Part shown: positions 1 to 64,000 of the stretch, piece by piece | Position numbering within the stretch: position 1 is the stretch's first letter | Layout: every line of letters starts with the position of its first letter | Assembly: GCF_020524765.1 (NCBI RefSeq) | Contig: NZ_JAIVLR010000001.1 | Coordinates: 558,001 to 622,000, forward strand | Length of the DNA stretch: 64,000 nt | From: Qipengyuania gaetbuli | GTDB lineage: Bacteria; Pseudomonadota; Alphaproteobacteria; Sphingomonadales; Sphingomonadaceae | Direction of reading: 5' to 3' | Made by a program: the position numbers and the translations under genes | The notes under the pieces: generated by a model | Seen by the model: only the letters and a program-made list of their open reading frames with translations | Databases searched by the model: none | What the model was told of the DNA's origin: nothing

Positions 1-1
1 C

Positions 2-520
2 GGTCTCTCGCTCGCCCAGATTGCGGAGCAGGTCGCGGCACGCAAGCTGCCTCCGGTCGAGCAATGGACGCCCGAACAGGTGGGCGAGAGCCACATGCGC
101 ATCCTTGCCGACGGGACCTGGCTGCACGAGGGAAGCCCGATCTCCCGCCCCGCCATGGTGCGCGCCTTCGCCGGCCTGCTACGCCGCGAGGACGACGGCA
201 GCTATTGGCTGGTAACGCCCTTCCAGAAGCTGGCGATCGAAGTGGAAGATGCCTGCTTCATCGCCACCGACGTTTCCGAGACCGAGGGCAATCTCGCCTT
301 TCGCATCAATACCGACGAACTGGTCGTGGCCGGTCCCGACAACGCCATACGCGCCGCGGGCGATCCCGACGCGCCGGCGATCTACCTCCATGTCCGGCGC
401 GGCTGCGAGGCGCGGCTGAACCGTTCGACCTACGAACAGCTTGCGCGCATCGCTCTGGAGCATGGCGACGATTGGACCGTGTCCAGCGGGGGCGAGGCTT
501 TCTCGCTGGTACCTGCATGA
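2..520 (+). CDS. DUF1285 family protein (5' end cut by window edge)
   Basis: The reading frame is open from base 2, and its first codons (GLSLAQIAEQVA, then a WTPEQVGESHMRIL stretch) look like the normal N-terminus of DUF1285 proteins, so the gene starts left of the window; the first in-frame ATG at 80 is internal. The body has the family's layout: a short 'DGTWLHEGSPI' strand, a central 'YWLVTPFQKLAIEVEDA' segment and a C-terminal 'YLHVRRGCEARLNR' strand. The biochemical role of the family is unknown; it is a small soluble two-barrel protein. Its stop overlaps the ATG of the Nudix gene (ATGA at 517-520), so the two are translationally coupled. Confidence is high for the gene and low for any function. 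Confidence 0.85.
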   Translation, partial: GLSLAQIAEQVAARKLPPVEQWTPEQVGESHMRILADGTWLHEGSPISRPAMVRAFAGLLRREDDGSYWLVTPFQKLAIEVEDACFIATDVSETEGNLAFRINTDELVVAGPDNAIRAAGDPDAPAIYLHVRRGCEARLNRSTYEQLARIALEHGDDWTVSSGGEAFSLVPA

Positions 521-1110
521 GCGTGATGTTCGACCGCCTGACCCATCTGTTCCAGCGGGGCCACGCCGCGCCTTCGCCCGAACTTCTGACCGATGCGCGT
601 TTCGCCGATCTCGATCGAACGGCCGATGCAGCTGTGCTGATCGCTGTGACCGAGCGGGAAGACCCGACTGTCCTGCTCACCCAACGCCCACGCACCATGC
701 GCGACCACCCTGGGCAGGTCGCTTTTCCGGGCGGCAAGCTCGACCACGGCGAAGACCCGGTCGAGGCTGCGCTGCGTGAAGCGTGGGAGGAGCTGGGCAT
801 CGAGCGCGACCACGTGCGCATCATCGGCACGACCGACCGCTATCAGACCGGCACCGGCTTCGATATCACTCCGGTGCTTGCCACCGTGCCGCCCGACCTG
901 CCCATCCGCCCCGACCCGCGCGAGGTGGAAAGCTGGTTCGAGGCACCGCTCTCGTTGCTGATGCAGCCCGAAAGCTGGCGCGAGAACGAGGTATTCTGGA
1001 AGGGCGCCATGCGCCGCTATTACGAACTCGATCACGAGGGCTACCGCATCTGGGGCGTGACCGCCGCGATCTGCATCAACCTGTCGCGGCGGCTGGCGTG
1101 GACGGACTGA
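517..1110 (+). CDS. Nudix hydrolase, CoA pyrophosphatase family
   Basis: Predicted to hydrolyse CoA or related nucleoside-diphosphate derivatives, cleaving the pyrophosphate bond in the cytoplasm. The 197-aa product carries the Nudix box at about residues 72-95 (GG...REAWEELGI) and, just before it, the CoA-pyrophosphatase signature 'LLTQRPRTMRDHPGQVAFPG' (53-72). The start at 517 was chosen because ATG overlaps the upstream TGA by 4 nt and gives the family's usual length; the same frame stays open much further upstream only as a shadow of the DUF1285 gene. It is followed 19 nt downstream by the CCA-adding enzyme, and this order is common in alphaproteobacteria. Substrate preference cannot be read from sequence alone. 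Confidence 0.9.
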   Translation: MSVMFDRLTHLFQRGHAAPSPELLTDARFADLDRTADAAVLIAVTEREDPTVLLTQRPRTMRDHPGQVAFPGGKLDHGEDPVEAALREAWEELGIERDHVRIIGTTDRYQTGTGFDITPVLATVPPDLPIRPDPREVESWFEAPLSLLMQPESWRENEVFWKGAMRRYYELDHEGYRIWGVTAAICINLSRRLAWTD

Positions 1111-1129
1111 CCGCTCTAAAGGCACGCGC

Positions 1130-2305
1130 ATGAACCGCCTGCCGCAAACCGCCTGGACCAAGCGCAAGGACCTCGCCGCCCTCGTGGCCGCGCTGGGGCC
1201 CGACAACGCGCGCTATGTCGGCGGGGCGGTGCGCGACACGCTGCTCGGCAAGGACATCCACGACATCGACCTTGCGACACCGCTGCTGCCGCACGCGGTG
1301 ATCGACCGTTGCAAGGAAGCGGGCATCCGCACCGTGCCCACGGGCATCGATCACGGCACGGTGACCGCGATCCTCAAGGGCGGGCCGGTCGAAATCACCA
1401 CCTTGCGCCACGACGTGTCGACCGACGGCCGCCGGGCTACCGTGGCCTTTGCGACCGAGTGGCAGGAAGATGCGGCGCGCCGTGATTTCACGATCAACGC
1501 GCTCTACGCACATCCAGAAACGCTGGAGATCAGCGATTATTTCGGCGGACTTGCCGATCTCGATGAGCGCCACGTCCGCTTCATCGGGGACCCGCACGAA
1601 CGCATTCGCGAGGATCACCTGCGTATCCTCAGGTATTTCCGCTTCCAGGCGCGCTTCGGAGACGAGCCGAACGCGGAAGCGGTCGCGGCCTGCCAGGAAC
1701 TGGCGCACACGCTGAAGGGCCTGAGCCGCGAACGCGTGGCGATGGAACTGCTGGGCATTCTCTCCCTGCCGGACCCGCGCGGCGCGGTAGCGCTGATGGC
1801 GCAGCTCGGAGTGCTTGCTGTCATCCTGCCCGAGGCGCGCGAGCGCGAGCAGGCGGTCTTCGCTGCGCTTGTCTCACACGAGGCTGCAACCGGCACGCCG
1901 GGCGATCCCGTCCGACGCCTTGCGGCCCTGCTGCCGCCAATCCCTTCGGTTGCCGAGGCAGTAGCGGCCCGCCTGCGCCTCTCGCGTGCCCAGCGCGCCC
2001 GCCTCGTCTGCGCGGCGGAACGCAAGGACACCGACGCCGGCGCACCGCGCGCGCTCGCATATGCCGAGGGCGTGGAAGGCGCGCGCGACCGGCTGCTGAT
2101 CGCAGGCGGATCGACAAGCGAACTGGACGGCTGGGAGGTTCCCCAGCTTCCGCTCAAAGGCGGCGAAATCGTCCAAAGCGGCGTCAGTGCCGGACCCGAT
2201 GTCGCGCGTATCCTGCGAGCGGTGGAAGCCCGATGGATTGCGGAGCAATTCCCGCCCCGCGAGCGTGTCATGCAGTTGCTCGACGAGGAACTGGCCGCCC
2301 GCTGA
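1130..2305 (+). CDS. cca: CCA tRNA nucleotidyltransferase
   Basis: Adds or repairs the 3'-terminal CCA of tRNAs using CTP and ATP. The 391-aa protein has the class II polymerase-beta-type head: 'YVGGAVRDTLLG' (29-40), the metal-binding DID pair at residues 45-47, and the RRDFTINAL motif near residue 117 for base recognition, followed by the RNA-binding region (RILRYFRFQARF). The C-terminal tail is diverged and helical, as in alphaproteobacterial homologues, with no HD domain. It lies in an operon-like run with the DUF1285 and Nudix genes. A possible weak terminator follows at about 2314-2339. Both tRNAs in this window encode CCA, so here the enzyme would act mainly in repair. Confidence 0.93.
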   Translation: MNRLPQTAWTKRKDLAALVAALGPDNARYVGGAVRDTLLGKDIHDIDLATPLLPHAVIDRCKEAGIRTVPTGIDHGTVTAILKGGPVEITTLRHDVSTDGRRATVAFATEWQEDAARRDFTINALYAHPETLEISDYFGGLADLDERHVRFIGDPHERIREDHLRILRYFRFQARFGDEPNAEAVAACQELAHTLKGLSRERVAMELLGILSLPDPRGAVALMAQLGVLAVILPEAREREQAVFAALVSHEAATGTPGDPVRRLAALLPPIPSVAEAVAARLRLSRAQRARLVCAAERKDTDAGAPRALAYAEGVEGARDRLLIAGGSTSELDGWEVPQLPLKGGEIVQSGVSAGPDVARILRAVEARWIAEQFPPRERVMQLLDEELAAR

Positions 2306-2313
2306 CCCGTTGG

Positions 2314-2339
2314 AAAGGGTGCAGCGCAACACCCCTTTT
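2314..2339 (+). terminator. Possible rho-independent terminator after cca
   Basis: A short hairpin (GGGTG 2317-2321 pairing with CACCC 2330-2334) is followed by CTTTT, starting 8 nt after the cca stop codon. The stem is only 5 bp, or about 8 bp with one bulge, so termination may be incomplete. Confidence 0.45.
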
Positions 2340-2378
2340 GCCTGACCGCTTGCGCTTGCCCGACAAGCCCTTCAGCCC

Positions 2379-2487
2379 AGCTTAAGCTGCACTGCAGCAT
2401 AAAAACCGGGCTAGCGGTTGCCCAATGGCAGCCATTTTGTCATAGAACGCCCCGCTTCTTGAGGGGGCATGCGGCATTTACGTGCCG
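2379..2487. promoter_or_regulatory. Palindrome- and hairpin-rich region upstream of the secreted repeat protein
   Basis: The 279-nt gap between cca and the next gene is not featureless. It holds a perfect 10-nt palindrome AGCTTAAGCT (2379-2388), the inverted repeat AATGGC-A-GCCATT (2424-2436), and two candidate hairpins, GCCCC/GGGGC (2449-2453 with 2464-2468) and CGGCA/TGCCG (2472-2476 with 2483-2487). The remainder to 2574 shows nothing I recognise. These are operator or 5'-leader candidates for the gene at 2585; their roles are unproven. Confidence 0.35.
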
Positions 2488-2584
2488 GGCTTTCGTCCGC
2501 CGCCGCTCACATTTTTCGTCGATCCGCAGCGCGCCGCTTCGCGCCGAGGGGTCGATTAGTTTGAACAAGTCTAGGAGTACATTC

Positions 2585-3115
2585 ATGAAATTCGTCAAGC
2601 TGGCTGCCGCTGCTGCCGTCCTTGCCGCCACCCCTGCCCTTGCCAACGAACAGGTCGTTGCCGGCGCTACCGTTACCGGTCCCGAAGGCAATGCCGTCGG
2701 CACCATCGTCTCGGTCGAAAACGGCCAGGCCGTGCTCGACACCGGCAAGCACAAGGTTCCGCTGGGCGTGGAAATGTACGGCCAGGGCGAAGCCGGCCCG
2801 ACCATCACCGTCACCAAGGTCCAGCTCGACGGCATGATCGACGCACAGCTCGCCGAAGCCGCTGCCAAGCGTGACGCCGCCCTCGTCGTCGGTGCCGAAG
2901 CCATGGACGCCAAGCACGCACCGCTCGGCACCGTGCTCGAAATCGACGGTGACAACATCGTCCTTGCTCGCGGCGGTGACGAAACCAACAAGGTCACGCT
3001 GCTGCGCGAACACTTCGACGCCACCGACCACGGCCTGATGGCCCGCCTGACCAACGCGCAGATCGATGCCGCGATGGCCCAGGCTGCTTCGGCTGCCGGT
3101 AGCGCAGGCGAATAA
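2585..3115 (+). CDS. Secreted hypothetical protein with two internal repeats
   Basis: Function unknown. The ATG at 2585 is chosen because it follows AGGAG and opens a clear Sec signal peptide (MKFVKL, hydrophobic Ala/Val core, cleavage expected after 'PALA' at residue 20). The mature part is an internal duplication: repeat 1 (about 24-92) and repeat 2 (about 100-168) each run 'G(A/T)..GTI/LVxIENG..V' then a strand-rich segment and an amphipathic helix ending 'IDAQLAEAA' or 'IDAAMAQAA'. The beta-strand pattern recalls PRC-barrel-like modules, but I cannot name the family. It stands alone behind a structured upstream region and ends in a strong terminator, so it looks like a monocistronic, possibly abundant periplasmic protein. 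Confidence 0.8.
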   Translation: MKFVKLAAAAAVLAATPALANEQVVAGATVTGPEGNAVGTIVSVENGQAVLDTGKHKVPLGVEMYGQGEAGPTITVTKVQLDGMIDAQLAEAAAKRDAALVVGAEAMDAKHAPLGTVLEIDGDNIVLARGGDETNKVTLLREHFDATDHGLMARLTNAQIDAAMAQAASAAGSAGE

Positions 3116-3151
3116 GCCGACACCGGTTCCCTGAGTTCTTCAGGGTCGCAT

Positions 3152-3187
3152 GAGGCCGGGAGCGCAGCCGCGTTCCCGGCCTCTTTT
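3152..3187 (+). terminator. Rho-independent terminator of the secreted repeat protein
   Basis: A perfect 10-bp stem (GAGGCCGGGA 3152-3161 with TCCCGGCCTC 3174-3183) is followed by TTTT. The stop codon of the convergent parC gene lies immediately to the right, so the hairpin may also act on parC transcripts, though no T-run faces that way. Confidence 0.85.
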
Positions 3188-3190
3188 GAT

Positions 3191-5488
3191 TCAGGTGAAG
3201 CGGTTGTCGCGCGGGAAGCCTTGCGGCGGCAGGCGCCCGGCCCCGCCACGCGCGACCTTCCACTGCCACATGTCGGTTTCGGTGCGCGTCCGGTCGCCCT
3301 TGCCGCCCATCGCCCAGCTCAGCCCTTCGGCCAGCGTGAAAGTGGTCGCATCGCTGAGGCCGCCGTCACGGTAGCCCTGCAGCTTGTTGCCCTGTCCCTT
3401 GGCCAGGCGCGGCAGCTCTTCGAGGTGGAAGACCACCAGCTTGCGATTGTCACCCACCACGGCGACATGATCGTGACCTGCAGGAATGGGCCGCGCGACC
3501 TTGAGCTTCGCATCGCCCGGCAGGTTCACAACCTGGCGACCCTTGCGGGTTTCGGCGAGCATGCTGTCCGTTGTCGCAGCAAAGCCCTTGCCCGTGCTCG
3601 CGGCCAGCAGGACTTCCTGACCTTCGCGGTGGACGATGACCGACACGATCTGCGCGCTCGCCTCGATGTCGAGCGTGTTGCGCACCGGTTCGCCGAAGCC
3701 GCGCGCGCCCGGCAGCTTGTCCGCCCCCAGCGTGAAGACGCGGCCATCGTCGCCGACCAGCAGCAGCTTGTCGGTGGTCTGTGCGTGCAGCACGAAGGCA
3801 GGCGCATCGCCCTCCTTGTACTTGAACTCTTGGTCCAGCGGCAGGTGACCCTTGGCCCCGCGGATCCAGCCCTTCTGCGAGAGGATGACCGTCACCGGTT
3901 CCTTCTCGATCATCGCGTCCATGCTGAATTCGACAGCCGGCGCGGCTTCCTCGATCGTGGTGCGGCGGCGACCCAGCGCGGTGTCCTCGCCATACTCCTT
4001 GCGCAAGGCATTGAGATCGCGCTTCAGGCGGGTGCGCTGGCGGGCCGGGCTGCCGAGCAGCTTTTCCAGTTCGTCCTGCTCTTTCAGCAGGTCGTCCTTT
4101 TCCTGCCGCAGCTGCATTTCCTCCAGCTTGCGCAAGCTGCGCAGGCGCATGTTGAGAATGGCCTCGGCCTGCCGGTCGGTGAGCTTGAACTCCTCCATCA
4201 TCACCGCCTTGGGATCGTCCTCGTAGCGGATGATCTCGATCACGCGGTCGAGGTTGAGGAAGGCGATGATGTATCCTTCGACCAGTTCCAGCCGCCGCGC
4301 GATCTGGTCGAGCCGGTGCTGGCTGCGGCGCTGGAGGATGTCGATCTGGCTGGCAATCCAGTTGTTCAGCAGCTCCTTCAACCCCATGACCATCGGCGTG
4401 CGCGAGGCGTCGAGCACGTTGAGGTTGAGGCCGAAGCGCGTTTCCATGTCGGTGAGCTTGTAGATGCTCTCCTTCAGCAGTTCCGGATCGACATTGCGGC
4501 TGCGTGGAACGAGAACAATGCGGATCTGCTCGTCGCTCTCGTCGCGGACGTCTTCGAGGATGGGCAGCTTCTTGTCGGCGATCGCCTGCGCGATCTGCTC
4601 GATCAGCTTGCCCTTCTGCACCTGGTAGGGAATTTCGGAGATGACGAGCTGCCACTGGCCGCCGCCGAGGCGTTCGATCCCTGCCTCGCGATCCTCGGCC
4701 TTGTCGGCCTCGGCGGCATGGAAGCGGCCGCGCACCCTCAGCGAGCCACGCCCGGTCTCGTAGGCAGCGGCAATCGTTTCCGCACTTTCGGGCACGACCC
4801 CGCCCGTGGCGAAGTCCGGCCCCTTGAACAGCTCCATCAGTCGCGCGTGCTCGACATGCGGATTGTCGATCACCTCCAGCGTCGCATCGACGATCTCGGC
4901 GACGTTGTGCGAGGGGATATTGGTCGCCATGCCGACCGCGATGCCGCTTGCCCCGTTGGCCAGCAAATTGGGGAACAGGCCAGGGAAGATTTCCGGCTCC
5001 TGCTCCTCGCCATTATAGGTCGGGATGAAATCGACCGTGCCTTCGTCGAGGCCTTCCATCAGGCGCAGCGCGGTCTTGGTCAGGCGGGCTTCGGTGTAGC
5101 GGTAGGCCGCGGCGTTATCGCCGTCGATATTGCCGAAGTTTCCCTGCCCCTCGACCAGCGGGTAACGCAGCGCGAAATCCTGCGCGAGGCGGACCATCGC
5201 ATCATAGACCGAGGCATCGCCATGCGGGTGGTACTTACCGATCACGTCGCCGACCACGCGGGCCGATTTCTTGAACGCGCTCGAGGGGTCGAGCTTCAGC
5301 TGGCGCATGGCCCACAGCAGGCGGCGGTGGACCGGCTTCAACCCGTCGCGCAGATCGGGCAGCGAGCGCGCGGTAATCGTGCTCAGCGCATAGACGAGGT
5401 AGCGCTCTGACAGCGCGGAATCGAAAGGTGCGTCGACGATGGCGTCGAAGGGATCGGCGCCTGAATCGTCCATCTCGGTAATGGCCAT
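3191..5488 (-). CDS. parC: DNA topoisomerase IV subunit A
   Basis: Breakage-reunion subunit of topoisomerase IV, which decatenates daughter chromosomes together with ParE. The 765-aa product has the N-terminal type IIA core with the catalytic tyrosine at about residue 131 ([10 protein letters not shown]), the coiled-coil tower, and a shortened beta-propeller C-terminus ([31 protein letters not shown] blades). The length and the degenerate C-terminal blades without a GyrA box favour ParC over GyrA. In the quinolone-resistance region ([12 protein letters not shown], 87-98) the site equivalent to E. coli ParC Ser80 is Ala92, while the Glu84 site is Asp96. It is monocistronic, divergent from the DJ-1/PfpI gene, and the start ATG lies 9 nt beyond a GGTAGGG-type ribosome binding site. 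Confidence 0.93.
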
Positions 5489-5558
5489 GGCACTCGCCCT
5501 ACCAGAGCCACGGCTCGCCTGTCAGCACGGAACGGCCCGCTGTCCCCACACGTTCGAC

Positions 5559-5585
5559 GGGTAACAGCAATTCAAGGAGTTACCC
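5559..5585 (+). promoter_or_regulatory. Hairpin presenting the ribosome binding site of the PfpI gene
   Basis: GGGTAAC (5559-5565) and GTTACCC (5579-5585) form a perfect 7-bp stem that ends one base before the ATG at 5587. The 13-nt loop contains AAGGA, the core of the ribosome binding site. It could tune translation, or serve as a DNA operator. Confidence 0.5.
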
Positions 5586-5586
5586 C

Positions 5587-6153
5587 ATGGCACAGGCCAC
5601 CAAACGTATCATGATCCTCGCCACCGACGGCTTCGAACAGTCCGAACTGATGAAGCCCAAGGCCAACCTCGAAGACGCCGGTTTCGAAACCACCGTAGTC
5701 AGCCTCGAAAAAGGCGAGATCAAGGGCTGGGACAACAAGGACTGGGGTGAGAGCGTCGGTGTCGACAAGACGGTCGAAGAGATCGACAGCTGCGAAGGCT
5801 ATGACGCGCTGCTGCTCCCCGGCGGCCAGATGAACCCCGACATCCTGCGCATGAACGACAAGGCGATCGACATCGTGAAGATGTTCGCCAGCACCAACAA
5901 GCCGATCGCCGCGATCTGCCACGCGCCGTGGCTGCTTGCGGAAGCAGACCTCATCAAGGGCAAGACCGTTACCGCATGGCCCTCGATCCGCACCGACCTG
6001 AAGAATGCCGGAGCTAACGTCGTCGATCAGGAAGTGGCGACCGATGGCAACCTCATCACCAGCCGCAAGCCGGAAGACATTCCGGCCTTCAGCAAGGCAC
6101 TAATCGAGATTCTGGGCGAAACCGTCGAGCAACGCGAGCTCGAGAACGCCTGA
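5587..6153 (+). CDS. DJ-1/PfpI (YhbO-type) family protein
   Basis: Member of the DJ-1/PfpI superfamily, class-I-glutamine-amidotransferase-like fold, often linked to stress resistance (deglycase or protease activity has been claimed and is disputed). The 188-aa protein carries the nucleophile elbow 'AAICHAPW' with Cys111 and His112, and the acidic partner Glu17 in 'DGFEQSE'. Length and motifs fit the general-stress PfpI/YhbO subgroup. The start follows AAGGAG, which sits in a hairpin loop. A strong terminator follows, so it is transcribed alone. The substrate is not evident from the sequence. Confidence 0.9.
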   Translation: MAQATKRIMILATDGFEQSELMKPKANLEDAGFETTVVSLEKGEIKGWDNKDWGESVGVDKTVEEIDSCEGYDALLLPGGQMNPDILRMNDKAIDIVKMFASTNKPIAAICHAPWLLAEADLIKGKTVTAWPSIRTDLKNAGANVVDQEVATDGNLITSRKPEDIPAFSKALIEILGETVEQRELENA

Positions 6154-6182
6154 ACAACATACTGTTTTAAATAGGCAGTCTT

Positions 6183-6213
6183 CCCCGCCGGAAAGGATTC
6201 CGGCGGGGTTTTT
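6183..6213 (+). terminator. Strong rho-independent terminator after the PfpI gene
   Basis: A perfect 11-bp stem (CCCCGCCGGAA 6183-6193 with TTCCGGCGGGG 6198-6208), an AGGA tetraloop and a TTTTT tail. This is the clearest terminator in the window. Confidence 0.92.
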
Positions 6214-6316
6214 GCTGCGTCGGTCCAGATACGCAAATATACAATCTCCACCTCCCTCGAGCCTGTATGAACCTTGCCTAGCGGTCGCTGGTCCTCAAAC
6301 CCGGGGAGGGGTTAAG

Positions 6317-7651
6317 ATGGCGACAACGGCTCGGGGGGCACCGCTAGCCGGTGCGCAAACCGGCACACCCGACATGCTTCCGACGAAGGCGGACGACCGC
6401 ATCGTCGCGCTCGATTTCGTGCGGGGGGCGGCGCTTTTCGGCATTCTGCTGATGAACATCACGGCATTCGGCCTGCCCGCTGCCTACAACAACCCGCTGA
6501 ATGCGGGCGGCGCGGAAGGGGCGAACCTTGGCGTGTGGATGATGAACGCGATGCTGTTCGAAGGTACGCAGCGCGGGCTATTCTCCATGCTGTTCGGGGC
6601 AGGGATCATCCTGTTCACCTCGCGGCTGGAAGCCAAGGGACGCACCGACGTCGCCGACATCTACCTCAGGCGGAACATGTGGCTGACCGGCTTCGGCCTG
6701 CTCAACGGCTTCATCCTGCTGTGGTCGGGCGACATCCTCTATTACTACGGCCTCACCGCCGTGCTGCTGTTCGTTTTCCGCAATCTCGCCCCGCGCGCCC
6801 TGCTGGCGATCGGGGTCGCGGGCCTGCTGTTCAATGCGGGCTGGAACGCGCTCGACAACTCGCTCCTGATGCGCAGCCACGATGCCTATGCGGCAACGCA
6901 GATCGAGGGCGCGACACCGACAGCGGAGCAGAAGGCGCTGGCAGGCGAATGGGAAGGCGCGCTGGCCGAGCACACGATCACTCCGGAGAAGCGCGACGCG
7001 TTGATCGCCGAGCGCACGGCGGGATACTGGAGCGCGCTCAAGCAGACCGCCGCACTGACCGTCCGGTTCGAAAGCTGGTGGTTCTACCGCGATTTCTTCG
7101 ACATCTTCAGCATGATGATCATCGGCATGGCGCTGTTCAAGCTGGGGGTCTTCACGCTCGAGAAATCGACAGGTTTCTACCTCGCAATGGTGGCGATCGG
7201 CTACGGCATCGGGCTGAGCGTGAATGCCTACGAGACGCGTATGATCGTGGCGGACAACTTCAGCCTGCTGGCCTTCAGCCAGGCGCATATAACCTACGAT
7301 CTCGGACGATTGGCGATGACTGCCGGGCACCTTGGCCTGCTATTGCTGGTGGTGCGGTCGGGTATCGTGCCCGCCTTCCAGCGCGCGCTGGCAGCGGTGG
7401 GACGCATGGCCTTCACCAATTACCTCACCCATTCGGTCGTCTGCGCGATATTCTTCGTAGGCCTTGGCTATTACGGCCAGCTGCAGCGGCACGAGCTCTA
7501 CTTCGTGGTGATCGCAATCTGGATCGCGCAGCTCATCATCAGCCCCATGTGGCTACGCGCCTATTCGATGGGGCCGATGGAATGGGTCTGGCGGTACCTG
7601 ACCTATGGCAGCGCACCTGCTTTGCGGAAGACCGCCCCGGCAGTCGCCTAG
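6317..7651 (+). CDS. DUF418 domain-containing membrane protein (YeiB-like)
   Basis: Multi-pass inner-membrane protein of the DUF418 family, whose function is poorly defined; members resemble acyltransferase-like transporters. The 444-aa product has the opening 'RIVALDFVRGAALFGILLMNI' type motif (split here for length) near residues 29-48, followed by about ten hydrophobic segments, and the C-terminal DUF418 block with 'GRMAFTNYLTHSVV' and 'GPMEWVWRYLTYG'. ATG 6317 is preferred because GGGGAGGGG precedes it and the N-terminus then matches family length; the frame is open further upstream without a good start. It converges on the AraC gene with an 18-bp gap. No operon partner is visible. Confidence 0.88.
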   Translation: MATTARGAPLAGAQTGTPDMLPTKADDRIVALDFVRGAALFGILLMNITAFGLPAAYNNPLNAGGAEGANLGVWMMNAMLFEGTQRGLFSMLFGAGIILFTSRLEAKGRTDVADIYLRRNMWLTGFGLLNGFILLWSGDILYYYGLTAVLLFVFRNLAPRALLAIGVAGLLFNAGWNALDNSLLMRSHDAYAATQIEGATPTAEQKALAGEWEGALAEHTITPEKRDALIAERTAGYWSALKQTAALTVRFESWWFYRDFFDIFSMMIIGMALFKLGVFTLEKSTGFYLAMVAIGYGIGLSVNAYETRMIVADNFSLLAFSQAHITYDLGRLAMTAGHLGLLLLVVRSGIVPAFQRALAAVGRMAFTNYLTHSVVCAIFFVGLGYYGQLQRHELYFVVIAIWIAQLIISPMWLRAYSMGPMEWVWRYLTYGSAPALRKTAPAVA

Positions 7652-7669
7652 GCTCGCCGGCCGATCCTG

Positions 7670-8638
7670 TCAGGCTGCGGCATGCAGGATCGGCTCGCGC
7701 ATCCAAGGCCGCAAGGCACCCGGCTCGATCCGTTCGAGCAGTTCCAGCCTGCGTGCCTGCCGGATTTCGAGGCTGAGCGTTAGCAGGTTCGAGCGCGTGC
7801 GCTTGAAGGCACCGGGCGTCACTCCGAAGAAGGTCTGGAATTCCTTGATCTGGTGCGCCTGGTCGAAGAACCGGAGGAGAATTTCGTCTTCCTCTTCGTC
7901 GGCCACGCCGCAAATCCGCGCCGCAAGGTCGAGGATACGGGCGCGGCGGAAGACTTGCTTCGGCGTCATGCCGAAATCGCGCTGCGCCACGCGCTGGACC
8001 TGCTTGGGTGAAACCCCGACCCGTTCGGCAAAATCGTCTAGCCGGATGTTTGGGTCGGCGAAGGCCTGCAGTTCGATTGCCTGCGCCAGCGGATCGGGCG
8101 GGGCGACGGCCTTGCGGGCGATGAAATCCGCGAACCAGTCCTCGAGGCTTTGCAACCACTCGGCCGGTTCCATGCCCGCGCGATAGAGCCCGGTCACCTC
8201 GGCATCGGGGATGCCCGTTTCCTCGATCATCCGGATGCAATCGGCATTGGCCTTCTCGTCGAGACCGAAGAGCGATCGCAGCGCGCCCGGTCGCAGCATA
8301 AGACCCGCAACCTTGATGCCGCCGCGATATTCCAGTTTCCACGAGCGGGTGTGCTGGCCGCACAATATGGTCCGGTCGCGAACGGGGACCGGCCCTTCGC
8401 GGCTCATCGCTATCCAGTCCACGTCCACGGCGCTGCGCAGGTAGGACGCGTCGTTGCAGAGGTACCCCTCCAGCGTCACGTCTGCGGGCCCTTCGGCCAC
8501 GGCGACCATGGAGCGGGATACCCAGTCCCTCAGCCGCGGGTCGGGTTCGCGGTTGAAGGCGAGCGGCACGCCTGTGGTGGTCGCCCCCGTGCGCGGCGCA
8601 AGACGATCCGCAGGAGAGGCGACCACACCGCGGTTCAT
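7670..8638 (-). CDS. AraC-family transcriptional regulator
   Basis: DNA-binding regulator of 322 aa with a diverged N-terminal sensory half (about 1-190) and a C-terminal double helix-turn-helix of the AraC type (about 195-290, including 'LDDFAERVGVSPKQVQRVAQ' and 'FQTFFGVTPGAFKR'). Its ATG overlaps the ferredoxin stop (ATGA at 8635-8638), so it is the last gene of the cysteine desulfurase-ferredoxin operon, an odd place for a regulator. The N-terminal half gives no clear ligand; it has several Cys residues (CND, CGQ, CIRM) that could allow sensing of metal or Fe-S status, but that is speculation. Targets are unknown. Confidence 0.88.
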   Translation of the reverse strand: MNRGVVASPADRLAPRTGATTTGVPLAFNREPDPRLRDWVSRSMVAVAEGPADVTLEGYLCNDASYLRSAVDVDWIAMSREGPVPVRDRTILCGQHTRSWKLEYRGGIKVAGLMLRPGALRSLFGLDEKANADCIRMIEETGIPDAEVTGLYRAGMEPAEWLQSLEDWFADFIARKAVAPPDPLAQAIELQAFADPNIRLDDFAERVGVSPKQVQRVAQRDFGMTPKQVFRRARILDLAARICGVADEEEDEILLRFFDQAHQIKEFQTFFGVTPGAFKRTRSNLLTLSLEIRQARRLELLERIEPGALRPWMREPILHAAA

Positions 8639-8961
8639 CGGCTCATGTCATGGCTTTCGGCGGGGATCGCGACCGACAACCCGTCCATGTCTGCAGTGAG
8701 CAAGATCTGGCAAGACAAGCGACTGGTGCGCCGCACGCCGGCGGCGAGGTCGAGCATATCCTCTTCCTCCTCGCTAGCTTCTGGGAGACGGTCGAACCAT
8801 TCGGCATCGACGACCACATGGCAGGTAGAACAGGCCATCTGCCCCTCGCAGGTCCCTTCCAGCGGCATGCCTACAGCCTGCGCCACGCGAAGGAGGTTAT
8901 CGCCCGGCTCTGCCTCGGCATCCACGTGACTACCATCGGAGGTGGTGAAACGGACCTTCAC
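8635..8961 (-). CDS. [2Fe-2S] ferredoxin, adrenodoxin type
   Basis: Small electron carrier of 108 aa. Four cysteines in the vertebrate/ISC-ferredoxin pattern, Cys38-X5-Cys44-X2-Cys47 and Cys84 ('CEGQMACSTC', then 'RLSCQ'), ligate a [2Fe-2S] cluster. A GTG start at 8961 is used, because GTGA overlaps the stop of the upstream cysteine desulfurase and no ATG precedes the first beta strand (VKVRFTT). The position directly after cysteine desulfurase suggests it donates electrons for Fe-S cluster assembly, as Fdx does with IscS; it could also serve other oxidoreductases. It is translationally coupled to both neighbours. Confidence 0.92.
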   Translation of the reverse strand: MKVRFTTSDGSHVDAEAEPGDNLLRVAQAVGMPLEGTCEGQMACSTCHVVVDAEWFDRLPEASEEEEDMLDLAAGVRRTSRLSCQILLTADMDGLSVAIPAESHDMSR

Positions 8962-10034
8962 AAATCCTGCTCCCGTGCCGCCGAATTGATCGCTTTCGCG
9001 GCCTGCTCGATCTCGTCCATCGTCGTGTAGCGGCCGAAGCCCAGCCGGATGGAGCTCTTCGCCTGCGCTTTCGACAGGCCGATCGCCTCGAGCACGTGGC
9101 TGGTGCGGCCCGACCCGCTGGCGCAGGCGCTTCCGGCCGAGAACATCACCTCGCGGCAATCGCTCATCAGGCGGTTCACGTCGAGCCCGTCGCGGCGGAT
9201 ATTGAGATTGCCGTGCCAGCGCGCCTCCGCGCTGCCATTGAGTTCCCAACCCTCGAACAGCTCGCGCGCCCGCTTCCATAGCATTTCGACATGGTCCCGG
9301 TCCTGCTCGAGCCGGTCCTTCGCTTCTGCCGCCGCAGCGCCCATACCTGCGATCAGCGCGGGGCTGAGCGTGCCCGAGCGCACGCCGAATTCCTGTCCGC
9401 CGCCCGTTTGCACTTCGTCGAGGTGGAGCCCCTCGCGTACCCACAAGGCGCCGACGCCCTTGGGGCCGTGGAACTTGTGCGCGCTGATCGCGATCATGTC
9501 CGCACCGGTAACCTCGATCTTGCCGTAGGCCTGCACCGCGTCGCACAAATAGAGCGCGTTGTTCTCTTTCGCCTTGCGGTGCCATTCGAGCGTGGGCTGG
9601 ATCGTGCCGATCTCGTTGTTGACCTGCATGACGCAAACCAGCCGCGTATCGGCGGGCAGGTCCTGTTTCGTATTGCACTGGCCGTCGGCGGCCACGTTGA
9701 GGACATGACGCTTGCCCGCGTCCTGCGCGGTATCGAGCACGGCGGCGTGCTCGATGGCGGACACCGAGACCGTGCCGCCCTTCCCGCTGCCCCTTATGGC
9801 GAGATTGATCGCTTCCGTCGCGCCGGAGGTGAAGACGACCTTGCCGCCTGCCGGAAACAGCGCCGCGACCTGTTCGCGCGCCAGTTCGATGGCGGCTTTC
9901 GCCTGCCGTCCCATGCGGTGCGGGGAATGCGGATTGCCGAAGCCGGTGCCGCCCGGCCCGTCGAGCCAGCGCAACATGGCATCGCGCGCTTCGGGGGTAA
10001 GCGGGGTCGTGGCCTGGTAGTCGAGGTAGATCAT
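8958..10034 (-). CDS. Cysteine desulfurase (second copy of the tandem)
   Basis: PLP enzyme that releases sulfane sulfur from cysteine, forming alanine and an enzyme persulfide for Fe-S clusters or thionucleosides. The 358-aa product shows the PLP lysine Lys187 in 'AISAHKFHGPKG' and the persulfide cysteine Cys304 in 'SAGSACASGSGRTSHVL', typical of the IscS/NifS class. Its ATG overlaps the stop of the upstream desulfurase (10031-10034) and its stop overlaps the ferredoxin GTG. The two copies are clearly diverged (for example FHGPKG against FGGPIG near the lysine), so they are probably specialised rather than a recent duplication. Confidence 0.93.
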   Translation of the reverse strand: MIYLDYQATTPLTPEARDAMLRWLDGPGGTGFGNPHSPHRMGRQAKAAIELAREQVAALFPAGGKVVFTSGATEAINLAIRGSGKGGTVSVSAIEHAAVLDTAQDAGKRHVLNVAADGQCNTKQDLPADTRLVCVMQVNNEIGTIQPTLEWHRKAKENNALYLCDAVQAYGKIEVTGADMIAISAHKFHGPKGVGALWVREGLHLDEVQTGGGQEFGVRSGTLSPALIAGMGAAAAEAKDRLEQDRDHVEMLWKRARELFEGWELNGSAEARWHGNLNIRRDGLDVNRLMSDCREVMFSAGSACASGSGRTSHVLEAIGLSKAQAKSSIRLGFGRYTTMDEIEQAAKAINSAAREQDL

Positions 10035-11089
10035 GCCTTCGCCAACTCAAGCCATACCTCGCTGAAGCGTTCCACTTCCACTGCGGTCGTATTCCAGCCG
10101 AAGCTGGCACGGATGGTGCGATCGGCGACCTCGGGTTCGACCTGCATAGCCTGCAGGACGTGGCTGGTCTTCATCGTGCCGCTCGAACAGGCGCTGCCTT
10201 GCGAGACCGAGATGCCCGCCATGTCGAACCGCATGACCTGCGCGCTGCCGCTCATCTTCGGCATGGCGATAGCGCGGATGTAGGGCGTCAGGTCGGAGAG
10301 CCGGTCCGACAACCACGTCCCCCCAAGATCGCGGCAGTCCTGTGCGAGCTGGTCGAGCGGCGCGAGGATCGCGGGATCGAGATACGGGTCGCCACATGCC
10401 TCCAGCGCAGCCGCCATGCCCAGCGCGCCAGGCAGGTTTTCGGTCCCCCGCCGATAGCCGCGCTCCTGCCCGCCTGCAGGCTCTAGCATGGCGTAGTCCC
10501 TCACCAGCAGCGCGCCGATCCCGATGGGTCCGCCGAACTTGTGCGCCGAGACGATCGCCATGTCGCAGGGCGGCAGCGGCATCTTGCCCGCGCTCTGCGC
10601 ACAATCCGCCAGCAGCAATCCGCCGGCCTCGTGGACGAGTCCGGCGACCGCAGCGAGGTCCTGCCGGTTGCCCGTTTCGGAATTGACCTGCTGCACTGCC
10701 ACCAGCGGGCGTTCGCGTTGCACGGCTTCGGTCAGCAATTCGAGGTCGAGCGCGCCATTGGGTCGGACCGGTAGCCTTTCGGCATCGGGCGCAGCCTTGA
10801 GGATCGCATCGTGTTCGACCGCCGAAACCAGCCGCGCGCCTGCCTGTGCGTGGCCCAGCGCCAGCGCCGCCGCCTCGCTCGCGCCCGAGGTGAAGATGAC
10901 TTCGCCCAGCCAGCCAAGCGCGCGTTTCACCCGCTCGCGCGCATCCTCCAACGCCGCCCTCGCCTTGCGTCCCTCGGCATGCGGGCTGCTGGGATTGGCC
11001 CAGAGCGCAAAGCCTTCTTCCAGCGCCGCCCGCGCTTCGGGGCGCAGGGGCGTGGTGGCGGCATGATCGAGGTAGATGCGTTCCGGAAT
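10031..11089 (-). CDS. Cysteine desulfurase (first copy of the tandem; start uncertain, possibly ATT)
   Basis: Same enzyme class as its downstream neighbour. Numbering from the proposed start, Lys184 ('SAHKFGGPIG') binds PLP and Cys301 ('SQGSACSSGTMKTSHVL') carries the persulfide. The frame has no ATG, GTG or TTG between the family N-terminus ('RIYLDHAATTPL') and a far-upstream ATG at 11266, which lies inside the divergent hydrolase gene. A -10-like TATATA at 11131-11136 on this strand would start the transcript near 11124, downstream of that ATG. The best available start is therefore a rare ATT at 11089, or another non-canonical codon. It opens the desulfurase-desulfurase-ferredoxin-AraC operon. 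Confidence 0.88.
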   Translation of the reverse strand: MPERIYLDHAATTPLRPEARAALEEGFALWANPSSPHAEGRKARAALEDARERVKRALGWLGEVIFTSGASEAAALALGHAQAGARLVSAVEHDAILKAAPDAERLPVRPNGALDLELLTEAVQRERPLVAVQQVNSETGNRQDLAAVAGLVHEAGGLLLADCAQSAGKMPLPPCDMAIVSAHKFGGPIGIGALLVRDYAMLEPAGGQERGYRRGTENLPGALGMAAALEACGDPYLDPAILAPLDQLAQDCRDLGGTWLSDRLSDLTPYIRAIAMPKMSGSAQVMRFDMAGISVSQGSACSSGTMKTSHVLQAMQVEPEVADRTIRASFGWNTTAVEVERFSEVWLELAKA

Positions 11090-11123
11090 GGGAGGATGCT
11101 CGAAATTATTGCGATTTGGACGC

Positions 11124-11136
11124 GAAACCCTATATA
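11124..11136 (-). promoter_or_regulatory. Candidate promoter (-10 TATATA) of the cysteine desulfurase operon
   Basis: A TATATA element at 11131-11136 on the minus strand lies about 40 nt before the proposed ATT start of the first desulfurase, in the short space between it and the divergent hydrolase. The element is palindromic and could serve either direction. I see no convincing -35 box. Confidence 0.35.
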
Positions 11137-11205
11137 GCGCGCAACCTCGCGCAAGCCCCCAAAAGGCCTCGCGACCCGAAAATTTCCGACAGGGTAAACC
11201 TCCCC

Positions 11206-11862
11206 ATGCCGACCGTGATCTTTCCCGGCCCCGAAGGCCGCCTCGAAGGCCGTTTCTCTCCCGCACCGCGTCCGCGCGCGCCCGTGGCGATGATCCTCCA
11301 CCCGCATCCGCAGGGCGGCGGCACGATGAACGAGCAGATCACGCAGCGTCTCTACAAGACCTTCGTCAACCGCGGCTTCGCCACTCTGCGCTTCAATTTC
11401 CGCGGCGTCGGCCGCAGCCAGGGCAGCTTCGACAACGGCATCGGCGAACTGTCCGATGCCGCCGCAGCGCTCGACTGGGTGCAGCAGATCCACCCCGAAG
11501 CGCAGGTGACCTGGATCGCCGGCGTCAGCTTCGGTTCGCTCATCGGCATGCAGCTGCTCATGCGTCGCCCGGAAATCCGTGGCTGGATCAGCATCGGCGC
11601 ACCGGCGAGCATGTACGACTTCTCCTTCCTCGCCCCCTGCCCGGCCAGCGGCATCTTCATCCACGGTGCGCAGGACACGGTCGTCCAGCCCGGCGCGGTG
11701 ACCAAGCTGGTGGAAAAGCTGCGCACGCAGAAGCACATCACCGTGCACCACGAGGAAATCCCGCGCGCCAACCACTTCTTCGAGAACGAGCAGGAAGAGC
11801 TGATGAAGTCGGTCGACAATTATCTCGACTTCCGCCTCGATCCGGCCTGCCCGATCAAGTGA
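11206..11862 (+). CDS. Alpha/beta hydrolase (COG2945-type)
   Basis: Small serine hydrolase of 218 aa. The oxyanion region 'LHPHPQGGGTMN' (31-42), nucleophile Ser108 in 'AGVSFGS', an aspartate in 'HGAQDTVV' and a histidine in 'RANHFF' give a full catalytic triad. COG2945 proteins are uncharacterised, and their substrates are unknown. It is divergent from the cysteine desulfurase operon; a link between such hydrolases and cysteine desulfurase or suf genes is familiar from other alphaproteobacteria, so a role near Fe-S assembly is possible but unproven. ATG 11206 gives the family N-terminus; the longer frame starting at 11116 has no supporting feature. Confidence 0.88.
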   Translation: MPTVIFPGPEGRLEGRFSPAPRPRAPVAMILHPHPQGGGTMNEQITQRLYKTFVNRGFATLRFNFRGVGRSQGSFDNGIGELSDAAAALDWVQQIHPEAQVTWIAGVSFGSLIGMQLLMRRPEIRGWISIGAPASMYDFSFLAPCPASGIFIHGAQDTVVQPGAVTKLVEKLRTQKHITVHHEEIPRANHFFENEQEELMKSVDNYLDFRLDPACPIK

Positions 11863-11968
11863 CCTGACCAGGCCCGGGCGCGACCCACGTGCGCCCAGGA
11901 TTGTCTTCCCAATCCTAGTTGCAACGCGCGATTCCGCGCCCTCGACCATGCGCGCTTGCAATTTTTGT

Positions 11969-11986
11969 GTTATGTTGTAACATTGC
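11969..11986. promoter_or_regulatory. Zur-like palindrome in the tonB promoter
   Basis: GTTATGTTGTAACATTGC has a core ATGTTGTAACAT (11972-11983) matching 10 of 12 positions of its own reverse complement. From memory, it agrees at about 15 of 18 positions with the alphaproteobacterial Zur consensus GTTATGTTATAACATAAC. A TTGCAA hexamer at 11957-11962 could be the -35 box, placing the site in the spacer/-10 region, where repressor binding would block transcription of the TonB-type gene 32 nt downstream. Confidence 0.5.
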
Positions 11987-12017
11987 TCTCTAGAGTCGCA
12001 ATGGAGAGGAAAGGCCT

Positions 12018-12686
12018 ATGGCTTACGCAGACAACCGCAAGGCATCGCCCGCCGGCATGGCCGCCGCAATCGGCGTCCAGGCCACAATCGGCTTCGCTGT
12101 CATAACAGGCTTGAGCGTTACGGCAGGCATCATCGAGAAGCCGCCGATCATCGAAACCTGGGATATCAAGGACGAACCGCCGCCCCCGGCCCCGCCGCCG
12201 CCGGAACCGGACACGCGCACCACGCCCGAGGTCACTTCCTCGCCGCCGCTGACGGTGCCCAAGCCCGATATCAGCCTGAGCGATTCAAAACCGCTCTTCC
12301 CGACGACGGACCAGATCCTTCCGCCGGTCCCGATCCCGCAACCGGGCCCGACGAAGCTTGCCCCGCCGGCACCCGTCCCGACCGGCTTCGATCCGGTAGG
12401 CGCGAAACCGCGCAACGATCCGGGCGCATGGCTCAGTGACCGCGACTACAAACCCAGCTGGGCGCGCCGCGACCTGACCGGAACGGCGACCTTCAAGCTC
12501 GATATCGCCGCGACCGGCAAGGTCTCGGGTTGCCAGGTCATCCGTTCGACCGGGCATTCCGAACTGGACGATGCGACCTGCGTACTGGTCCAGAAGCGTG
12601 CGAAATTCGAACCGGCCCGGGGTCTCTCGGGCGAGCCGGTGGCAGGTAGCTATACCGGCTCGGTGCTCTGGCAGCTGCCGGACTGA
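12018..12686 (+). CDS. tonB: TonB-family energy transducer
   Basis: Periplasm-spanning protein that couples the ExbBD proton motor to outer-membrane TonB-dependent receptors. The 222-aa product has one N-terminal membrane anchor (about 15-40), a proline-rich linker (DEPPPPAPPPPEPD, about 51-64, and further PxP repeats to about 125), and a C-terminal TonB domain (about 140-222, 'TGTATFKLDIAATGKVSGC', 'FEPARG'). It follows AGGAAAGG and a Zur-like palindrome, suggesting zinc-linked control. No exbB, exbD or receptor gene is adjacent, so it must use partners encoded elsewhere. Which receptors it serves cannot be seen. Confidence 0.88.
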   Translation: MAYADNRKASPAGMAAAIGVQATIGFAVITGLSVTAGIIEKPPIIETWDIKDEPPPPAPPPPEPDTRTTPEVTSSPPLTVPKPDISLSDSKPLFPTTDQILPPVPIPQPGPTKLAPPAPVPTGFDPVGAKPRNDPGAWLSDRDYKPSWARRDLTGTATFKLDIAATGKVSGCQVIRSTGHSELDDATCVLVQKRAKFEPARGLSGEPVAGSYTGSVLWQLPD

Positions 12687-12707
12687 TCCTCCTGCAGGAA
12701 AGCAGCG

Positions 12708-12917
12708 TCAGCGCGTGCCCCGTTCGACCTTGTCGAGCGGGGCTTCGCCGTCAGCGCTGGGCACGGTCCAGATCATGACATTGACCACCGCAATTACCGC
12801 CAGCACCACCATGAGTGCCGCGTTCTTCATGTTCCCTGTGCGCTTCCACAGCATGTAGGCCCCGAACAGCAGCAGGGCGGCAGCAAGGACGACGAGCGAG
12901 AGGACGGTGTCGAGCAT
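12708..12917 (-). CDS. Small two-helix membrane protein, hypothetical
   Basis: A 69-aa frame with two strong hydrophobic segments (about 4-23 and 33-51) separated by a basic loop (WKRTGNMKN) and ending in a charged tail (DGEAPLDKVERGTR). The composition and clear topology argue for a real small membrane protein rather than a shadow frame. It sits alone, convergent with the TonB gene and divergent from the DUF3597 gene. I do not recognise the family. Confidence 0.65.
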   Translation of the reverse strand: MLDTVLSLVVLAAALLLFGAYMLWKRTGNMKNAALMVVLAVIAVVNVMIWTVPSADGEAPLDKVERGTR

Positions 12918-13036
12918 CCCGCCTACCTAGCCGCACCTGCGCGCGAGACAAGCCTGCGAGGAACGCCAACTCCCCGCGACAGTTGATCCGGAAAGGCCCT
13001 GCACAATGCAAGGCCATGTTTTTTCAGGAGTCGCAC

Positions 13037-13402
13037 ATGGGTATTTTCAGCAGCATCAGGGATGCAATCTTCGGCAAGACGAAAAGCGAGCAGAAGACAC
13101 TGCCGCCTGTCACGGTCCCCGGTCAGGCCCCGGCCAAGCCCGAACCCAAGCCGATCGTCGACGTCGAGAACAGTCTCGACTCCATGCCCGGCGCGGACCG
13201 CCTGAACTGGCGGACAAGCATCGTCGACCTGATGAAGCTCATCGGGGTGGATTCCAGCTACGAGAACCGAAAGGCGCTGGCCCAGGAACTCGGCCGCGCG
13301 AACTACAGCGGTTCGGCCGACGACAATGTCTGGTTGCACAAGCGCACCATGCGCGAACTTTCGGCCAATGGCGGGAAGGTACCCGCAGAATTTCTCGATT
13401 GA
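13037..13402 (+). CDS. DUF3597 domain-containing protein
   Basis: Small soluble protein of 121 aa. It has the DUF3597 arrangement: an N-terminal 'MGIFSSIRDAIFGK' helix, a proline-rich linker (KTLPPVTVPGQAPAKPEPKP, about 23-42), and a compact helical domain with 'LNWRTSIVDLMKLIGVDSS' and 'DNVWLHKRTMREL'. The family's role is unknown, though an NMR-type small domain is typical. ATG 13037 follows CAGGAG. It is followed by a 12-bp GC hairpin that contains the start codon of the next gene. Confidence 0.85.
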   Translation: MGIFSSIRDAIFGKTKSEQKTLPPVTVPGQAPAKPEPKPIVDVENSLDSMPGADRLNWRTSIVDLMKLIGVDSSYENRKALAQELGRANYSGSADDNVWLHKRTMRELSANGGKVPAEFLD

Positions 13403-13411
13403 TTTGACAGC

Positions 13412-13442
13412 CATGCGCGCGGGCATCAAACCCGCGCGCATG
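13412..13442 (+). promoter_or_regulatory. 12-bp GC hairpin enclosing the start codon of the DUF885 gene
   Basis: CATGCGCGCGGG (13412-13423) and CCCGCGCGCATG (13431-13442) are perfectly complementary around a 7-nt loop CATCAAA. Both arms contain an in-frame ATG (13413 and 13440) for the downstream gene, so the start codon is buried in a very stable stem. No T-run follows, so it is not an ordinary terminator, although it may slow RNA polymerase leaving the DUF3597 gene. Confidence 0.7.
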
Positions 13443-15296
13443 ACCCAGACAAGCTTCGAACTAACCCGTCGCCAGGCTCTTGCCGGACTTGGCGCGACGA
13501 CCGCCCTTACCCTTGGTGGATGCACGCTTACGCCGCGCCCCGACGGCATCGCGCAGGCCCGCGTCATCGGCGCCGAGCGCCTGCTCGAAGTGGTTGCCTA
13601 CAACCTCCTCGAACACGAGCCCGAACGCGCCACCGGACTTGGGGTCGACACTGGCCGCTATGCGCATCTGCGCGGCAAGATCGAGGACCAGTCCCCCGGC
13701 GGCCAGCAGGCGCTTGCTTCCACGCTGAAGCAGGATCTGGAGCGGGTGCGCGCCTACAGCCGCGAGGGGCTCGACAGCACGACGGTGACCAATCTCGATG
13801 TCGTGCAGAGCGCCTATGAACTGGCGACCGACGGCCTAGCCCTGCCCTATGGCGACACGCCTGTCGGCAGCTGGCGCACAGCCCCCTACGTGGTAATCCA
13901 GAACGTCGGCGAATATCTCGCCATGCCGCGCTTCATGCAATCGACCCACCAGGTGGCGAATGGCGATGATGCGGATGCATATATCGAACGGCTCGAAGCC
14001 TTTCCTGCCTCCCTCGATGGCGAACTCGCCCGCATCCAGAGCGCGCGAGCCATGGGCGTGGTGCCGCCCGACTTCCTGCTCGACAAGGCGATCCGCCAGA
14101 TGGAGCAGACCCTGGCCAGCGCCGGCAAGGGAGAGCTGTTCGCCGACGATCTGCGCGCCAAGCTGAATGCCAAAGGCATGCCCGAAAGCCACGCGAACCG
14201 CGCGCTGACTTTGGAGACGGGCCCGATTGCGGAAGCCCTGTCACGCCAGCTGGAAGAACTGAAGGCCGAACGCCGCGTCGCCACCTCCGCGCCGGGCATC
14301 TCGGCACGGCCGCGCGGCGACGAATTCTACGCCTGGGCTCTGCGATCGAGCACGACCACACGGCTCAGCCCCGACGAGGTGCACCGCCAGGGCCTCGAAG
14401 AACTCGAGGCGCTGCACGCCCGCATGGACCCGATCCTGCGCAAGATCGGCTACACCGACGGCAGCGTCGGCGCGCGCATGACTGCGCTGTCCGAAGACTC
14501 GCGCTACAAGTTTGCCGAAGGCGATGCGGGCCGCGCGCAGATCATGGAATTCATCGCCGAGCGGATCGACTGGATCAAGGCGCAGATGCCGCGCGCCTTC
14601 AACACGCTGGTCGATCCGAACCTTGAAGTCGTGCGCATCCCGCCGGCAGAGGAAGTCGGCGCGCCCGGCGCCTATGGCGGGGCGGGCAGCAAGGACGGCA
14701 AGATCCCGGGCCGCTTCTGGATCAACCTGAGGTCGACCGACCTGCACCGCAAGTACGACCTTGCGGACCTTACCTATCACGAGACGATCCCGGGCCACGT
14801 GTGGGAGGGCGAATATTCCAACCGCCTGCCGCTGATCCGCTCAATCCTCGCCTTCAACCCCTTCAGCGAAGGCTGGGCGCTCTACGGCGAACAGCTGGCG
14901 GACGAACTGGGCGCCTACGAAGGTTTCGAAGTCGGCCAGCTCGGCTACCTCCAGTCGCTCGCCTTCCGCGCCTGCCGCATGGTCGTCGACACCGGCCTTC
15001 ACGCCAAGGGCTGGAGCCGCGAACAGGCCAACCGCTTCTTCGTCGAACGCAACGGCTCCAAGCCCGACGAGGTGCAGAGCGAGGTGGACCGCTATTGCAG
15101 CTGGCCGGGCCAGGCGACGGGTTACAAGCTCGGTCACAGCCGCATCGTCGCCCAGCGCGCGCGGGCGCAGGCGGAACTGGGCAGCGCCTACGACCTCAAG
15201 GCCTTCAACGACGCAGTGGTGCTTGGCGGCAATGCACCGATGGATGTGATGGAGAAGAATGTCGGCCGTTACATCGCGGCGGCATCGGCCCGATAG
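13440..15296 (+). CDS. DUF885 family lipoprotein, probable Tat substrate
   Basis: Predicted extracytoplasmic metallopeptidase-like protein of 618 aa. The N-terminus has a twin-arginine motif (TRRQALAG), a hydrophobic core and a lipobox (TLGGC, Cys near residue 23), so it is likely exported folded by Tat and lipid-anchored. DUF885 proteins resemble M2/M3-like zinc peptidases: here 'YHETIPGHVWEGE' supplies an HExxPGH site and 'FNPFSEGWALYGE' the downstream Glu segment; substrates are unknown. ATG 13440 places the signal peptide at the N-terminus; ATG 13413 would add nine residues. Neither has a clear ribosome binding site, and both lie in a strong hairpin. It converges on pckA. Confidence 0.87.
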   Translation: MTQTSFELTRRQALAGLGATTALTLGGCTLTPRPDGIAQARVIGAERLLEVVAYNLLEHEPERATGLGVDTGRYAHLRGKIEDQSPGGQQALASTLKQDLERVRAYSREGLDSTTVTNLDVVQSAYELATDGLALPYGDTPVGSWRTAPYVVIQNVGEYLAMPRFMQSTHQVANGDDADAYIERLEAFPASLDGELARIQSARAMGVVPPDFLLDKAIRQMEQTLASAGKGELFADDLRAKLNAKGMPESHANRALTLETGPIAEALSRQLEELKAERRVATSAPGISARPRGDEFYAWALRSSTTTRLSPDEVHRQGLEELEALHARMDPILRKIGYTDGSVGARMTALSEDSRYKFAEGDAGRAQIMEFIAERIDWIKAQMPRAFNTLVDPNLEVVRIPPAEEVGAPGAYGGAGSKDGKIPGRFWINLRSTDLHRKYDLADLTYHETIPGHVWEGEYSNRLPLIRSILAFNPFSEGWALYGEQLADELGAYEGFEVGQLGYLQSLAFRACRMVVDTGLHAKGWSREQANRFFVERNGSKPDEVQSEVDRYCSWPGQATGYKLGHSRIVAQRARAQAELGSAYDLKAFNDAVVLGGNAPMDVMEKNVGRYIAAASAR

Positions 15297-15303
15297 CGCA
15301 ACG

Positions 15304-15339
15304 AAAAACCCCCGGTCCGCGATTGCTCGCGGCCGGGGG
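15304..15339 (-). terminator. Rho-independent terminator of pckA
   Basis: A GC-rich stem (CCCCCGG and CCGCGA 15309-15322 with TCGCGG and CCGGGGG 15327-15339, one bulged base) is followed on the minus strand by a run of five T (15304-15308). It lies between the convergent DUF885 gene and pckA and may stop both. Confidence 0.85.
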
Positions 15340-15366
15340 CTCTCCTCTCCAAACTCTATGTAGCGG

Positions 15367-16956
15367 TCAGGCGGCCGCAGGTGCCGCGTCGCGCACGCCC
15401 TGGTCGACATGGGCCGCGAAGGGCTCGAAATTGTCGACGAAGAGCTGCACCAGCTTGTGGGCGGTGCGGTCGTATTCGTCCTTGTCGGCCCAGGTCGAAC
15501 GCGGGTCGAGGATCTGGCTGTCGACGCCCGGAACCGCGATCGGCACTTCGAAGCCGAAGTTGGGGTCCTTGCGGAATTCCACCTCGTTCAGCGAACCGTC
15601 GAGCGCGGCGTTGAGCAGCGCGCGGGTGGCCTTGATCGGCATGCGGTTGCCGGTGCCGTACTTGCCGCCGGTCCAGCCGGTGTTGACCAGCCAGCACTGC
15701 GCGCCGCCTTCGGCGATGCGCTTCTTGAGCAGATTGCCATAGACCGAGGGGTGACGCGGCATGAAGGGCGCGCCGAAACAGGTCGAGAAAGTGGCTTCCG
15801 GCTCGGTCACGCCGATTTCGGTGCCTGCGACCTTGGCGGTGTAGCCCGACAGGAAGTGGTACATCGCCTGGTCCGGCGTGAGACGCGCGATCGGGGGCAG
15901 CACGCCGAAGGCGTCGGCGGTCAGCATGATCACGTTGGACGGCGGCGGCCCCATATTCTCGGCCGAGGTATTCGGGATCGAGGACAGCGGATAGGCACCG
16001 CGGGTATTTTCCGCGAGGCTGTTGTCGTCGAGGTCGATTTCGCCGTTTTCGTCCATCACCACGTTTTCGAGGACCGTGCCCTCCATGCGGGTGGTGGCGT
16101 AGATTTCGGGTTCCGCTTCAGGGTTGAGGCGGATCATCTTGGCGTAGCAGCCGCCTTCGAAGTTGAAGACCGCCGTGTCCGACCAGCCATGCTCGTCGTC
16201 GCCGATCAGCGTGCGGCTGGCGTCGGCCGACAGCGTCGTCTTGCCGGTGCCCGACAGGCCGAAGAAGACCGCGCTCTTGCCATCGGGGCCGATGTTGGCC
16301 GAGCAGTGCATCGGCATCACGCCCTTGGGCGGCAGCAGGTAGTTGAGGATGCCGAAGACGCTCTTCTTCATTTCGCCGGCATATTTCGTGCCGCCGATGA
16401 GGATCAGCTTCTCTTCGAGGTTGACCGCGATCACCGTCTCGCTGCGGCAGCCGTGGCGCTCGGGATCGGCCTTGAAGCTGGGCAGGTCGATGATCGTGTA
16501 TTCGGGCACGAAACCGTCGAGTTCCGCTTCGGTCGGGCGCACCAGCAGGGTGCGGATGAACTGGTTGTGCCAGGCGAGCTCGTTGATGACGCGCACGTTG
16601 ACGCGGTATTCCGGCTGCGAACCGCCGAACAAATCGGCCACGAACAGCTCGCCCTTGTCGGCGACGGCAGCCATGAAGTCAGCCTTGAGCGCGGCGAAAT
16701 GGGCCGGCTGCATCGAGGCATTGTTGTCCCACCACACCGTATTTTCGGTCTCGGCATTGCGAACGATGAACTTGTCTTTCGCGCTGCGGCCGGTGTGCTT
16801 GCCCGTTTCCACCACCAGCGGGCCATGCTTCGCGCGGCGGCCTTCGCCGCGTTCGAGTGCCGCTGCAGTGAGTTCTTCCGACGTCAGGTTCGGATGGATC
16901 GTGGCAGAAGTCTCGATGCCCTGCGCGGCAAGCGAGTGGGAAAGCGGAAAGGTCAC
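15367..16956 (-). CDS. pckA: Phosphoenolpyruvate carboxykinase (ATP)
   Basis: Converts oxaloacetate and ATP to phosphoenolpyruvate, the entry step of gluconeogenesis. The 529-aa product has the kinase-1a P-loop '[13 protein letters not shown]' (about 225-237), the upstream '[16 protein letters not shown]' and the 'GDDEHGWSD' metal-binding segment. I chose GTG 16956 because it is 6 nt downstream of GGAG and gives the usual family length; an ATG at 16986 would add ten residues without a clear ribosome binding site. The promoter region holds a perfect inverted repeat at 17001-17018. It stands alone opposite the chvI-chvG-type operon, and this pairing is conserved in alphaproteobacteria, where carbon status and this operon are linked. 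Confidence 0.93.
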
Positions 16957-17000
16957 TGAAATCTCCAGCGCTGGTGAGCGTTTCATGTCCGGGAATCGCT

Positions 17001-17018
17001 GGCGCATACGAATGCGCC
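17001..17018. promoter_or_regulatory. Inverted repeat in the pckA upstream region
   Basis: GGCGCAT-ACGA-ATGCGCC is a perfect 7-bp inverted repeat with a 4-nt spacer, 45 nt upstream of the preferred pckA start codon. Its symmetry suits a dimeric regulator. The remaining 120 nt up to the response regulator gene hold its promoter, which I cannot delimit. Confidence 0.45.
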
Positions 17019-17140
17019 GCCCTTGGACCCGCCTTTAGTCCTGCCTTTCCGCAACGTCAAACCCGCCGAGCCCCATTTTCCCTTGGGACGGGCAGAGCCT
17101 GCGTTGTCTTGCCGCGCGAAAAGCGTTACCCGACAGGACG

Positions 17141-17890
17141 ATGGAAAACGAACCTGCCACCGGACCTTCCCCACAGGCCGACGACCGCACCGTTATCGCG
17201 CTGGTCGACGACGACAGGAACATCCTGACCACCGTATCGATCGCGCTGCAGGCGGAAGGATTCGCCACCCGTGTCTATTCCGACGGGGAGGCTGCATTGT
17301 CGGCCCTCCTTCACAACCCGCCGGACCTTGCGATCTTCGACATCAAGATGCCCAAGATGGACGGCATGGAACTGCTGCGCCGCCTGCGCGAACGGTCCTC
17401 GCTGCCGGTCATCTTCCTCACCAGCAAGGACGACGAGCAGGACGAGGAAGCCGGCTTCCAGATGGGCGCCGACGATTACATCGCCAAGCCGTTCTCGCTC
17501 CGCCTGCTGCTGGCCCGCATTCGCGCGATCCTGCGCCGCAGCGACGCACGCCGGCCGCTTCCGCTGGAACCGGGCGAAAGCCCTGTCGAGATCATCGAGC
17601 GTGGTCGCCTGCGAATGGACCCTGCACGCCATCACGTGACCTGGGACGACAGGCCGGTTTCGCTTACCGTGACCGAGTTCCTCCTGCTCGAGGCGCTCGC
17701 GCTACATCCGGGTGTCATCAAGAGCCGCAACCAGCTGATGGACGCGGCCTATCCCGACGATGTCTTCGTCGACGACCGCACGGTGGACAGTCACATCAAG
17801 CGCATGCGGCGCAAGTTCCGCAGCGTCGATGGCACATTCTCCGCCATCGAGACGCTTTACGGCGCGGGCTACAGCTTCAGCGATGGCTGA
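17141..17890 (+). CDS. chvI: Response regulator, OmpR/ChvI type
   Basis: Two-component response regulator of 249 aa. The receiver domain (about 17-135) has the acidic pair DDD at 23-25, phospho-acceptor Asp67 in '[12 protein letters not shown]' and the conserved lysine in 'DYIAKPFS'. The C-terminal winged-helix domain (about 150-247) ends with '[14 protein letters not shown]' and '[11 protein letters not shown]', typical of OmpR/PhoB regulators. Together with the overlapping kinase gene, the HPr kinase downstream and divergent pckA, the context identifies it as the ChvI orthologue, which in rhizobia and Brucella (BvrR) controls envelope, acid response and carbon genes. It lacks a long leader and is first in its operon. 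Confidence 0.9.
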
Positions 17891-19448
17891 ACAGGGTAGC
17901 GTCCTCAGGGGCGACCCGAGGCTCGACAAGCTGCGCTGGTCGCGCCGCCTGTCGCTCACCAGCCGCATCCTCTTCGTCAACGTCCTGCCGCTGGTGCTGC
18001 TGGGCGGCGGGGTTCTCTATCTCGACAGCTACCGCAAGCAGCTGCTCGACGAGCGATTCAAGCTCGCGCTGGTCGAGGCGCAGATCACGGCAGAAGCGCT
18101 TGCAGGTGCAACTGTGCAGCGACAGGAAGCGCTGCTGATCCAGATCGGCAAGGAACAGCGCCTGCGCCTGAGGGTCTACGGACCCGACGGCAACCTCGAA
18201 TCCGACAGTTTCGCCCTTGCCCCGCCCAGCTTCGATCTTCCCGAACCGGCCGAGGTCGACCAGCGCGAATTCGCGCTGCGCATGGACCGATGGTTCGACC
18301 GGATCGTCGGAGCGCCTGCCCTGCCCGACTATATCGAGCCGGGAGAGGACATGGCCTCCGCCTGGCCCGAACTGGTCCGCGCGCGGGAAGAAAGTCTGAC
18401 GCAGATCGTGCTGCGCGATGCTCCCGACGGCACGCACGTGATCAATGCGGCGGCGCCCGTCGGCCTCGATGGCGATACGCTGCTGCTGACCCGCAACCCG
18501 GTGGACATCACCGAAAGCGTTCGCTCCGCGCGCACTTCGGTGGCGTTGATCGTGCTGCTGTTCCTCGCCGTGTCGACCATGCTGTCCTTCTTCCTAGCCC
18601 AGACCATTGTGCGGCCCTTGCGCGAGCTAGTGCAGGCGGCGGTCCGCGTGCGGCAGGGCCGCGACCGCGCAGTCGAAGTGCCGCGCCTGCCCGATCGCCG
18701 CGACGAGATCGGGATGCTGGCGCGCGCCATCTCGGACATGACCGGCGCACTGCGTCACCGCATCGACGCGGTCGAAAGCTTCGCAGCCGACGTGGCGCAC
18801 GAGATCAAGAACCCGCTTGCCAGCTTGCGCAGCGCGACCGAATCCCTGAGCAAGGTCGAAGACCCGACCCTGCGTGCCCAATTGCTCGATATCGCGGTGC
18901 ACGACGTGCGCCGGATCGACCGGCTGGTGACCGAGATTTCCGACGCCAGCCGTATCGATGCCGAACTCTCCCGCGCCGAGTTCGAGCGCGTGGAGCTCGA
19001 CAGGCTGGTTGCCAATATCGTCGCCAGCCGCGAGGAGCGCGGCGAGAACGAGGGGCGCAAGGTCGCGGTTCTCAAGTCCGACGGGCCGTTCGTCGTAATG
19101 GGTGTCGGTATCCGCCTGGAACGCGTCATCGAAAACCTGCTCGATAATGCGGTATCCTTCTCGCCGCCCGAAGGGGTCATCGAAGTGTCGCTGTCGCGCC
19201 GCAATGGTTCGGTCGATCTCGCTGTGCTCGATTCCGGTCCGGGCATTCCGGAAGAGAAGCGCGAGAAAGTGTTCCACCGCTTCCATTCCGACCGGCCGGA
19301 GGAAGAGGACTTCGGCAACCACTCGGGCCTTGGCCTGGCGATCGGACGCACCATCGCGGAAGCGCATGACGGTTCGCTCCATGCAGAAGCACGCCCCGAC
19401 GGTGCGCCCGGTGCCTGCATGGTGCTGACCCTTCCGGCAGCCCGGTGA
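17883..19448 (+). CDS. chvG: Sensor histidine kinase, ChvG type
   Basis: Membrane sensor kinase partnered with the preceding regulator. The 521-aa protein has a first membrane helix (about 30-47), a periplasmic sensor region (about 50-215), a second helix (about 217-240), a HAMP domain, the H-box '[18 protein letters not shown]', and the ATPase domain with '[18 protein letters not shown]' (N box), 'DSGPGIP' (G1) and '[14 protein letters not shown]' (G2). ATG 17883 overlaps the regulator stop by 8 nt. Homologues (ChvG, BvrS, ExoS) sense low pH or envelope state. Its stop overlaps the GTG of the HPr kinase gene. Confidence 0.9.
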
Positions 19449-19903
19449 GCACGACAATCGCCAACGTGACCTGCGTTGCCGTGAACGGCCGCGCGATCGT
19501 GATCGAAGGTGCGCCGGGAAGCGGCAAAAGCGAACTGGCCCTCGCCCTGATCGACCGCGGCGCCGTTCTGGTCGGCGACGACGGAATGACGGTCGAGGCC
19601 AGAGGTGATCAGGCCATCGCTTCCCCTCCGCCTAACATCGCGGGCAAGCTGGAGGTGCGCGGCGTGGGGATAATCGACCTCCCGACCACCTCGGCCCCGA
19701 TCGCCCTCGTCCTGCGCCTCGTGGAAGACGCGCCACGCTATCCGCTCGAGATTGGGACGAGCGAGATTGCGGGCGTGGTCGTTCCCTGCCTGCCGTTCAC
19801 CGCCGGCGATGCCATACAGGCCCTTCGTGCCGAATATGCGCTGGAAAAGCACGGCCAGCCTCTTCCGCATGAACGCGGCAGCAATGATATGCTCACACCA
19901 TGA
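19445..19903 (+). CDS. hprK: HPr kinase/phosphorylase, short alphaproteobacterial form
   Basis: Phosphorylates HPr on its regulatory serine. At 152 aa it is only the C-terminal catalytic domain of the Gram-positive enzyme, which is the normal size in alphaproteobacteria. The P-loop 'GAPGSGKS' is at 22-29, and 'LEVRGVGIIDLP' is the family signature region near 69-80. The GTG start at 19445 overlaps the ChvG stop (GTGA) and its stop overlaps the rapZ ATG. Its target, HPr with a matching serine, is encoded 1.4 kb downstream, so the pathway is complete within the operon. Confidence 0.92.
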   Translation: MSTTIANVTCVAVNGRAIVIEGAPGSGKSELALALIDRGAVLVGDDGMTVEARGDQAIASPPPNIAGKLEVRGVGIIDLPTTSAPIALVLRLVEDAPRYPLEIGTSEIAGVVVPCLPFTAGDAIQALRAEYALEKHGQPLPHERGSNDMLTP

Positions 19904-20793
19904 GCGACTCGTCCCGTCAGCGTATCCTGCTCGTCACCGGCCTGTCCGGCGCGGGCAAGACGACTGCGCTCCAGGTGCTGGAAGATCTCGGTTGGGAGGC
20001 GATCGACAACTTTCCGATCCGCTTGCTCTCGGGCCTCGTCGGCACCGACACGGACCAGCCCGCACCGCTGGCCATCGGCTTCGATTCCCGCACCCGCGGC
20101 TTTGTCCCGCGCGAGATTATCGACCAGTGCAGGGCGCTGTCGGAACGTCCCGACATCGAACTCGTCACCCTCTACATCGATTGTGCGACCGCCGAGATCG
20201 AGCGGCGCTATAACGAGACGCGCCGCCCGCACCCGATGGCGCGCGGTCGCCCGGTTGCAGGCGGCATCGTCGCCGAGCGCGAGCTGCTCGAACCGCTGCG
20301 GCGCTGGGCCGATATCGTCATCGACACGACCGGTTTTGCGACCAACCAGCTGCAACAGATCGTGCGCGAACGCTTCGCGGACAGCGAGGCGCGCGACATG
20401 ACCGTGACCGTCTCCAGCTTCGGGTTTGCCCGCGGAATGCCGCCACTGGCCGACCTCGTCTTCGACATGCGCTTCCTCGACAATCCGCACTGGATCGATG
20501 GCTTGCGCGAACAGACCGGGCTCGATCCGGCTGTCGGCGCCCACATCGAGAACGATCCCGCCTTCGCTCCGTCTTTCGAGCGCATCGCCGATACGCTGCG
20601 CGACCTCCTCCCGCGCTACGCCGCACAAGGCCGCAGCTACCTGAACATCGCGTTCGGCTGTACCGGCGGGAGACACAGGTCGGTCTACAGTGCGGAACGT
20701 GCCGCTCAGGTCTTGCGCGAGGCGGGATTTTCGCCCACGGTCATACACCGAAATCTGGGAAGCCGCCCCGCCGATCCGCTCGAGCGCCGCTGA
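19900..20793 (+). CDS. rapZ: RapZ/YvcJ family nucleotide-binding protein
   Basis: P-loop protein of 297 aa; in E. coli RapZ is an RNA-binding adaptor that controls glmS mRNA through small RNAs and glucosamine-6-phosphate. The Walker A motif 'GLSGAGKT' is at 14-21, followed by 'LEDLGWEAIDNFP', and the C-terminal 'LNIAFGCTGGRHRSVY' segment is the family hallmark involved in ligand/RNA binding. Its ATG overlaps the hprK stop by 4 nt. What it regulates outside enterobacteria is unsettled; association with hprK and PTS genes suggests a link between carbon state and amino-sugar or envelope metabolism. Confidence 0.93.
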   Translation: MSDSSRQRILLVTGLSGAGKTTALQVLEDLGWEAIDNFPIRLLSGLVGTDTDQPAPLAIGFDSRTRGFVPREIIDQCRALSERPDIELVTLYIDCATAEIERRYNETRRPHPMARGRPVAGGIVAERELLEPLRRWADIVIDTTGFATNQLQQIVRERFADSEARDMTVTVSSFGFARGMPPLADLVFDMRFLDNPHWIDGLREQTGLDPAVGAHIENDPAFAPSFERIADTLRDLLPRYAAQGRSYLNIAFGCTGGRHRSVYSAERAAQVLREAGFSPTVIHRNLGSRPADPLERR

Positions 20794-20862
20794 TTCCCTA
20801 GCCGGACAATAGTCGACAGACATACCTAAGACCTTCGGAAAGCAGCGCACGGCCAACATCGC

Positions 20863-21288
20863 ATGATCGGCATGATCCTCGTTACACACGGCAAGCTGGC
20901 CGAACATTTCATCGACGCGATGGAGCATGTCGTGGGCCGCCAGGAAGGCGTCGCCACCATCTGCATCGGTCCCAATGACGACATGGAACAGCGGCGCAAG
21001 GATATCGCCGATGCCATCGAAACCGTGGACGACGGCGATGGCGCGATCATCCTGACCGACCTGTTCGGCGGTACACCCTCGAACCTTGCCATCTCGCTGC
21101 TCGACACCGGCCGGATCGAGGTGATTGCAGGTATCAACCTGCCCATGCTCATCCGCCTTGCTGGCGCGCGCAAGTCGATGAACGTCGTCGATGCCGTTCA
21201 CGCTGCACAGACCGCAGGTCGCAACTACATCACCGTGGCCAGCGAATTTCTCGGCCAGGAAATCGGCAACGCGCGGAAGGCAAGTTGA
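20863..21288 (+). CDS. PTS EIIA component, mannose family, regulatory
   Basis: Phospho-relay protein of 141 aa with the EIIA-Man fold. The expected phosphorylated histidine is His9 in 'MILVTHGKLAEHF', and 'TDLFGGTPSNLA' is the conserved family loop. No EIIB, EIIC or EIID gene is adjacent, so it probably regulates rather than transports sugar. In other alphaproteobacteria such EIIA proteins influence two-component systems and metabolism, and here chvG is in the same operon. A 69-nt gap separates it from rapZ, the only sizeable gap in the run; its stop overlaps the TTG start of HPr. Confidence 0.92.
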   Translation: MIGMILVTHGKLAEHFIDAMEHVVGRQEGVATICIGPNDDMEQRRKDIADAIETVDDGDGAIILTDLFGGTPSNLAISLLDTGRIEVIAGINLPMLIRLAGARKSMNVVDAVHAAQTAGRNYITVASEFLGQEIGNARKAS

Positions 21289-21563
21289 GCGAGTTCCGCA
21301 AGCAGCTCACCGTCGTCAACCAGCGTGGTCTCCACGCGCGGGCGAGCGCGAAATTCGTCGGCGCGGTCGCGGCGGCACCGGAGGGTTGTTCGGTTCGCGT
21401 CGCCAAGGGCAGCAACGAAGCTGCCGGCGGCTCCATCCTCGGGCTCATGATGCTCGGCGCGGCCAAGGGCGACACGATCGAGATCATCGTCGCGGGCGAG
21501 AATGCCGAAGGTGTGATGGCCGAACTCTCCGCCATGGTGGAGGACGGCTTCGGGGAGCCTTGA
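21285..21563 (+). CDS. ptsH: Phosphocarrier protein HPr
   Basis: Passes phosphate from enzyme I to EIIA. The 92-aa protein has the active-site histidine His17 in 'NQRGLHARAS' and the regulatory serine Ser50 in 'GGSILGLMML', the site for the HPr kinase encoded upstream. The start is TTG at 21285, overlapping the EIIA stop as TTGA; no ATG exists before the first conserved strand ('FRKQLTVVNQRG'). The rare start plus overlap implies tight translational coupling of HPr to EIIA. The enzyme I gene is not in this window. Confidence 0.93.
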   Translation: MSEFRKQLTVVNQRGLHARASAKFVGAVAAAPEGCSVRVAKGSNEAAGGSILGLMMLGAAKGDTIEIIVAGENAEGVMAELSAMVEDGFGEP

Positions 21564-21564
21564 G

Positions 21565-22383
21565 ATGCCCGACCATCGCCGGGTGATCACCGGTTTTTCC
21601 AACCCTACCGTCAAGGCGCTGCGCGCGCTGCGCGAAAAGAAGCACCGCAAGGCGGCAGGCAAGTTCCTCGCCGAGGGCCTGCGCCTGCTGACCGATGCGC
21701 GCGAATGCGGCCATGTGCCTGAGACGCTGGTCTTGGCGAGCACCCGCGATCCGCACCCGTTGCTCGCCGAACTGGAAGCGTCGGTGGAGGCTGCAGGCGG
21801 CGAGGTAATCGAAACCTCGCCCGACATTCTTTCCAAGATCACCGGCAAGGACAATCCGCAGGCCGTGGCCGGCGTGTTTGCCGAATTCGACACTTCGCTC
21901 GCATCGCTCGACCGCAGCGGTGCGGATATCTGGCTGGTGGCGCAGGCGCTGCGCGATCCGGGCAACCTCGGCACCATGCTGCGCACGGGCGATGCCATCG
22001 GCGCAGGCGGACTCATCCTGATCGACGACTGCGCGGACCCGTTCAGCGTGGAGGCGGTGCGGGCCAGCATGGGCGCGGTGTTCACCCAGAAGATCGCCCG
22101 GGCGGAATGGCCCGAGTTCGAGGCCTGGCTGCGCACCGGTCCGGGCCAGCTGGTCGCTGCCAGCCTGCGGGACGCGCAGCCCTTTCGCGGGGCGCCCTAT
22201 GCAGCGCCATGCTTCGTCATGGTGGGCAATGAAAGCCGCGGCCTGCCCGAGGAATACGAGCTGGCCTGCGACCTGCGTGTCACCATGCCGATGAAGGGCC
22301 GCGCCGACAGCCTCAACGCGGCGGTCGCAGCGGCAGTGCTCGGCTACGAGGTGCTCGCCGCCCTCGATACCGCTTCCGCTTGA
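21565..22383 (+). CDS. SpoU/TrmH-family RNA 2'-O-methyltransferase
   Basis: SAM-dependent RNA methyltransferase with the knotted SPOUT fold, 272 aa. It has an N-terminal substrate-binding domain ('NPTVKALRALREKKHRKAAG', 'FLAEGLRLL') and a C-terminal catalytic domain with the three SpoU motifs: 'QALRDPGNLGTMLRT', 'FVMVGNESRGLP' and 'MPMKGRADSLNAAVAAAV'. These proteins methylate rRNA or tRNA ribose; the exact site is not clear from sequence. The start lies one nt after the HPr stop, so it is likely co-transcribed with the PTS operon, although no functional link is obvious. Confidence 0.9.
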   Translation: MPDHRRVITGFSNPTVKALRALREKKHRKAAGKFLAEGLRLLTDARECGHVPETLVLASTRDPHPLLAELEASVEAAGGEVIETSPDILSKITGKDNPQAVAGVFAEFDTSLASLDRSGADIWLVAQALRDPGNLGTMLRTGDAIGAGGLILIDDCADPFSVEAVRASMGAVFTQKIARAEWPEFEAWLRTGPGQLVAASLRDAQPFRGAPYAAPCFVMVGNESRGLPEEYELACDLRVTMPMKGRADSLNAAVAAAVLGYEVLAALDTASA

Positions 22384-22440
22384 TCTTGCGCACAAAACTT
22401 GCTGCCTAGTCGTCCGAGAGGCGTCGAGGGAGGAAGCGTG

Positions 22441-24201
22441 ATGGGAAACAGGGGACGGCAGGCCATGGGCACTGCGTTGGCGGCTATTGCGGCGAGCGCT
22501 TTGCTTGTCGGTTGCGCGACCGGTCCCGCGATTGAGGACCCTGCCGATCTCATCCTCGTCAATGCCCGGGTCTATACGCTTGCCTGGGGCGATCCGGACG
22601 GAGAAGGCAAACCGGCAGCCGACGCCCCCTATCGCGGCGGGGAATGGCATCCCGATGCGGAGGCGGTGGCGATCGATGACGGGCACATCGTGTTTGCAGG
22701 CGACGTCCGTAATGCGCTGGCGCTGCGCGGAAGCGATACGCGGGTGGTGGACCTCGAAGGCGCGACTGTGCTGCCCGGCCTCGTCGATTCGCATACCCAC
22801 GTGGTGGAATTCGGGGCAAAGCTCGACGCCGTCGACCTGACCGACGTTGCGACCGAAGCCCAGGCGGTCGCCCTGGTTGCTGAGCGCGCCAAATCGGTGC
22901 CCAAGGGCGAATGGATCTTCGGCGCAGGCTGGGACGAAGGTGCCTGGGCGAACGATTATCCGGACAAGGCCTTGCTGAGCGCGGCCGTTCCCGACCACCC
23001 GGTGGTGCTGCGCAGCCTTCACGGGTTCGCATTGTGGGCCAACCAGGCGGCGCTCGATGCCGGCGGCATTACGGCGGCCAGCGCCGTGCCTGAGGGTGGG
23101 GAAATGCGTCTTGATGCGGACGGCCGGCCCAATGGCCTGTTCCTCAACCGTGCGACCACCATGCTCGATGGGGCCATCCCGCCCACCCCGCTGGAAACCG
23201 CGAAGCGCCAGACGCGCGCAGGGCTGATGCAGATGGCGCGCGACGGCTTCGTGACCGTGCACGAGGCCGGGGCGGACACGCGCTCGATGGAGACTTTCGA
23301 GGCGCTGGAAGCCGAGAGCAAGCTGCCGATCAGGGTCTATGCGATGCTCTCGCTGCGCGACGAGCCCCTGATGCGGCGCTGGATTGCGCGCGGGCCGGAT
23401 GCCGACGCCGACAGCATGCTCGTGACGCGTTCGGTAAAGGCCTATTACGATGGCGCGCTCGGTTCGCGCGGGGCGCGCCTGCTGGAGGATTATTCGGACA
23501 AGCCCGGCCACCGCGGGGTGAGCGGCAGCGGCTACGGTTTCGACCGCGCGCTTAACGATGCAGCCATGCGCGCAGGGTTCCAGACCGGCATCCACGCGAT
23601 CGGCGATGCGGGCAACCGCGAGGCGCTGGACATACTCGAGGCGGAATTCCGCCAGCATCCGGCGACGCAGGCCAATCGCCACCGGATCGAGCACGCGCAG
23701 GTTGTGTCACCGCAGGACATGGGGCGCTTCGCCAAACTAGGCGTGATCGCGTCGATGGAGCCGCCGCATGCGGTGGAAGACAAGACCTGGGCCGAAGACC
23801 GTCTCGGGCCCGGGCGCATCCTCGGCGCATATGCCTGGCGGACCCTGCGGCGCAGCGGCGCGATGCTGACCTTCAATGCCGACAATCCGGGGTCGGATCA
23901 CAGCATCTTCTATGGCCTCCACGCGGCCGTCACACGGCGCGACAAGGACAGGCAACCGGAAGGTGGCTGGTACGCGCAAGAGGCTGTGACCATCGAGGAA
24001 GCGATCCGCGCCTATACGATCTGGTCCGCCTATGCCGCTTTCCGCGAGAAAGAGACCGGCATTATCGCGCAGGGCCGCTGGGCCGATCTGACGGTGATGG
24101 ACATCGATCCTTTCGCTCTCGCGAAGGACAGGCCAGGCGATATCCTGAATGGCCGCATCATGATGACCGTCGTGAACGGCGAAGTGGTCTACGAGCGGTA
24201 G
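22441..24201 (+). CDS. Amidohydrolase family lipoprotein (YtcJ-like)
   Basis: Metal-dependent amidohydrolase 3 superfamily protein of 586 aa. An N-terminal signal with lipobox ('ASALLVGCAT', Cys near 22) predicts a lipid-anchored periplasmic enzyme. The metal-binding 'DSHTHV' lies near residue 117, followed by 'KAYYDGALGSRGA' and 'GIHAIGDAGNR' motifs of the YtcJ-like group and the C-terminal 'GRWADLTVMDIDPF'. These enzymes cleave amide or carbamate bonds; the natural substrate is unknown. ATG 22441 follows AGGAAG; a second ATG at 22468 is possible. It stands between the methyltransferase and rmuC with a short promoter region. Confidence 0.88.
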   Translation: MGNRGRQAMGTALAAIAASALLVGCATGPAIEDPADLILVNARVYTLAWGDPDGEGKPAADAPYRGGEWHPDAEAVAIDDGHIVFAGDVRNALALRGSDTRVVDLEGATVLPGLVDSHTHVVEFGAKLDAVDLTDVATEAQAVALVAERAKSVPKGEWIFGAGWDEGAWANDYPDKALLSAAVPDHPVVLRSLHGFALWANQAALDAGGITAASAVPEGGEMRLDADGRPNGLFLNRATTMLDGAIPPTPLETAKRQTRAGLMQMARDGFVTVHEAGADTRSMETFEALEAESKLPIRVYAMLSLRDEPLMRRWIARGPDADADSMLVTRSVKAYYDGALGSRGARLLEDYSDKPGHRGVSGSGYGFDRALNDAAMRAGFQTGIHAIGDAGNREALDILEAEFRQHPATQANRHRIEHAQVVSPQDMGRFAKLGVIASMEPPHAVEDKTWAEDRLGPGRILGAYAWRTLRRSGAMLTFNADNPGSDHSIFYGLHAAVTRRDKDRQPEGGWYAQEAVTIEEAIRAYTIWSAYAAFREKETGIIAQGRWADLTVMDIDPFALAKDRPGDILNGRIMMTVVNGEVVYER

Positions 24202-24210
24202 GGTCTGGGC

Positions 24211-25599
24211 CTATTCGGCGGCCTCGCCCGTCCCGTCGGTCAGCAGGTCGTCATTATTGTAGCGCGGGGTCGCTTCCACCTTCGGCACTTCCTCGATCTC
24301 GCGCTTGCCGATCTCGATACCTTTTTCGGCAAGACGGCGTCCCGAGGACAGGACATTGCGCTCGAAACTGCCGACGAACTTGTTGTAATTGTTGACCGCG
24401 GTCTCGAGACCCCCGCCCACGCGCTTCATGTGCTCTGCCGCCACGGCAAGACGGTCATATAGTTCTGCGCCTGCCTTGCCGATCTCCATCGCTTCATTGG
24501 CGATCGTGTCCTGCCGCCAGACCTGCGCGACCGTCCGCGCGATGGCGACCAGGTTGGTGGGCGTCGCCAGAAGCACCTTGTTGCGGAAGGCGAAGTCCCA
24601 CAGTTCGGGATCGTGTTCGAGTGCCGCAGCGACGAAATGTTCGCCGGGCACGAACATCACTACATAGTCAGGCGCGTCGTCGAACTGGCTCTGATAACCC
24701 TTTGACCCGAGGGTCTGGACGTGGCCGCGCATCGATTTCGCATGCAGGTCCATATGTCTTGCACGCTCGCCGTCATCATCGGCCTCGAACGCCGCCTGGT
24801 AGGCATTGAGCGAGACCTTCGCGTCGATAACCAGCTTCTTCTGGCCCGGCACGTTGACGATTGCATCGGGCCGCAGCCGCCCGCTTTCGGTATCGACCGA
24901 CTGTTCGAGGATGAAGTCGGTGTGCTCCGACAACCCGCACTGCTCGAGCACGTTCTGCAGCGCCCTTTCCCCCCAGCGGCCGCGCGCCTTGGGAGCATTG
25001 GTAAGGCTATTGCCAAGGCGCTGTGCTTCCTTACGCACCTCTTCCTGCGAAAGACGCATACCTTCGATTTGCTGATGCAGCCGCGAGAAGGCATCGGCAC
25101 GCTGGCGTTCGAGCGAGCCGACCTGCTCTTCGTATTTCTGCAGTCGCTCGGTCACCGGTTGCAGGAGCGAGGCGACCGCTTCCTTGTGCTTGGCCTCTGC
25201 CTCGCCAAGCCGCGTGGACGCTTCATTGCTGAACCGTTCCCGTGCCGCTTCGAGCACCTTTGCACCGGTATTCTCGAATTCCTTGAGCAGATTGGCGCGC
25301 GATTCTTCCAGCAGCCGCTTTTGCTCCTCAAAGGCAGCTCGCTCAGCCTTCAGCGCGGAGGCTTCTTCGCGCGCGGCGTCGAGCTTCAAGGCCAGATCGT
25401 CCGCTCGCGCTGCCCGTTCGGACATGGTCGCCAGTTCCGGCACCATGCGCGCGAGCTTTTCTTCAGCCGCCTTGGCCTCCCCCTCCGCTTTTCCGTGGCG
25501 CGCCTTCCAGTCGGCAACGGGGCGCGAGCCGATGAACCAGCCGAGCACACCCCCGATGGCGAGGGCAGCGAAAATCATAATGATAGCAGTCGTGTCCAT
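24211..25599 (-). CDS. rmuC: DNA recombination protein RmuC
   Basis: Membrane-anchored coiled-coil protein of 462 aa. RmuC limits inversions at short repeats in E. coli and has a PD-(D/E)XK-like nuclease core. An N-terminal membrane helix (about 5-24) is followed by a long coiled coil (about 30-180) and the RmuC domain with 'RGRWGERALQNVLEQ', 'RPDAIVNVPGQKKLVIDAKVS' and 'YVVMFVPGEHFVAAAL', where the D...DAK residues form the nuclease-like centre. It is convergent with the amidohydrolase gene and lies 69 bp downstream of def on the same strand. Confidence 0.93.
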   Translation of the reverse strand: MDTTAIIMIFAALAIGGVLGWFIGSRPVADWKARHGKAEGEAKAAEEKLARMVPELATMSERAARADDLALKLDAAREEASALKAERAAFEEQKRLLEESRANLLKEFENTGAKVLEAARERFSNEASTRLGEAEAKHKEAVASLLQPVTERLQKYEEQVGSLERQRADAFSRLHQQIEGMRLSQEEVRKEAQRLGNSLTNAPKARGRWGERALQNVLEQCGLSEHTDFILEQSVDTESGRLRPDAIVNVPGQKKLVIDAKVSLNAYQAAFEADDDGERARHMDLHAKSMRGHVQTLGSKGYQSQFDDAPDYVVMFVPGEHFVAAALEHDPELWDFAFRNKVLLATPTNLVAIARTVAQVWRQDTIANEAMEIGKAGAELYDRLAVAAEHMKRVGGGLETAVNNYNKFVGSFERNVLSSGRRLAEKGIEIGKREIEEVPKVEATPRYNNDDLLTDGTGEAAE

Positions 25600-25668
25600 C
25601 CCGCCACCTTATGCGGAACGGAGAGGGAACGCCAGTGGCGTTCGCGCAATTTCAACCGAATTGGAGGC

Positions 25669-26235
25669 TTACGCCGCTTCGCGCAGTTTCTTCAGCTTCT
25701 TCAGCGCCATGTTACGCTTGAGGCGCGAGAGGTGGTCGATGAAGAGGATGCCTTCGAGGTGGTCCATCTCGTGCTGGATGCAGGTGGCCATCAGGCCTTC
25801 CATCTCCTCCTCGTGCACGTTCCCGTCGAGGTCCTGATAGCGCACGCGGCAGGTCGCCGGGCGATCGACATCGGCGAAGATGTCGGGGACCGACAGGCAG
25901 CCTTCCTGGTAGGTCGTCAGCTCATCCGCCGGATCGAGGATTTCGGGGTTCACAAAAACCCGCGGTTCCTTCTTCGTCGGATAGTGGTGGTGGTGATGGC
26001 CGCCGTGGTTGCACTCTTCCGGCTCCGCATCGGTGTCTTCCGGCTGGAGATCTATGACAAGCAGGCGCTTCGGCACGCCGACCTGGATCGCGGCGAGGCC
26101 GATGCCGGGCGCGGCATACATGGTTTCGAACATGTCTTCGACAAGCGTCTTCAACTCGTCGTCGAACTCGGTGACGGGTTCGGACACGACCTTGAGCCGG
26201 GGATCCGGCACTTCGAGGATTTCACGGATAGCCAT
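25669..26235 (-). CDS. def: Peptide deformylase with a histidine-rich insertion
   Basis: Removes the formyl group from nascent peptides, the partner of Fmt. The 188-aa protein has all three metal-site motifs: 'GIGLAAIQVG' (44-53), 'EGCLSVP' and 'QHEMDHLEG', so it should be active. Between the second strand ('RLLVIDLQP', to 65) and 'PRVFVNPEI' (91 on) it carries an unusual acidic and histidine-rich insertion (about 65-90) including 'ECNHGGHHHHHY'. Such a run could bind Ni, Zn or Fe. The insertion is in frame and the codons vary (CAC/CAT mix), so it is not a simple slippage artefact. The partner gene fmt lies 1.4 kb away on the other strand. Confidence 0.93.
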   Translation of the reverse strand: MAIREILEVPDPRLKVVSEPVTEFDDELKTLVEDMFETMYAAPGIGLAAIQVGVPKRLLVIDLQPEDTDAEPEECNHGGHHHHHYPTKKEPRVFVNPEILDPADELTTYQEGCLSVPDIFADVDRPATCRVRYQDLDGNVHEEEMEGLMATCIQHEMDHLEGILFIDHLSRLKRNMALKKLKKLREAA

Positions 26236-26267
26236 GCGGGTTCAGATAGGCGCGGCAAGCGCGGAAT

Positions 26268-26942
26268 TCAATCCGACTCGCGCATGGTCCGGCGAGTGAA
26301 CAGCTTCTTCGCAGTAGGGCCCCAGGTCAGCCACATTTCCGTAACCAGGATGGGGAGCAACAGCGTCAGCCATTCCTTGGTCGTTTCTTGCAAGTCCTCA
26401 GTCGGCATGAAAGCAAGAACGTCGTCCTGCACCTTGTTGATAATGCGTACCCAGACGAACGCTGCGCCGAGCGCGAAGGCTCGGATGGCGAACTTGCGGT
26501 GGTTGACAAAGTCACGCCTGCGGGCCGCCTGCCAGGCAACTGCCGCGAAGAAGATCCAGGTGCTAGCCAGCAAAGTCAGCGGGACACGCGAACCGGGCAA
26601 ATAGAGGGTCGAACCGAGATATACCCCGAGCAAGCCCGCGATAATGCACCCGCCAAGAAAGACCCTGCCAAGCCACCGGTGTACTTGCGGCCGCGACTGG
26701 CGCAGGCCCGGCATGAACTGGAGCGGCGCGATCAGCAGGATGGGTGACGCGATGACAGCGTGGCCGACGTACCAAACGATGCGGTTCCAGGTCGTCGAGC
26801 CATCCTGCAGATCGGGCGACAGCACGTCTCCGACGGAATCGAGCAGGAAGTACACACTCGTTGCAAGGAACGCGGCCCAGAAGATGTACCAGAGCAGATG
26901 GACGGGCGTTACCCGCCGCGAAGCTGTCGCCAATCCCGTCAC
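26268..26942 (-). CDS. DUF2306 membrane protein
   Basis: Predicted inner-membrane protein of 224 aa with about six hydrophobic segments. The DUF2306 signature is visible in 'VHRWLGRVFLGGCI' and 'VNHRKFAIRAFALGAAFVWVR', with conserved histidines that might hold a cofactor or metal. The family's function is unknown. It lies between def (32 nt downstream) and recR (29 nt upstream) on the same strand and may be co-transcribed, but its content suggests no link with translation or repair. Confidence 0.85.
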   Translation of the reverse strand: MTGLATASRRVTPVHLLWYIFWAAFLATSVYFLLDSVGDVLSPDLQDGSTTWNRIVWYVGHAVIASPILLIAPLQFMPGLRQSRPQVHRWLGRVFLGGCIIAGLLGVYLGSTLYLPGSRVPLTLLASTWIFFAAVAWQAARRRDFVNHRKFAIRAFALGAAFVWVRIINKVQDDVLAFMPTEDLQETTKEWLTLLLPILVTEMWLTWGPTAKKLFTRRTMRESD

Positions 26943-26971
26943 TCCCCAAGGGTCAAACCCCCGAGCGAGTT

Positions 26972-27568
26972 TTAGCCGAGAGGTCGCCGCGCGCGCAATG
27001 CCTGTGCAAGCGTGCCTTCATCGAGATAGTCGAGTTCGCCGCCAACCGGCAGGCCGTGGGCGAGTTGGGTGATGCGCACGGGGAAATCCTCCAGCCGCTC
27101 GGCGAGGTAGTGCGCGGTGGTCTGGCCTTCGAGCGTGGCGTTCATGGCCAGCACGACCTCGTCCACCCCGCCAGCCTCCACGCGGGCGAGCAGGCTGGCG
27201 ATATTGAGGTCTTCGGGCCGCACGCCGTCGAGCGCGGAAAGCTTGCCGCCGAGCACGTGGTACTTGCCGGTGAAGAGTTTGGCGCGGTCGAGCGCCCAGA
27301 GATCGGCCACGTCTTCCACCACGCAGAGCGATTTCGTGTCGCGGCGCGGATCGGCGCAAATGCCGCAGGGGTTGCGGGTGTCGACATTGCCGCAGGTCTC
27401 GCACTCGACCAGCGCCTCGCCCACCGTGGCCAGCGCCTCAAGCAAAGCGGGCAGCGCGCTTTCGCGCCGCTTGACCAGCCACAGCACGGCACGCCGCGCG
27501 CTGCGCGGGCCGAGGCCGGGCAGGCGCGCCAGAGCGGAGGCCAGTGTCTCGATCTCTTGCGATGCCAT
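26972..27568 (-). CDS. recR: Recombination protein RecR
   Basis: Component of the RecFOR pathway, loading RecA at single-strand gaps. The 198-aa product is standard length: helix-hairpin-helix ('[20 protein letters not shown]', about 14-33), a four-cysteine zinc motif (Cys56, 59, 68, 71), a Toprim domain ('[14 protein letters not shown]') and C-terminal '[21 protein letters not shown]'. ATG 27568 was preferred over the in-frame ATG at 27628, because the extra 20 residues are not family-like. It is divergent from fmt with a 52-bp gap. Confidence 0.95.
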
Positions 27569-27620
27569 GGAGTGACAGATAGGGGCGCGGGCATAGCAGA
27601 GAAAGACCACAAGGCCCGTC

Positions 27621-28529
27621 ATGCGCATAATCTTTATGGGTAGCCCGGAATTCGCGGTGCCGACGCTGCAGGCGCTGGTCGATGCCGCGCACGAGGTGGT
27701 CTGCGTCTACACCCAGCCGCCGCGCCCGGGTGGCCGCCGCGGCAAGGAACTGACCAAGACCGCAGTGCACCAGCTGGCCGAACGGCTGGGCATCGAGGTG
27801 CGCCATCCCGTCTCGCTCAAATCGGCAGAGGAGCAGGAGAAATTCGCGGCGCTCGGTGCCGATGTGGCGGTTGTCGCCGCCTATGGCCTGATCCTGCCGC
27901 AAGCGGTGCTCGATGCGCCGAAGCACGGCTGCCTCAATGTCCACGCCTCGATCCTGCCGCACTGGCGCGGGGCGGCACCGATCCACCGTTCGATCATGGC
28001 GGGCGACGAGGTGACGGGCGTGACGATCATGCAGATGGAAGCGGGGCTCGATACCGGCCCGATGCTCGCGACGGTTCGCACGCCGGTCGAGGACAAGACC
28101 ACGGGCGAACTGACCGAGGAACTGGCGGAACTCGGCGCGCAGCTGATGGTCGGCACGCTGATCGACCTCGAGGCGCTTCACCTGGTCGAACAGGACCATG
28201 ATGCCGCGACTTACGCAAAGAAGATCGACAAGGCGGAAGCGCGGATCGATTTCGCGCGACCGGCCGCAGAAGTGGTCCGGCAGGTCCATGGCCTCTCGCC
28301 CTTCCCCGGCGCGTGGTTCGACCTCGACGGGATGCGCGTGAAGCTGCTGCGCGCGGAGGTGGCCGAAGGTTCGGGCAAGCCCGGCGAAGTGCTGGGCGAA
28401 AGCCTCACCATCGCCTGCACCGACGGCGCTATCCGCCCGGTCGAATTGCAGAAGGCCGGCAAGCCTCGAATGGACCTCGACACTTTCCTGCGCGGCAATC
28501 CGGTCGCGAAAGGCTCGATCCTTTCGTGA
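27621..28529 (+). CDS. fmt: Methionyl-tRNA formyltransferase
   Basis: Formylates initiator Met-tRNA using 10-formyltetrahydrofolate. The 302-aa protein has the N-terminal Rossmann start '[14 protein letters not shown]', the catalytic region '[19 protein letters not shown]' (Asn, His) with the aspartate of 'GLDTGPML', and the C-terminal OB-fold (about 205-302). Its TGA overlaps the GTG start of truA (28526-28529). Deformylase is on the opposite strand nearby, so the formylation cycle genes cluster within about 3 kb. Confidence 0.95.
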
Positions 28530-29275
28530 CCCGCTTTGCCCTCACTCTCGAATTCGACGGCACGCCGTTCTTCGGCCTGCAGCGCCAGCCGCACGGGCCG
28601 AGCGTGCAGCAATCGGTCGAGGAGGCGGCACAGCGCATCACGGGCGAGGAAGTGACGCTGGCCAGCGCGGGGCGGACCGATACCGGCGTCCACGCGCTCG
28701 CCATGCGCAGCCATATCGACATCGAGAAGGACATCGAGCCCTTCCGCCTCATGGAGGCGCTGAACGCACAGCTGCGACCCGACCCGGTCGCCGTGACGCA
28801 TTGCGAGGTAGTGCCCGACGACTGGCACGCGCGCTTTTCCTGCATCGGGCGCAGCTATGTCTACCGTATCACCAACCGCCGCGCGCCGCTGACGCTGGAG
28901 CGGGACCGCGCCTGGCAAGTGCCCCAGCCACTCGACGCTGCCGCCATGCATGAAGCGGCGCAGGCGCTGGTCGGCCATCACGATTTCACCACTTTCCGTT
29001 CGGTGCAGTGCCAGTCGGCCAGTCCGGTGAAAACGCTCGACCGGCTCGATGTGGAGCGCGATGGCGTACACGTGCTGATCCATGCATCGGCGCGCAGTTT
29101 CCTGCATCACCAAGTGCGCTCTATGGTCGGCTGCCTGGCGCTGGTCGGGATGGGCCGGTGGGAAGTCGGCCGCGTGAAGCAGGCACTGGAAGCGCGCGAC
29201 CGGCAGGAACTGGGGCTCAACGCTCCGCCGGACGGGCTTTACTTCGTCGAGGCGATCTACCCCGACGAGACCTGA
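28526..29275 (+). CDS. truA: tRNA pseudouridine synthase A
   Basis: Makes pseudouridine at positions 38-40 of the tRNA anticodon stem. The 249-aa product has the catalytic aspartate in '[12 protein letters not shown]', preceded by '[14 protein letters not shown]' and followed by '[10 protein letters not shown]'-like '[14 protein letters not shown]', all TruA hallmarks. The GTG start at 28526 overlaps the fmt stop (GTGA); no ATG lies near the conserved N-terminus '[11 protein letters not shown]'. The stop codon overlaps a small palindrome, TGACGT-A-ACGTCA (29273-29285), possibly an operator for the next gene. Confidence 0.94.
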
Positions 29276-29285
29276 CGTAACGTCA
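29273..29285. promoter_or_regulatory. Palindrome TGACGT-A-ACGTCA upstream of the MDR oxidoreductase
   Basis: A perfect 6-bp inverted repeat with one central base, starting in the truA stop codon and ending 70 nt before the start of the oxidoreductase gene. Its position fits an operator; no regulator is evident nearby. Confidence 0.3.
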
Positions 29286-29355
29286 CCCTAGCCAAGCCGC
29301 GACGAGGGGCCTAGCGATGGCCGCACACGGACGGGACAGGTTTGGGAGACATGAC

Positions 29356-30468
29356 ATGACCACCACCGGCAAGCAGCTTTTCACTACCCTTGCGGCAGAC
29401 GGCACGCTGACCGTCGAAATCGCCGATGCGACCTTCCCCGACCCGACCGGCAACCAGGTCCTCGTGCGCATGGAAGCGGCGCCGATCAACCCGTCCGACC
29501 TCGCGATCCTGACCGGCGCGGCGGATTTCGAGAACGCCGACTATTCGCCCGGCAAGGTCGTCGCCAAGATGCCCGAACCCTTCAATTCGGGCCAGAAGGC
29601 GCGCCACGGCCAGCGCCTGCCCGCAGGCAATGAAGGTGCAGGCACCGTCATTGCGACGGGCGACAGCGACATGGCCAAGGCGCTGATGGGGCAGCGTGTT
29701 GCCTGCGTTCCCGGCAATGCCTTCAGCCAGTACGCAATTGCGGACGCCGCCATGTGCCTGCCGCTGGGCGATCACAGCTCGGAAGCGGGCGCGTCGAGCT
29801 TCGTCAATCCGATGACGGCACTGGGCTTCGTCGAGAATGCGAAGATGGATGGCGAGAAGGCGATCCTCCACACGGTGGGCGCATCGAACCTCGGCCAGAT
29901 GCTCAACCGTATCTGCCTCGAGGACGGAATGGGCCTCGTGAATATCGTGCGCAAGGACGACCAGGCAGAACTGCTCAAGTCGCAGGGCGCCACGCACGTG
30001 GTCAATTCCTCCGACGACGACTTCATGGCCAAGCTCAAGGCGGCAATCGACGAAACCGACGCCTTCTATGGCTTCGACCCGATCGGCGGCGGCCAGATGG
30101 TCGACACCTGTTTCAAGGCGATGGAACAGGTCGCCGTGTCGAAGATGACCGAATATTCGCGCTACGGTTCGAACCAGGCGAAGCGCATGTTCATTTACGG
30201 CCGCCTCGACTTCGGACCGACCATCCTGACGCCTGCCTACGGGTTCGGCTGGACGCTTTCGGGCTGGCTGCTGACCCCGTTCCTGCAGACCGCGGGCATG
30301 GAAACGGTCATGCGGATGCGCAAGCGCGTGCTCGACAACCTGACGACCACCTTTGCCAGCAGCTACAAGACGAAGGTCGACCTCGAAGGTATGCTGACGA
30401 AGGACGCGATCCTCGACTACCGCCAGATGAAGACGGGCGAGAAGTACCTCGTCACGCCCAACGGCTGA
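29356..30468 (+). CDS. Medium-chain dehydrogenase/reductase, zinc-independent type
   Basis: NAD(P)-dependent oxidoreductase of the MDR superfamily, 370 aa. The GroES-like N-terminus ('VLVRMEAAPINPSDLAILTG', about 35-54) and 'GNEGAGTVIATG' are present, but the cysteine/histidine set of zinc alcohol dehydrogenases is missing, as in quinone oxidoreductase-like members. A Rossmann segment ('AILHTVGASNLGQMLNRIC') binds the coenzyme. Related to crotonyl-CoA/trans-2-enoyl-type and quinone oxidoreductase groups; the substrate is unknown. ATG 29356 follows GGGAGA. It is separate from truA by 80 nt and convergent with the asparaginase gene. Confidence 0.87.
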   Translation: MTTTGKQLFTTLAADGTLTVEIADATFPDPTGNQVLVRMEAAPINPSDLAILTGAADFENADYSPGKVVAKMPEPFNSGQKARHGQRLPAGNEGAGTVIATGDSDMAKALMGQRVACVPGNAFSQYAIADAAMCLPLGDHSSEAGASSFVNPMTALGFVENAKMDGEKAILHTVGASNLGQMLNRICLEDGMGLVNIVRKDDQAELLKSQGATHVVNSSDDDFMAKLKAAIDETDAFYGFDPIGGGQMVDTCFKAMEQVAVSKMTEYSRYGSNQAKRMFIYGRLDFGPTILTPAYGFGWTLSGWLLTPFLQTAGMETVMRMRKRVLDNLTTTFASSYKTKVDLEGMLTKDAILDYRQMKTGEKYLVTPNG

Positions 30469-30471
30469 GGC

Positions 30472-31449
30472 CTAGCGCCCGTCGAACGCCTGCTGGATGG
30501 CAGCGGGATCGCTGGTCCCGCTCGCCAGCAGGAGTTGGAGGAGAATCCGCGCCTTCTGCGGGTTCAGCGCGCGGGCGGCGACGAAGCGGTTGGCTTCGTC
30601 CTCGCCCTCGCGGTCGACCAGACCTTCGTCGACACGGCTCGACCGGACGACGGCAATGGCGCTGCCTGCCAGCCGAGCAAGTTCGCGCCTTACGGTCTCG
30701 GGCATGTTCCCCTCGCCAACCCCGGCTACCACGATGCCGCGCGTGGCCTCGCCCACTATCCGCAGCGCTTCGTCCGCGCGCATGCCGGCATGGACGAACA
30801 GGATCGGCACTTCGGGCAGGTCGCCGCACCAGGCGAAGGGCGCTTCGCCGCCCTGCCGCCATGGCGCGCCGAACCATTCGAGCGTCGCCGGGGTGACGAA
30901 ACCGATGGATTCGCGCGGAAACCCGCGGAAGGCATCGGTGCCGCGCGTCCTCACTTTGCGCACGTCGCGCGCGGCGAAGACACGGTCGCCCATCACCACG
31001 AGCACGCCGCGACCCGACGCATCGCTATCGCTGGCAACGCGCACGGCATTGGCGAAATTGCGAAGGCCATCATAGCCGACCGCATCGGCAGGCCGCATTG
31101 CGCCCACCACCACGACCGGCTTGGTGGCGGGCAGGGTCAGGTCGAGCAGGAAGGCGGTTTCCTCGAGCGTGTCGGTGCCGTGCGTGACGACGACCCCGTC
31201 GCAATCGTCACGACCGAGCGCCTCCAGAATAGCCGCGTGCAGCGGGTTCCAGACCTCGGGGCCGATTTCGGCCGAATCGATATTGGCGATCTGGCGGCCG
31301 GACAGTTCCGCCGCGAGCCCCAGCCCACCTACCTTTTCGAGATAGTCCTCGATCCCGATCTCGCCTGCGCGATAGTCCTGCGCGATGGCGGAACCCGCGA
31401 TCCCGGCGATTGTGCCCCCGGTGGCAAGCACGGTCAGTCTGATGGTCAT
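30472..31449 (-). CDS. Asparaginase
   Basis: Hydrolyses L-asparagine to aspartate and ammonia. The product (325 aa from ATG 31449) has both threonine motifs of the bacterial type I/II family: 'LATGGTIAG' at the N-terminus and 'VVTHGTDTLEETAFLLDL' near residue 90. There is no signal peptide, so it is expected in the cytoplasm. The ATG at 31449 is preferred, because it opens directly on the first beta strand (MTIRLTVLATGG); an ATG at 31470 adds seven unremarkable residues. It is divergent from the Crp/Fnr regulator. Confidence 0.9.
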   Translation of the reverse strand: MTIRLTVLATGGTIAGIAGSAIAQDYRAGEIGIEDYLEKVGGLGLAAELSGRQIANIDSAEIGPEVWNPLHAAILEALGRDDCDGVVVTHGTDTLEETAFLLDLTLPATKPVVVVGAMRPADAVGYDGLRNFANAVRVASDSDASGRGVLVVMGDRVFAARDVRKVRTRGTDAFRGFPRESIGFVTPATLEWFGAPWRQGGEAPFAWCGDLPEVPILFVHAGMRADEALRIVGEATRGIVVAGVGEGNMPETVRRELARLAGSAIAVVRSSRVDEGLVDREGEDEANRFVAARALNPQKARILLQLLLASGTSDPAAIQQAFDGR

Positions 31450-31647
31450 GGGCGCGAGGGATAGCGCCAAGGCGTCACTCGGTCACGCCTTCATGAACGG
31501 GCGAAGAGGCCGAGGGCAGCAAGTTTTGCGATTATAACAAATGACAATGCGGGCTGTCTGCTTTGTGCGTATGAATTCCTGAAAAGAACAGAAAGCTAAC
31601 ATCCGTCAATAGACCGCAAACTTCCGACTTGGTTAATCAGCCCCGCA

Positions 31648-32421
31648 ATGGACGCGATAAGAGGTGACATCAGGTCTTCCCCGTTCCCGCTGACCGGCGA
31701 TTTCCTCGCCGGGCGCCTGTGGGACCAGCTCGACCGGGACGACCTGCAATATATCGAAGACCTGATCGAGACCGTGCAGGACCACGGCGATGGCGCGCGC
31801 CTGCTCGAAAGGGGCACGGTTACCGACCGCAGCACCATGCTGATCGAAGGCTTCGTCTTCCGCACGATCGAGAGCGGCGACCGCCGCTATATCGTCGGCG
31901 TGCAGGTGCCCGGCGACTTCGTCGATCTGCACGGCTTTGCGCTGAAGCGGCTGGACCATTCGATCGTCGCTGCCGGACCGGTCAAGGTGGGCACGGTCAG
32001 CCATGACAGCCTGCGCAAGGTCATGCACGAAAGGCCCAATGTCGCGCGCGCCATGTGGTTCGGAACGCTTCTCGACGCGGCCATCCATCGCAAGTGGATC
32101 CAGATTCTCGAACAGCTCGACGCGCCCAAGCGGATCGCCCATCTCTATGCCGAATTGCAGACCCGGCTCGAAATGGTTGGCCGCGATGCCCCGCGCGCAT
32201 TGCGTACGCCGTTCACCCAGCTCGACCTTGCCGACATGTGCGGGGTCAGCGCGATCCACGCCAACCGCGCGGTCGGCAAGCTGCGAGATCTCGGCATTGC
32301 GGAAATCCGTCGCGGCGACCTGTTCTGCGAAGATTGGGACCGCCTGCGCCGCTATGCGCGCTTCGATCCCGACTATCTCTATGGCGACGGCTCGCTGAAG
32401 CTCGACAAGGGATGGTACTGA
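31648..32421 (+). CDS. Crp/Fnr-family transcriptional regulator
   Basis: Cyclic-nucleotide-binding-fold regulator of 257 aa. The N-terminal beta-roll (about 25-150, 'VVQVPGDFVDLHGF'-like 'VGVQVPGDFVDLHG') is followed by the dimer helix and a winged helix-turn-helix near 195-235 ('FTQLDLADMCGVSAIHANRAV'). It lacks the N-terminal cysteine cluster of FNR, so it is unlikely to bind an Fe-S cluster; the ligand is unknown. The 198-nt gap upstream contains AT-rich stretches (TTGCGATTATAACAA near 31526) that could be its own control site. It is followed by tRNA-Val. Alphaproteobacterial Crp-like proteins of this type often respond to stress. Confidence 0.87.
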   Translation: MDAIRGDIRSSPFPLTGDFLAGRLWDQLDRDDLQYIEDLIETVQDHGDGARLLERGTVTDRSTMLIEGFVFRTIESGDRRYIVGVQVPGDFVDLHGFALKRLDHSIVAAGPVKVGTVSHDSLRKVMHERPNVARAMWFGTLLDAAIHRKWIQILEQLDAPKRIAHLYAELQTRLEMVGRDAPRALRTPFTQLDLADMCGVSAIHANRAVGKLRDLGIAEIRRGDLFCEDWDRLRRYARFDPDYLYGDGSLKLDKGWY

Positions 32422-32476
32422 TCGGCGCGCTTGACGCTGCCGCAAAGCGCGCTACATGCCCGCTTCTCCCGCAAGG

Positions 32477-32552
32477 GGGCGCTTAGCTCAGTTGGTAGAG
32501 CATCTCGTTTACACCGAGAGGGTCGGCGGTTCGAGCCCGTCAGCGCCCACCA
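32477..32552 (+). tRNA. tRNA-Val (anticodon UAC)
   Basis: A 76-nt cloverleaf: acceptor GGGCGCT/AGCGCCC, D arm GCTC...GAGC, anticodon stem TCTCG/CGAGA with loop TTTACAC (anticodon TAC), T arm with GGTTCGAGCC-type loop, discriminator A and an encoded CCA. It lies between the Crp/Fnr gene and the bd-oxidase operon. No integrase or repeated 3' end is nearby, so there is no sign of its use as an attachment site. Confidence 0.96.
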
Positions 32553-32559
32553 TCCCCCC

Positions 32560-32703
32560 TCAGGCAAGCCACAGGCGCAGGGCGTAGGCCACGGCCCCCA
32601 GCACCGTCACGCTTGCGATCCAGATCAGCACCATCCAGCCCAGCCGCTGCCACAGCGGGCGGGCTTGCGCGTCCTGCGAACCGGACAGCGGGTCGAAGGC
32701 CAT
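32560..32703 (-). CDS. DUF2474 small membrane protein (bd-oxidase accessory)
   Basis: A 47-aa protein with one membrane helix (about 22-44) and the typical 'PLWQRLGWMVLIWIASV' segment of DUF2474. It starts on the ATG that overlaps the cioB stop (TGATG at 32701-32705), so it is the third subunit gene of the oxidase operon. By analogy with CydX in E. coli, it probably sits beside the catalytic subunit and stabilises the hemes. It is too short for many gene finders but is well supported by position and sequence. Confidence 0.88.
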   Translation of the reverse strand: MAFDPLSGSQDAQARPLWQRLGWMVLIWIASVTVLGAVAYALRLWLA

Positions 32704-33710
32704 CAGTGGTAGCCTTCCGTCCCGACCTTGCCGCGAAACACCCAGTAGGCCCAGGCCGTGTAGGCGAGGATCAGCGGCATGGTGATGGCGACGCCCACCA
32801 GCATGAAGGCCTGGCTTCTCTGCGGTGCTGCAGCATCCCAGATGGACACGTCGGGCGGCACGACATTGGGCCAGATCGTCAGGCCGAGGCCGGCCATGCC
32901 GAGCAGGAACAGCGCGATGCTGAGCCAGAAGGGCAGGCTCTGCCCCTCCCCGCCCAGCGAGCGCAGCAGCAGGACGGCCAGTCCCAGTGTGACCAGCGGC
33001 ACCCACGCGGTGAGGTAGATTTCAGGGGCGGAGAGCCAGCGCGCCGCATATTCGGGATCGAGCGCGAGGTTGTAGGCGCTGACCGCCCCCATCAGGGCGA
33101 GCGTGCCGATCGCCGCGTGCTTGGCCAGTTGGCGCGCATGGGCCTGCGCCTTGCCCTCCAGCTTCCAAATCAGCCAGGTCGCGCCGAGCAGCGCATAACC
33201 GACCACGGTCCCGAAGCCGGTCAGCAACGTATAGGGCGTCAACCAGTCCCACCAGCTTCCGGCATAGGCGCGGTCCTGCACCTCTATCCCCTGAAGCAGC
33301 GCGCCCAGGATCATGCCCTGCGCCATGGCCGCGACGAAGGATCCGGCGGTGAAGCTGAAGTCCCAAAACCTCTCGTGCGCCTTGTCGCGCCAGCGAAATT
33401 CGAACGCGACCCCGCGAAAGACGAGGCCCAGCAACATGGCGATTACAAGCGGGTAAGTCGCAGGCAGGATGATGGCATAGGCCAGCGGGAATGCGGCAAA
33501 CAGTCCGCCCCCGCCCAGCACCAGCCAGGTCTCGTTCCCGTCCCACACCGGCGCGATGGAATTCATCGCCTGGTCGCGCTCCTGTCCCGGCTCGAAAGTG
33601 GGGAACAGCACACCGATGCCGAGGTCGAAACCGTCCATCACGACATAGGCGAAGACCGCGAAGGCGATGATGAACGCCCAGATGACTGTTAGGTCGACAT
33701 CAACGCCCAT
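32703..33710 (-). CDS. cioB: Cytochrome bd-type quinol oxidase subunit II
   Basis: Structural subunit of the bd-type terminal oxidase, an inner-membrane protein of 335 aa with eight to nine helices. Family motifs include 'FAYVVMDGFDLGIG' near the N-terminus and 'PVWDGNETWLVLGGGGLFAAFP' type segment (only part quoted), which contact the hemes and quinol region of subunit I. ATG 33710 overlaps the end of cioA by 11 nt, giving coupled, equimolar synthesis. An in-frame ATG further upstream would add eleven basic residues and is less likely. Confidence 0.93.
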   Translation of the reverse strand: MGVDVDLTVIWAFIIAFAVFAYVVMDGFDLGIGVLFPTFEPGQERDQAMNSIAPVWDGNETWLVLGGGGLFAAFPLAYAIILPATYPLVIAMLLGLVFRGVAFEFRWRDKAHERFWDFSFTAGSFVAAMAQGMILGALLQGIEVQDRAYAGSWWDWLTPYTLLTGFGTVVGYALLGATWLIWKLEGKAQAHARQLAKHAAIGTLALMGAVSAYNLALDPEYAARWLSAPEIYLTAWVPLVTLGLAVLLLRSLGGEGQSLPFWLSIALFLLGMAGLGLTIWPNVVPPDVSIWDAAAPQRSQAFMLVGVAITMPLILAYTAWAYWVFRGKVGTEGYH

Positions 33711-35157
33711 CGGTCGCCTCCTCCTTGCCTGCGGGGAGGGCATCCGGGTCGCGGCCCGGGTTCTGCGTTGGCCCCGGGGTTATGCCGGCGGTCCTGACCG
33801 GGCCCTTTTCGGTGCGCTTCACGCCCTTCTCGCCGGTGTGCGGGGACTGGCTCATCAGGCGCAATATGTACCACGTACCCACGCCGAAGACCGCGAAGTA
33901 GACGATCACGAAGGCGATCAGCGAGGTCGCGACGGCCGGCGCGTCCAGCGGGCTGGCGCTGTCGGCGGTGCGCAGCACGCCGTAGATCGTCCACGGCTGG
34001 CGGCCGACCTCGGTCGTTATCCAGCCCGCAATCACCGCGACGAAGCCAGAAGGTCCCATCGCAATCGCAGCGCGGTGTAGCCAGCGCCAGTCGTAAAGCC
34101 TGCCGCGCAGCCGGGCGAGCAGGCTCCACGCGCCGATCCCCAGCATCAGGAAACCGATCCCGACCATGACGCGGAAGGCCCAGAACACGGGGAAGACGGG
34201 CGGCTGGTCCTCGTCCGCAATCGTGTCGAGCCCGTCGAGCGGGGCGTCGAGTTCGTGCTTGAGGATCAGGCTCGAAAGCTTGGGAATGCCGAAAGCGTAG
34301 TCCAGCCGCTGCTCTTCGTCATTGGGTATGCCGAACAGGTATAGCGGGGCCCCGTCCGGGTGGCTTTCGTAATGCCCTTCCATCGCCATGACCTTGGCGG
34401 GCTGGTGCTCCAGCGTGTTGAGGCCGTGCATGTCTCCGGCAAAAATCTGCACCGGTGCGACCAGCGCGGCCATCCACATGGCCATCGAGAACATCTTGCG
34501 TGCGTGCCGGTTGGCGCTGTCCTTCAGCAGGTGCCACGCCCCCACCCCGCCGACCACGAAAGCGGTCGTGAGGTAGGCGGCAATCACCGTGTGGACGAGG
34601 CGGTAGGGGAAGCTGGGGTTGAAGACGATTTCGAACCAGCTTGCCTCGGGCAGGTACTGGCCGTTCGCGCCTTCGATGAAACCAACCGGCGTCTGCATCC
34701 AGCTGTTCACCGACAGGATCCAGAATGCCGAGATGAAGGTGCCCACGGCGACCATCAGTGTTGCGGTAAAGTGCAGCCCCTTGCCGACGCGGTTCATGCC
34801 GAACAGCATCACCCCGAGGAATCCCGCCTCGAGGAAGAAGGCGGTCAGCACCTCGTAGGCCATGAGCGGCCCGATCACCGGCCCTGCCTTGTCGGAGAAT
34901 ACCGACCAGTTGGTCCCGAACTGGTAGCTCATGACGATGCCCGACACGACGCCCATGGCAAAGGCGATGGCGAATATCTTGAGCCAGTACTTGAACAGGT
35001 CCTGGTAGACCTGCTTGCCGGTCTTCAGCCAGAGCCCTTCCAGCACCGCGAGGTAGCTCGCCAGCCCGATCGAGAATGCGGGAAAAATGAAGTGGAAGCT
35101 CACCGTGAAGGCGAACTGTATCCGGGCGAGCATCAGCGCATCGGCGTTCTCGAACAT
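33700..35157 (-). CDS. cioA: Cytochrome bd-type (cyanide-insensitive) quinol oxidase subunit I
   Basis: Catalytic subunit that oxidises quinol and reduces oxygen to water without proton pumping. The 485-aa protein has the heme-b595 ligand region 'FHFIFPAFSIG', the quinol-loop residues 'KVMAMEGHYE', and 'GRQPWTIYGVLRT'. The Q-loop between about residues 250 and 330 is short, as in the CIO/bd-II-like group rather than E. coli CydA, which is why I use the cio name. ATG 35157 lies 3 nt after a TAGGGTG-type ribosome binding site; a GTG at 35163 is the alternative. It follows sqr by 86 nt, linking it to sulfide-derived electrons. Confidence 0.93.
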   Translation of the reverse strand: MFENADALMLARIQFAFTVSFHFIFPAFSIGLASYLAVLEGLWLKTGKQVYQDLFKYWLKIFAIAFAMGVVSGIVMSYQFGTNWSVFSDKAGPVIGPLMAYEVLTAFFLEAGFLGVMLFGMNRVGKGLHFTATLMVAVGTFISAFWILSVNSWMQTPVGFIEGANGQYLPEASWFEIVFNPSFPYRLVHTVIAAYLTTAFVVGGVGAWHLLKDSANRHARKMFSMAMWMAALVAPVQIFAGDMHGLNTLEHQPAKVMAMEGHYESHPDGAPLYLFGIPNDEEQRLDYAFGIPKLSSLILKHELDAPLDGLDTIADEDQPPVFPVFWAFRVMVGIGFLMLGIGAWSLLARLRGRLYDWRWLHRAAIAMGPSGFVAVIAGWITTEVGRQPWTIYGVLRTADSASPLDAPAVATSLIAFVIVYFAVFGVGTWYILRLMSQSPHTGEKGVKRTEKGPVRTAGITPGPTQNPGRDPDALPAGKEEATDGR

Positions 35158-35200
35158 GGTCACCCTATACAGTCACGCCGGCGGCGGTGGGATGAAAGCA

Positions 35201-35227
35201 ATGCACCCGATGGTGCGCGCGGTGCAT
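35201..35227 (-). promoter_or_regulatory. Intercistronic hairpin between sqr and cioA
   Basis: ATGCACC (35201-35207) and GGTGCAT (35221-35227) form a perfect 7-bp stem with a 13-nt loop in the 86-nt gap. It may protect or process the mRNA, or reduce read-through; no T-run follows. Confidence 0.4.
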
Positions 35228-35243
35228 CACGGCCCGGGCGCAA

Positions 35244-36470
35244 TCAGCCCAGCTTGCCCGGCTTCACCAGCCATTCGCGGCCCTTGAGCATCGCCTCCCA
35301 ATAGATCTTGGGCAGGATATCGGCCTTGAGCGTCCAGGCGCGCCGGGTCGGCTTGCGCCCGTCGAGCATCCAGTCGGGGAAGCTCGGCAGCAGTTTGCCG
35401 CCATAGCCGAATTCCGCGAGCACGATCTTGCCGTGCTCCACCGTGAGCGGGCAGCTTCCATAGCCGTCGTAGGCAGCAGGCAGGGACTTATCGAGAATGG
35501 CCGCGATCAGGTTCTCCGCCACGATCGGCGCCTGCTTGCGTGCAGCGGCGGCGGTCTTGGCATTGGGCGTATTGGTGCAATCGCCCAGCCCGAAGACGTT
35601 GTCGAATTTCGTGTGACGCAAGGTTGCCGGATCGACATCGACCCAGCCGCCCTCTCCTGCGAGCGGGCTGGCCTTGATGAAATCGGGCGCGGTCTGCGGC
35701 GGGACGACGTGGATCATGTCGAAATCGACCGTCTTGGTGCCGCCTTCGGTAGCAAAAGTGGCGGTCTTGGCGCTGCCATCGACAGCGGTCAGTCGCTCGT
35801 TGAGGTCGAGCGTGATGCCATAGCGTTCGACGTATTCCATCAGGGCGGGGACGTAGTCGGCCACGCCGAACAGTACGCCTCCGGCATTGTGGAAGTGCAC
35901 GTCCATGTCCTTCAGGCAGCCCCGCCGCTCCCATTCGGAGCAGGACAGGTACATGGCCTTCTGCGGCGCGCCTGCGCATTTGATCGGCATCGGCGGCTGG
36001 GTGAACAGCGCCCTGCCCGACCGCGTGCGCTGGACGAGGTCCCAGGTGTAGGGCGCAAGGTCGTAGCGATAGTTCGAGGTAACGCCGTTGCGGCCGAGAG
36101 TATCGCTCAAGCCTTCGATGCCGTCCCAGTCGAGCTTCAGCCCAGCTGCTACCACGAGGAAGATGTAGCCGACCCGGCTTCCGTCCTCGAGCACGACCTC
36201 GTTCTTGTCCGGCTCGAACGCTGTTGCCGCCTGCGAGATCCACGAGACATAGTCGGGCATGACGGCCGCCATGTCGCGCACGGTCTGCGGCGCCTTGAAG
36301 ACGCCGCCTCCAACCATGGTCCAGCCGGGCTGGTAGTAGTGCTTGGCCGCAGGTTCGATGATGGCGATGCGCAGGCTCGGCTCGCGCTTGTGCAGCGATG
36401 CTGCCGTGGCAATCCCCGAAGAACCGCCGCCCACGATGACGACCTCGAATTCGGCTTTGCTTCCTGCCAC
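35244..36470 (-). CDS. sqr: Sulfide:quinone oxidoreductase
   Basis: Membrane-associated flavoprotein that oxidises sulfide to sulfane sulfur or polysulfide and reduces quinone. The 408-aa product has the FAD-binding 'VVIVGGGSSGIATAASL' (10-26), redox-active cysteine candidates Cys165 in 'MPIKCAGAPQ' and Cys177, and a C-terminal cysteine in 'GYGSCPLTV' near residue 359, the classic pair spacing for SQR. 'NVFGLGDCTNTPN' is the second FAD contact. Similarity to NDH-2-like proteins is expected, but the cysteines favour SQR. It heads the sqr-cioA-cioB-DUF2474 run, and an AT-rich imperfect repeat lies just upstream. Confidence 0.88.
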   Translation of the reverse strand: MAGSKAEFEVVIVGGGSSGIATAASLHKREPSLRIAIIEPAAKHYYQPGWTMVGGGVFKAPQTVRDMAAVMPDYVSWISQAATAFEPDKNEVVLEDGSRVGYIFLVVAAGLKLDWDGIEGLSDTLGRNGVTSNYRYDLAPYTWDLVQRTRSGRALFTQPPMPIKCAGAPQKAMYLSCSEWERRGCLKDMDVHFHNAGGVLFGVADYVPALMEYVERYGITLDLNERLTAVDGSAKTATFATEGGTKTVDFDMIHVVPPQTAPDFIKASPLAGEGGWVDVDPATLRHTKFDNVFGLGDCTNTPNAKTAAAARKQAPIVAENLIAAILDKSLPAAYDGYGSCPLTVEHGKIVLAEFGYGGKLLPSFPDWMLDGRKPTRRAWTLKADILPKIYWEAMLKGREWLVKPGKLG

Positions 36471-36490
36471 CGGCCTTCTCCCTGCTATAT

Positions 36491-36507
36491 TAGATAATCC
36501 TTATGTA
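36491..36507. promoter_or_regulatory. AT-rich inverted repeat in the sqr promoter
   Basis: TTAGATAATCCTTATGTA contains ATAA-TCC-TTAT with flanking TA pairs, in a short AT-rich island (36486-36508) 20 nt upstream of the sqr start, in a region otherwise above 60% GC. The position and symmetry recall operators of sulfide-responsive ArsR-type repressors (BigR/SqrR), but none is encoded in this window, and the island may also supply the -10 box. Confidence 0.35.
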
Positions 36508-36536
36508 TGGGGCCAAGCCTTTGTGCAAGAGGCAAA

Positions 36537-37094
36537 TCAGGGCCCTGTGACTTCTTCGATCGCTGCCCGTGCCTCTTCGCTCGACCAGTCGTAATCGCCG
36601 CGCACGCGCCAGACTTCGACGCCAGATGCATCGTATAGCACAGTCGTGGGGAGCGGAGTGTTATCGTAATGGAAACCCAGCTCGGCGTCGGGGTCCATCC
36701 ATGCCTCCAGATAGCCGAACTCGTTTTCCGCGAAGAAGGCGGCGACCTTTTCCTGGCCGTTCAGGTCCTGGCTGACCGTAATGACCTGCAACTGCTCGTC
36801 ATAGTCGGCAGCCAGCTGGTCGAGCAGTGGCATCTCTTTCTTGCAGGGCGCGCACCAGGTGGCCCAGAGATTGAGCAGCACCGGCCTGCCCTGCAGGGCG
36901 CCGAGATTGAGTACACGGCCATCGAGATCGCGGACATTGGACGCAGGCATCAGCTCGCCTGCATTGCTGCGGTCGATTTCGCCCGTTGCCTGCGCCGAAG
37001 CACCGCTTTCTTGCGCCGGCTCCGGCTCGCTCCTATCGCAGGCGGAAACGGCAAGACCCAAGGTGACGAGCAGCGTGAGCGAAAAGCGGGACAA
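36537..37094 (-). CDS. TlpA-like thioredoxin-fold lipoprotein
   Basis: Periplasmic thiol-disulfide reductase of 185 aa. The N-terminus is a signal peptide with a lipobox ('LAVSAC', Cys19), then a Gln/Ala-rich linker and a thioredoxin fold with '[17 protein letters not shown]' (CAPC active site near 81-84) and cis-Pro in 'TPLPTTVLY'. Such proteins keep cytochrome c or other periplasmic cysteines reduced. The start is TTG at 37094, supported by GGAG 6 nt upstream and by the lack of any ATG before the signal peptide. Its 5' end overlaps or abuts that of divergent argH. Confidence 0.87.
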
Positions 37095-38484
37095 TCAAGG
37101 CTCCAATTCGATGTGGGGCGGCAGGTTCGCCGAAGGACCTAGCGCGATCATGCGCGAAATCAACGCCTCCATTCCCTTCGACAAGGCGCTCTGGCGCGAA
37201 GATATCTCGGGCAGTCTCGCCCATGTGGCGATGCTGGCGAAGCAGGGCATCGTCAGCGAGGCGGATGCGGATGCCATCACGAAAGGCCTCAACCAGATCG
37301 CCGAGGAATACGCCCGCGACGGCGTGCCCGAGAACTGGGACCTCGAAGACATCCACATGACAGTGGAATCGCGCCTGACCGAAATCGTCGGCCCTGCTGC
37401 CGGCCGCCTCCACACAGCCCGCAGCCGCAATGACCAGGTGGCGACCGACTTCCGCATGTGGGTGCGCGAGGCGACACGGCGCGCGATCGGCGGGATCGAC
37501 ACGGTACTGGCCGCGCTGGTCGGGCGGGCGGACGAGCACGCCGGCAGCATCATGCCCGGCTTCACCCATCTCCAGACCGCACAGCCGGTCACGCTGGGCC
37601 ATCATCTGCTCGCCTATTTCGAGATGCTGATGCGCGACCGATCGCGCTTTGCCGATGCGCTGGCCCGGATGGACGAATGCCCCCTCGGCTCGGCGGCGCT
37701 TGCAGGAACCGGTTTCGACCTCGACCGCGAAATGACTGCCAAGACGCTTGGCTTTGCACGGCCGACGCGCAACAGCCTCGATGCCGTGTCGGACCGCGAT
37801 TTCGCGCTCGATTACCTGATGGCGGCCAGCCAGTGCTCGCTCCACCTTTCGCGCCTCGCGGAAGAATTCATTATCTGGGCAAGCCAGCCTTTCGGCTTCG
37901 TCAAACTGCCCGATACGCTGTCGACCGGCAGCAGCATCATGCCGCAAAAGCGCAATCCCGACGCCGCCGAACTGGTGCGCGGTCACGCAGGCCGCGTGAT
38001 CGGGTGCGCGACCAGCCTGATGATCACCATGAAGGGTCTCCCGCTCGCCTATTCGAAGGACATGCAGGACGACAAGCCGCCGGTGTTCGAGGCGGCGGGC
38101 CTGCTCGATCTCAGCCTTGCCGCCATGGCCGGTATGGTCGCCGACAGCGGGTTCGACACTGCGCGGATGCGCAAAGCGGCAGAGGCCGGCCATGCGACCG
38201 CGACCGATCTTGCCGATTGGCTGGTCCGGCAGGCCGACATACCCTTCCGCGAGGCGCATCACATTACCGGTGCGGCCGTGAAGCTGGCCGACCAGAAGGG
38301 CGTTGCGCTCGACGGGCTGACGATCGCGGATCTCAAGGCCATCGACGAGCGGATCGACGAGCGGGTGTTCGATGCGCTCTCGGTCGACGCCTCGGTCGCA
38401 GCGCGCGCTTCCTATGGCGGGACCGCGCCGGTCAGGGTAAGGGAACAGGTCGAAGAGGCCCGCAGGCGGCTGGAGAATTTCTGA
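37075..38484 (+). CDS. argH: Argininosuccinate lyase
   Basis: Last step of arginine synthesis: argininosuccinate to arginine and fumarate. The protein has the family signature '[19 protein letters not shown]' (split of the GSS-x2-MPQK loop with the catalytic serine), '[16 protein letters not shown]' and '[10 protein letters not shown]'. Two starts are possible: GTG 37075, which adds a short '[11 protein letters not shown]' leader of the kind many alphaproteobacterial homologues have, or ATG 37111. I list the GTG; it would overlap the divergent tlpA-like start by 20 nt. Neither has a strong ribosome binding site. The stop overlaps the next gene's ATG (TGATG). Confidence 0.93.
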
Positions 38485-38720
38485 TGCGCACCATTGCCCT
38501 CGTCGCTACCCTGCTCCTGCTCGGAGCCTGCGGCCAGAAGGCGCAGTTGAAGCCGCTCGAAGGCAATGCGCTCCCGCCCGCTCCGTTCGGGTCCGAAGTC
38601 CGTCCCGATGCAGACGATCTGCTAGAACTGAAGCCGCAGGCCGCCCCCGAACGCAGCGTGGAACTGCGCACCCGTTCGGAAGAGCGCGAGGACGATCCTT
38701 TCGACCTGCCTCCCGAATAG
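38484..38720 (+). CDS. LptM-like small lipoprotein
   Basis: A 78-aa lipoprotein: short signal peptide, lipobox 'LLGAC' (Cys14) and immediately 'CGQKAQLKPLEG', matching the CGxKxxLxxP pattern of LptM (YifL), which helps mature the LPS-export translocon LptDE. The rest is low-complexity, Pro- and acid-rich (DLLELKPQ, EEREDDPFDLPPE). In E. coli lptM precedes dapF; here it precedes lysA, another lysine-pathway gene, with its ATG overlapping the argH stop. The identification rests on motif and context only. Confidence 0.78.
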   Translation: MRTIALVATLLLLGACGQKAQLKPLEGNALPPAPFGSEVRPDADDLLELKPQAAPERSVELRTRSEEREDDPFDLPPE

Positions 38721-38783
38721 GTTGCGCCCCGGCAAGCAAGGCTTGCTCGACTCGGGCGCGCTGCTTGTGCAGAGGCGCTGACC

Positions 38784-40046
38784 ATGGACCATTTCCAGCT
38801 TCGTGACGGCGTCCTGCACGCCGAAGACGTGCCGCTTCCGCTCATTGCCGAACAGGTCGGTACGCCCGTCTACGTCTATTCGCGCGCCACGCTCGAACGG
38901 CACGCGCGCGTGTTCCGCGATGCGCTGTCCGGTGTCGAGAACCCGCACATCGCCTTCGCGGTCAAATCCAATCCCAACCTCGCTGTCCTGCGCGTGCTCG
39001 CCAACATGGGTTACGGCGCCGATGTCGTGTCGGGCGGCGAACTGACGCGCGCGCTCAAGGCGGGGATGAAGCCGGACGACATCGTGTTCTCCGGCGTCGG
39101 CAAGACCCACGCCGAACTGCTCCAGGGCCTCGAAGAAGGCATCGGCCAGTTCAACATCGAGAGCGAAGAAGAAGGCTACGAACTCTCCGCCATCGCCGCA
39201 CGACACGGCAAGCGCGCCGCCTGCGCCTTGCGGGTTAACCCGGACGTCGATGCGCGCACGCACGAGAAGATTTCGACCGGCAAACGCGAGAACAAATTCG
39301 GCGTCCCGCTTGACCGGGCAGCCGACATCTATGCCCGCCTGGCGCAGGAAGAAGGCCTCGATATGCGCGGCGTGGCCGTGCACATCGGCAGCCAGCTTGC
39401 CGACCTCGAGCCGCTGGAAACAGCATTCGGCAAGGTCGGCGCTCTTATCGCCGAATTGCGCGGCCAGGGTTGCACCGTGACCCATGCCGATCTCGGCGGA
39501 GGTCTCGGCGTGCCATACAAGGCGGGAGAGGAACTGCCCTCCCCGGCGGAATATGGCGAGATGGTCGCTCGCGTGACCAAGGGCTGGGGCGTCCAGCTGA
39601 TGTTCGAACCGGGCCGCGTCATCGCGGGCAATGCCGGGATTCTGCTGACCCGCGTGATCCGTTCCAAGCGCAGCGGCAACGGCCCGCCCTTCGTGGTGGT
39701 CGATGCGGCGATGAACGACCTCGCACGCCCGGCGATGTATGGCGCGTGGCACGATTTCGACGCGGTGGAGCCGAGCGGCGACCGGATGACCGCGCATATC
39801 GTCGGCCCTATCTGCGAGACGGGCGACACATTCGCCATGGACCGTGAATGCGATGCGCTGGTCGCAGGCGACCTTGCAGTATTCCGCACCGCCGGCGCCT
39901 ATGGCGCGACCATGGCCTCGTCCTACAATTCGCGCGGCTTCGTGGCCGAAGTGCTGGTCGACGGCGACAAATTCGCTGTCGTGGCCGATCGCATCGCCGC
40001 CAGCGCGATCATGGATGCCGAGCGCGTGCCGGAGTGGCTCGCCTGA
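38784..40046 (+). CDS. lysA: Diaminopimelate decarboxylase
   Basis: PLP enzyme converting meso-diaminopimelate to lysine, 420 aa. The PLP lysine is in 'FAVKSNPNLAVLR' (Lys60), with 'HIGSQLADLEPL', 'DLGGGLGVPY', 'FEPGRVIAGNAG' and the second-subunit active-site 'GPICETGDTFA' cysteine and 'AGAYGATMASSYNSR'. It is a complete fold-type III decarboxylase. Its stop overlaps the start of the siroheme-synthase-like gene (TGATG), and it follows the lipoprotein by 63 nt. Confidence 0.95.
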   Translation: MDHFQLRDGVLHAEDVPLPLIAEQVGTPVYVYSRATLERHARVFRDALSGVENPHIAFAVKSNPNLAVLRVLANMGYGADVVSGGELTRALKAGMKPDDIVFSGVGKTHAELLQGLEEGIGQFNIESEEEGYELSAIAARHGKRAACALRVNPDVDARTHEKISTGKRENKFGVPLDRAADIYARLAQEEGLDMRGVAVHIGSQLADLEPLETAFGKVGALIAELRGQGCTVTHADLGGGLGVPYKAGEELPSPAEYGEMVARVTKGWGVQLMFEPGRVIAGNAGILLTRVIRSKRSGNGPPFVVVDAAMNDLARPAMYGAWHDFDAVEPSGDRMTAHIVGPICETGDTFAMDRECDALVAGDLAVFRTAGAYGATMASSYNSRGFVAEVLVDGDKFAVVADRIAASAIMDAERVPEWLA

Positions 40047-40816
40047 TGCTGCATTCGCTGCCCCTGTTCCACCGGATCGCGGGGCAGCGGGTGGTGGTGG
40101 TCGGCAGCGGCGACATGGCCGATGCCAAGGCGAGGCTCGTGGAACGGGCAGGCGGCATTCCTTGCGGGGAGACCGAGGCGCACCACGCCCGCCTCGCATT
40201 CGTCGCGCTGGAAGACGAACGCGCGGCCGAGGCAGCAGCCCTGCGGCTGAAGCGGGCGGGTCTGCTCGTGAACGTCGCCGACCGGCCGGACCTGTGCGAT
40301 TTCACCCTGCCGAGCGTGCTGGAGCGCGGCGACGTGCTCGTGGCGGTCAGTACCGGTGGTGCATCTGCGGGTCTTGCCAAGCACTTGCGGCTGCGGCTCG
40401 AGCGCCTGTTGCCCCAGTCGCTGGGACCGCTTGCCGCAGCTCTCTCCACAGCACGCGAGCGCATCCGCGACCGGTTTCCCCGCAGCGACGACAGGCGCCG
40501 GGCAATCGACGCTGCGTTGTCGCAAGGCGGCCCGCTTGATCCGATGGTGGAAGGCAGCGATGGCAGGCTCGATGAATGGCTAGGTGGCCGGGAGACCCCG
40601 AATTCCCGTGCCGTTCTTGAAATCACGCTGGCGAGCGACGATCCGGAAGACCTCACCCTCCGACAGGCGCGCGCACTGGGGGAAGCCGACACGGTGATGC
40701 ATGATCCGGGTGTCGCCGAAGCCATTCTCGTGCGGGCTCGTGCCGATGCGGCAAGAATGCTCTTGCCTGCAGATCCACCGCCAGAAGGGCGGACGGTCGT
40801 TCTGAGGAAAGGCTAA
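40046..40816 (+). CDS. Precorrin-2 dehydrogenase/ferrochelatase (siroheme synthase N-terminal type) with a vestigial SUMT tail
   Basis: Predicted to oxidise precorrin-2 and insert iron for siroheme. The NAD-binding Rossmann 'QRVVVVGSGDMADAKARLVE' (14-33), 'VLVAVSTGGASAGLAKHLR' and the dimerisation helices match the N-terminal part of CysG (256 aa here). After about residue 195 comes 'ITLASDDPEDLTLRQARALG' and 'VMHDPGVAEAILVRARADAA', which align with the first 50 or so residues of uroporphyrinogen methyltransferase but have lost the glycine loop. A separate, normal cobA is at the right edge, so the fused domain has evidently decayed. Confidence 0.85.
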   Translation: MLHSLPLFHRIAGQRVVVVGSGDMADAKARLVERAGGIPCGETEAHHARLAFVALEDERAAEAAALRLKRAGLLVNVADRPDLCDFTLPSVLERGDVLVAVSTGGASAGLAKHLRLRLERLLPQSLGPLAAALSTARERIRDRFPRSDDRRRAIDAALSQGGPLDPMVEGSDGRLDEWLGGRETPNSRAVLEITLASDDPEDLTLRQARALGEADTVMHDPGVAEAILVRARADAARMLLPADPPPEGRTVVLRKG

Positions 40817-41796
40817 AGCGCGGCTGCCATGGGCACCGCAGCAGCGGCCCGGGTCTCCGCGAAATAGCGGGCCATCGCGTCCGCCGTGTCATCGGACAGC
40901 GCGATGTGGGCCCTGCGGCGATCGAGGGGGTCGGGAATGCGCAGCAAAAGCCCCATCTCCACCATCTGCGAAATCCAGCGCAGGGCGGTGGTCGCGGGGA
41001 CGCCAGCCGCAATGCAGAGCGAAGTGACCGAAACCCGCTTTCGCTCCGCCCGGGCGGCAGCAAGGTCGAGCAGGATGTCCCAAGCAGGATCGGCAAAGAG
41101 TTCGGGATCGAAATACCGCGCCCGTGCCTGCCGGTTGCGGATCACCGCACGGATGACCGAGGCATCGGGCAAGGCCGGACGCGGCGATGCGCCGCCATGG
41201 GCGACATGTTCGTCTCCCGCTGCGCGCCACGCATCGGTTGCCGCTTCCAGTCGGAATGCCCCACCGCCTGCCCGCTGCCCGGGCGAAAGCCTTTCGAGCC
41301 GCTCGGCCATCTTGCCGACCTGCTCTGTCAACCTGAGCAGCATCAGGCGGTCTTCTTCGGCCAGTTCGCGAAGGCGCAGGTTCGGGACATGGGCGAGCAC
41401 CCGGCCGATCGCAACGATGCGTTCCGCCCGGCCCGGGTCCACCAGGATTTGCGCGCCCGGCATGGCGAAGCAGCCGAACACGGTGTCGAGCGCGTCCATA
41501 CCGGTCGAAACGACCAGTTGCGCACCGGACTTGCCCGCGCGCATGTCGAGTCGCGAAAGCAGCGCCATCACGCCGGCATCGGCCGCCACGCAGTCGACCA
41601 GCACCAGGTCGCCGAGCGATCCGACAGACCCGCTGGCGTATTCGTCGAGCCCGCAGCATTCCATTACGCGGAAACCGGCCGCCGCCGCATCTTCCCGCAT
41701 CTGTTCGCGAAGGGCCTCACGGTCGGCAAGAATGGTCACACCCAGCTGGCATCCGGCGCCGTCGCACACCGGTTCGTAGGAAAAGTCCGCCTGCAT
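40813..41796 (-). CDS. Winged-helix regulator with receiver-like N-terminal half
   Basis: Putative DNA-binding regulator of 327 aa. The C-terminal part (about 230-310) is a MarR-like winged helix ('VTSLCIAAGVPATTALRWISQMVEMGLL', 'PLDRRRAHIALS'). The N-terminal part (about 15-125) looks like a degenerate receiver or sensory fold ('GDLVLVDCVAADAGVMALL'), without a clear phospho-acceptor; a helical linker connects them. ATG 41796 follows AAGGTG; a longer start at 41841 is less likely. It is divergent from the ECF sigma gene with a 123-nt shared upstream region and convergent with the siroheme gene (4-nt overlap). Confidence 0.75.
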   Translation of the reverse strand: MQADFSYEPVCDGAGCQLGVTILADREALREQMREDAAAAGFRVMECCGLDEYASGSVGSLGDLVLVDCVAADAGVMALLSRLDMRAGKSGAQLVVSTGMDALDTVFGCFAMPGAQILVDPGRAERIVAIGRVLAHVPNLRLRELAEEDRLMLLRLTEQVGKMAERLERLSPGQRAGGGAFRLEAATDAWRAAGDEHVAHGGASPRPALPDASVIRAVIRNRQARARYFDPELFADPAWDILLDLAAARAERKRVSVTSLCIAAGVPATTALRWISQMVEMGLLLRIPDPLDRRRAHIALSDDTADAMARYFAETRAAAAVPMAAAL

Positions 41797-41884
41797 GGAA
41801 TCACCTTTCGATGGCCTGATTGGCGAACGTAGTGAGAACAAACAGTGTCCGTGTCAAGAATTTCAGCAATTTGCGGTTTTCGAT

Positions 41885-41912
41885 TGAACCTTTTGGCGTC
41901 GCCCTGCGACTA
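41885..41912 (+). promoter_or_regulatory. Candidate ECF-type promoter of the sigma factor gene
   Basis: TGAACC (41885-41890) and CGACTA (41907-41912), with 17 nt between the GAAC and CGAC cores, resemble ECF sigma promoters (GAACC...CGTC type), suggesting autoregulation. The -10 ends only 7 nt before the ATG at 41920, so the transcript would be leaderless or nearly so. Confidence 0.5.
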
Positions 41913-41919
41913 AGGGGTC

Positions 41920-42474
41920 ATGACAGGACGGGCGACAGGACAGGGTGATGCCGGAAGGCTGTATGACGAATTGCTCGTCACGCTGGTCCAGTCCGGCGAC
42001 CGCGCGGCCGGAGAACGGCTGGCGCGACGCTGGCAGCCCCGTCTTGCCCGGTCGGCGAGGCGCGTTTTGCGGAACGACGAGATGGCGTTGGTGGCAGTGC
42101 AGGACACGAGGATTTCGATCCTGCGCGGTATCGGCGGATTGCGCGAGCCGTCACGCTTTGCCCCTTGGGCTTTCGGCATCCTGCGGCGGCGGTGCATCGA
42201 CCGGATACGCAGCGCGCAAAACAGGCGGAGCTACGAGGCGACAGTCGAGCTGGAGCAGTCCCTTCCGGCGGTTGCCGACGAACGGGTTGCCATCGACCAG
42301 GCCTTTGCCGCGCTGTCGCCCGATCAGCGGCTCGCCGCACAACTTCACTTCGTCGAGGGCCTGACCCTCGCCGAGATCGCCGCCGTCCAGGACGTGCCCC
42401 TCGGCACGGCCAAGACCCGGCTGTTCCACGCCCGCCAGAAACTGAAGGCGGCTCTTGAAGGAGACGACACATGA
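41920..42474 (+). CDS. ECF-family RNA polymerase sigma factor
   Basis: Alternative sigma factor of 184 aa. Region 2 ('SARRVLRNDEMALVAVQDTRISIL', 'FAPWAFGILRRRCIDRIRS') and region 4 ('LSPDQRLAAQLHFVEGLTLAEIAAVQ', 'LGTAKTRLFHARQKLKAAL') are both complete. It is not one of the classical EcfG general-stress sigmas, as no phyR or nepR is near. Its stop overlaps the ATG of a DUF6768 membrane protein (ATGA), the place usually taken by an anti-sigma factor. A promoter resembling its own class lies just upstream. Confidence 0.88.
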   Translation: MTGRATGQGDAGRLYDELLVTLVQSGDRAAGERLARRWQPRLARSARRVLRNDEMALVAVQDTRISILRGIGGLREPSRFAPWAFGILRRRCIDRIRSAQNRRSYEATVELEQSLPAVADERVAIDQAFAALSPDQRLAAQLHFVEGLTLAEIAAVQDVPLGTAKTRLFHARQKLKAALEGDDT

Positions 42475-42851
42475 CCGACATCGACGACCGCATCCGCGGC
42501 GCGCTGGACGAGGACGACAGGGCCTTCCTTGCCTCGCTGGACGAAGGGCGGGGAATGTTCAGCCAGATCGGGGATGTCCTCACCGGCCCCTTGGGCGGAT
42601 GGTCGAAGCTCATCTTCGCCGTCGCTTTTGTGCTCGGGATTGCGCTGGTCTACTTCGCCTACCGCTTCTTCACCGCCACCGCGTTCGAGGATTCGGTATG
42701 GTGGGGTATCGTCACTCTGGGCGCGCTGCTGATGCAGGGCTTCATCAAGGAATGGTTCTATTCGCGAATGAACATGCTGAGCGTGCTGCGCGAGGTGAAG
42801 CGCCTGCAGGTACAGGTAGCGATGCTCGGCGAAGGCGCCCCTAGGGCCTGA
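42471..42851 (+). CDS. DUF6768 membrane protein, possible anti-sigma partner
   Basis: A 126-aa protein with a cytoplasmic acidic N-terminus ('DDRIRGALDEDDRAFLASLDEG'-type helix, about 1-42), two membrane helices (about 44-66 and 74-92), and a short basic C-terminal helix ('MLSVLREVKRLQVQVAML'). It has no zinc-binding anti-sigma motif. The overlap with the ECF sigma gene and the conserved pairing make it a candidate regulator of that sigma factor, but its biochemistry is unknown. Its last 11 nt overlap the end of the convergent L,D-transpeptidase gene. Confidence 0.83.
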   Translation: MTDIDDRIRGALDEDDRAFLASLDEGRGMFSQIGDVLTGPLGGWSKLIFAVAFVLGIALVYFAYRFFTATAFEDSVWWGIVTLGALLMQGFIKEWFYSRMNMLSVLREVKRLQVQVAMLGEGAPRA

Positions 42852-43362
42852 TTTCTATCGGCGTGCCGTCGGGGACCAGCGACCACAGCTCTGCAATTTC
42901 GCTATTCGACAGCGCGATGCAGCCATCGGTCCAGTCCCCCGGCACGCGCGCGTCGAACGGCAGGCCGTTGGGCTGGCCGTGAAGGAAGATCAGCCCACCC
43001 GGCGACCGGCCGCGCGCCTTGGCATATGCGCGGTCGGCTTCGTTGGGATAATCGACGTAAAGGCTGAGGTAGTAGCTCGACTGCTCGTTGCCGTAAGTGA
43101 TCGTATAGCGGCCTTCGGGCGTCTTCTCGTCGCCTTCGAAGCGCTTGTGACCGACCGGCTGGTCTCCGTATTGCAGGCCGCGATAGGTGCGGATCACCTT
43201 TCCGGCCTGATACACCCAGAGCGTGCGGTCCGACTTGTCGACCAGCAGGAAATCGGCCCGCTCCCCATCCTGCGCCTGCTGGGCACGCGCCTCGGGCACC
43301 ACTTGCGAACAAGCGGCCAGCGACAGAGCGGCAAGAAGAGGCAGGAGACGCATCGCGCGCAT
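42841..43362 (-). CDS. L,D-transpeptidase (YkuD family) lipoprotein
   Basis: Cell-wall enzyme or anchor, 173 aa. The N-terminus has a lipobox ('LSLAACS', Cys18). The YkuD domain (about 38-170) has 'LLVDKSDRTLWVYQAGK' and the catalytic histidine and cysteine in 'LIFLHGQPNGLP' and 'TDGCIALSNSEI'. It lacks a peptidoglycan-binding domain. L,D-transpeptidases form 3-3 crosslinks or attach lipoproteins. An ATG at 43353 is an alternative start. It is followed on the same strand, with an 11-nt tail overlap, by the convergent DUF6768 gene. Confidence 0.88.
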   Translation of the reverse strand: MRAMRLLPLLAALSLAACSQVVPEARAQQAQDGERADFLLVDKSDRTLWVYQAGKVIRTYRGLQYGDQPVGHKRFEGDEKTPEGRYTITYGNEQSSYYLSLYVDYPNEADRAYAKARGRSPGGLIFLHGQPNGLPFDARVPGDWTDGCIALSNSEIAELWSLVPDGTPIEIRP

Positions 43363-43381
43363 CCTGCCACCCGCTGCCTGA

Positions 43382-44671
43382 TCAGTCCATGAAGGGATCG
43401 CGCATCAGGATGGTATCGTCGCGTTCCGGGCTCGTGGAGACGAGCGACACCGGCGTTTCGATGAGTTCCTGGATGCGCTGGATGTACTTCACCGCATTGG
43501 CCGGCAGGTCCGCGAAGCTGCGCGCCTCGGCGGTCGATTCCTTCCAGCCGTCCATCGTTTCGTAGATCGGCTCGACTTCCGCCTGGTCGGCGGCATGGCT
43601 GGGCAGGTAGTCGTAGACATTGCCGCGCAGGCGATAGCCGGTGCAGATCTTCACCTCGTCGAGCCCGTCGAGCACGTCGATCTTGGTGAGCGCGATGCCG
43701 GTCACGCCGCTGATCGCGCAGCTCTGGCGTACGATTACCGCGTCGAACCAGCCGACCCGGCGCTGGCGGCCGGTGACAGTGCCGAATTCATGCCCGCGTT
43801 CGCCAATGCCCTTGCCGATGTCATCGGTCAGCTCGGTCGGGAACGGGCCGCTGCCGACGCGGGTGGTGTAGGCCTTGACGATGCCCAGCACGTAGCCGGT
43901 CGCATTGGGGCCGAGGCCGCTGCCGGCTGCCGCCGTACCGCTGACCGTGTTCGAGCTGGTCACGAAGGGATAGGTGCCGTGATCGATGTCGAGCAGGACG
44001 CCCTGCGCACCTTCGAACAGGATTTTCGCGCCCGCCTTGCGGACCTTCTTCAGGCGTTTCCACACCGGCTGGGCGAACTTCAGCACGAAGGGCGCGATTT
44101 CGCGCAGGTCGTTCAGCAGGCGCTCGCGGTCGACCGGGGGTTCGTTGAAACCGGCGCGCAGTGCGTCATGGTGCGCGCACAGGCGGTCGAGCTGCGGCTC
44201 GAGGCTGTCGAGATGCGCGAGGTCGCACACGCGAATCGCGCGGCGGCCGACCTTGTCCTCGTAGGCCGGGCCGATGCCGCGACCCGTGGTGCCGATCTTG
44301 CCCGAGCCGGCAGCGGTTTCGCGCAGGCCGTCGAGATCGCGGTGGATCGGCAGGATCAGCGGGCAATTGTCGGCGACGGCGAGATTGTCGGGATTGATGT
44401 CGACACCCTGGCCTTCGATCTTCTCGACTTCGGCCTTGAGTGCCCAGGGGTCCAGCACCACGCCATTGCCGATGATCGACAGCGTACCCGACACGATGCC
44501 CGAGGGCAGCAGCGACAGCTTGAAGACGTTCCCGTCGATGACCAGCGTATGGCCGGCATTGTGGCCGCCCTGGAAACGGACGACGGCGTCGGCGCGGCTG
44601 GCGAGCCAGTCGACGATCTTGCCCTTGCCCTCATCGCCCCACTGGGCGCCGATCACGGTTACGTTGGCCAT
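43382..44671 (-). CDS. purA: Adenylosuccinate synthetase
   Basis: GTP-dependent conversion of IMP and aspartate to adenylosuccinate. The 429-aa protein has the N-terminal catalytic motif '[17 protein letters not shown]' (8-24), '[12 protein letters not shown]', '[18 protein letters not shown]' and '[20 protein letters not shown]'-type loop. The ATG at 44671 gives the family N-terminus MANVTVIG; an upstream ATG at 44704 adds eleven residues. It is separate from the L,D-transpeptidase by 19 nt on the same strand and divergent from the esterase gene. Confidence 0.95.
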
Positions 44672-44786
44672 ATGCGGAAAAACCTGCTCGTCAGGGTGAC
44701 ACAAACGCGTGCGCGCCTAGGCCTTCGAAGGCGCGAGGGCAAGCAAACTGTCGCGACAATCGGCGACAATTCGCGACTGGAAAATT

Positions 44787-44802
44787 AACACCTTCTGGTG
44801 TT
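44787..44802. promoter_or_regulatory. Small inverted repeat upstream of the esterase gene
   Basis: AACACC-TTCT-GGTGTT is a perfect 6-bp repeat in the gap between divergent purA and the esterase gene, 39 nt before the esterase start. It could be an operator or a short hairpin. Confidence 0.25.
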
Positions 44803-44840
44803 CCTTCCCGACTGCGATCCCGGTGAAAAGGAATTTCGCC

Positions 44841-45704
44841 ATGAAGAAGCCAGTCGTTGCCGCCGTCCTTGCCACGGCGCTTGCAAGCGGAAGCGTGATT
44901 GCAAATTCCGCAGAGCGTCGCTCACCCCCACCTGTCGAGCTGTCGTTCGGCAGCGAAAAGTTGCAGCGCGTGGATGTCTGGGCGGGCCAATCCAAGAGCG
45001 CGCCACTGGTCGTCTTCGTCCATGGCGGCGGGTGGAAGCGAGGCGACAAGTCGATGATGAAGGGTTCGGCCAAGCTTTCCCACTGGCAGGAACAGGGCTA
45101 TGCGGTCGCTTCCGTGAACTACCGGCTCGTGCCCGCTGCGACTGTCGAACAGCAGGCGCAGGACGTGGCCGATGCAGTCGCCCTGCTCAAGCGCGAGGCC
45201 GGCCGCCTCGGCTACGATGCAAGCCGCATCGTCCTCGTCGGACATAGCGCCGGGGCGCATCTCGTTGCCCTGGTCGGCACCGATCCGGCCTATTTGCGCA
45301 AGGCGGGCCTCGGGTACAGCGACATCGACGGCATTATCCCGCTGGACGGTGCAGCATACGACGTGCCGGCCCAGATGGACGAGAACGCGCGCCTGATGGG
45401 CGACACCTACGAACAAGCCTTCGGAACCGATCCCGAGCGGCAAAAAGCCCTTTCGCCTACCTTCCATGCGGCTGCGCCCAATGCGCCGTCCTTCCTCATC
45501 CTGCATGTCCAGCGCCGCGACGGGACGCAGCAATCCCGCGGACTGGCGCGGGCGCTCCAAGGGGCGGGGACGCAAGCGAGCGTGGAAGCGGTCGATGGGC
45601 GCGGCCTGCGGGGGCATGCCGAAATCAATCGCAAGCTGGGCGAGCCGGACTATCCCGCGACGGCCTTGGTCGATCGCTACCTGGCCGCCCGTTTCGGCAC
45701 CTAG
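44841..45704 (+). CDS. Alpha/beta hydrolase, carboxylesterase/lipase type, secreted
   Basis: Predicted exported esterase of 287 aa. A signal peptide (about 1-22, Ala-rich) precedes 'VFVHGGGWKRGD' (HGGG oxyanion motif), the nucleophile Ser in 'VLVGHSAGAHLVAL' and a C-terminal histidine in 'LRGHAEIN'; the aspartate is probably in the Asp-rich 'SFLILHVQRRDGT' segment. It belongs to the hormone-sensitive-lipase-like group. ATG 44841 follows AAGGA; a further ATG at 44823 is less well placed. The natural substrate is unknown. It precedes trhO by 33 nt. Confidence 0.87.
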   Translation: MKKPVVAAVLATALASGSVIANSAERRSPPPVELSFGSEKLQRVDVWAGQSKSAPLVVFVHGGGWKRGDKSMMKGSAKLSHWQEQGYAVASVNYRLVPAATVEQQAQDVADAVALLKREAGRLGYDASRIVLVGHSAGAHLVALVGTDPAYLRKAGLGYSDIDGIIPLDGAAYDVPAQMDENARLMGDTYEQAFGTDPERQKALSPTFHAAAPNAPSFLILHVQRRDGTQQSRGLARALQGAGTQASVEAVDGRGLRGHAEINRKLGEPDYPATALVDRYLAARFGT

Positions 45705-45737
45705 CCGCGCAAGGGAAGGACTGCTAACGGGCGCGCC

Positions 45738-46691
45738 GTGACCGACCACCCGCCCGTCCGCATCGCCGCACTCTACCATTTCACGCGGTTCGACGACCCT
45801 GCGTCGCTGCGCGCGCCGCTGCAGGCGCTTTGCGAGGAACAGGGCGTGCGCGGCACGCTGCTCTTGGCGGGCGAAGGGATCAACGGGACCATCGCAGGCA
45901 GCGACGAGGGCATCCAGGCGATGCTCGACCATATCCGCGCCCTGCCCGGCTGCGCCGACCTCGAAGTGAAGGAATCGCGGGCGGAGAAGATGCCCTTCTA
46001 CCGCAGCAAGGTGCGGCTGAAGAAAGAGATCGTGACCATGGGCCAGCCGGACCTCGATCCGGTGGATGGCGTCGGAACCTACGTGGCGCCGGAGGACTGG
46101 AACGCGCTGATTTCGGACCCCGACACGATTCTGATCGACACGCGCAACGACTACGAGGTGCAGATCGGCACGTTCGAAGGCGCGATCGACCCTGAAACGA
46201 AGAGCTTCCGCGAATTTCCGGAGTGGTTCCGCGCCAAGCGCGCCGAATTCGAGGCAGAAGGCAAGACGCCGCGCATCGCCATGTTCTGCACCGGCGGCAT
46301 CCGCTGCGAGAAGTCGACCGCCTTCGTGAAGGCCGAGGGACTGGACGAGGTCTATCACCTCAAGGGCGGCATCCTCAAATACCTCGAGGACATCCCCAAA
46401 GAAGAGAGCCTGTGGCGCGGCGAATGCTTCGTTTTCGACGAGCGCGTCAGCGTGAAGCACGGCCTCGAGGTGGGCGAGCACAGCCTGTGCCGGGCCTGCC
46501 GGATGCCCCTTTCGGAATCGGACAAGGCCCGCGACACCTTTGTCGAAGGCGTGTCCTGCCACCACTGCCATGCCGACCGAACCGACGAGCAGCGCGCCCG
46601 CTATGCGGAGCGGCACCGCCAGTCGAAGCTCGCCCGCCAGCGGGGCGAGGCCCATGTCGGGCGCAAGCTGGAGCCGCGCGGTGATGGCTGA
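45738..46691 (+). CDS. trhO: tRNA uridine-34 hydroxylase TrhO (rhodanese-related)
   Basis: Hydroxylates U34 of tRNA, the first step toward 5-carboxymethoxyuridine. The 317-aa product has an N-terminal ferredoxin-like domain, the rhodanese domain with the catalytic Cys184 in '[12 protein letters not shown]', and a C-terminal zinc-like cluster ('CRACRMPLS', '[10 protein letters not shown]'). The start is GTG at 45738 (VTDHPP), with no ATG before the first strand. Its last 8 nt overlap the GST start. The tRNA-Val(UAC) and tRNA-Thr(UGU) in this window have U34 and are plausible substrates. Confidence 0.9.
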
Positions 46692-47295
46692 GGCCGTCCT
46701 CTACAGCTTCCGCCGCTGCCCCTATGCGATGCGGGCGCGCATGGCGCTCAAGATCAGCGACGCAAAATACCAACACCGCGAGGTGGTGCTACGCGACAAG
46801 CCTGCGGCCATGCTTGAAGCTTCGCCCAAGGGCACTGTGCCGGTGCTGGTCCTGCCGGATGGATCGGTGTTCGAGGAAAGCCTCGAGATCATGCACTGGG
46901 CGCTCGCGCAGGACGACCCCGAAGGCTGGCTGGACCGCAAGGACGACGATCTCGTCGCGGCCAATGACGGGCCGTTCAAGCACGGCCTCGACCGTTACAA
47001 GTACCATACGCGCTACGAGGACGTGGATTCCGAAGCGCACCGCGAGCTTTGCATCGCCCACGTCGCCCGGCTGGAGGAGCGGCTGGCGGACCAGCCCTTC
47101 CTGTCAGGGCAGGCGCGTGGTTTTACCGATATCGCGATTTTCCCCTTCGTGCGGCAGTTCGCCAATCACGACGCTGGGCGGTTCGAGGTAGAGAACCTGC
47201 CCCGCACCCGCGCGTGGCTCGACGGCCTCACCGGATCGGAGCTGTTTGCAGCGATCATGGCCAAGTTCCCGAAGTGGGAGCCTGGCGAGGCCTAA
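46684..47295 (+). CDS. Glutathione S-transferase family protein
   Basis: Thioredoxin-fold plus all-helical protein of 203 aa. The N-terminal active region is '[15 protein letters not shown]' with Cys12-Pro-Tyr, more like glutaredoxin-2 or omega-class GSTs than the tyrosine/serine classes, followed by '[14 protein letters not shown]' (cis-Pro) and the C-terminal helices ('[19 protein letters not shown]'). Such proteins may reduce mixed disulfides. The ATG at 46684 overlaps the trhO stop by 8 nt. Its 3' end overlaps the hisZ stop by 4 nt on the opposite strand. Confidence 0.88.
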
Positions 47296-48404
47296 AGCGG
47301 GGTCGCCTCGCCGCTGCGCAGGCTGTGCGTGCAGCCCAGCGCCTGCGGCTCTTCCTCGCCCGTCACCGCAGCGACCGTCCGCCAGCCGTCGGAACGAAGG
47401 CGGCGAGCTGCTGCACGGTCGTGATCGAGCGGCAGGAATACGGCCTTGCGCATATCGGTAGTTGGCGCGCCCAGCGCTTCGAGGATCGGCTCCATGTAGA
47501 GCGAGAAGCCCGTTGCCGCCTCCTCGCTGCCCTTGATGGCATAGGTGCCGCCGCGGCCTAGCGCGCCGCGTGCATTGTCGGCGTGCAGCGTGAAGCCGAA
47601 CCAGCTCTGGTAGCCGAAGCCGTGGCGTTCAGAAGGATCGAGCGTCAGACGCACGCGATCGCCCAGTGTCGCGGCGACTTCGCGCAGCGCCGAGGTCCGG
47701 CTGGCGAGCACACCGCCGGCGTCCAGCGCAGACAGCTTGTCGAGCGCCTGCTCGAACGGACCCGCGGCATAGATCAGCGGCAGGTAAGCTTCGCCGCCTG
47801 CCGCTTTCAGTCCGGCTGCATCCTTCATGTCGAGTTCGCGGCGAACCGCTTCGCGCTGTTCGGGAGCGAGCGGGAGCGCCTCCTCGCTCAGCGTATCGAC
47901 GAGGTCGGGCATGGTGAGATCGACCGACAGGCCGGTGACGCCAGCCGCCTCAAGCGCGTCGAGCGCAACGGCAACTGCCTCGGCCGCGGCCGCGACGCTA
48001 TCGCTGCCCACGAGTTCCGCGCCCAGTTGCAGGCGCTGACGTGCAGGATCGAGCTGGTCTGCCTTGATCGTCGCGACCTCGCCCGCATAGCACAGGCGCA
48101 GCGGGCGCGGCGCTTCGCGCAGCGAGGTGGCCGCGATGCGACCGACCTGCACGGTCATGTCGCTGCGCAGGGCCAGCGTGCGCAGGCTTTCCGGGTCGGT
48201 GAAGCGCACCATCCGGCGTGTCGCCACGCCTTCCATCCGGCCTGCCAGCGAATGCTCGAACTCCACCAGCGGCGGGCGCACGCGGTCGTAACCATGGGCG
48301 TCCATCGCGCCGAGGATTTCGCGCATGGCGCGCGTTATCGCTGCGGCGCGCGCAGGCAGGGCGTCTTCGAGGCCGACTGGCAGGAGATCGTCTGGATGGG
48401 TCAT
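47292..48404 (-). CDS. hisZ: ATP phosphoribosyltransferase regulatory subunit HisZ
   Basis: HisRS paralogue needed by short-form HisG to catalyse the first histidine step. The 370-aa product starts 'MTHPDDLLPVGLEDALP' and has class-II synthetase motifs ('RPPLVEFEHSL', 'TLALRSDMTVQVGRIA', 'GAELVGSD') but lacks the histidine-binding and adenylation residues of HisRS. It is the third gene of serC-serA-hisZ, 26 nt after serA, while hisG is not in the window. ATG 48404 is preferred to an upstream ATG at 48476 that lies inside serA. Confidence 0.9.
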   Translation of the reverse strand: MTHPDDLLPVGLEDALPARAAAITRAMREILGAMDAHGYDRVRPPLVEFEHSLAGRMEGVATRRMVRFTDPESLRTLALRSDMTVQVGRIAATSLREAPRPLRLCYAGEVATIKADQLDPARQRLQLGAELVGSDSVAAAAEAVAVALDALEAAGVTGLSVDLTMPDLVDTLSEEALPLAPEQREAVRRELDMKDAAGLKAAGGEAYLPLIYAAGPFEQALDKLSALDAGGVLASRTSALREVAATLGDRVRLTLDPSERHGFGYQSWFGFTLHADNARGALGRGGTYAIKGSEEAATGFSLYMEPILEALGAPTTDMRKAVFLPLDHDRAAARRLRSDGWRTVAAVTGEEEPQALGCTHSLRSGEATPL

Positions 48405-48430
48405 CGCGCCGCCCCCTGCCCTATCGCGTC

Positions 48431-50014
48431 TCAGAATTCCAGCGGGATAACGGTCTTCACGCCTTCCAGCGCGCAAGCCGCCTTGACCACATCCTGCGGG
48501 ATCGGCTGGTCGACACTGAGCAGCAGCACCGCTTCCCCGCCCGCTTCGCGGCGGCCGAGGTTGAAGGTGCCGATGTTGATGCCGCTTTCACCCAACAGCG
48601 AACCGATACGGCCGATGAAGCCCGGCGCGTCCTGGTTGACGATGTAGAGCATGTGCCCGTCGAGCTCGGCTTCGATGCGCACGCCGAAAATCTCGACGAG
48701 ACGCGGCGCTTCCGCACCGAACAGCGTGCCTGCAACCGAACGGTCGCCCGCATCGGTTCCGACCGTCACGCGCAGGAGGGTGTTGTACGCGCCTTCCTTC
48801 TCGTGCCGGATCGAACGGATATCGAGGCCGCGTTCCTTCGCGAGGAAGGGCGCATTGACCATGTTCACCGTGTCCGAATACTGGCGCATCAGCCCTGCCA
48901 GCACCGCGCCTTCGATCGGCTTGCCCGACAGTTCTGCCGCCGCGCCTTCACGCTCGATGCTGATCTTGGTGAGGTTGCCATGCGCAAGCTGCCCGACGAG
49001 GCTGCCGAGGTTCTCGGCAAGGCCCATGTAGGGCTTGAGCTTGGGCGCTTCTTCCGCGCTGAGGCTCGGCATGTTGAGAGCGTTGGTGACGCCTCCGTTG
49101 ACGAGGAAATCGGCCATCTGCTCTGCCACTTGCAGCGCGACATTGACCTGCGCTTCGGTCGTGCTGGCGCCGAGGTGCGGGGTGCAGATGAAGTTGGGCT
49201 TGCCGAACAGCGGGCTCTCGTTGGCCGGTTCGGTCTGGAACACGTCGAGCGCCGCACCTGCTACCTGGCCGCTGTCGAGTGCATCGGCGAGCGCGTCTTC
49301 GTCGATCAGGCCGCCGCGCGCGCAGTTGACGATGCGCACGCCTTTCTTCGTCTTGGCGAGGTTTTCACGGCTGAGGATGTTGCGCGTCTCGTCGGTCAGC
49401 GGCGTGTGCAGCGTAATGAAGTCGGCACGCGCCAGGAGCGTGTCGAGGTCGACCTTCTCGACCCCGATCTCGATGGCGCGTTCGGGCGTGAGGAAGGGGT
49501 CGAAAGCGACGACCTTCATCTTCAGGCCAAGCGCGCGGCTGGCGACGATCGAGCCGATGTTGCCGGCACCGATCAGGCCCAGCGTCTTGCCGGTCACCTC
49601 AACGCCCATGAAATCGTTCTTCGGCCATTCACCGGCCTGCGTGCGGCGGTCGGCAGCAGGGATCTGGCGGGCCAGCGCCATGATCATCGCGATGGCGTGT
49701 TCGGCCGTGGTGATCGAGTTACCGAAGGGCGTGTTCATCACGACCACGCCCTTGCCGCTGGCATAGGGAATATCGACGTTGTCGACGCCGATCCCGGCGC
49801 GGCCCACGACCTTGAGATTGGTCGCGGCATCGAGGATTTCGGGCGTGACCTTGGTCGCCGAACGGATGGCGAGGCCATCGTACTGGCCGATCACGGCCTT
49901 GAGTTCATCGGGCGTCATGCCCGGCTTCACGTCGACGTCGCAGCCACGCTCTTCGAAAATGCGGGCGGCATTCGGGTCCATCTTGTCGCTGATGAGGACT
50001 TTGGGTTTGCTCAT
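48431..50014 (-). CDS. serA: D-3-phosphoglycerate dehydrogenase
   Basis: First enzyme of serine synthesis from glycolysis, NAD-dependent. The 527-aa protein has the substrate domain, the NAD-binding 'GLIGAGNIGSIVASRA' (about 147-162), catalytic Arg in 'NCARGGLIDEDAL' and His in 'TPHLGASTTEAQ', then an intervening ASB domain and a C-terminal ACT domain ('NQDAPGFIGRIGSLLGESGIN') for serine feedback. It lies 90 nt after serC, with a GC hairpin between them, and before hisZ; all are likely under the serC leader RNA. Confidence 0.94.
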   Translation of the reverse strand: MSKPKVLISDKMDPNAARIFEERGCDVDVKPGMTPDELKAVIGQYDGLAIRSATKVTPEILDAATNLKVVGRAGIGVDNVDIPYASGKGVVVMNTPFGNSITTAEHAIAMIMALARQIPAADRRTQAGEWPKNDFMGVEVTGKTLGLIGAGNIGSIVASRALGLKMKVVAFDPFLTPERAIEIGVEKVDLDTLLARADFITLHTPLTDETRNILSRENLAKTKKGVRIVNCARGGLIDEDALADALDSGQVAGAALDVFQTEPANESPLFGKPNFICTPHLGASTTEAQVNVALQVAEQMADFLVNGGVTNALNMPSLSAEEAPKLKPYMGLAENLGSLVGQLAHGNLTKISIEREGAAAELSGKPIEGAVLAGLMRQYSDTVNMVNAPFLAKERGLDIRSIRHEKEGAYNTLLRVTVGTDAGDRSVAGTLFGAEAPRLVEIFGVRIEAELDGHMLYIVNQDAPGFIGRIGSLLGESGINIGTFNLGRREAGGEAVLLLSVDQPIPQDVVKAACALEGVKTVIPLEF

Positions 50015-50076
50015 GACGGAATATTCCTGTCGTTCTCCCGGCGATCGGCCGGGGCATTGATATTGTGAGGGGAGGC

Positions 50077-50097
50077 GGCGGCCCTCAGGGGGCCGCC
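50077..50097 (-). promoter_or_regulatory. Intercistronic hairpin between serC and serA
   Basis: GGCGGCCC (50077-50084) and GGGCCGCC (50090-50097) form a perfect 8-bp stem with a 5-nt loop, in the 90-nt gap. There is no T-run, so it is more likely an mRNA stabiliser or partial attenuator than a full terminator. Confidence 0.45.
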
Positions 50098-50104
50098 AGC
50101 CGGA

Positions 50105-51262
50105 TCAGCCGTTCTTGACCTGCTCGTAGGCCCATTCGATCCACGGCAGGAGACGCTTCAGGTCTTCCTGTTCGACCGTGCCGCCGCACCAGATGCGCAA
50201 GCTCGGCGGGGCATCGCGATAGCCGTTGAAGTCGTAACCGACGTCGCGATCTTCGAGCAACTTGACAATCTTCTTCGGAACGCCCGCCTTGTCCTCGTCG
50301 GACAGGCTTTCGTACCAGTCGCCCTGGAAGACGAAGCACACGCCGGTGTTGGTCTGCTTGGCAGGGTCCGAGACCATGTTGCGCAGCCACGGGGTCGCCT
50401 CGATCCAGTCCTTGACGATCTTGGCGTTGGCATCGGCGCGTTCGAACATGGCCTTGCGGCCGCCGAGCGCCTGCGCCCATTCGAGCGCGTCGATGTAGTC
50501 TTCGGTCGCCAGCATCGAGGGCGTGTTGATCGTCTCGCCGCGGAAGATGCCTTCGTTGATCTTGCCGCCCTTCTTGAGACGGAAGAGCTTGGGCAGCGGC
50601 CATTCCGGATCATATTCCTCGATCCGGTTTACTGCCTTGGGGCTGAGGATGAGCATGCCGTGCTGGGCTTCCGAGCCCATCACCTTCTGCCAGCTGTAGG
50701 TCGTGGCATCGAGCTTGGCCCAGTCCATCTCCATCGCGAAGACGGCGCTGGTGGCGTCGTTGATGGTCACGCCTTCGCGGCCTTCGGCCAGCCAGTCGGT
50801 GTTCGGGATCTTGGCGCCCGAGGTGGTGCCGTTCCAGGTGAAGACGACGTCATTGTCCTGCGGGATCGACGCGAGGTCGGGGATTTCGCCGTAATCGGCG
50901 TCGAGCGTGGTCAGCTTGGGCAGCTTGAGCTGCTTGACCGCATCCTGGATCCAGACATTGCCGAAGCTTTCCCATGCCGCGACCGTGGCCGGGCGGTCGG
51001 GACGCAGCATCGTCCACATGGCGCATTCCAGCGCGCCGGTGTCCGAGGCGGGCATGATGCCGACCAGGTAATCCTCGGGCACGCCGAGCATCTCCTTCGA
51101 CAGGTCGATGGCATATTTCAGCCGCGACTTGCCGAGGGCGCTGCGATGCGAGCGACCGAGCGATTCGGTTTTGAGGTTGGAAGCCGACCAGCCGAGATGC
51201 TTGGCGGTCGGACCCGACGAAAAGAAAGGGCGCTCAGGCTTGAGCGTCGGTTCGGCAGTCAT
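50105..51262 (-). CDS. serC: Phosphoserine aminotransferase
   Basis: Converts 3-phosphohydroxypyruvate to phosphoserine with glutamate and PLP. The 385-aa protein is of the longer alphaproteobacterial type, beginning 'LKPERPFFSSGPTAKHLG'; 'FTWNGTTSGAKIPN' and 'INDATSAVFAMEMDW' are PLP-contact regions and 'YSWQKVMGSEAQHGML' holds the PLP lysine. ATG 51262 is preferred, because GGAGAG lies 5 nt upstream inside the candidate leader hairpin; the frame is open to 51364 but that part is leader RNA. It is first in serC-serA-hisZ. Confidence 0.94.
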   Translation of the reverse strand: MTAEPTLKPERPFFSSGPTAKHLGWSASNLKTESLGRSHRSALGKSRLKYAIDLSKEMLGVPEDYLVGIMPASDTGALECAMWTMLRPDRPATVAAWESFGNVWIQDAVKQLKLPKLTTLDADYGEIPDLASIPQDNDVVFTWNGTTSGAKIPNTDWLAEGREGVTINDATSAVFAMEMDWAKLDATTYSWQKVMGSEAQHGMLILSPKAVNRIEEYDPEWPLPKLFRLKKGGKINEGIFRGETINTPSMLATEDYIDALEWAQALGGRKAMFERADANAKIVKDWIEATPWLRNMVSDPAKQTNTGVCFVFQGDWYESLSDEDKAGVPKKIVKLLEDRDVGYDFNGYRDAPPSLRIWCGGTVEQEDLKRLLPWIEWAYEQVKNG

Positions 51263-51325
51263 GTATTCTCTCCTTGCAGAGAGCACGCGCGGCGTTGGGA
51301 CCGCGTGGCCCACTGTCGGCAATAA
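51263..51325 (-). ncRNA. Candidate serC leader RNA (cis-regulatory)
   Basis: On the minus strand the region before serC folds into two hairpins. The first is GGGCC-ACGC-GGUCC (51297-51311). The second is CUCUCU-GCAA-GGAGAG (51268-51283), a 6-bp stem with a GNRA tetraloop in which the 3' arm is the serC ribosome binding site, 5 nt from the ATG. The Rfam 'serC leader' family, described in alphaproteobacteria upstream of serC-serA, has a final stem overlapping the ribosome binding site, and location, gene order and architecture all agree. A TTGACT box near 51340-51345 could be the promoter. The ligand or trigger is unknown. Confidence 0.72.
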
Positions 51326-51436
51326 TGTTGCGACGCAGCAAGTCAATGCGAAATAGGAATGCATCGACAGGCTGGTCGCCCTGCCGGATCAACGCCCTCT
51401 CGCCAAAAACGGTCCAGCGCCTTATGGGCGCAGGCA

Positions 51437-52612
51437 ATGGACGTGACGGACCTTCGCATCGCCCTGTTCAGCGGGAACTACAATTACACCCGCGACGGCG
51501 CGAATCAGGCATTGAACCGGCTGGCGGATTACATCCTGCGGCAGGGGGCGAAGCTGCGCGTATATTCGCCGGTCGTCGAAGCGCCGGATTTCGAGGCGAC
51601 TGGCGACCTCGTCGACATCCCCAACGTCCGGATGCCGGTGAAGGGGCGCGGCGAATACCGCCTGCCCCTGCGGCTCGGCAGTGCGGTTGAGGAAGACCTT
51701 GCCCGTTTCGCGCCCAACACCATGCACCTCTCCTCGCCCGACCCGGCGGCGCACGGGGCGCTGAAATGGGCCCGCAAGCGCGACCTGCCCGTACTGGCGA
51801 GCGTGCACACCCGCTTCGAAACCTATCCGCGCTATTACGGCCTTTCCTTCCTCGAACCGGTGGTCGAGGCAGGCCTGCGCCGCTTCTACAACCGCTGCGA
51901 CGCGCTGGTCGCACCCTCCGACAGTCAGATCGCCGAGCTGAAGGCGCAGCGCATGCACGAGGACATCAGCATTTGGTCGCGCGGGGTCGACCGCGAGATT
52001 TTCGATCCCTCCAGCCGCGATATGGAATGGCGCCGCGCCAACGGGCTGGCAGACGATGACGTGGCAATCGTCTTCCTCGGCCGGCTGGTCATGGAAAAAG
52101 GGCTCGACGTGTTCGCCGACACGATCGTCGACCTCCGCAAGCGTCAGGTACCGCACAAGGTACTTGTCATCGGTGACGGCCCGGCTCGCGGGTGGTTCGA
52201 GAAAACGCTGCCCGGCGGCATTTTCGTCGGCTTCCAGACCGGCAAGGACCTGGGCCGCGCGCTGGCGAGCGGCGACATCTTCTTCAACCCGTCGATCACG
52301 GAGACCTTCGGCAACGTCACGCTGGAAGCGATGGCCTGCGGCCTGCCCGTGGTCGCCGCGGGTGCGACCGGCGCGGCGAGCCTCGTCAGCGACGGGGAGA
52401 CGGGGCGCCTGGTCCCGCCGAGCAAGACCGATGCCTTCGCCAAGGCCTGCGCCGAAGCGCTGGCTGCCTATTGCACGGACGATGCGCTGCGCCTTGCGCA
52501 TGGCGCGGCAGGCGAGCGTGCGGCCCGTGCCTACAGCTGGGATGCGATCAACCAAGCGGTGATCGATACCTACCTGCGGCTGCACACCGGTCGCGCAGCC
52601 GCAGGCCGGTAG
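51437..52612 (+). CDS. Glycosyltransferase family 4 (mannosyltransferase-like)
   Basis: Retaining GT-B glycosyltransferase of 391 aa, likely transferring a hexose such as mannose from a nucleotide sugar to a lipid acceptor. The N-terminal 'ALFSGNYNYTRDGANQALNRL' segment and C-terminal 'FLGRLVMEKGLDVFADTI', 'VIGDGPARGWFE' and the E-x7-E motif in 'TETFGNVTLEAMACGLPVV' fit the GDP-mannose-dependent alpha-mannosyltransferase (MgtA-like) group. ATG 51437 is chosen for the conserved N-terminus; an upstream ATG at 51359 lies in the serC promoter region. It is divergent from serC and convergent with the four-helix membrane protein. The acceptor is unknown. Confidence 0.86.
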   Translation: MDVTDLRIALFSGNYNYTRDGANQALNRLADYILRQGAKLRVYSPVVEAPDFEATGDLVDIPNVRMPVKGRGEYRLPLRLGSAVEEDLARFAPNTMHLSSPDPAAHGALKWARKRDLPVLASVHTRFETYPRYYGLSFLEPVVEAGLRRFYNRCDALVAPSDSQIAELKAQRMHEDISIWSRGVDREIFDPSSRDMEWRRANGLADDDVAIVFLGRLVMEKGLDVFADTIVDLRKRQVPHKVLVIGDGPARGWFEKTLPGGIFVGFQTGKDLGRALASGDIFFNPSITETFGNVTLEAMACGLPVVAAGATGAASLVSDGETGRLVPPSKTDAFAKACAEALAAYCTDDALRLAHGAAGERAARAYSWDAINQAVIDTYLRLHTGRAAAGR

Positions 52613-52620
52613 GTTTCAGG

Positions 52621-53073
52621 TCAGGACAGGACGCCCGACGCGGTCATCCTGCGCGAATACCACAGCAGGAAGAGCGTGATCGCGAAGATTACCAGCGTGA
52701 AGATCATCGGCGTGGTCGTGTCGGTCATGCCCGGCATCGGGCTGGACCACTGGTGGAGCATTCCCAGCACAAGGCCGATCAGCGAGGCAACGAATGCGTG
52801 GAAGGCATGGCGCTTGCGCATGAGCAACAGGACCGAACCTGCCACCGCGCCCCACACGCCAAGGCCCCAGCCGATATTGGCCCACAGCGGCATGGCATTC
52901 ATGTATTCGATAGCGGCATCGACCGTAACGCCGGTCGGCTCCATCATGCCGGCGAGATATTCGCGGTTCTCGGTCTTCGACATGAAGTAGTCGTAGGCAC
53001 CGAAGCCATTCCACACCAAGGACAACAGGCCGACCACCCACAGGTGCACCGGCGCTTTCGCAGAAGCGTCCAT
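52621..53073 (-). CDS. Four-helix membrane protein, hypothetical
   Basis: A 150-aa protein with four predicted membrane helices (about 8-28, 64-84, 90-108 and 122-142) and a Met/Trp-rich loop ('HQWSSPMPGMTDTTTPM'). The sequence does not match a family I can name. It lies 75 nt downstream of a PadR-type regulator on the same strand, so it is probably part of that regulator's unit and may be its target. The role could be small-molecule or membrane-stress related, but that is a guess. Confidence 0.8.
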   Translation of the reverse strand: MDASAKAPVHLWVVGLLSLVWNGFGAYDYFMSKTENREYLAGMMEPTGVTVDAAIEYMNAMPLWANIGWGLGVWGAVAGSVLLLMRKRHAFHAFVASLIGLVLGMLHQWSSPMPGMTDTTTPMIFTLVIFAITLFLLWYSRRMTASGVLS

Positions 53074-53148
53074 TTCATTTCCCTCCCATTTGCGACCTCT
53101 CCGCCGCGCAGACTAGCGGCGCGGACGGGAGGCGCAAGCAGGAGCGTG

Positions 53149-53754
53149 TCAGAGCCGCTCGACCTTCTTTGCCAGATCGTCGACCAGATCCACGATTTCG
53201 CGGATCATGGCATCGTCGAGTTCGCCGCTCCGGGCCTTGTTCTTGAGAACGGTGGCGAGGTTTCCGACCGCTCTGAACATTTCGGGCGTGGCATAAGCCC
53301 GGCGGCGCTCGCCGTGGCCCGAAAGGCGTCCGATCAGCGCCTCGACCTCATCGGCACGGTCTTCCAGTTCCTTTAGGCCCGCTTCGGTCGCCTCGTAGGC
53401 CTTCTTCGCATCGTCGCTCGCAACCGGCGCGATGGCGCCTTCGTCCTCGAGAAGTGAAAGCGTGGGGTAAACCGTGCCGGGGCTCGGCGCATAGCTGCCC
53501 CCGGTGAGTTCCTCGATGGCCTTGATCAGTTCGTAGCCGTGGCGCGGTTCCTCGCCGAGCAGGTAGAGCAGGACCAACCGCAACTCGCCCGAACCGAACA
53601 TCCGGCGGCGGCGGCGGCCACCCATGCGAGAACCGAAATCGAACTGCGTCGCCATGTCTTCGAAGGCTGCATTGTGCATGGCGAAATGGGCCGCGGCGTG
53701 AGACCACCCATCCAACCCGTGCAGCTTGCGCCACTTGTGACCTTTGAACATCAA
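53149..53754 (-). CDS. PadR-family transcriptional regulator
   Basis: Winged-helix regulator of 201 aa. After a basic, histidine-rich N-terminal extension (about 1-50), it has the PadR domain: 'ELRLVLLYLLGEEPRHGYELIKAI' (about 57-80), 'SPGTVYPTLSLLEDEG' recognition region and a helical dimerisation tail (about 130-200). PadR proteins often repress their own gene together with a detoxification or membrane gene. A perfect 16-bp palindrome lies 29 nt upstream, and a four-helix membrane protein follows, consistent with that model. The start is ATG 53754, with a second ATG at 53751. Confidence 0.9.
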   Translation of the reverse strand: MMFKGHKWRKLHGLDGWSHAAAHFAMHNAAFEDMATQFDFGSRMGGRRRRRMFGSGELRLVLLYLLGEEPRHGYELIKAIEELTGGSYAPSPGTVYPTLSLLEDEGAIAPVASDDAKKAYEATEAGLKELEDRADEVEALIGRLSGHGERRRAYATPEMFRAVGNLATVLKNKARSGELDDAMIREIVDLVDDLAKKVERL

Positions 53755-53782
53755 ACCGTATCCTTACATATCTTCGATAGCA

Positions 53783-53798
53783 CTAAGATATATCTTAG
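53783..53798. promoter_or_regulatory. Perfect 16-bp palindrome, candidate PadR operator
   Basis: CTAAGATATATCTTAG reads the same on both strands. It lies in an AT-rich island between padR and divergent rarA, and a related half-site (CATATCTTC, 53767-53775) sits beside it toward padR. This fits autorepression by a PadR dimer, and the site could also reach the rarA promoter 60 nt away. Confidence 0.7.
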
Positions 53799-53857
53799 AG
53801 GGCGACACACAAGAGGGCGCTGCAATTTGTCTGCCGACGTCCTATGTCAGCCGACGA

Positions 53858-55174
53858 ATGACCGACCTGTTTCCCGATGATCTACCCCCGACGCCTGGAA
53901 CGGATGCCGTCCGAGAGGACGCGCCGCTGGCCGACCGCTTGCGCCCTGCCTCGCTCGACGAGGTAATCGGGCAGGACCATCTGACCGGTCCCGAAGGCGC
54001 AATCGGGCGCATGGTCGCCGCAGGCCGCCTGTCGAGCATGATCCTGTGGGGTCCGCCCGGTACCGGCAAGACCACCATCGCCCGGCTGTTGGCCGACAGC
54101 GTGGGCATGCGCTTCGAAAGCGTCAGCGCCGTATTCAGCGGCGTCGCCGACTTGAAGAAGGCCTTCGCCGCCGCCGACAAGGCCGCCGAAGCCGGCCAGC
54201 GCACGCTGCTGTTCGTGGACGAAATCCACCGCTTCAACCGCGCGCAGCAGGACGGCTTCCTTCCGTTCGTCGAACGCGGCACGGTGACGCTGGTCGGCGC
54301 GACGACGGAAAACCCCAGCTTCGCCCTCAACGCGGCATTGCTCAGCCGTGCGCAGGTCCTGATCCTCCAGCGGCTAGACCATGCCGCGCTCGGCCAGTTG
54401 CTCGACCGGGCAGAAGAGCTCGAAGGCCCCCTGCCCCTCACCCCCGAGGCGCGCGACGCGCTGGTGGCGAGTGCCGATGGCGACGGGCGGTTTCTGCTCA
54501 ACCAGGCCGAAACGCTCTACAATGCGAAGATCGACGACCCTCTCGATCCAGCGGCGCTGGGCAAATTCCTGCAGCGCCGCGTCGCGGTCTACGACAAGGA
54601 CCGCGAAGGGCACTACAACCTCATTTCCGCGCTCCACAAGGCGGTGCGCGGCAGCGATGTACAGGCGAGCCTCTATTACCTCGCGCGCATGCTGACTGCG
54701 GGCGAAGAACCGCGTTTCCTTGCCCGCCGACTGGTGCGCATGGCGGTCGAGGATATCGGCATGGCCGACCCGCAGGCGTTGGTTCAGTGCATGGCGGCGA
54801 AGGACGCCTATGAATTCCTCGGCAGCCCCGAGGGCGAGCTCGCGCTGGTGCAGGCCTGCACCTACCTTGCCACCGCGCCCAAATCGAACGCGGTCTACAA
54901 GGCGCAGAAGGCCTCGTTCAAATCGGCGCGAGAAACCGGCAGCCTGATGCCGCCGCAGAACATCCTCAATGCGCCGACCAAGCTGATGAAGGATATCGGC
55001 TACGGCTCGGGCTACAGCTACGACCACGATGCCGAGGACGGTTTTTCGGGCGACAATTACTGGCCCGAAGAGATGGCGCCGCAGACCTACTACGAACCCG
55101 TCGAACGCGGCTTCGAGCGCGAGGTCAGGAAGCGACTCGACTACTGGGACAAACTGCGGCGTGAACGCACCTAG
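53858..55174 (+). CDS. rarA: Replication-associated recombination protein RarA (MgsA)
   Basis: AAA+ ATPase acting at stalled replication forks, 438 aa. The Walker A 'WGPPGTGKTTIARLL' (about 63-77), Walker B 'LLFVDEIHRFN', sensor 1 'VGATTENPSF' and the C-terminal tetramerisation domain ('AVEDIGMADPQAL', 'YYEPVERGFEREVRKRLDYW') are all present. The ATG at 53858 gives the family start 'MTDLFPDD'; the longer frame to 53744 runs through the palindromic control region. The stop is overlapped by the next gene's GTG (14 nt). Confidence 0.92.
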   Translation: MTDLFPDDLPPTPGTDAVREDAPLADRLRPASLDEVIGQDHLTGPEGAIGRMVAAGRLSSMILWGPPGTGKTTIARLLADSVGMRFESVSAVFSGVADLKKAFAAADKAAEAGQRTLLFVDEIHRFNRAQQDGFLPFVERGTVTLVGATTENPSFALNAALLSRAQVLILQRLDHAALGQLLDRAEELEGPLPLTPEARDALVASADGDGRFLLNQAETLYNAKIDDPLDPAALGKFLQRRVAVYDKDREGHYNLISALHKAVRGSDVQASLYYLARMLTAGEEPRFLARRLVRMAVEDIGMADPQALVQCMAAKDAYEFLGSPEGELALVQACTYLATAPKSNAVYKAQKASFKSARETGSLMPPQNILNAPTKLMKDIGYGSGYSYDHDAEDGFSGDNYWPEEMAPQTYYEPVERGFEREVRKRLDYWDKLRRERT

Positions 55175-56045
55175 GTTCAGCCGCTTCCTCGCGATCGACT
55201 GGTCGGGCGCGAAGGGGCCGCGCCACAAGGGCATCGCCCTCGCCATCGCCGATGCCACTGGCGGTCCGCCCGTCCTCGTCGAGCGGGGTTCAGGCTGGGG
55301 CCGCGAGGACGTGCTTGCGGTACTTGCAGAGGACCTGCCCGGCGCTACGCTGGTCGGCGTCGATCTCGGCATTGCCTTGCCGCATGCGGATTGCGGCGCC
55401 TTCTTTCCGGGCCTTCGCGAGGACATTCCCGATGCGCCTGCGCTCTGGTCGGTGATCGACGACGTCTGCCGGGCGGAACCGCATCTCGGTGCACAGCCCT
55501 TCGTGGAGCACCCCGATTTCCGTCCCTATTTCCGCGACGGGATCGAAACTGGCCGCTTCTTCGGCTGCGATAATGCCGCACATGGTCGCGGACGTTTCCG
55601 CGCCACCGAGACGGCGCAGGCGAAGATGGGCTGCAAACCTTATTCCAATTTCAACCTCGTCGGCGCGGCGCAGGTCGGCAAGTCCAGCCTGACGGGAATG
55701 CGGATGTTGAACCGCCTGCGTGGGCGCCTGCCCGTCTGGCCCGTCGATCCGCTGCCGGAACACGGCTCTGCGCTGGTGGAGATTTACACCAGCCTCGCCG
55801 CTATCGAAGCGGGACGGAGCGCGGGGCGGGCCAAGATGCGCAGCTTCGAGGAACTGAACGCTGGGCTATCGGCGCTCGGCTCGCCGCCGGTGCGCGGAAC
55901 GGGCCCGATCGACGACCACGCGTCCGATGCCCTTCTGACCGCCGCTTGGCTGCGCAAGATGGCGGGCGATCCTTCACGCTGGCAACCGGGCGACCTCACC
56001 AAAGGCATCGCCCGAACAGAAGGCTGGACTTTCGGGGCGCTTTGA
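55161..56045 (+). CDS. DUF429-like protein, RNase H-type fold, hypothetical
   Basis: A 294-aa protein of unknown function. It opens 'FLAIDWSGAKGPRHKG', the AIDW-G pattern of DUF429/RNase H-like proteins, and has 'TLVGVDLGIALPHA' and, near the C-terminus, 'DDHASDALLTAAWL', the DxxD(A)xxxA segment common to such folds. The acidic residues could form a two-metal nuclease-like centre, but no activity is known. The GTG at 55161 overlaps the rarA end by 14 nt, so it is likely translated with rarA. The middle (about 95-200, 'CDNAAHGRGRF', 'NLVGAAQVGKSSLTGMRML') is unusual. Confidence 0.78.
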   Translation: MNAPRFSRFLAIDWSGAKGPRHKGIALAIADATGGPPVLVERGSGWGREDVLAVLAEDLPGATLVGVDLGIALPHADCGAFFPGLREDIPDAPALWSVIDDVCRAEPHLGAQPFVEHPDFRPYFRDGIETGRFFGCDNAAHGRGRFRATETAQAKMGCKPYSNFNLVGAAQVGKSSLTGMRMLNRLRGRLPVWPVDPLPEHGSALVEIYTSLAAIEAGRSAGRAKMRSFEELNAGLSALGSPPVRGTGPIDDHASDALLTAAWLRKMAGDPSRWQPGDLTKGIARTEGWTFGAL

Positions 56046-56097
56046 ACGAAAGGCGCACCCCGTCCTCAAGCAGCGAAGCGACAGGACGACAAGGAAC

Positions 56098-56173
<76 letters not shown>

Positions 56174-56182
56174 TCCACCCTT

Positions 56183-57620
<1,438 letters not shown>

Positions 57621-57627
57621 CACCCTC

Positions 57628-58749
57628 ATGGCCATCGCGTCCCTCGCCGAGATCCGCAGCACCCGCCGCCTGATCGTCAAGATCGGCTCGGCCTTGCTGG
57701 TCGAGCGGGGACAGCCGCGCCGCAGCTGGCTCGCCACGCTGGCAGAAGAACTGGCGCAGCTTCGCGCCGGCGGGACGGAGATCATCGTCGTATCCTCGGG
57801 CGCGATCGCGCTGGGCGCGGCCAAGCTCGGCCTCGAAAGGGGCGGCCGGGCAAGCCTTGCCGATGCGCAAGCCGCCGCTTCTGTCGGACAGGTCGAACTT
57901 GCTCGCCTCTGGGCCGATGCGCTGGGCGCGCAGGGCCTCCTTGCCGCGCAGATGCTGGTGACGCTGGGCGACCTTGAAGACCGCAGGCGCTATCTCAATG
58001 CCGCCGCCACCTTGGGCCGCCTGGTCGAAACGGGCGCCATCCCGGTGGTGAACGAGAACGACAGCGTCGCAACCGAAGAAATCCGGTTCGGAGACAACGA
58101 CCGGCTCGCTGCGCGCGTGGCGCAGGCAGCAGGTGCGGAAGCGGTCTTGCTGCTGTCCGACGTGGATGGCCTCTACGACCGCAATCCGAAGGAGCCGGAT
58201 GCCGCGCTCATCCACCGTGTCGAAGGCGTGACGCCCGAAATCATCGAAATGGCGAGCGGGGATTCGGGATCGGGCCTCGGCTCGGGCGGAATGCTTGCCA
58301 AGCTGCAGGCCGCGCGGATCGCGGAGCGGGCTGGCATTGCGCTGGCGATCGTCAACGGGACCCACGACAGGCCTATCTCGCGGGCGCTCGACGCCGGTAT
58401 CGGGACGCTGTTCGTCGCGCAGGGCGATGAAAGCGCGCGGAAGGCCTGGCTTTCGGGCCGCCTCGCGCCTGCGGGCGTGCTGACGGTCGATGCCGGCTGC
58501 ACAAATGCGCTGGAGCGCGGCGCCAGCCTGCTGGCCGCCGGACTGACCGCGGTGGAAGGCGATTTCCGCCGCGGCGACCTTGTCGCGATTCACGGCGCGA
58601 AAGGCGAACGGCTTGGACAGGGCCTTGTCGAATACGATGCCGCCGAATGCCGCGCCATCCTCGGCCTGCGCGAAGACGAACAGGCGGCACGCCTCGGCTA
58701 CGTGCCGCGCGCAGCCGTCGTCCACCGCGACCACATGGTGCGCGCATGA
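57628..58749 (+). CDS. proB: Glutamate 5-kinase
   Basis: First step of proline synthesis: glutamate to glutamyl-5-phosphate. The 373-aa enzyme has the amino-acid kinase domain ('VKIGSALLVERG', 'VSSGAIALGA', 'NENDSVATEEIRFGDNDRLA', 'LLSDVDGLYDRNP') and a C-terminal PUA domain (about 280-365, 'RGDLVAIHGAKGERLGQGLVE'). Its stop overlaps the ATG of the NDUFA9-like gene (ATGA at 58746-58749). The proA gene is not in the window. Confidence 0.94.
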   Translation: MAIASLAEIRSTRRLIVKIGSALLVERGQPRRSWLATLAEELAQLRAGGTEIIVVSSGAIALGAAKLGLERGGRASLADAQAAASVGQVELARLWADALGAQGLLAAQMLVTLGDLEDRRRYLNAAATLGRLVETGAIPVVNENDSVATEEIRFGDNDRLAARVAQAAGAEAVLLLSDVDGLYDRNPKEPDAALIHRVEGVTPEIIEMASGDSGSGLGSGGMLAKLQAARIAERAGIALAIVNGTHDRPISRALDAGIGTLFVAQGDESARKAWLSGRLAPAGVLTVDAGCTNALERGASLLAAGLTAVEGDFRRGDLVAIHGAKGERLGQGLVEYDAAECRAILGLREDEQAARLGYVPRAAVVHRDHMVRA

Positions 58750-59660
58750 CCATCGCATTGACCGGGGCCACGGGGTTCGTCGGGCAGGCCGTGCTCGACG
58801 TGGCGCAGCAGCGCGACATCACCGTGCGCGCGCTCACCCGCAAGCCGCAGCCGCCGCGAAAGGGCGTGGAATGGCTGCCGGGCACCCTTTCGGACGAGGC
58901 AGCGCTGGCGGCCCTGTGCGAAGGGACCGAGGCCATCGTGCACGTCGCGGGGCTGACCAACGCACCCGACCCTGCCGCCTTCCATGAGGCCAATGTCGCC
59001 GGGACCGAGAGGCTGATCGCCGCCGCCAAGGATGCGCGGGTGAAGCGCTTCGTCTTCGTATCCTCGCTCTCGGCGCGCGAGCCGGCCCTGTCCGCCTATG
59101 GCGCATCCAAGGCGGAGGCCGAGGCGCTGGTGGAAGCGAGCGGGCTCGACTGGACGATCATCCGCCCGCCTGGCGTCTATGGCCCGCGCGACGTCGACTA
59201 TTTCGAGATGTTCCGCACTGCAGCCTGGGGCTTCGTTCCGCTGCCGCCGGGCGGCGCCAGCTCGATCATCCACGTCCATGACCTGGCGCGCCTGCTGCTC
59301 GACCTCGTCGACGCCCAGCCCGCGCTGGTCCGCCGCCGCACTTTCGAGCCCGATGACGGGCGCGAGGGCGGCTGGTCGCACAAGGAACTCGCCAAGGCCA
59401 TCGGCGCGGCGGTGAACCGGCGGGTCTTCGCCCCGCACCTGCCCAAAACCGTGCTGGAACTGGCGGCCAGGGGCGACCGGATGCTGCGCGGCGACAAGGC
59501 CCGGCTCACTGCGGACCGGGTCGGCTACATGACCCATCCCAACTGGGTAGCCCGTTCCGACCGCAAGGTACCGCGCGCCGTGTGGGAGCCGGTCATCCCC
59601 GGCGAGGAAGGCCTGCGCGAGACTGCCGAGTGGTATCGACGCGAAGGCTGGCTGCGATAG
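58746..59660 (+). CDS. NAD(P)-binding epimerase-like protein, complex I NDUFA9 type
   Basis: Atypical short-chain dehydrogenase of 304 aa. The N-terminal 'IALTGATGFVGQAVLD' binds NAD(P), followed by 'VHVAGLTNAPDPAAFHEANVAGT', 'KRFVFVSSLSAREP' and 'YGASKAEAEALVEAS' (YxxxK). Members related to NDUFA9 bind NADPH structurally and some act in quinone or complex I biology. It overlaps proB, so it is co-expressed, but the functional link is unclear. A 99-nt gap follows with no clear terminator. Confidence 0.87.
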   Translation: MTIALTGATGFVGQAVLDVAQQRDITVRALTRKPQPPRKGVEWLPGTLSDEAALAALCEGTEAIVHVAGLTNAPDPAAFHEANVAGTERLIAAAKDARVKRFVFVSSLSAREPALSAYGASKAEAEALVEASGLDWTIIRPPGVYGPRDVDYFEMFRTAAWGFVPLPPGGASSIIHVHDLARLLLDLVDAQPALVRRRTFEPDDGREGGWSHKELAKAIGAAVNRRVFAPHLPKTVLELAARGDRMLRGDKARLTADRVGYMTHPNWVARSDRKVPRAVWEPVIPGEEGLRETAEWYRREGWLR

Positions 59661-59759
59661 GCTTGGCATAGGCCGCGCACAGGCATAGCGTGCGGCCAGG
59701 GATCGCGAGTCGCATTGGCGGGAACGGCCGCCTTAACGATCACGATTTGGGGAAAAAGC

Positions 59760-60167
59760 ATGAAAAGACTTGTACTTGTCGCTGCACTGGCGGCCGTCTC
59801 CGCCTGTTCTGAGCCTGCCACCGAAGCAACCGACGAAGCCGCAGTCGAAGAGCCCGCTGCCGAGGAAGCGGCCGCAATGGCTGCCGATGGCGGCCCGCCC
59901 TATGGCGATTTCAAGGTGACGACCGCCGAAGGCGAAGTGTGGACCGAAGCGGTCAGCGAAGACGGCACTTACACCTCCACCTCGCCCACCGGCGAAACCG
60001 AAACCGGCCGCTGGGTCCAGCGCGGCAACCAGTATTGCACGACCAAGGACGAGGAAGGCGCGACCGAAGTCTGCCACACCGAATCCGTCGATGCGAACGG
60101 TGTCTGGACGGCTGTCGACCCGGAAGGAAACACGGTCACGGTCGAGCGCGTAGCCGCCGCCGAATAA
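59760..60167 (+). CDS. Hypothetical lipoprotein
   Basis: A 135-aa lipoprotein: signal peptide, lipobox 'AAVSAC' (Cys16), an Ala/Glu-rich linker (about 18-45), and a small beta-rich domain (about 48-135) with 'YGDFKVTTAEGEVWTEAVSE', two cysteines ('YCTTKDEEGATEVCH') probably forming a disulfide, and 'VDPEGNTVTVERV'. I do not recognise the family. It is transcribed separately from the oxidoreductase before it, and a hairpin at 60174-60200 follows. Confidence 0.83.
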   Translation: MKRLVLVAALAAVSACSEPATEATDEAAVEEPAAEEAAAMAADGGPPYGDFKVTTAEGEVWTEAVSEDGTYTSTSPTGETETGRWVQRGNQYCTTKDEEGATEVCHTESVDANGVWTAVDPEGNTVTVERVAAAE

Positions 60168-60173
60168 CACTCG

Positions 60174-60206
60174 GGCGGGCGTCGCCGAGCGGCGCCCGCC
60201 TGTTCC
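60174..60206 (+). terminator. Hairpin after the lipoprotein gene, possible terminator
   Basis: GGCGGGCG pairs with CGCCCGCC around a smaller inner helix (60174-60200), followed by a weak TGTTCCTTT stretch. It lies between the convergent lipoprotein and cysH genes and may stop both. Confidence 0.5.
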
Positions 60207-60207
60207 T

Positions 60208-60963
60208 TTACAGGAAGGGCTCCTCGCCCGGCTTATGGATGCCGCATTCCACCTTGTCCCAGCCCGACCAGCGCCCCGCGCGCGGGTCTTCGCCCGGGGC
60301 GACGGCGCGGGTGCAGGGTGAGCAGCCGATAGAGGGAAAGCCGCGTTCGACCAGCGGGTGGCGCGGCAGTTCGTGCACGCTCATGTAGGCGGCGATGTCT
60401 TCCGCTTTCCAGTCTATCAGCGGGTTCACCTTGAGACGCCCCTGCGCATCGGAGGTATCGACCTCGAAGCGCGGCAGGTTCGCCCTGGTGGAGGACTGGA
60501 ACGCTTTGCGCCCGGTAAGGCTGGCATCGAACGGCGCCAGCGCCTTTTCCAGCGGCCGTACCTTGCGCAATTCGCAGCAGCCGTCGGGATCGTAGGACCA
60601 GCGAAGCCCCGTCTCGTCGCGGGACTGGAGATCGGCAAGGTCGGGATAGACATCCACCCGGTTAAGCCCGAGCAGGTCGGTAAGCTCGTCGCGATAGGCC
60701 AGCGTTTCGGGGAAATGCTTGCCCGTTTCCAGGAAGAGCACCGGGATCGAGCGGTCGATTTCCGACACGAGATGCAGCAGCACGGCGCTTTCCGCGCCGA
60801 AGCTGGAGACGATCGCCATGTCGCCCACCAGATTGCCCTCGATGACCGCGCGCAGCCATTCCTCGGTCTCGCTGCCGCGGAACATGCGGTTCAGCCGGAC
60901 CGCGTCATGGTCCGTGAACCGCGGCCCGGTATCGAGCCGGTCGATAGGCCGCGTCTCGTTCAT
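60208..60963 (-). CDS. cysH: Assimilatory adenylyl-/phosphoadenylyl-sulfate reductase
   Basis: Reduces activated sulfate (APS or PAPS) to sulfite. The 251-aa protein has the ATP-pyrophosphatase-like core ('SSFGAESAVLLHL', 'LFLETGKHFPETLAYRD'), two cysteine pairs Cys129-Cys130 and Cys214-X2-Cys217 that bind a [4Fe-4S] cluster, and the catalytic C-terminal Cys240 in 'ECGIHKPGEEP'. The cluster cysteines favour APS reductase. Its ATG overlaps the DUF934 stop (4 nt), placing it last in the cobA-DUF2849-cysI-DUF934-cysH operon. Confidence 0.93.
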   Translation of the reverse strand: MNETRPIDRLDTGPRFTDHDAVRLNRMFRGSETEEWLRAVIEGNLVGDMAIVSSFGAESAVLLHLVSEIDRSIPVLFLETGKHFPETLAYRDELTDLLGLNRVDVYPDLADLQSRDETGLRWSYDPDGCCELRKVRPLEKALAPFDASLTGRKAFQSSTRANLPRFEVDTSDAQGRLKVNPLIDWKAEDIAAYMSVHELPRHPLVERGFPSIGCSPCTRAVAPGEDPRAGRWSGWDKVECGIHKPGEEPFL

Positions 60964-61421
60964 GCGTGGCGCACGCCCTCGTGTCGCTTGGCCCAGATCG
61001 GCTGCCGGGCATCGGCTGCAGGCTGGTAGACTTCGGGCCAGCGATTGAGCGCCGTTTCCAGATCGCCTTCGTCGAGTGCGGCATCGGGTTCGAACGCGTC
61101 GAAGCCGCAGCGCCGCATGTAGGCAACCTGGTCGACCAGCACGTCACCCACTGCCCTGAGCTCGCCTTCATATCCTGCTTCGCGCAGAATGCGGGCGGAG
61201 GAATAGCCGCGCCCGTCACCGAAGGCGGGGAAGTTCACCTCGACCAGCGACAGGCGTCCAAGGTGCGGGATGAGCGCACGTGCGTCGTCGCCCGGTTCCA
61301 CGCGAACCGCGCTGGCATCCTGCTGGTCGAGGAAGGAATCGACCGTCACCGCCGCATCGTCGACCTGTTCGTCGTCGCGGAAGCGGATCAGCGTGTCAGT
61401 GTCGGAAACGAAATCAGCCAT
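60960..61421 (-). CDS. DUF934 family protein
   Basis: A 153-aa protein of unknown function with a strictly conserved genetic link to sulfite reductase in proteobacteria. It has 'LSLVEVNFPAFGDGRGYSSARILRE' (split motif FxxFxDGRGxSxAR) and 'GDVLVDQVAYMRRCGFDAFE'. It may assist sulfite reductase assembly or electron delivery, but that is inference. Its start overlaps the end of cysI by 8 nt and its stop overlaps cysH by 4 nt. Confidence 0.88.
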   Translation of the reverse strand: MADFVSDTDTLIRFRDDEQVDDAAVTVDSFLDQQDASAVRVEPGDDARALIPHLGRLSLVEVNFPAFGDGRGYSSARILREAGYEGELRAVGDVLVDQVAYMRRCGFDAFEPDAALDEGDLETALNRWPEVYQPAADARQPIWAKRHEGVRHA

Positions 61422-63048
61422 ACAGGGCCTCCTTGAACGGGGTCATGCCGATACGGCGATAGGTGTCGAGGAAGCGTTCGCCGTCCTGGCGCTCGCGCAG
61501 GTAGACGTCGGCGGCCGTTTCCACCGCGTCGACGATGCCGGCCTCGTCGAAGCCGGGACCGGTGATCTTGGCGAGGCTCACGTCTTCCGCCTCGCTCCCG
61601 CCGAGCAGGAGCTGGTAGTTTTCGACGCCCTTCTTGTCGACGCCGAGGATGCCGATGTGGCCTGCATGGTGGTGCCCGCAGGCATTGATGCAGCCGGAAA
61701 TCTTCAGCTTGAGTTGGCCCAGCGCCTCGGTCTTACCGTTGGCGGCGAAACGTTCGGAAATCTTCTGCGCGACCGGAATCGAACGCGCATTGGCAAGACT
61801 GCAATAATCGAGCCCCGGGCAGGCGATGATGTCCTCGATCGTGTCGAGATTGGGACTGCCCAGCCCTGCTGCCTCCAGCGCGGTCCACAGCGCGTGCAGG
61901 TCGGCCTTGCGGACATGGGGCAGGACGATGTTCTGCGTGTGCATGACGCGCAGCTCGTCGAAGCTGTAATCCCTGGCGAGATCGGCCATGAGATGCATCT
62001 GCTCGGCCGTGGCATCACCCGGAATGCCGCCGACCGGCTTCAGGCTGATCACCGCCGAAACATAGCCCGGTGCCTTGTGCGCGATCGTGTTGCGATCGAC
62101 CCACAGTGCGAAATCGGGATCGCTCCGGTCGAGTTCGGCGGACAGGCCGTCCTCGAACAGCGGGTCCTCGAAATAGCCGCGGATACGCTCCAGCTCGGCG
62201 AAGGGCGGTTCGACGCCCTGCCCGAGCAGATGGGCGAACTCCTCCTCGACCTGGCGCGTATATTCCTCCGCGCCCAGCTCGTGGACGAGGATCTTGATGC
62301 GCGCCTTGTACTTGTTGTCGCGCCGTCCGTGGCGGTTGTAGACCCTGAGCGCGGCTTCGGCATAGGTCACCATCCGGTCTAGCGGGACGAAGGCATTGAT
62401 GCAGGGCGCAATCATCGGCGTGCGGCCCATCCCGCCACCGACGTAGAACGCCGCGCCCAGCTCGTCCGCCTCGTTGCGCACGATCTGGATACCGATGTCG
62501 TGCAGCCGCATGGCCGCCCGGTCGGTATCGCTGGCGATGACCGCGATCTTGAACTTGCGCGGCAGGTAGCTGAATTCGGGATGGAAGCTCGACCACTGGC
62601 GCAGCAGCTCGGCATAGGGGCGCGGGTCGACGACCTCGTCCGCCGCAGCTCCGGCGAAGTGGTCCGAAGAGATATTGCGGATGCAATTGCCGCTGGTCTG
62701 GATGGCATGCATCTCGACGCTGGCGAGATCGGCGAGGATATCGCCCGCATCTTCCAGCTTGATCCAGTTGTACTGGATGTTCTGGCGCGTCGTGAAATGG
62801 CCGTAACCGCGGTCGTACTTGTCCGCGATGTCGGCCAGCATGTGCATCTGCCGGCTGTCGAGCGTGCCATAGGGGATGGCGACGCGCAGCATGTAGGCGT
62901 GCAATTGCAGGTAAAGGCCGTTCATCAGCCGCAATGGCTTGAACTGGTCTTCGGTCAGCCTGCCTTCGAGGCGGCGACGCGTCTGGTCGCGGAATTCCTC
63001 CACGCGGGCATCGACCATGGCCTGGTCGTATTGGTCGTAGCGATACAT
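61414..63048 (-). CDS. cysI: Sulfite reductase hemoprotein (nitrite/sulfite reductase family)
   Basis: Siroheme and [4Fe-4S] enzyme reducing sulfite to sulfide by six electrons. The 544-aa protein has two ferredoxin-like repeats, and the cofactor cysteines in 'CPGLDYCSLANARS' and 'KISGCINACGHHHAGHIGIL'. 'GHFTTRQNIQYNW' and 'NCIRNISSD' are substrate and heme contacts. No flavoprotein subunit (CysJ) is present, so electrons probably come from a ferredoxin or an unknown donor. It lies within cobA-DUF2849-cysI-DUF934-cysH. Confidence 0.92.
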   Translation of the reverse strand: MYRYDQYDQAMVDARVEEFRDQTRRRLEGRLTEDQFKPLRLMNGLYLQLHAYMLRVAIPYGTLDSRQMHMLADIADKYDRGYGHFTTRQNIQYNWIKLEDAGDILADLASVEMHAIQTSGNCIRNISSDHFAGAAADEVVDPRPYAELLRQWSSFHPEFSYLPRKFKIAVIASDTDRAAMRLHDIGIQIVRNEADELGAAFYVGGGMGRTPMIAPCINAFVPLDRMVTYAEAALRVYNRHGRRDNKYKARIKILVHELGAEEYTRQVEEEFAHLLGQGVEPPFAELERIRGYFEDPLFEDGLSAELDRSDPDFALWVDRNTIAHKAPGYVSAVISLKPVGGIPGDATAEQMHLMADLARDYSFDELRVMHTQNIVLPHVRKADLHALWTALEAAGLGSPNLDTIEDIIACPGLDYCSLANARSIPVAQKISERFAANGKTEALGQLKLKISGCINACGHHHAGHIGILGVDKKGVENYQLLLGGSEAEDVSLAKITGPGFDEAGIVDAVETAADVYLRERQDGERFLDTYRRIGMTPFKEALYG

Positions 63049-63049
63049 G

Positions 63050-63346
63050 TCAGATTACCCAGCTGCCGATATCGGGATCGGCCGGTTTGAGCGTCAGGTC
63101 GGGGCGCACGGTTGGGCCGAGCGCACGGACGCGGTCCTTGATGTGCGAAGGGCGCGGACGGCCCTGGTGCAAAGAAGCATCGATGGCATAGGGCGCGTTG
63201 ACGCGGCGGGCCGCTTCCTCGCGCCGCGCGATCTCGTCCTCGGTGCCGGTCACATCGACCGCATCCTCCACGTGGAGCGACCAGTCATTGCCGGTCCACC
63301 AGGTCACGGCTCCGGTCCTGAGGTCGTTTCCGGTCAGCAGCCTCAT
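63050..63346 (-). CDS. DUF2849 family protein
   Basis: A 98-aa soluble protein with 'LLTGNDLRTGAVTWWTGNDW' at the start and a basic middle ('HIKDRVRALGP'). DUF2849 is regularly found directly upstream of cysI in alphaproteobacteria; its function is unknown. Its start overlaps the cobA end by 4 nt, and it stops just before the cysI start, so it is translated in series with both. A role in siroheme delivery or partner docking is possible but unproven. Confidence 0.85.
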   Translation of the reverse strand: MRLLTGNDLRTGAVTWWTGNDWSLHVEDAVDVTGTEDEIARREEAARRVNAPYAIDASLHQGRPRPSHIKDRVRALGPTVRPDLTLKPADPDIGSWVI

Positions 63347-64000
63347 CGCGCCGCCTCCTGTGCAAGCGTTGAAAGGGCGATGTCGTCGCGCGCGGTCACT
63401 TCGCCGATCACGATGAGCGCAGGGCTCACCACAGATTCAGCCTCGACAAGCTCGGGCAGCCCGGCAAGCGGTGCGCGCAGCACGCGCATTTGCGGGCGCG
63501 CGCCGTTTTCGATCACCGCAACCGGCATGTCGGGCGCAAGGCCGTCTTCCATCAGTTTCTCGGCGATCATCGGGGCCGTCTTGACTCCCATGTAGATCAC
63601 GAGCGTGCGGCCCTTGCCGGCGAGGCCTGCCCAGTCCTGGTCCTTCAGCCCCTTGCACTGGCCGGCCACGAAGCTGACGATGGACGAAGCATCCCGGTGG
63701 GTAAGCGCAATCTGGGCGGCTGCTGCGGCGCCGTTGGCTGCGCTGATGCCGGGGACGACCTCGACGGGCACGCCGGCGGCGCGTGCAGCCTCCGCTTCCT
63801 CGCCGCCGCGACCGAAGATGAACGGATCGCCGCCCTTCAGGCGCACCACGTCGATGCCCGACAGCGCGATGCGCACCAGAAGGGCGTTGATTTCTTCCTG
63901 CGGCATGGTGTGACGCGCACGCTGCTTGGCCACGGAGACGAGCTCCGCATCGGGCCGTGCGAGCGCCAGGATGCTGGGATCGACCAGGCCGTCGTGCACG
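63343..64000 (-). CDS. cobA: Uroporphyrinogen-III C-methyltransferase (5' end cut by window edge)
   Basis: Makes precorrin-2 for siroheme by two SAM-dependent methylations. The visible part begins 'VHDGLVDPSILALARPDAEL', so the glycine-loop N-terminus lies beyond base 64000; the apparent GTG at 63999 is an internal valine. The rest has 'VRLKGGDPFIFGRGGEEAEA', 'EVVPGISAANGAAA' and 'MGVKTAPMIAEKLMEDG', standard SUMT motifs. It heads the sulfate-reduction operon here and supplies the precursor for the precorrin-2 dehydrogenase-like gene at 40.0 kb. Confidence 0.93.
   Translation of the reverse strand, partial: VHDGLVDPSILALARPDAELVSVAKQRARHTMPQEEINALLVRIALSGIDVVRLKGGDPFIFGRGGEEAEAARAAGVPVEVVPGISAANGAAAAAQIALTHRDASSIVSFVAGQCKGLKDQDWAGLAGKGRTLVIYMGVKTAPMIAEKLMEDGLAPDMPVAVIENGARPQMRVLRAPLAGLPELVEAESVVSPALIVIGEVTARDDIALSTLAQEAAR

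Follow-up and report, generated by a model that had tools for sequence, protein, structure and literature searches.

A serC leader of the RF00517 family in Qipengyuania gaetbuli, and a proposed 5' pseudoknot supported by comparison with diverged tandem copies

Background

What does the short sequence immediately in front of serC in Qipengyuania gaetbuli represent, and how might it control the gene? We address this question in a window of 64,000 nucleotides of the genome (the whole stretch of DNA that was analysed, with positions counted from its first letter). The original prediction, made from the letters of the window, proposed that serC is preceded by a leader RNA of the Rfam serC family, with two hairpins of which the second closes over the ribosome binding site (RBS), and that the leader senses serine, phosphoserine or some other signal. 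Corbino et al. (2005; PMC1273637), in the sections available to us, inferred sequestration of the RBS for this family and reported in-line probing without ligand that supports a two-stem structure. According to the part consulted of a 2020 review (PMC7266159), which refers to serC as a long-standing orphan, additional conserved sequence and structure were described for it by Greenlee et al. in 2018.

Results and discussion

Gene context and family assignment

The leader occupies positions 51315-51263 of the minus strand and directly abuts the serC start codon (ATG, 51262-51260). The gene (50105-51262, minus strand) encodes a phosphoserine transaminase of 385 amino acids that scores 604 bits with NCBIfam NF002841 and 536 bits with TIGR01365, and it is followed on the same strand by serA, encoding phosphoglycerate dehydrogenase (48431-50014; TIGR01327, 670 bits). 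All three scores exceed the equivalog cut-offs, and the predicted position of the leader in front of a serC-serA pair is thereby borne out. The gene after serA resembles HisZ, with a score below the curated NCBIfam cut-off. A longer open frame of serC starts at 51364, but its ATG lies 5' of the predicted promoter (see below), so the longer frame would be off the serC transcript. On the plus strand, a divergent open frame (51359-52612), glycosyltransferase-like by eye, has a short region in common with the serC promoter.

A regional scan of 271 bases with all Rfam models, run with filters laxer than the default ones, matched the serC leader model RF00517 over its complete length (model positions 1-52) with 43.2 bits against a gathering threshold of 35 (E-value 1.3e-8). 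This is the covariance-model check that the original prediction had proposed for itself, and its identification of the family is therefore correct. With the default fast filters, a scan of all 64 kb missed RF00517 and reported two tRNAs only. The same regional scan also returned a DUF3268 match of 11.8 bits against a gathering threshold of 65.3, which we take as a chance hit. Our own covariance models R1 (built from 26 leaders) and R2 each matched the window once, with 60.2 and 55.5 bits, respectively, scores that are to be read with the window sequence being among the training sequences of both.

Members of RF00517 combine two stems, a GNRA-capped hairpin over the RBS with no more than 11 nt between it and the start codon, a promoter directly 5' and serC-serA directly 3' (Corbino et al. 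2005; PMC1273637, in the sections available to us). The window leader has the score, both stems, the GNRA hairpin, a promoter recognizable in the sequence and the two genes, and it is an ordinary member of this known orphan family. It differs from the Rfam consensus in the arms of the first stem, which read CGCGGU/GCCGCG with a U.G closing pair rather than CCCCUC/GAGGGG. The scores differ as well: matches found in the genus of the window have 42-45 bits, compared with up to 65 in other families of the order.

Of the 60 genus genomes (counting the genome of the window, which itself gave no match), 16 matched RF00517 with strict filters, as did 49 of 99 relatives overall and 114 of 385 genomes of the class, leaving 271 of the 385 without a match. 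Among the control genomes of the search in relatives, only Caulobacter vibrioides gave a match. Model R1, on the other hand, identified the leader in all 40 genus genomes searched. Since fast filters miss RF00517 in most genomes of the genus, although the match in the window exceeds the gathering threshold, the public annotation of the family in this genus may be under-reported. The association with serC is almost uniform: all but one of the 155 matches outside the window are located at most 71 nt 5' of serC on the same strand, the exception being a weak match (locus L154) with no serC, and serA is present within the same locus of roughly 3 kb in 147 of 154 cases.

Two stems and a rejected alternative fold

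The stems were assessed in 131 distinct leaders, derived from 156 matches (154 loci and the window) after removal of six rows (L154, the second copy in L045, L038 and L151-L153). P1, the hairpin CGCGGU-CCCAAC-GCCGCG at 51288-51305 of the minus strand, corresponds to the Rfam structure; each of its pairs is standard in 129-131 of the 131 leaders, and most positions vary in pair type, with up to six standard types. P2, the hairpin CUCUCU-GCAA-GGAGAG at 51268-51283 of the minus strand, is the second hairpin of the original prediction and likewise agrees with Rfam. Its pairs are also standard in 129-131 of the 131 leaders, pairs 1-4 varying on both sides and pairs 5-6 being invariant, and its loop is GNRA in all 131. 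As these alignments were fitted to the model structure, the counts for both stems somewhat favour it. The 3' arm of P2 contains the serC Shine-Dalgarno sequence GGAG, and five bases separate the hairpin from the ATG.

The other hairpin of the original prediction, GGGCC-ACGC-GGUCC, is present as a sequence (51311-51298), but it does not represent the fold of the family: only 8 of 131 leaders form all five of its pairs, compared with 129-131 for each pair of P1 (51305-51288), with which it is mutually exclusive. Computed folding of the isolated 51-nt element gives as its minimum (-18.7 kcal/mol) a register-shifted relative of this hairpin, in which UGGGCC and the loop ACGC are followed by GG, a bulged U and CCCA, and as its centroid (-17.5 kcal/mol) a structure with P1. 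Four pairs of the register-shifted hairpin, UGGG with CCCA, are the same as those of the pseudoknot proposed below, and the two others occur as standard pairs in 21 and 8, respectively, of the 131 leaders. Energies do not separate the rival folds in the window, nor is folding energy clearly above that of shuffled sequence for the element (z -1.04; 34 of 200 shuffles as good), for the P2 hairpin alone (z -1.89; 12 of 200) or for a region of 126 nt (z -0.10; 83 of 200). It is because of conservation and covariation that we regard the leader as more than a chance structure.

Promoter register and the 5' end of the transcript

The original prediction extended the RNA element to 51345. Positions 51316-51345 appear instead to belong to the promoter, the RF00517 match reaching to 51315. 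The predicted -35 box, TTGACT (51341-51346, minus strand), begins at a distance of exactly 35 nt from the leading G of a conserved GGG; the -10-like box, TATTGC (51319-51324, minus strand), follows after a spacer of 16 and fits the upstream consensus, which has T at -13 and A at -12. This spacing recurs in relatives: among 140 leaders with distinct upstream sequences, tandem loci being left out, 113 have their best TTGACA-like box 35 (82 cases) or 36 nt (31 cases) before GGG. Because of this fixed distance the serC mRNA probably starts on the GGG strand or within a few bases of it, which in the window would place the start at about 51314-51311, as judged from the sequence. Corbino et al. (2005; PMC1273637), in the sections available to us, likewise noted putative transcription starts immediately 5' of the motif.

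A proposed pseudoknot between the 5' end and the P1 loop

We propose that the 5' strand UGGG (51309-51312, minus strand) pairs with CCCA in the loop of P1 (51299-51296, minus strand). The geometry would be that of an H-type pseudoknot, in which the 5' triplet is followed by a loop 1 of 3 nt (CCA, 51306-51308, minus strand), the 6-bp P1, the CCC strand with no gap, and a loop 3 of 3 nt. Among 121 distinct modules (from 153 of 156 rows) both GGG and CCC are invariant. GGG is preceded by C or U without exception, and the loop base opposite is A in 120 modules and G in one. Standard pairing at this fourth position occurs in 55 of 131 leaders, and at the fifth position most modules have no pair (G.A in 70 of 121). 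Outside P1, three bases are nearly invariant: A12 (119 of 121), A22 (120) and C24 (120). Columns 12 and 32, the last base of loop 1 and the base after P1 (A51306 opposing C51287 in the window), hold A.C in 119 modules and G.U in two, and G.U or G-C in further leaders.

Because ordinary leaders show no variation in the two strands, and because the models were built on those very bases, the support for the pseudoknot has to come from 13-16 diverged copies found upstream of ordinary ones. In 16 such copies, parsed by hand with one row each, the first base of the triplet and the third base of the loop strand are C-G in four, G-C in three, U-A in three, A-U in one and C.A in five. Thus, 11 of the 16 are Watson-Crick pairs, against a mean of 5.3 in shuffles, of which 3 in 100,000 (7 in 100,000 in a rerun) were as good. 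The set includes L176, with an irregular loop, and L055, whose copy is not adjacent; when these and L172 are left out, 8 of the 13 surest parses are Watson-Crick (shuffle mean 4.8; 468 of 100,000 shuffles as good). A first automatic parse, which counted L167 and L174 twice and read L172 in another register, was weaker, with 8 of 16 pairs standard and 591 of 20,000 shuffles reaching that number. The upstream copies are related to one another, and none of the shuffle figures takes account of this relatedness. The diverged copy in L055 (1429-1478), in which AGG faces CCU, lies 88 nt upstream of the ordinary copy.

With this qualification, the pseudoknot is supported by comparison of sequences. 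The consulted parts of six papers (PMC1273637, PMC7266159, PMC3766115, PMC9481103, PMC2873474 and PMC3616915) contain no description of it or of tandem copies that we could find; it may already be in print in Greenlee et al. (2018).

Tandem leaders in an apparently Kordiimonad family

Most of the diverged copies come from one family of the same order, apparently Kordiimonadaceae. A scan with a pattern derived from the tandem copies returned 19 records, of which 13 bear the names Kordiimonas, Pseudokordiimonas or Kordiimonad-, one is Eilatimonas, one is labelled Sphingomonadales and four are unplaced Alphaproteobacteria. The leader is present in 27 of 29 genomes of this family, and in 23 of the 27 an adjoining second, weaker RF00517 match lies on its upstream side, at a distance of 51-54 nt (L001, L002, L005, L008, L045 and most of L155-L174); model R2 adds one further genome (L172). 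The second copies have E-values from 1e-6 to 0.47, under a threshold of E up to 1 at which 5 of 14 control genomes also match RF00517, one of them above the cut-off. What gives the second copies weight is therefore their constant position next to the first. No adjacent second copy was found by R2 in the 134 loci searched among the 145 of L001-L154 outside this family. The window, with a single R2 match at E up to 1, has no second copy either and is not of the tandem type.

Among the 23 distinct tandem loci, 19 have their best -35 box 35 nt 5' of the upstream triplet, one has it at 34 and one at 36, and two have no good box; in the region 28-42 nt before the downstream copy no hexamer better than 3/6 was found in any of the 23. 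As the box is in register with the upstream and not with the downstream copy, the upstream copy is predicted to be part of the transcript and to form its 5' end. At this 5' end the triplet frequently reads CGG or UGG; GGG is retained in the internal, downstream copy. The upstream copies mostly have an RBS-type hairpin of their own, CUGNRAGG being present in five of six aligned.

Leaders without P2

A regular expression for the pseudoknot module matched 168 of 170 sources (L001-L154, L199-L213 and the window), which gave 155 distinct sequences of module plus tail. A lax search found a hairpin of the RBS type, with a minimum of 5 bp, in 146 of them. Among the nine others, a mismatch interrupts P2 in L042 and L058, and the remaining seven (L153:1540-1590, L202, L203, L206, L208, L209 and L210) have no hairpin of this length, although the pseudoknot module is kept. 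It follows that P2 can be lost while the module stays. All seven have G before P1 facing U or C, as opposed to the A facing C of 119 of 121 modules; the G is not strictly tied to the loss of P2, as L151, L152 and L199-L201 have it and pass the hairpin search.

Possible mechanism and its alternatives

We consider it likely that the RF00517 leader acts in cis, with the GGG/CCC pseudoknot as its sensor and P2 over the RBS as the means of translational control of serC-serA. The leader, of about 50 nt, would control the translation of serC and, via the operon, probably that of serA. The mRNA would begin at or just before GGG, which would fold back onto CCC in the P1 loop to form a compact H-type pseudoknot, joined by a short linker to P2, whose 3' arm is the RBS. 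The pseudoknot would act as the sensor of a small molecule or of a protein; once bound, it might stabilize P2 or block the 30S subunit, so that serC-serA would be off when the signal of the pathway is plentiful, and where P2 exists the access of ribosomes to the serC start would be controlled through it. The direction of control, the switching step and the existence of any ligand are the parts of this scheme that we infer.

As a tentative extension, which we would hold with less than even confidence, the 5'-terminal pseudoknot can be regarded as the sensor and P2 as an exchangeable output, the two tandem sensors of Kordiimonadaceae acting together, either cooperatively or on two signals.

As for the signal, sensing of serine, as originally suggested, finds no support: seven candidate compounds, L-serine among them, had no effect on probing of the leader in 2005, and phosphoserine is not among the compounds named for it in the sections of that paper available to us (Corbino et al., PMC1273637). 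The original view that the family had no assigned ligand agrees with its orphan status in the consulted part of the 2020 review (PMC7266159). We also looked for a second target gene that could name the ligand. Model R3, which describes the module only, matched 129 of 385 class genomes with strict filters, and all 15 R3 loci that lack an RF00517 match (the window's own genome excepted) precede serC; hence, the search over the 385 genomes produced no second target and no clue to the ligand.

The leader could instead be bound by a protein that senses a metabolite of the serine pathway and represses or derepresses translation, in a manner like that of PyrR with pyrimidine genes, as was suggested in the available sections of Corbino et al. 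(2005; PMC1273637). The element is small, the seven metabolites left its probing pattern unchanged (PMC1273637, same sections), and the strong conservation of the loop and of the 5' triplet is as compatible with a protein as with a small molecule. However, every module match followed up precedes serC, except the weak L154, which leaves no second target to point to a regulator, and we regard protein binding as somewhat doubtful. We find it unlikely that the pseudoknot and P2 form a constitutive structure that senses nothing and only sets a low rate of translation or shields the 5' end of the mRNA. The leader does lie at the predicted 5' end, the ligand-free probing mentioned in the Background (PMC1273637, same sections) gave the two-stem structure, and in an unsystematic look we noticed no alternative pairing partner for P2; yet the near-invariance of A12, A22 and C24 and the tandem duplication exceed what a static hairpin seems to need.

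Our preferred reading, a pseudoknot sensor coupled to P2, has one further competitor, in which nucleotides are sensed at initiation. In Bacillus subtilis pyrG and Escherichia coli pyrC, slippage or the choice of start site at initiation changes the 5' end. A similar process on GGG, altering the 5' end and the fold, would suit the predicted start on or near GYGGG, but it is very improbable, because the frequent CGG and UGG at the 5' ends of tandem leaders offer no GGG run on which GTP or CTP could drive slippage, while the internal copy retains one.

Known systems compared and implications

In its proposed layout, the serC leader is comparable to the preQ1 and SAM-II riboswitches (PMC1273637 and PMC7266159, in the parts consulted). 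These, too, are short leaders with a compact pseudoknot made of one stem-loop and a short distant strand. Unlike them, the serC leader has the free strand 5' of the stem and the RBS in a separate hairpin. The tandem leaders resemble the tandem aptamers of the glycine (gcvT) riboswitch in that two versions of one element stand side by side (PMC7266159, part consulted), but they differ in that most upstream copies have an RBS-type hairpin of their own; the window has one copy only.

With respect to the family as a whole, the copy in the window is ordinary, and it is the tandem copies in its relatives that most deserve the attention of specialists, as they provide the covariation by which the pseudoknot can be examined, which ordinary leaders do not allow. 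Leaders that lack P2, in turn, separate the possible sensor from its output. Together, these two types suggest RNAs for renewed ligand trials in which the natural 5' end would be included.
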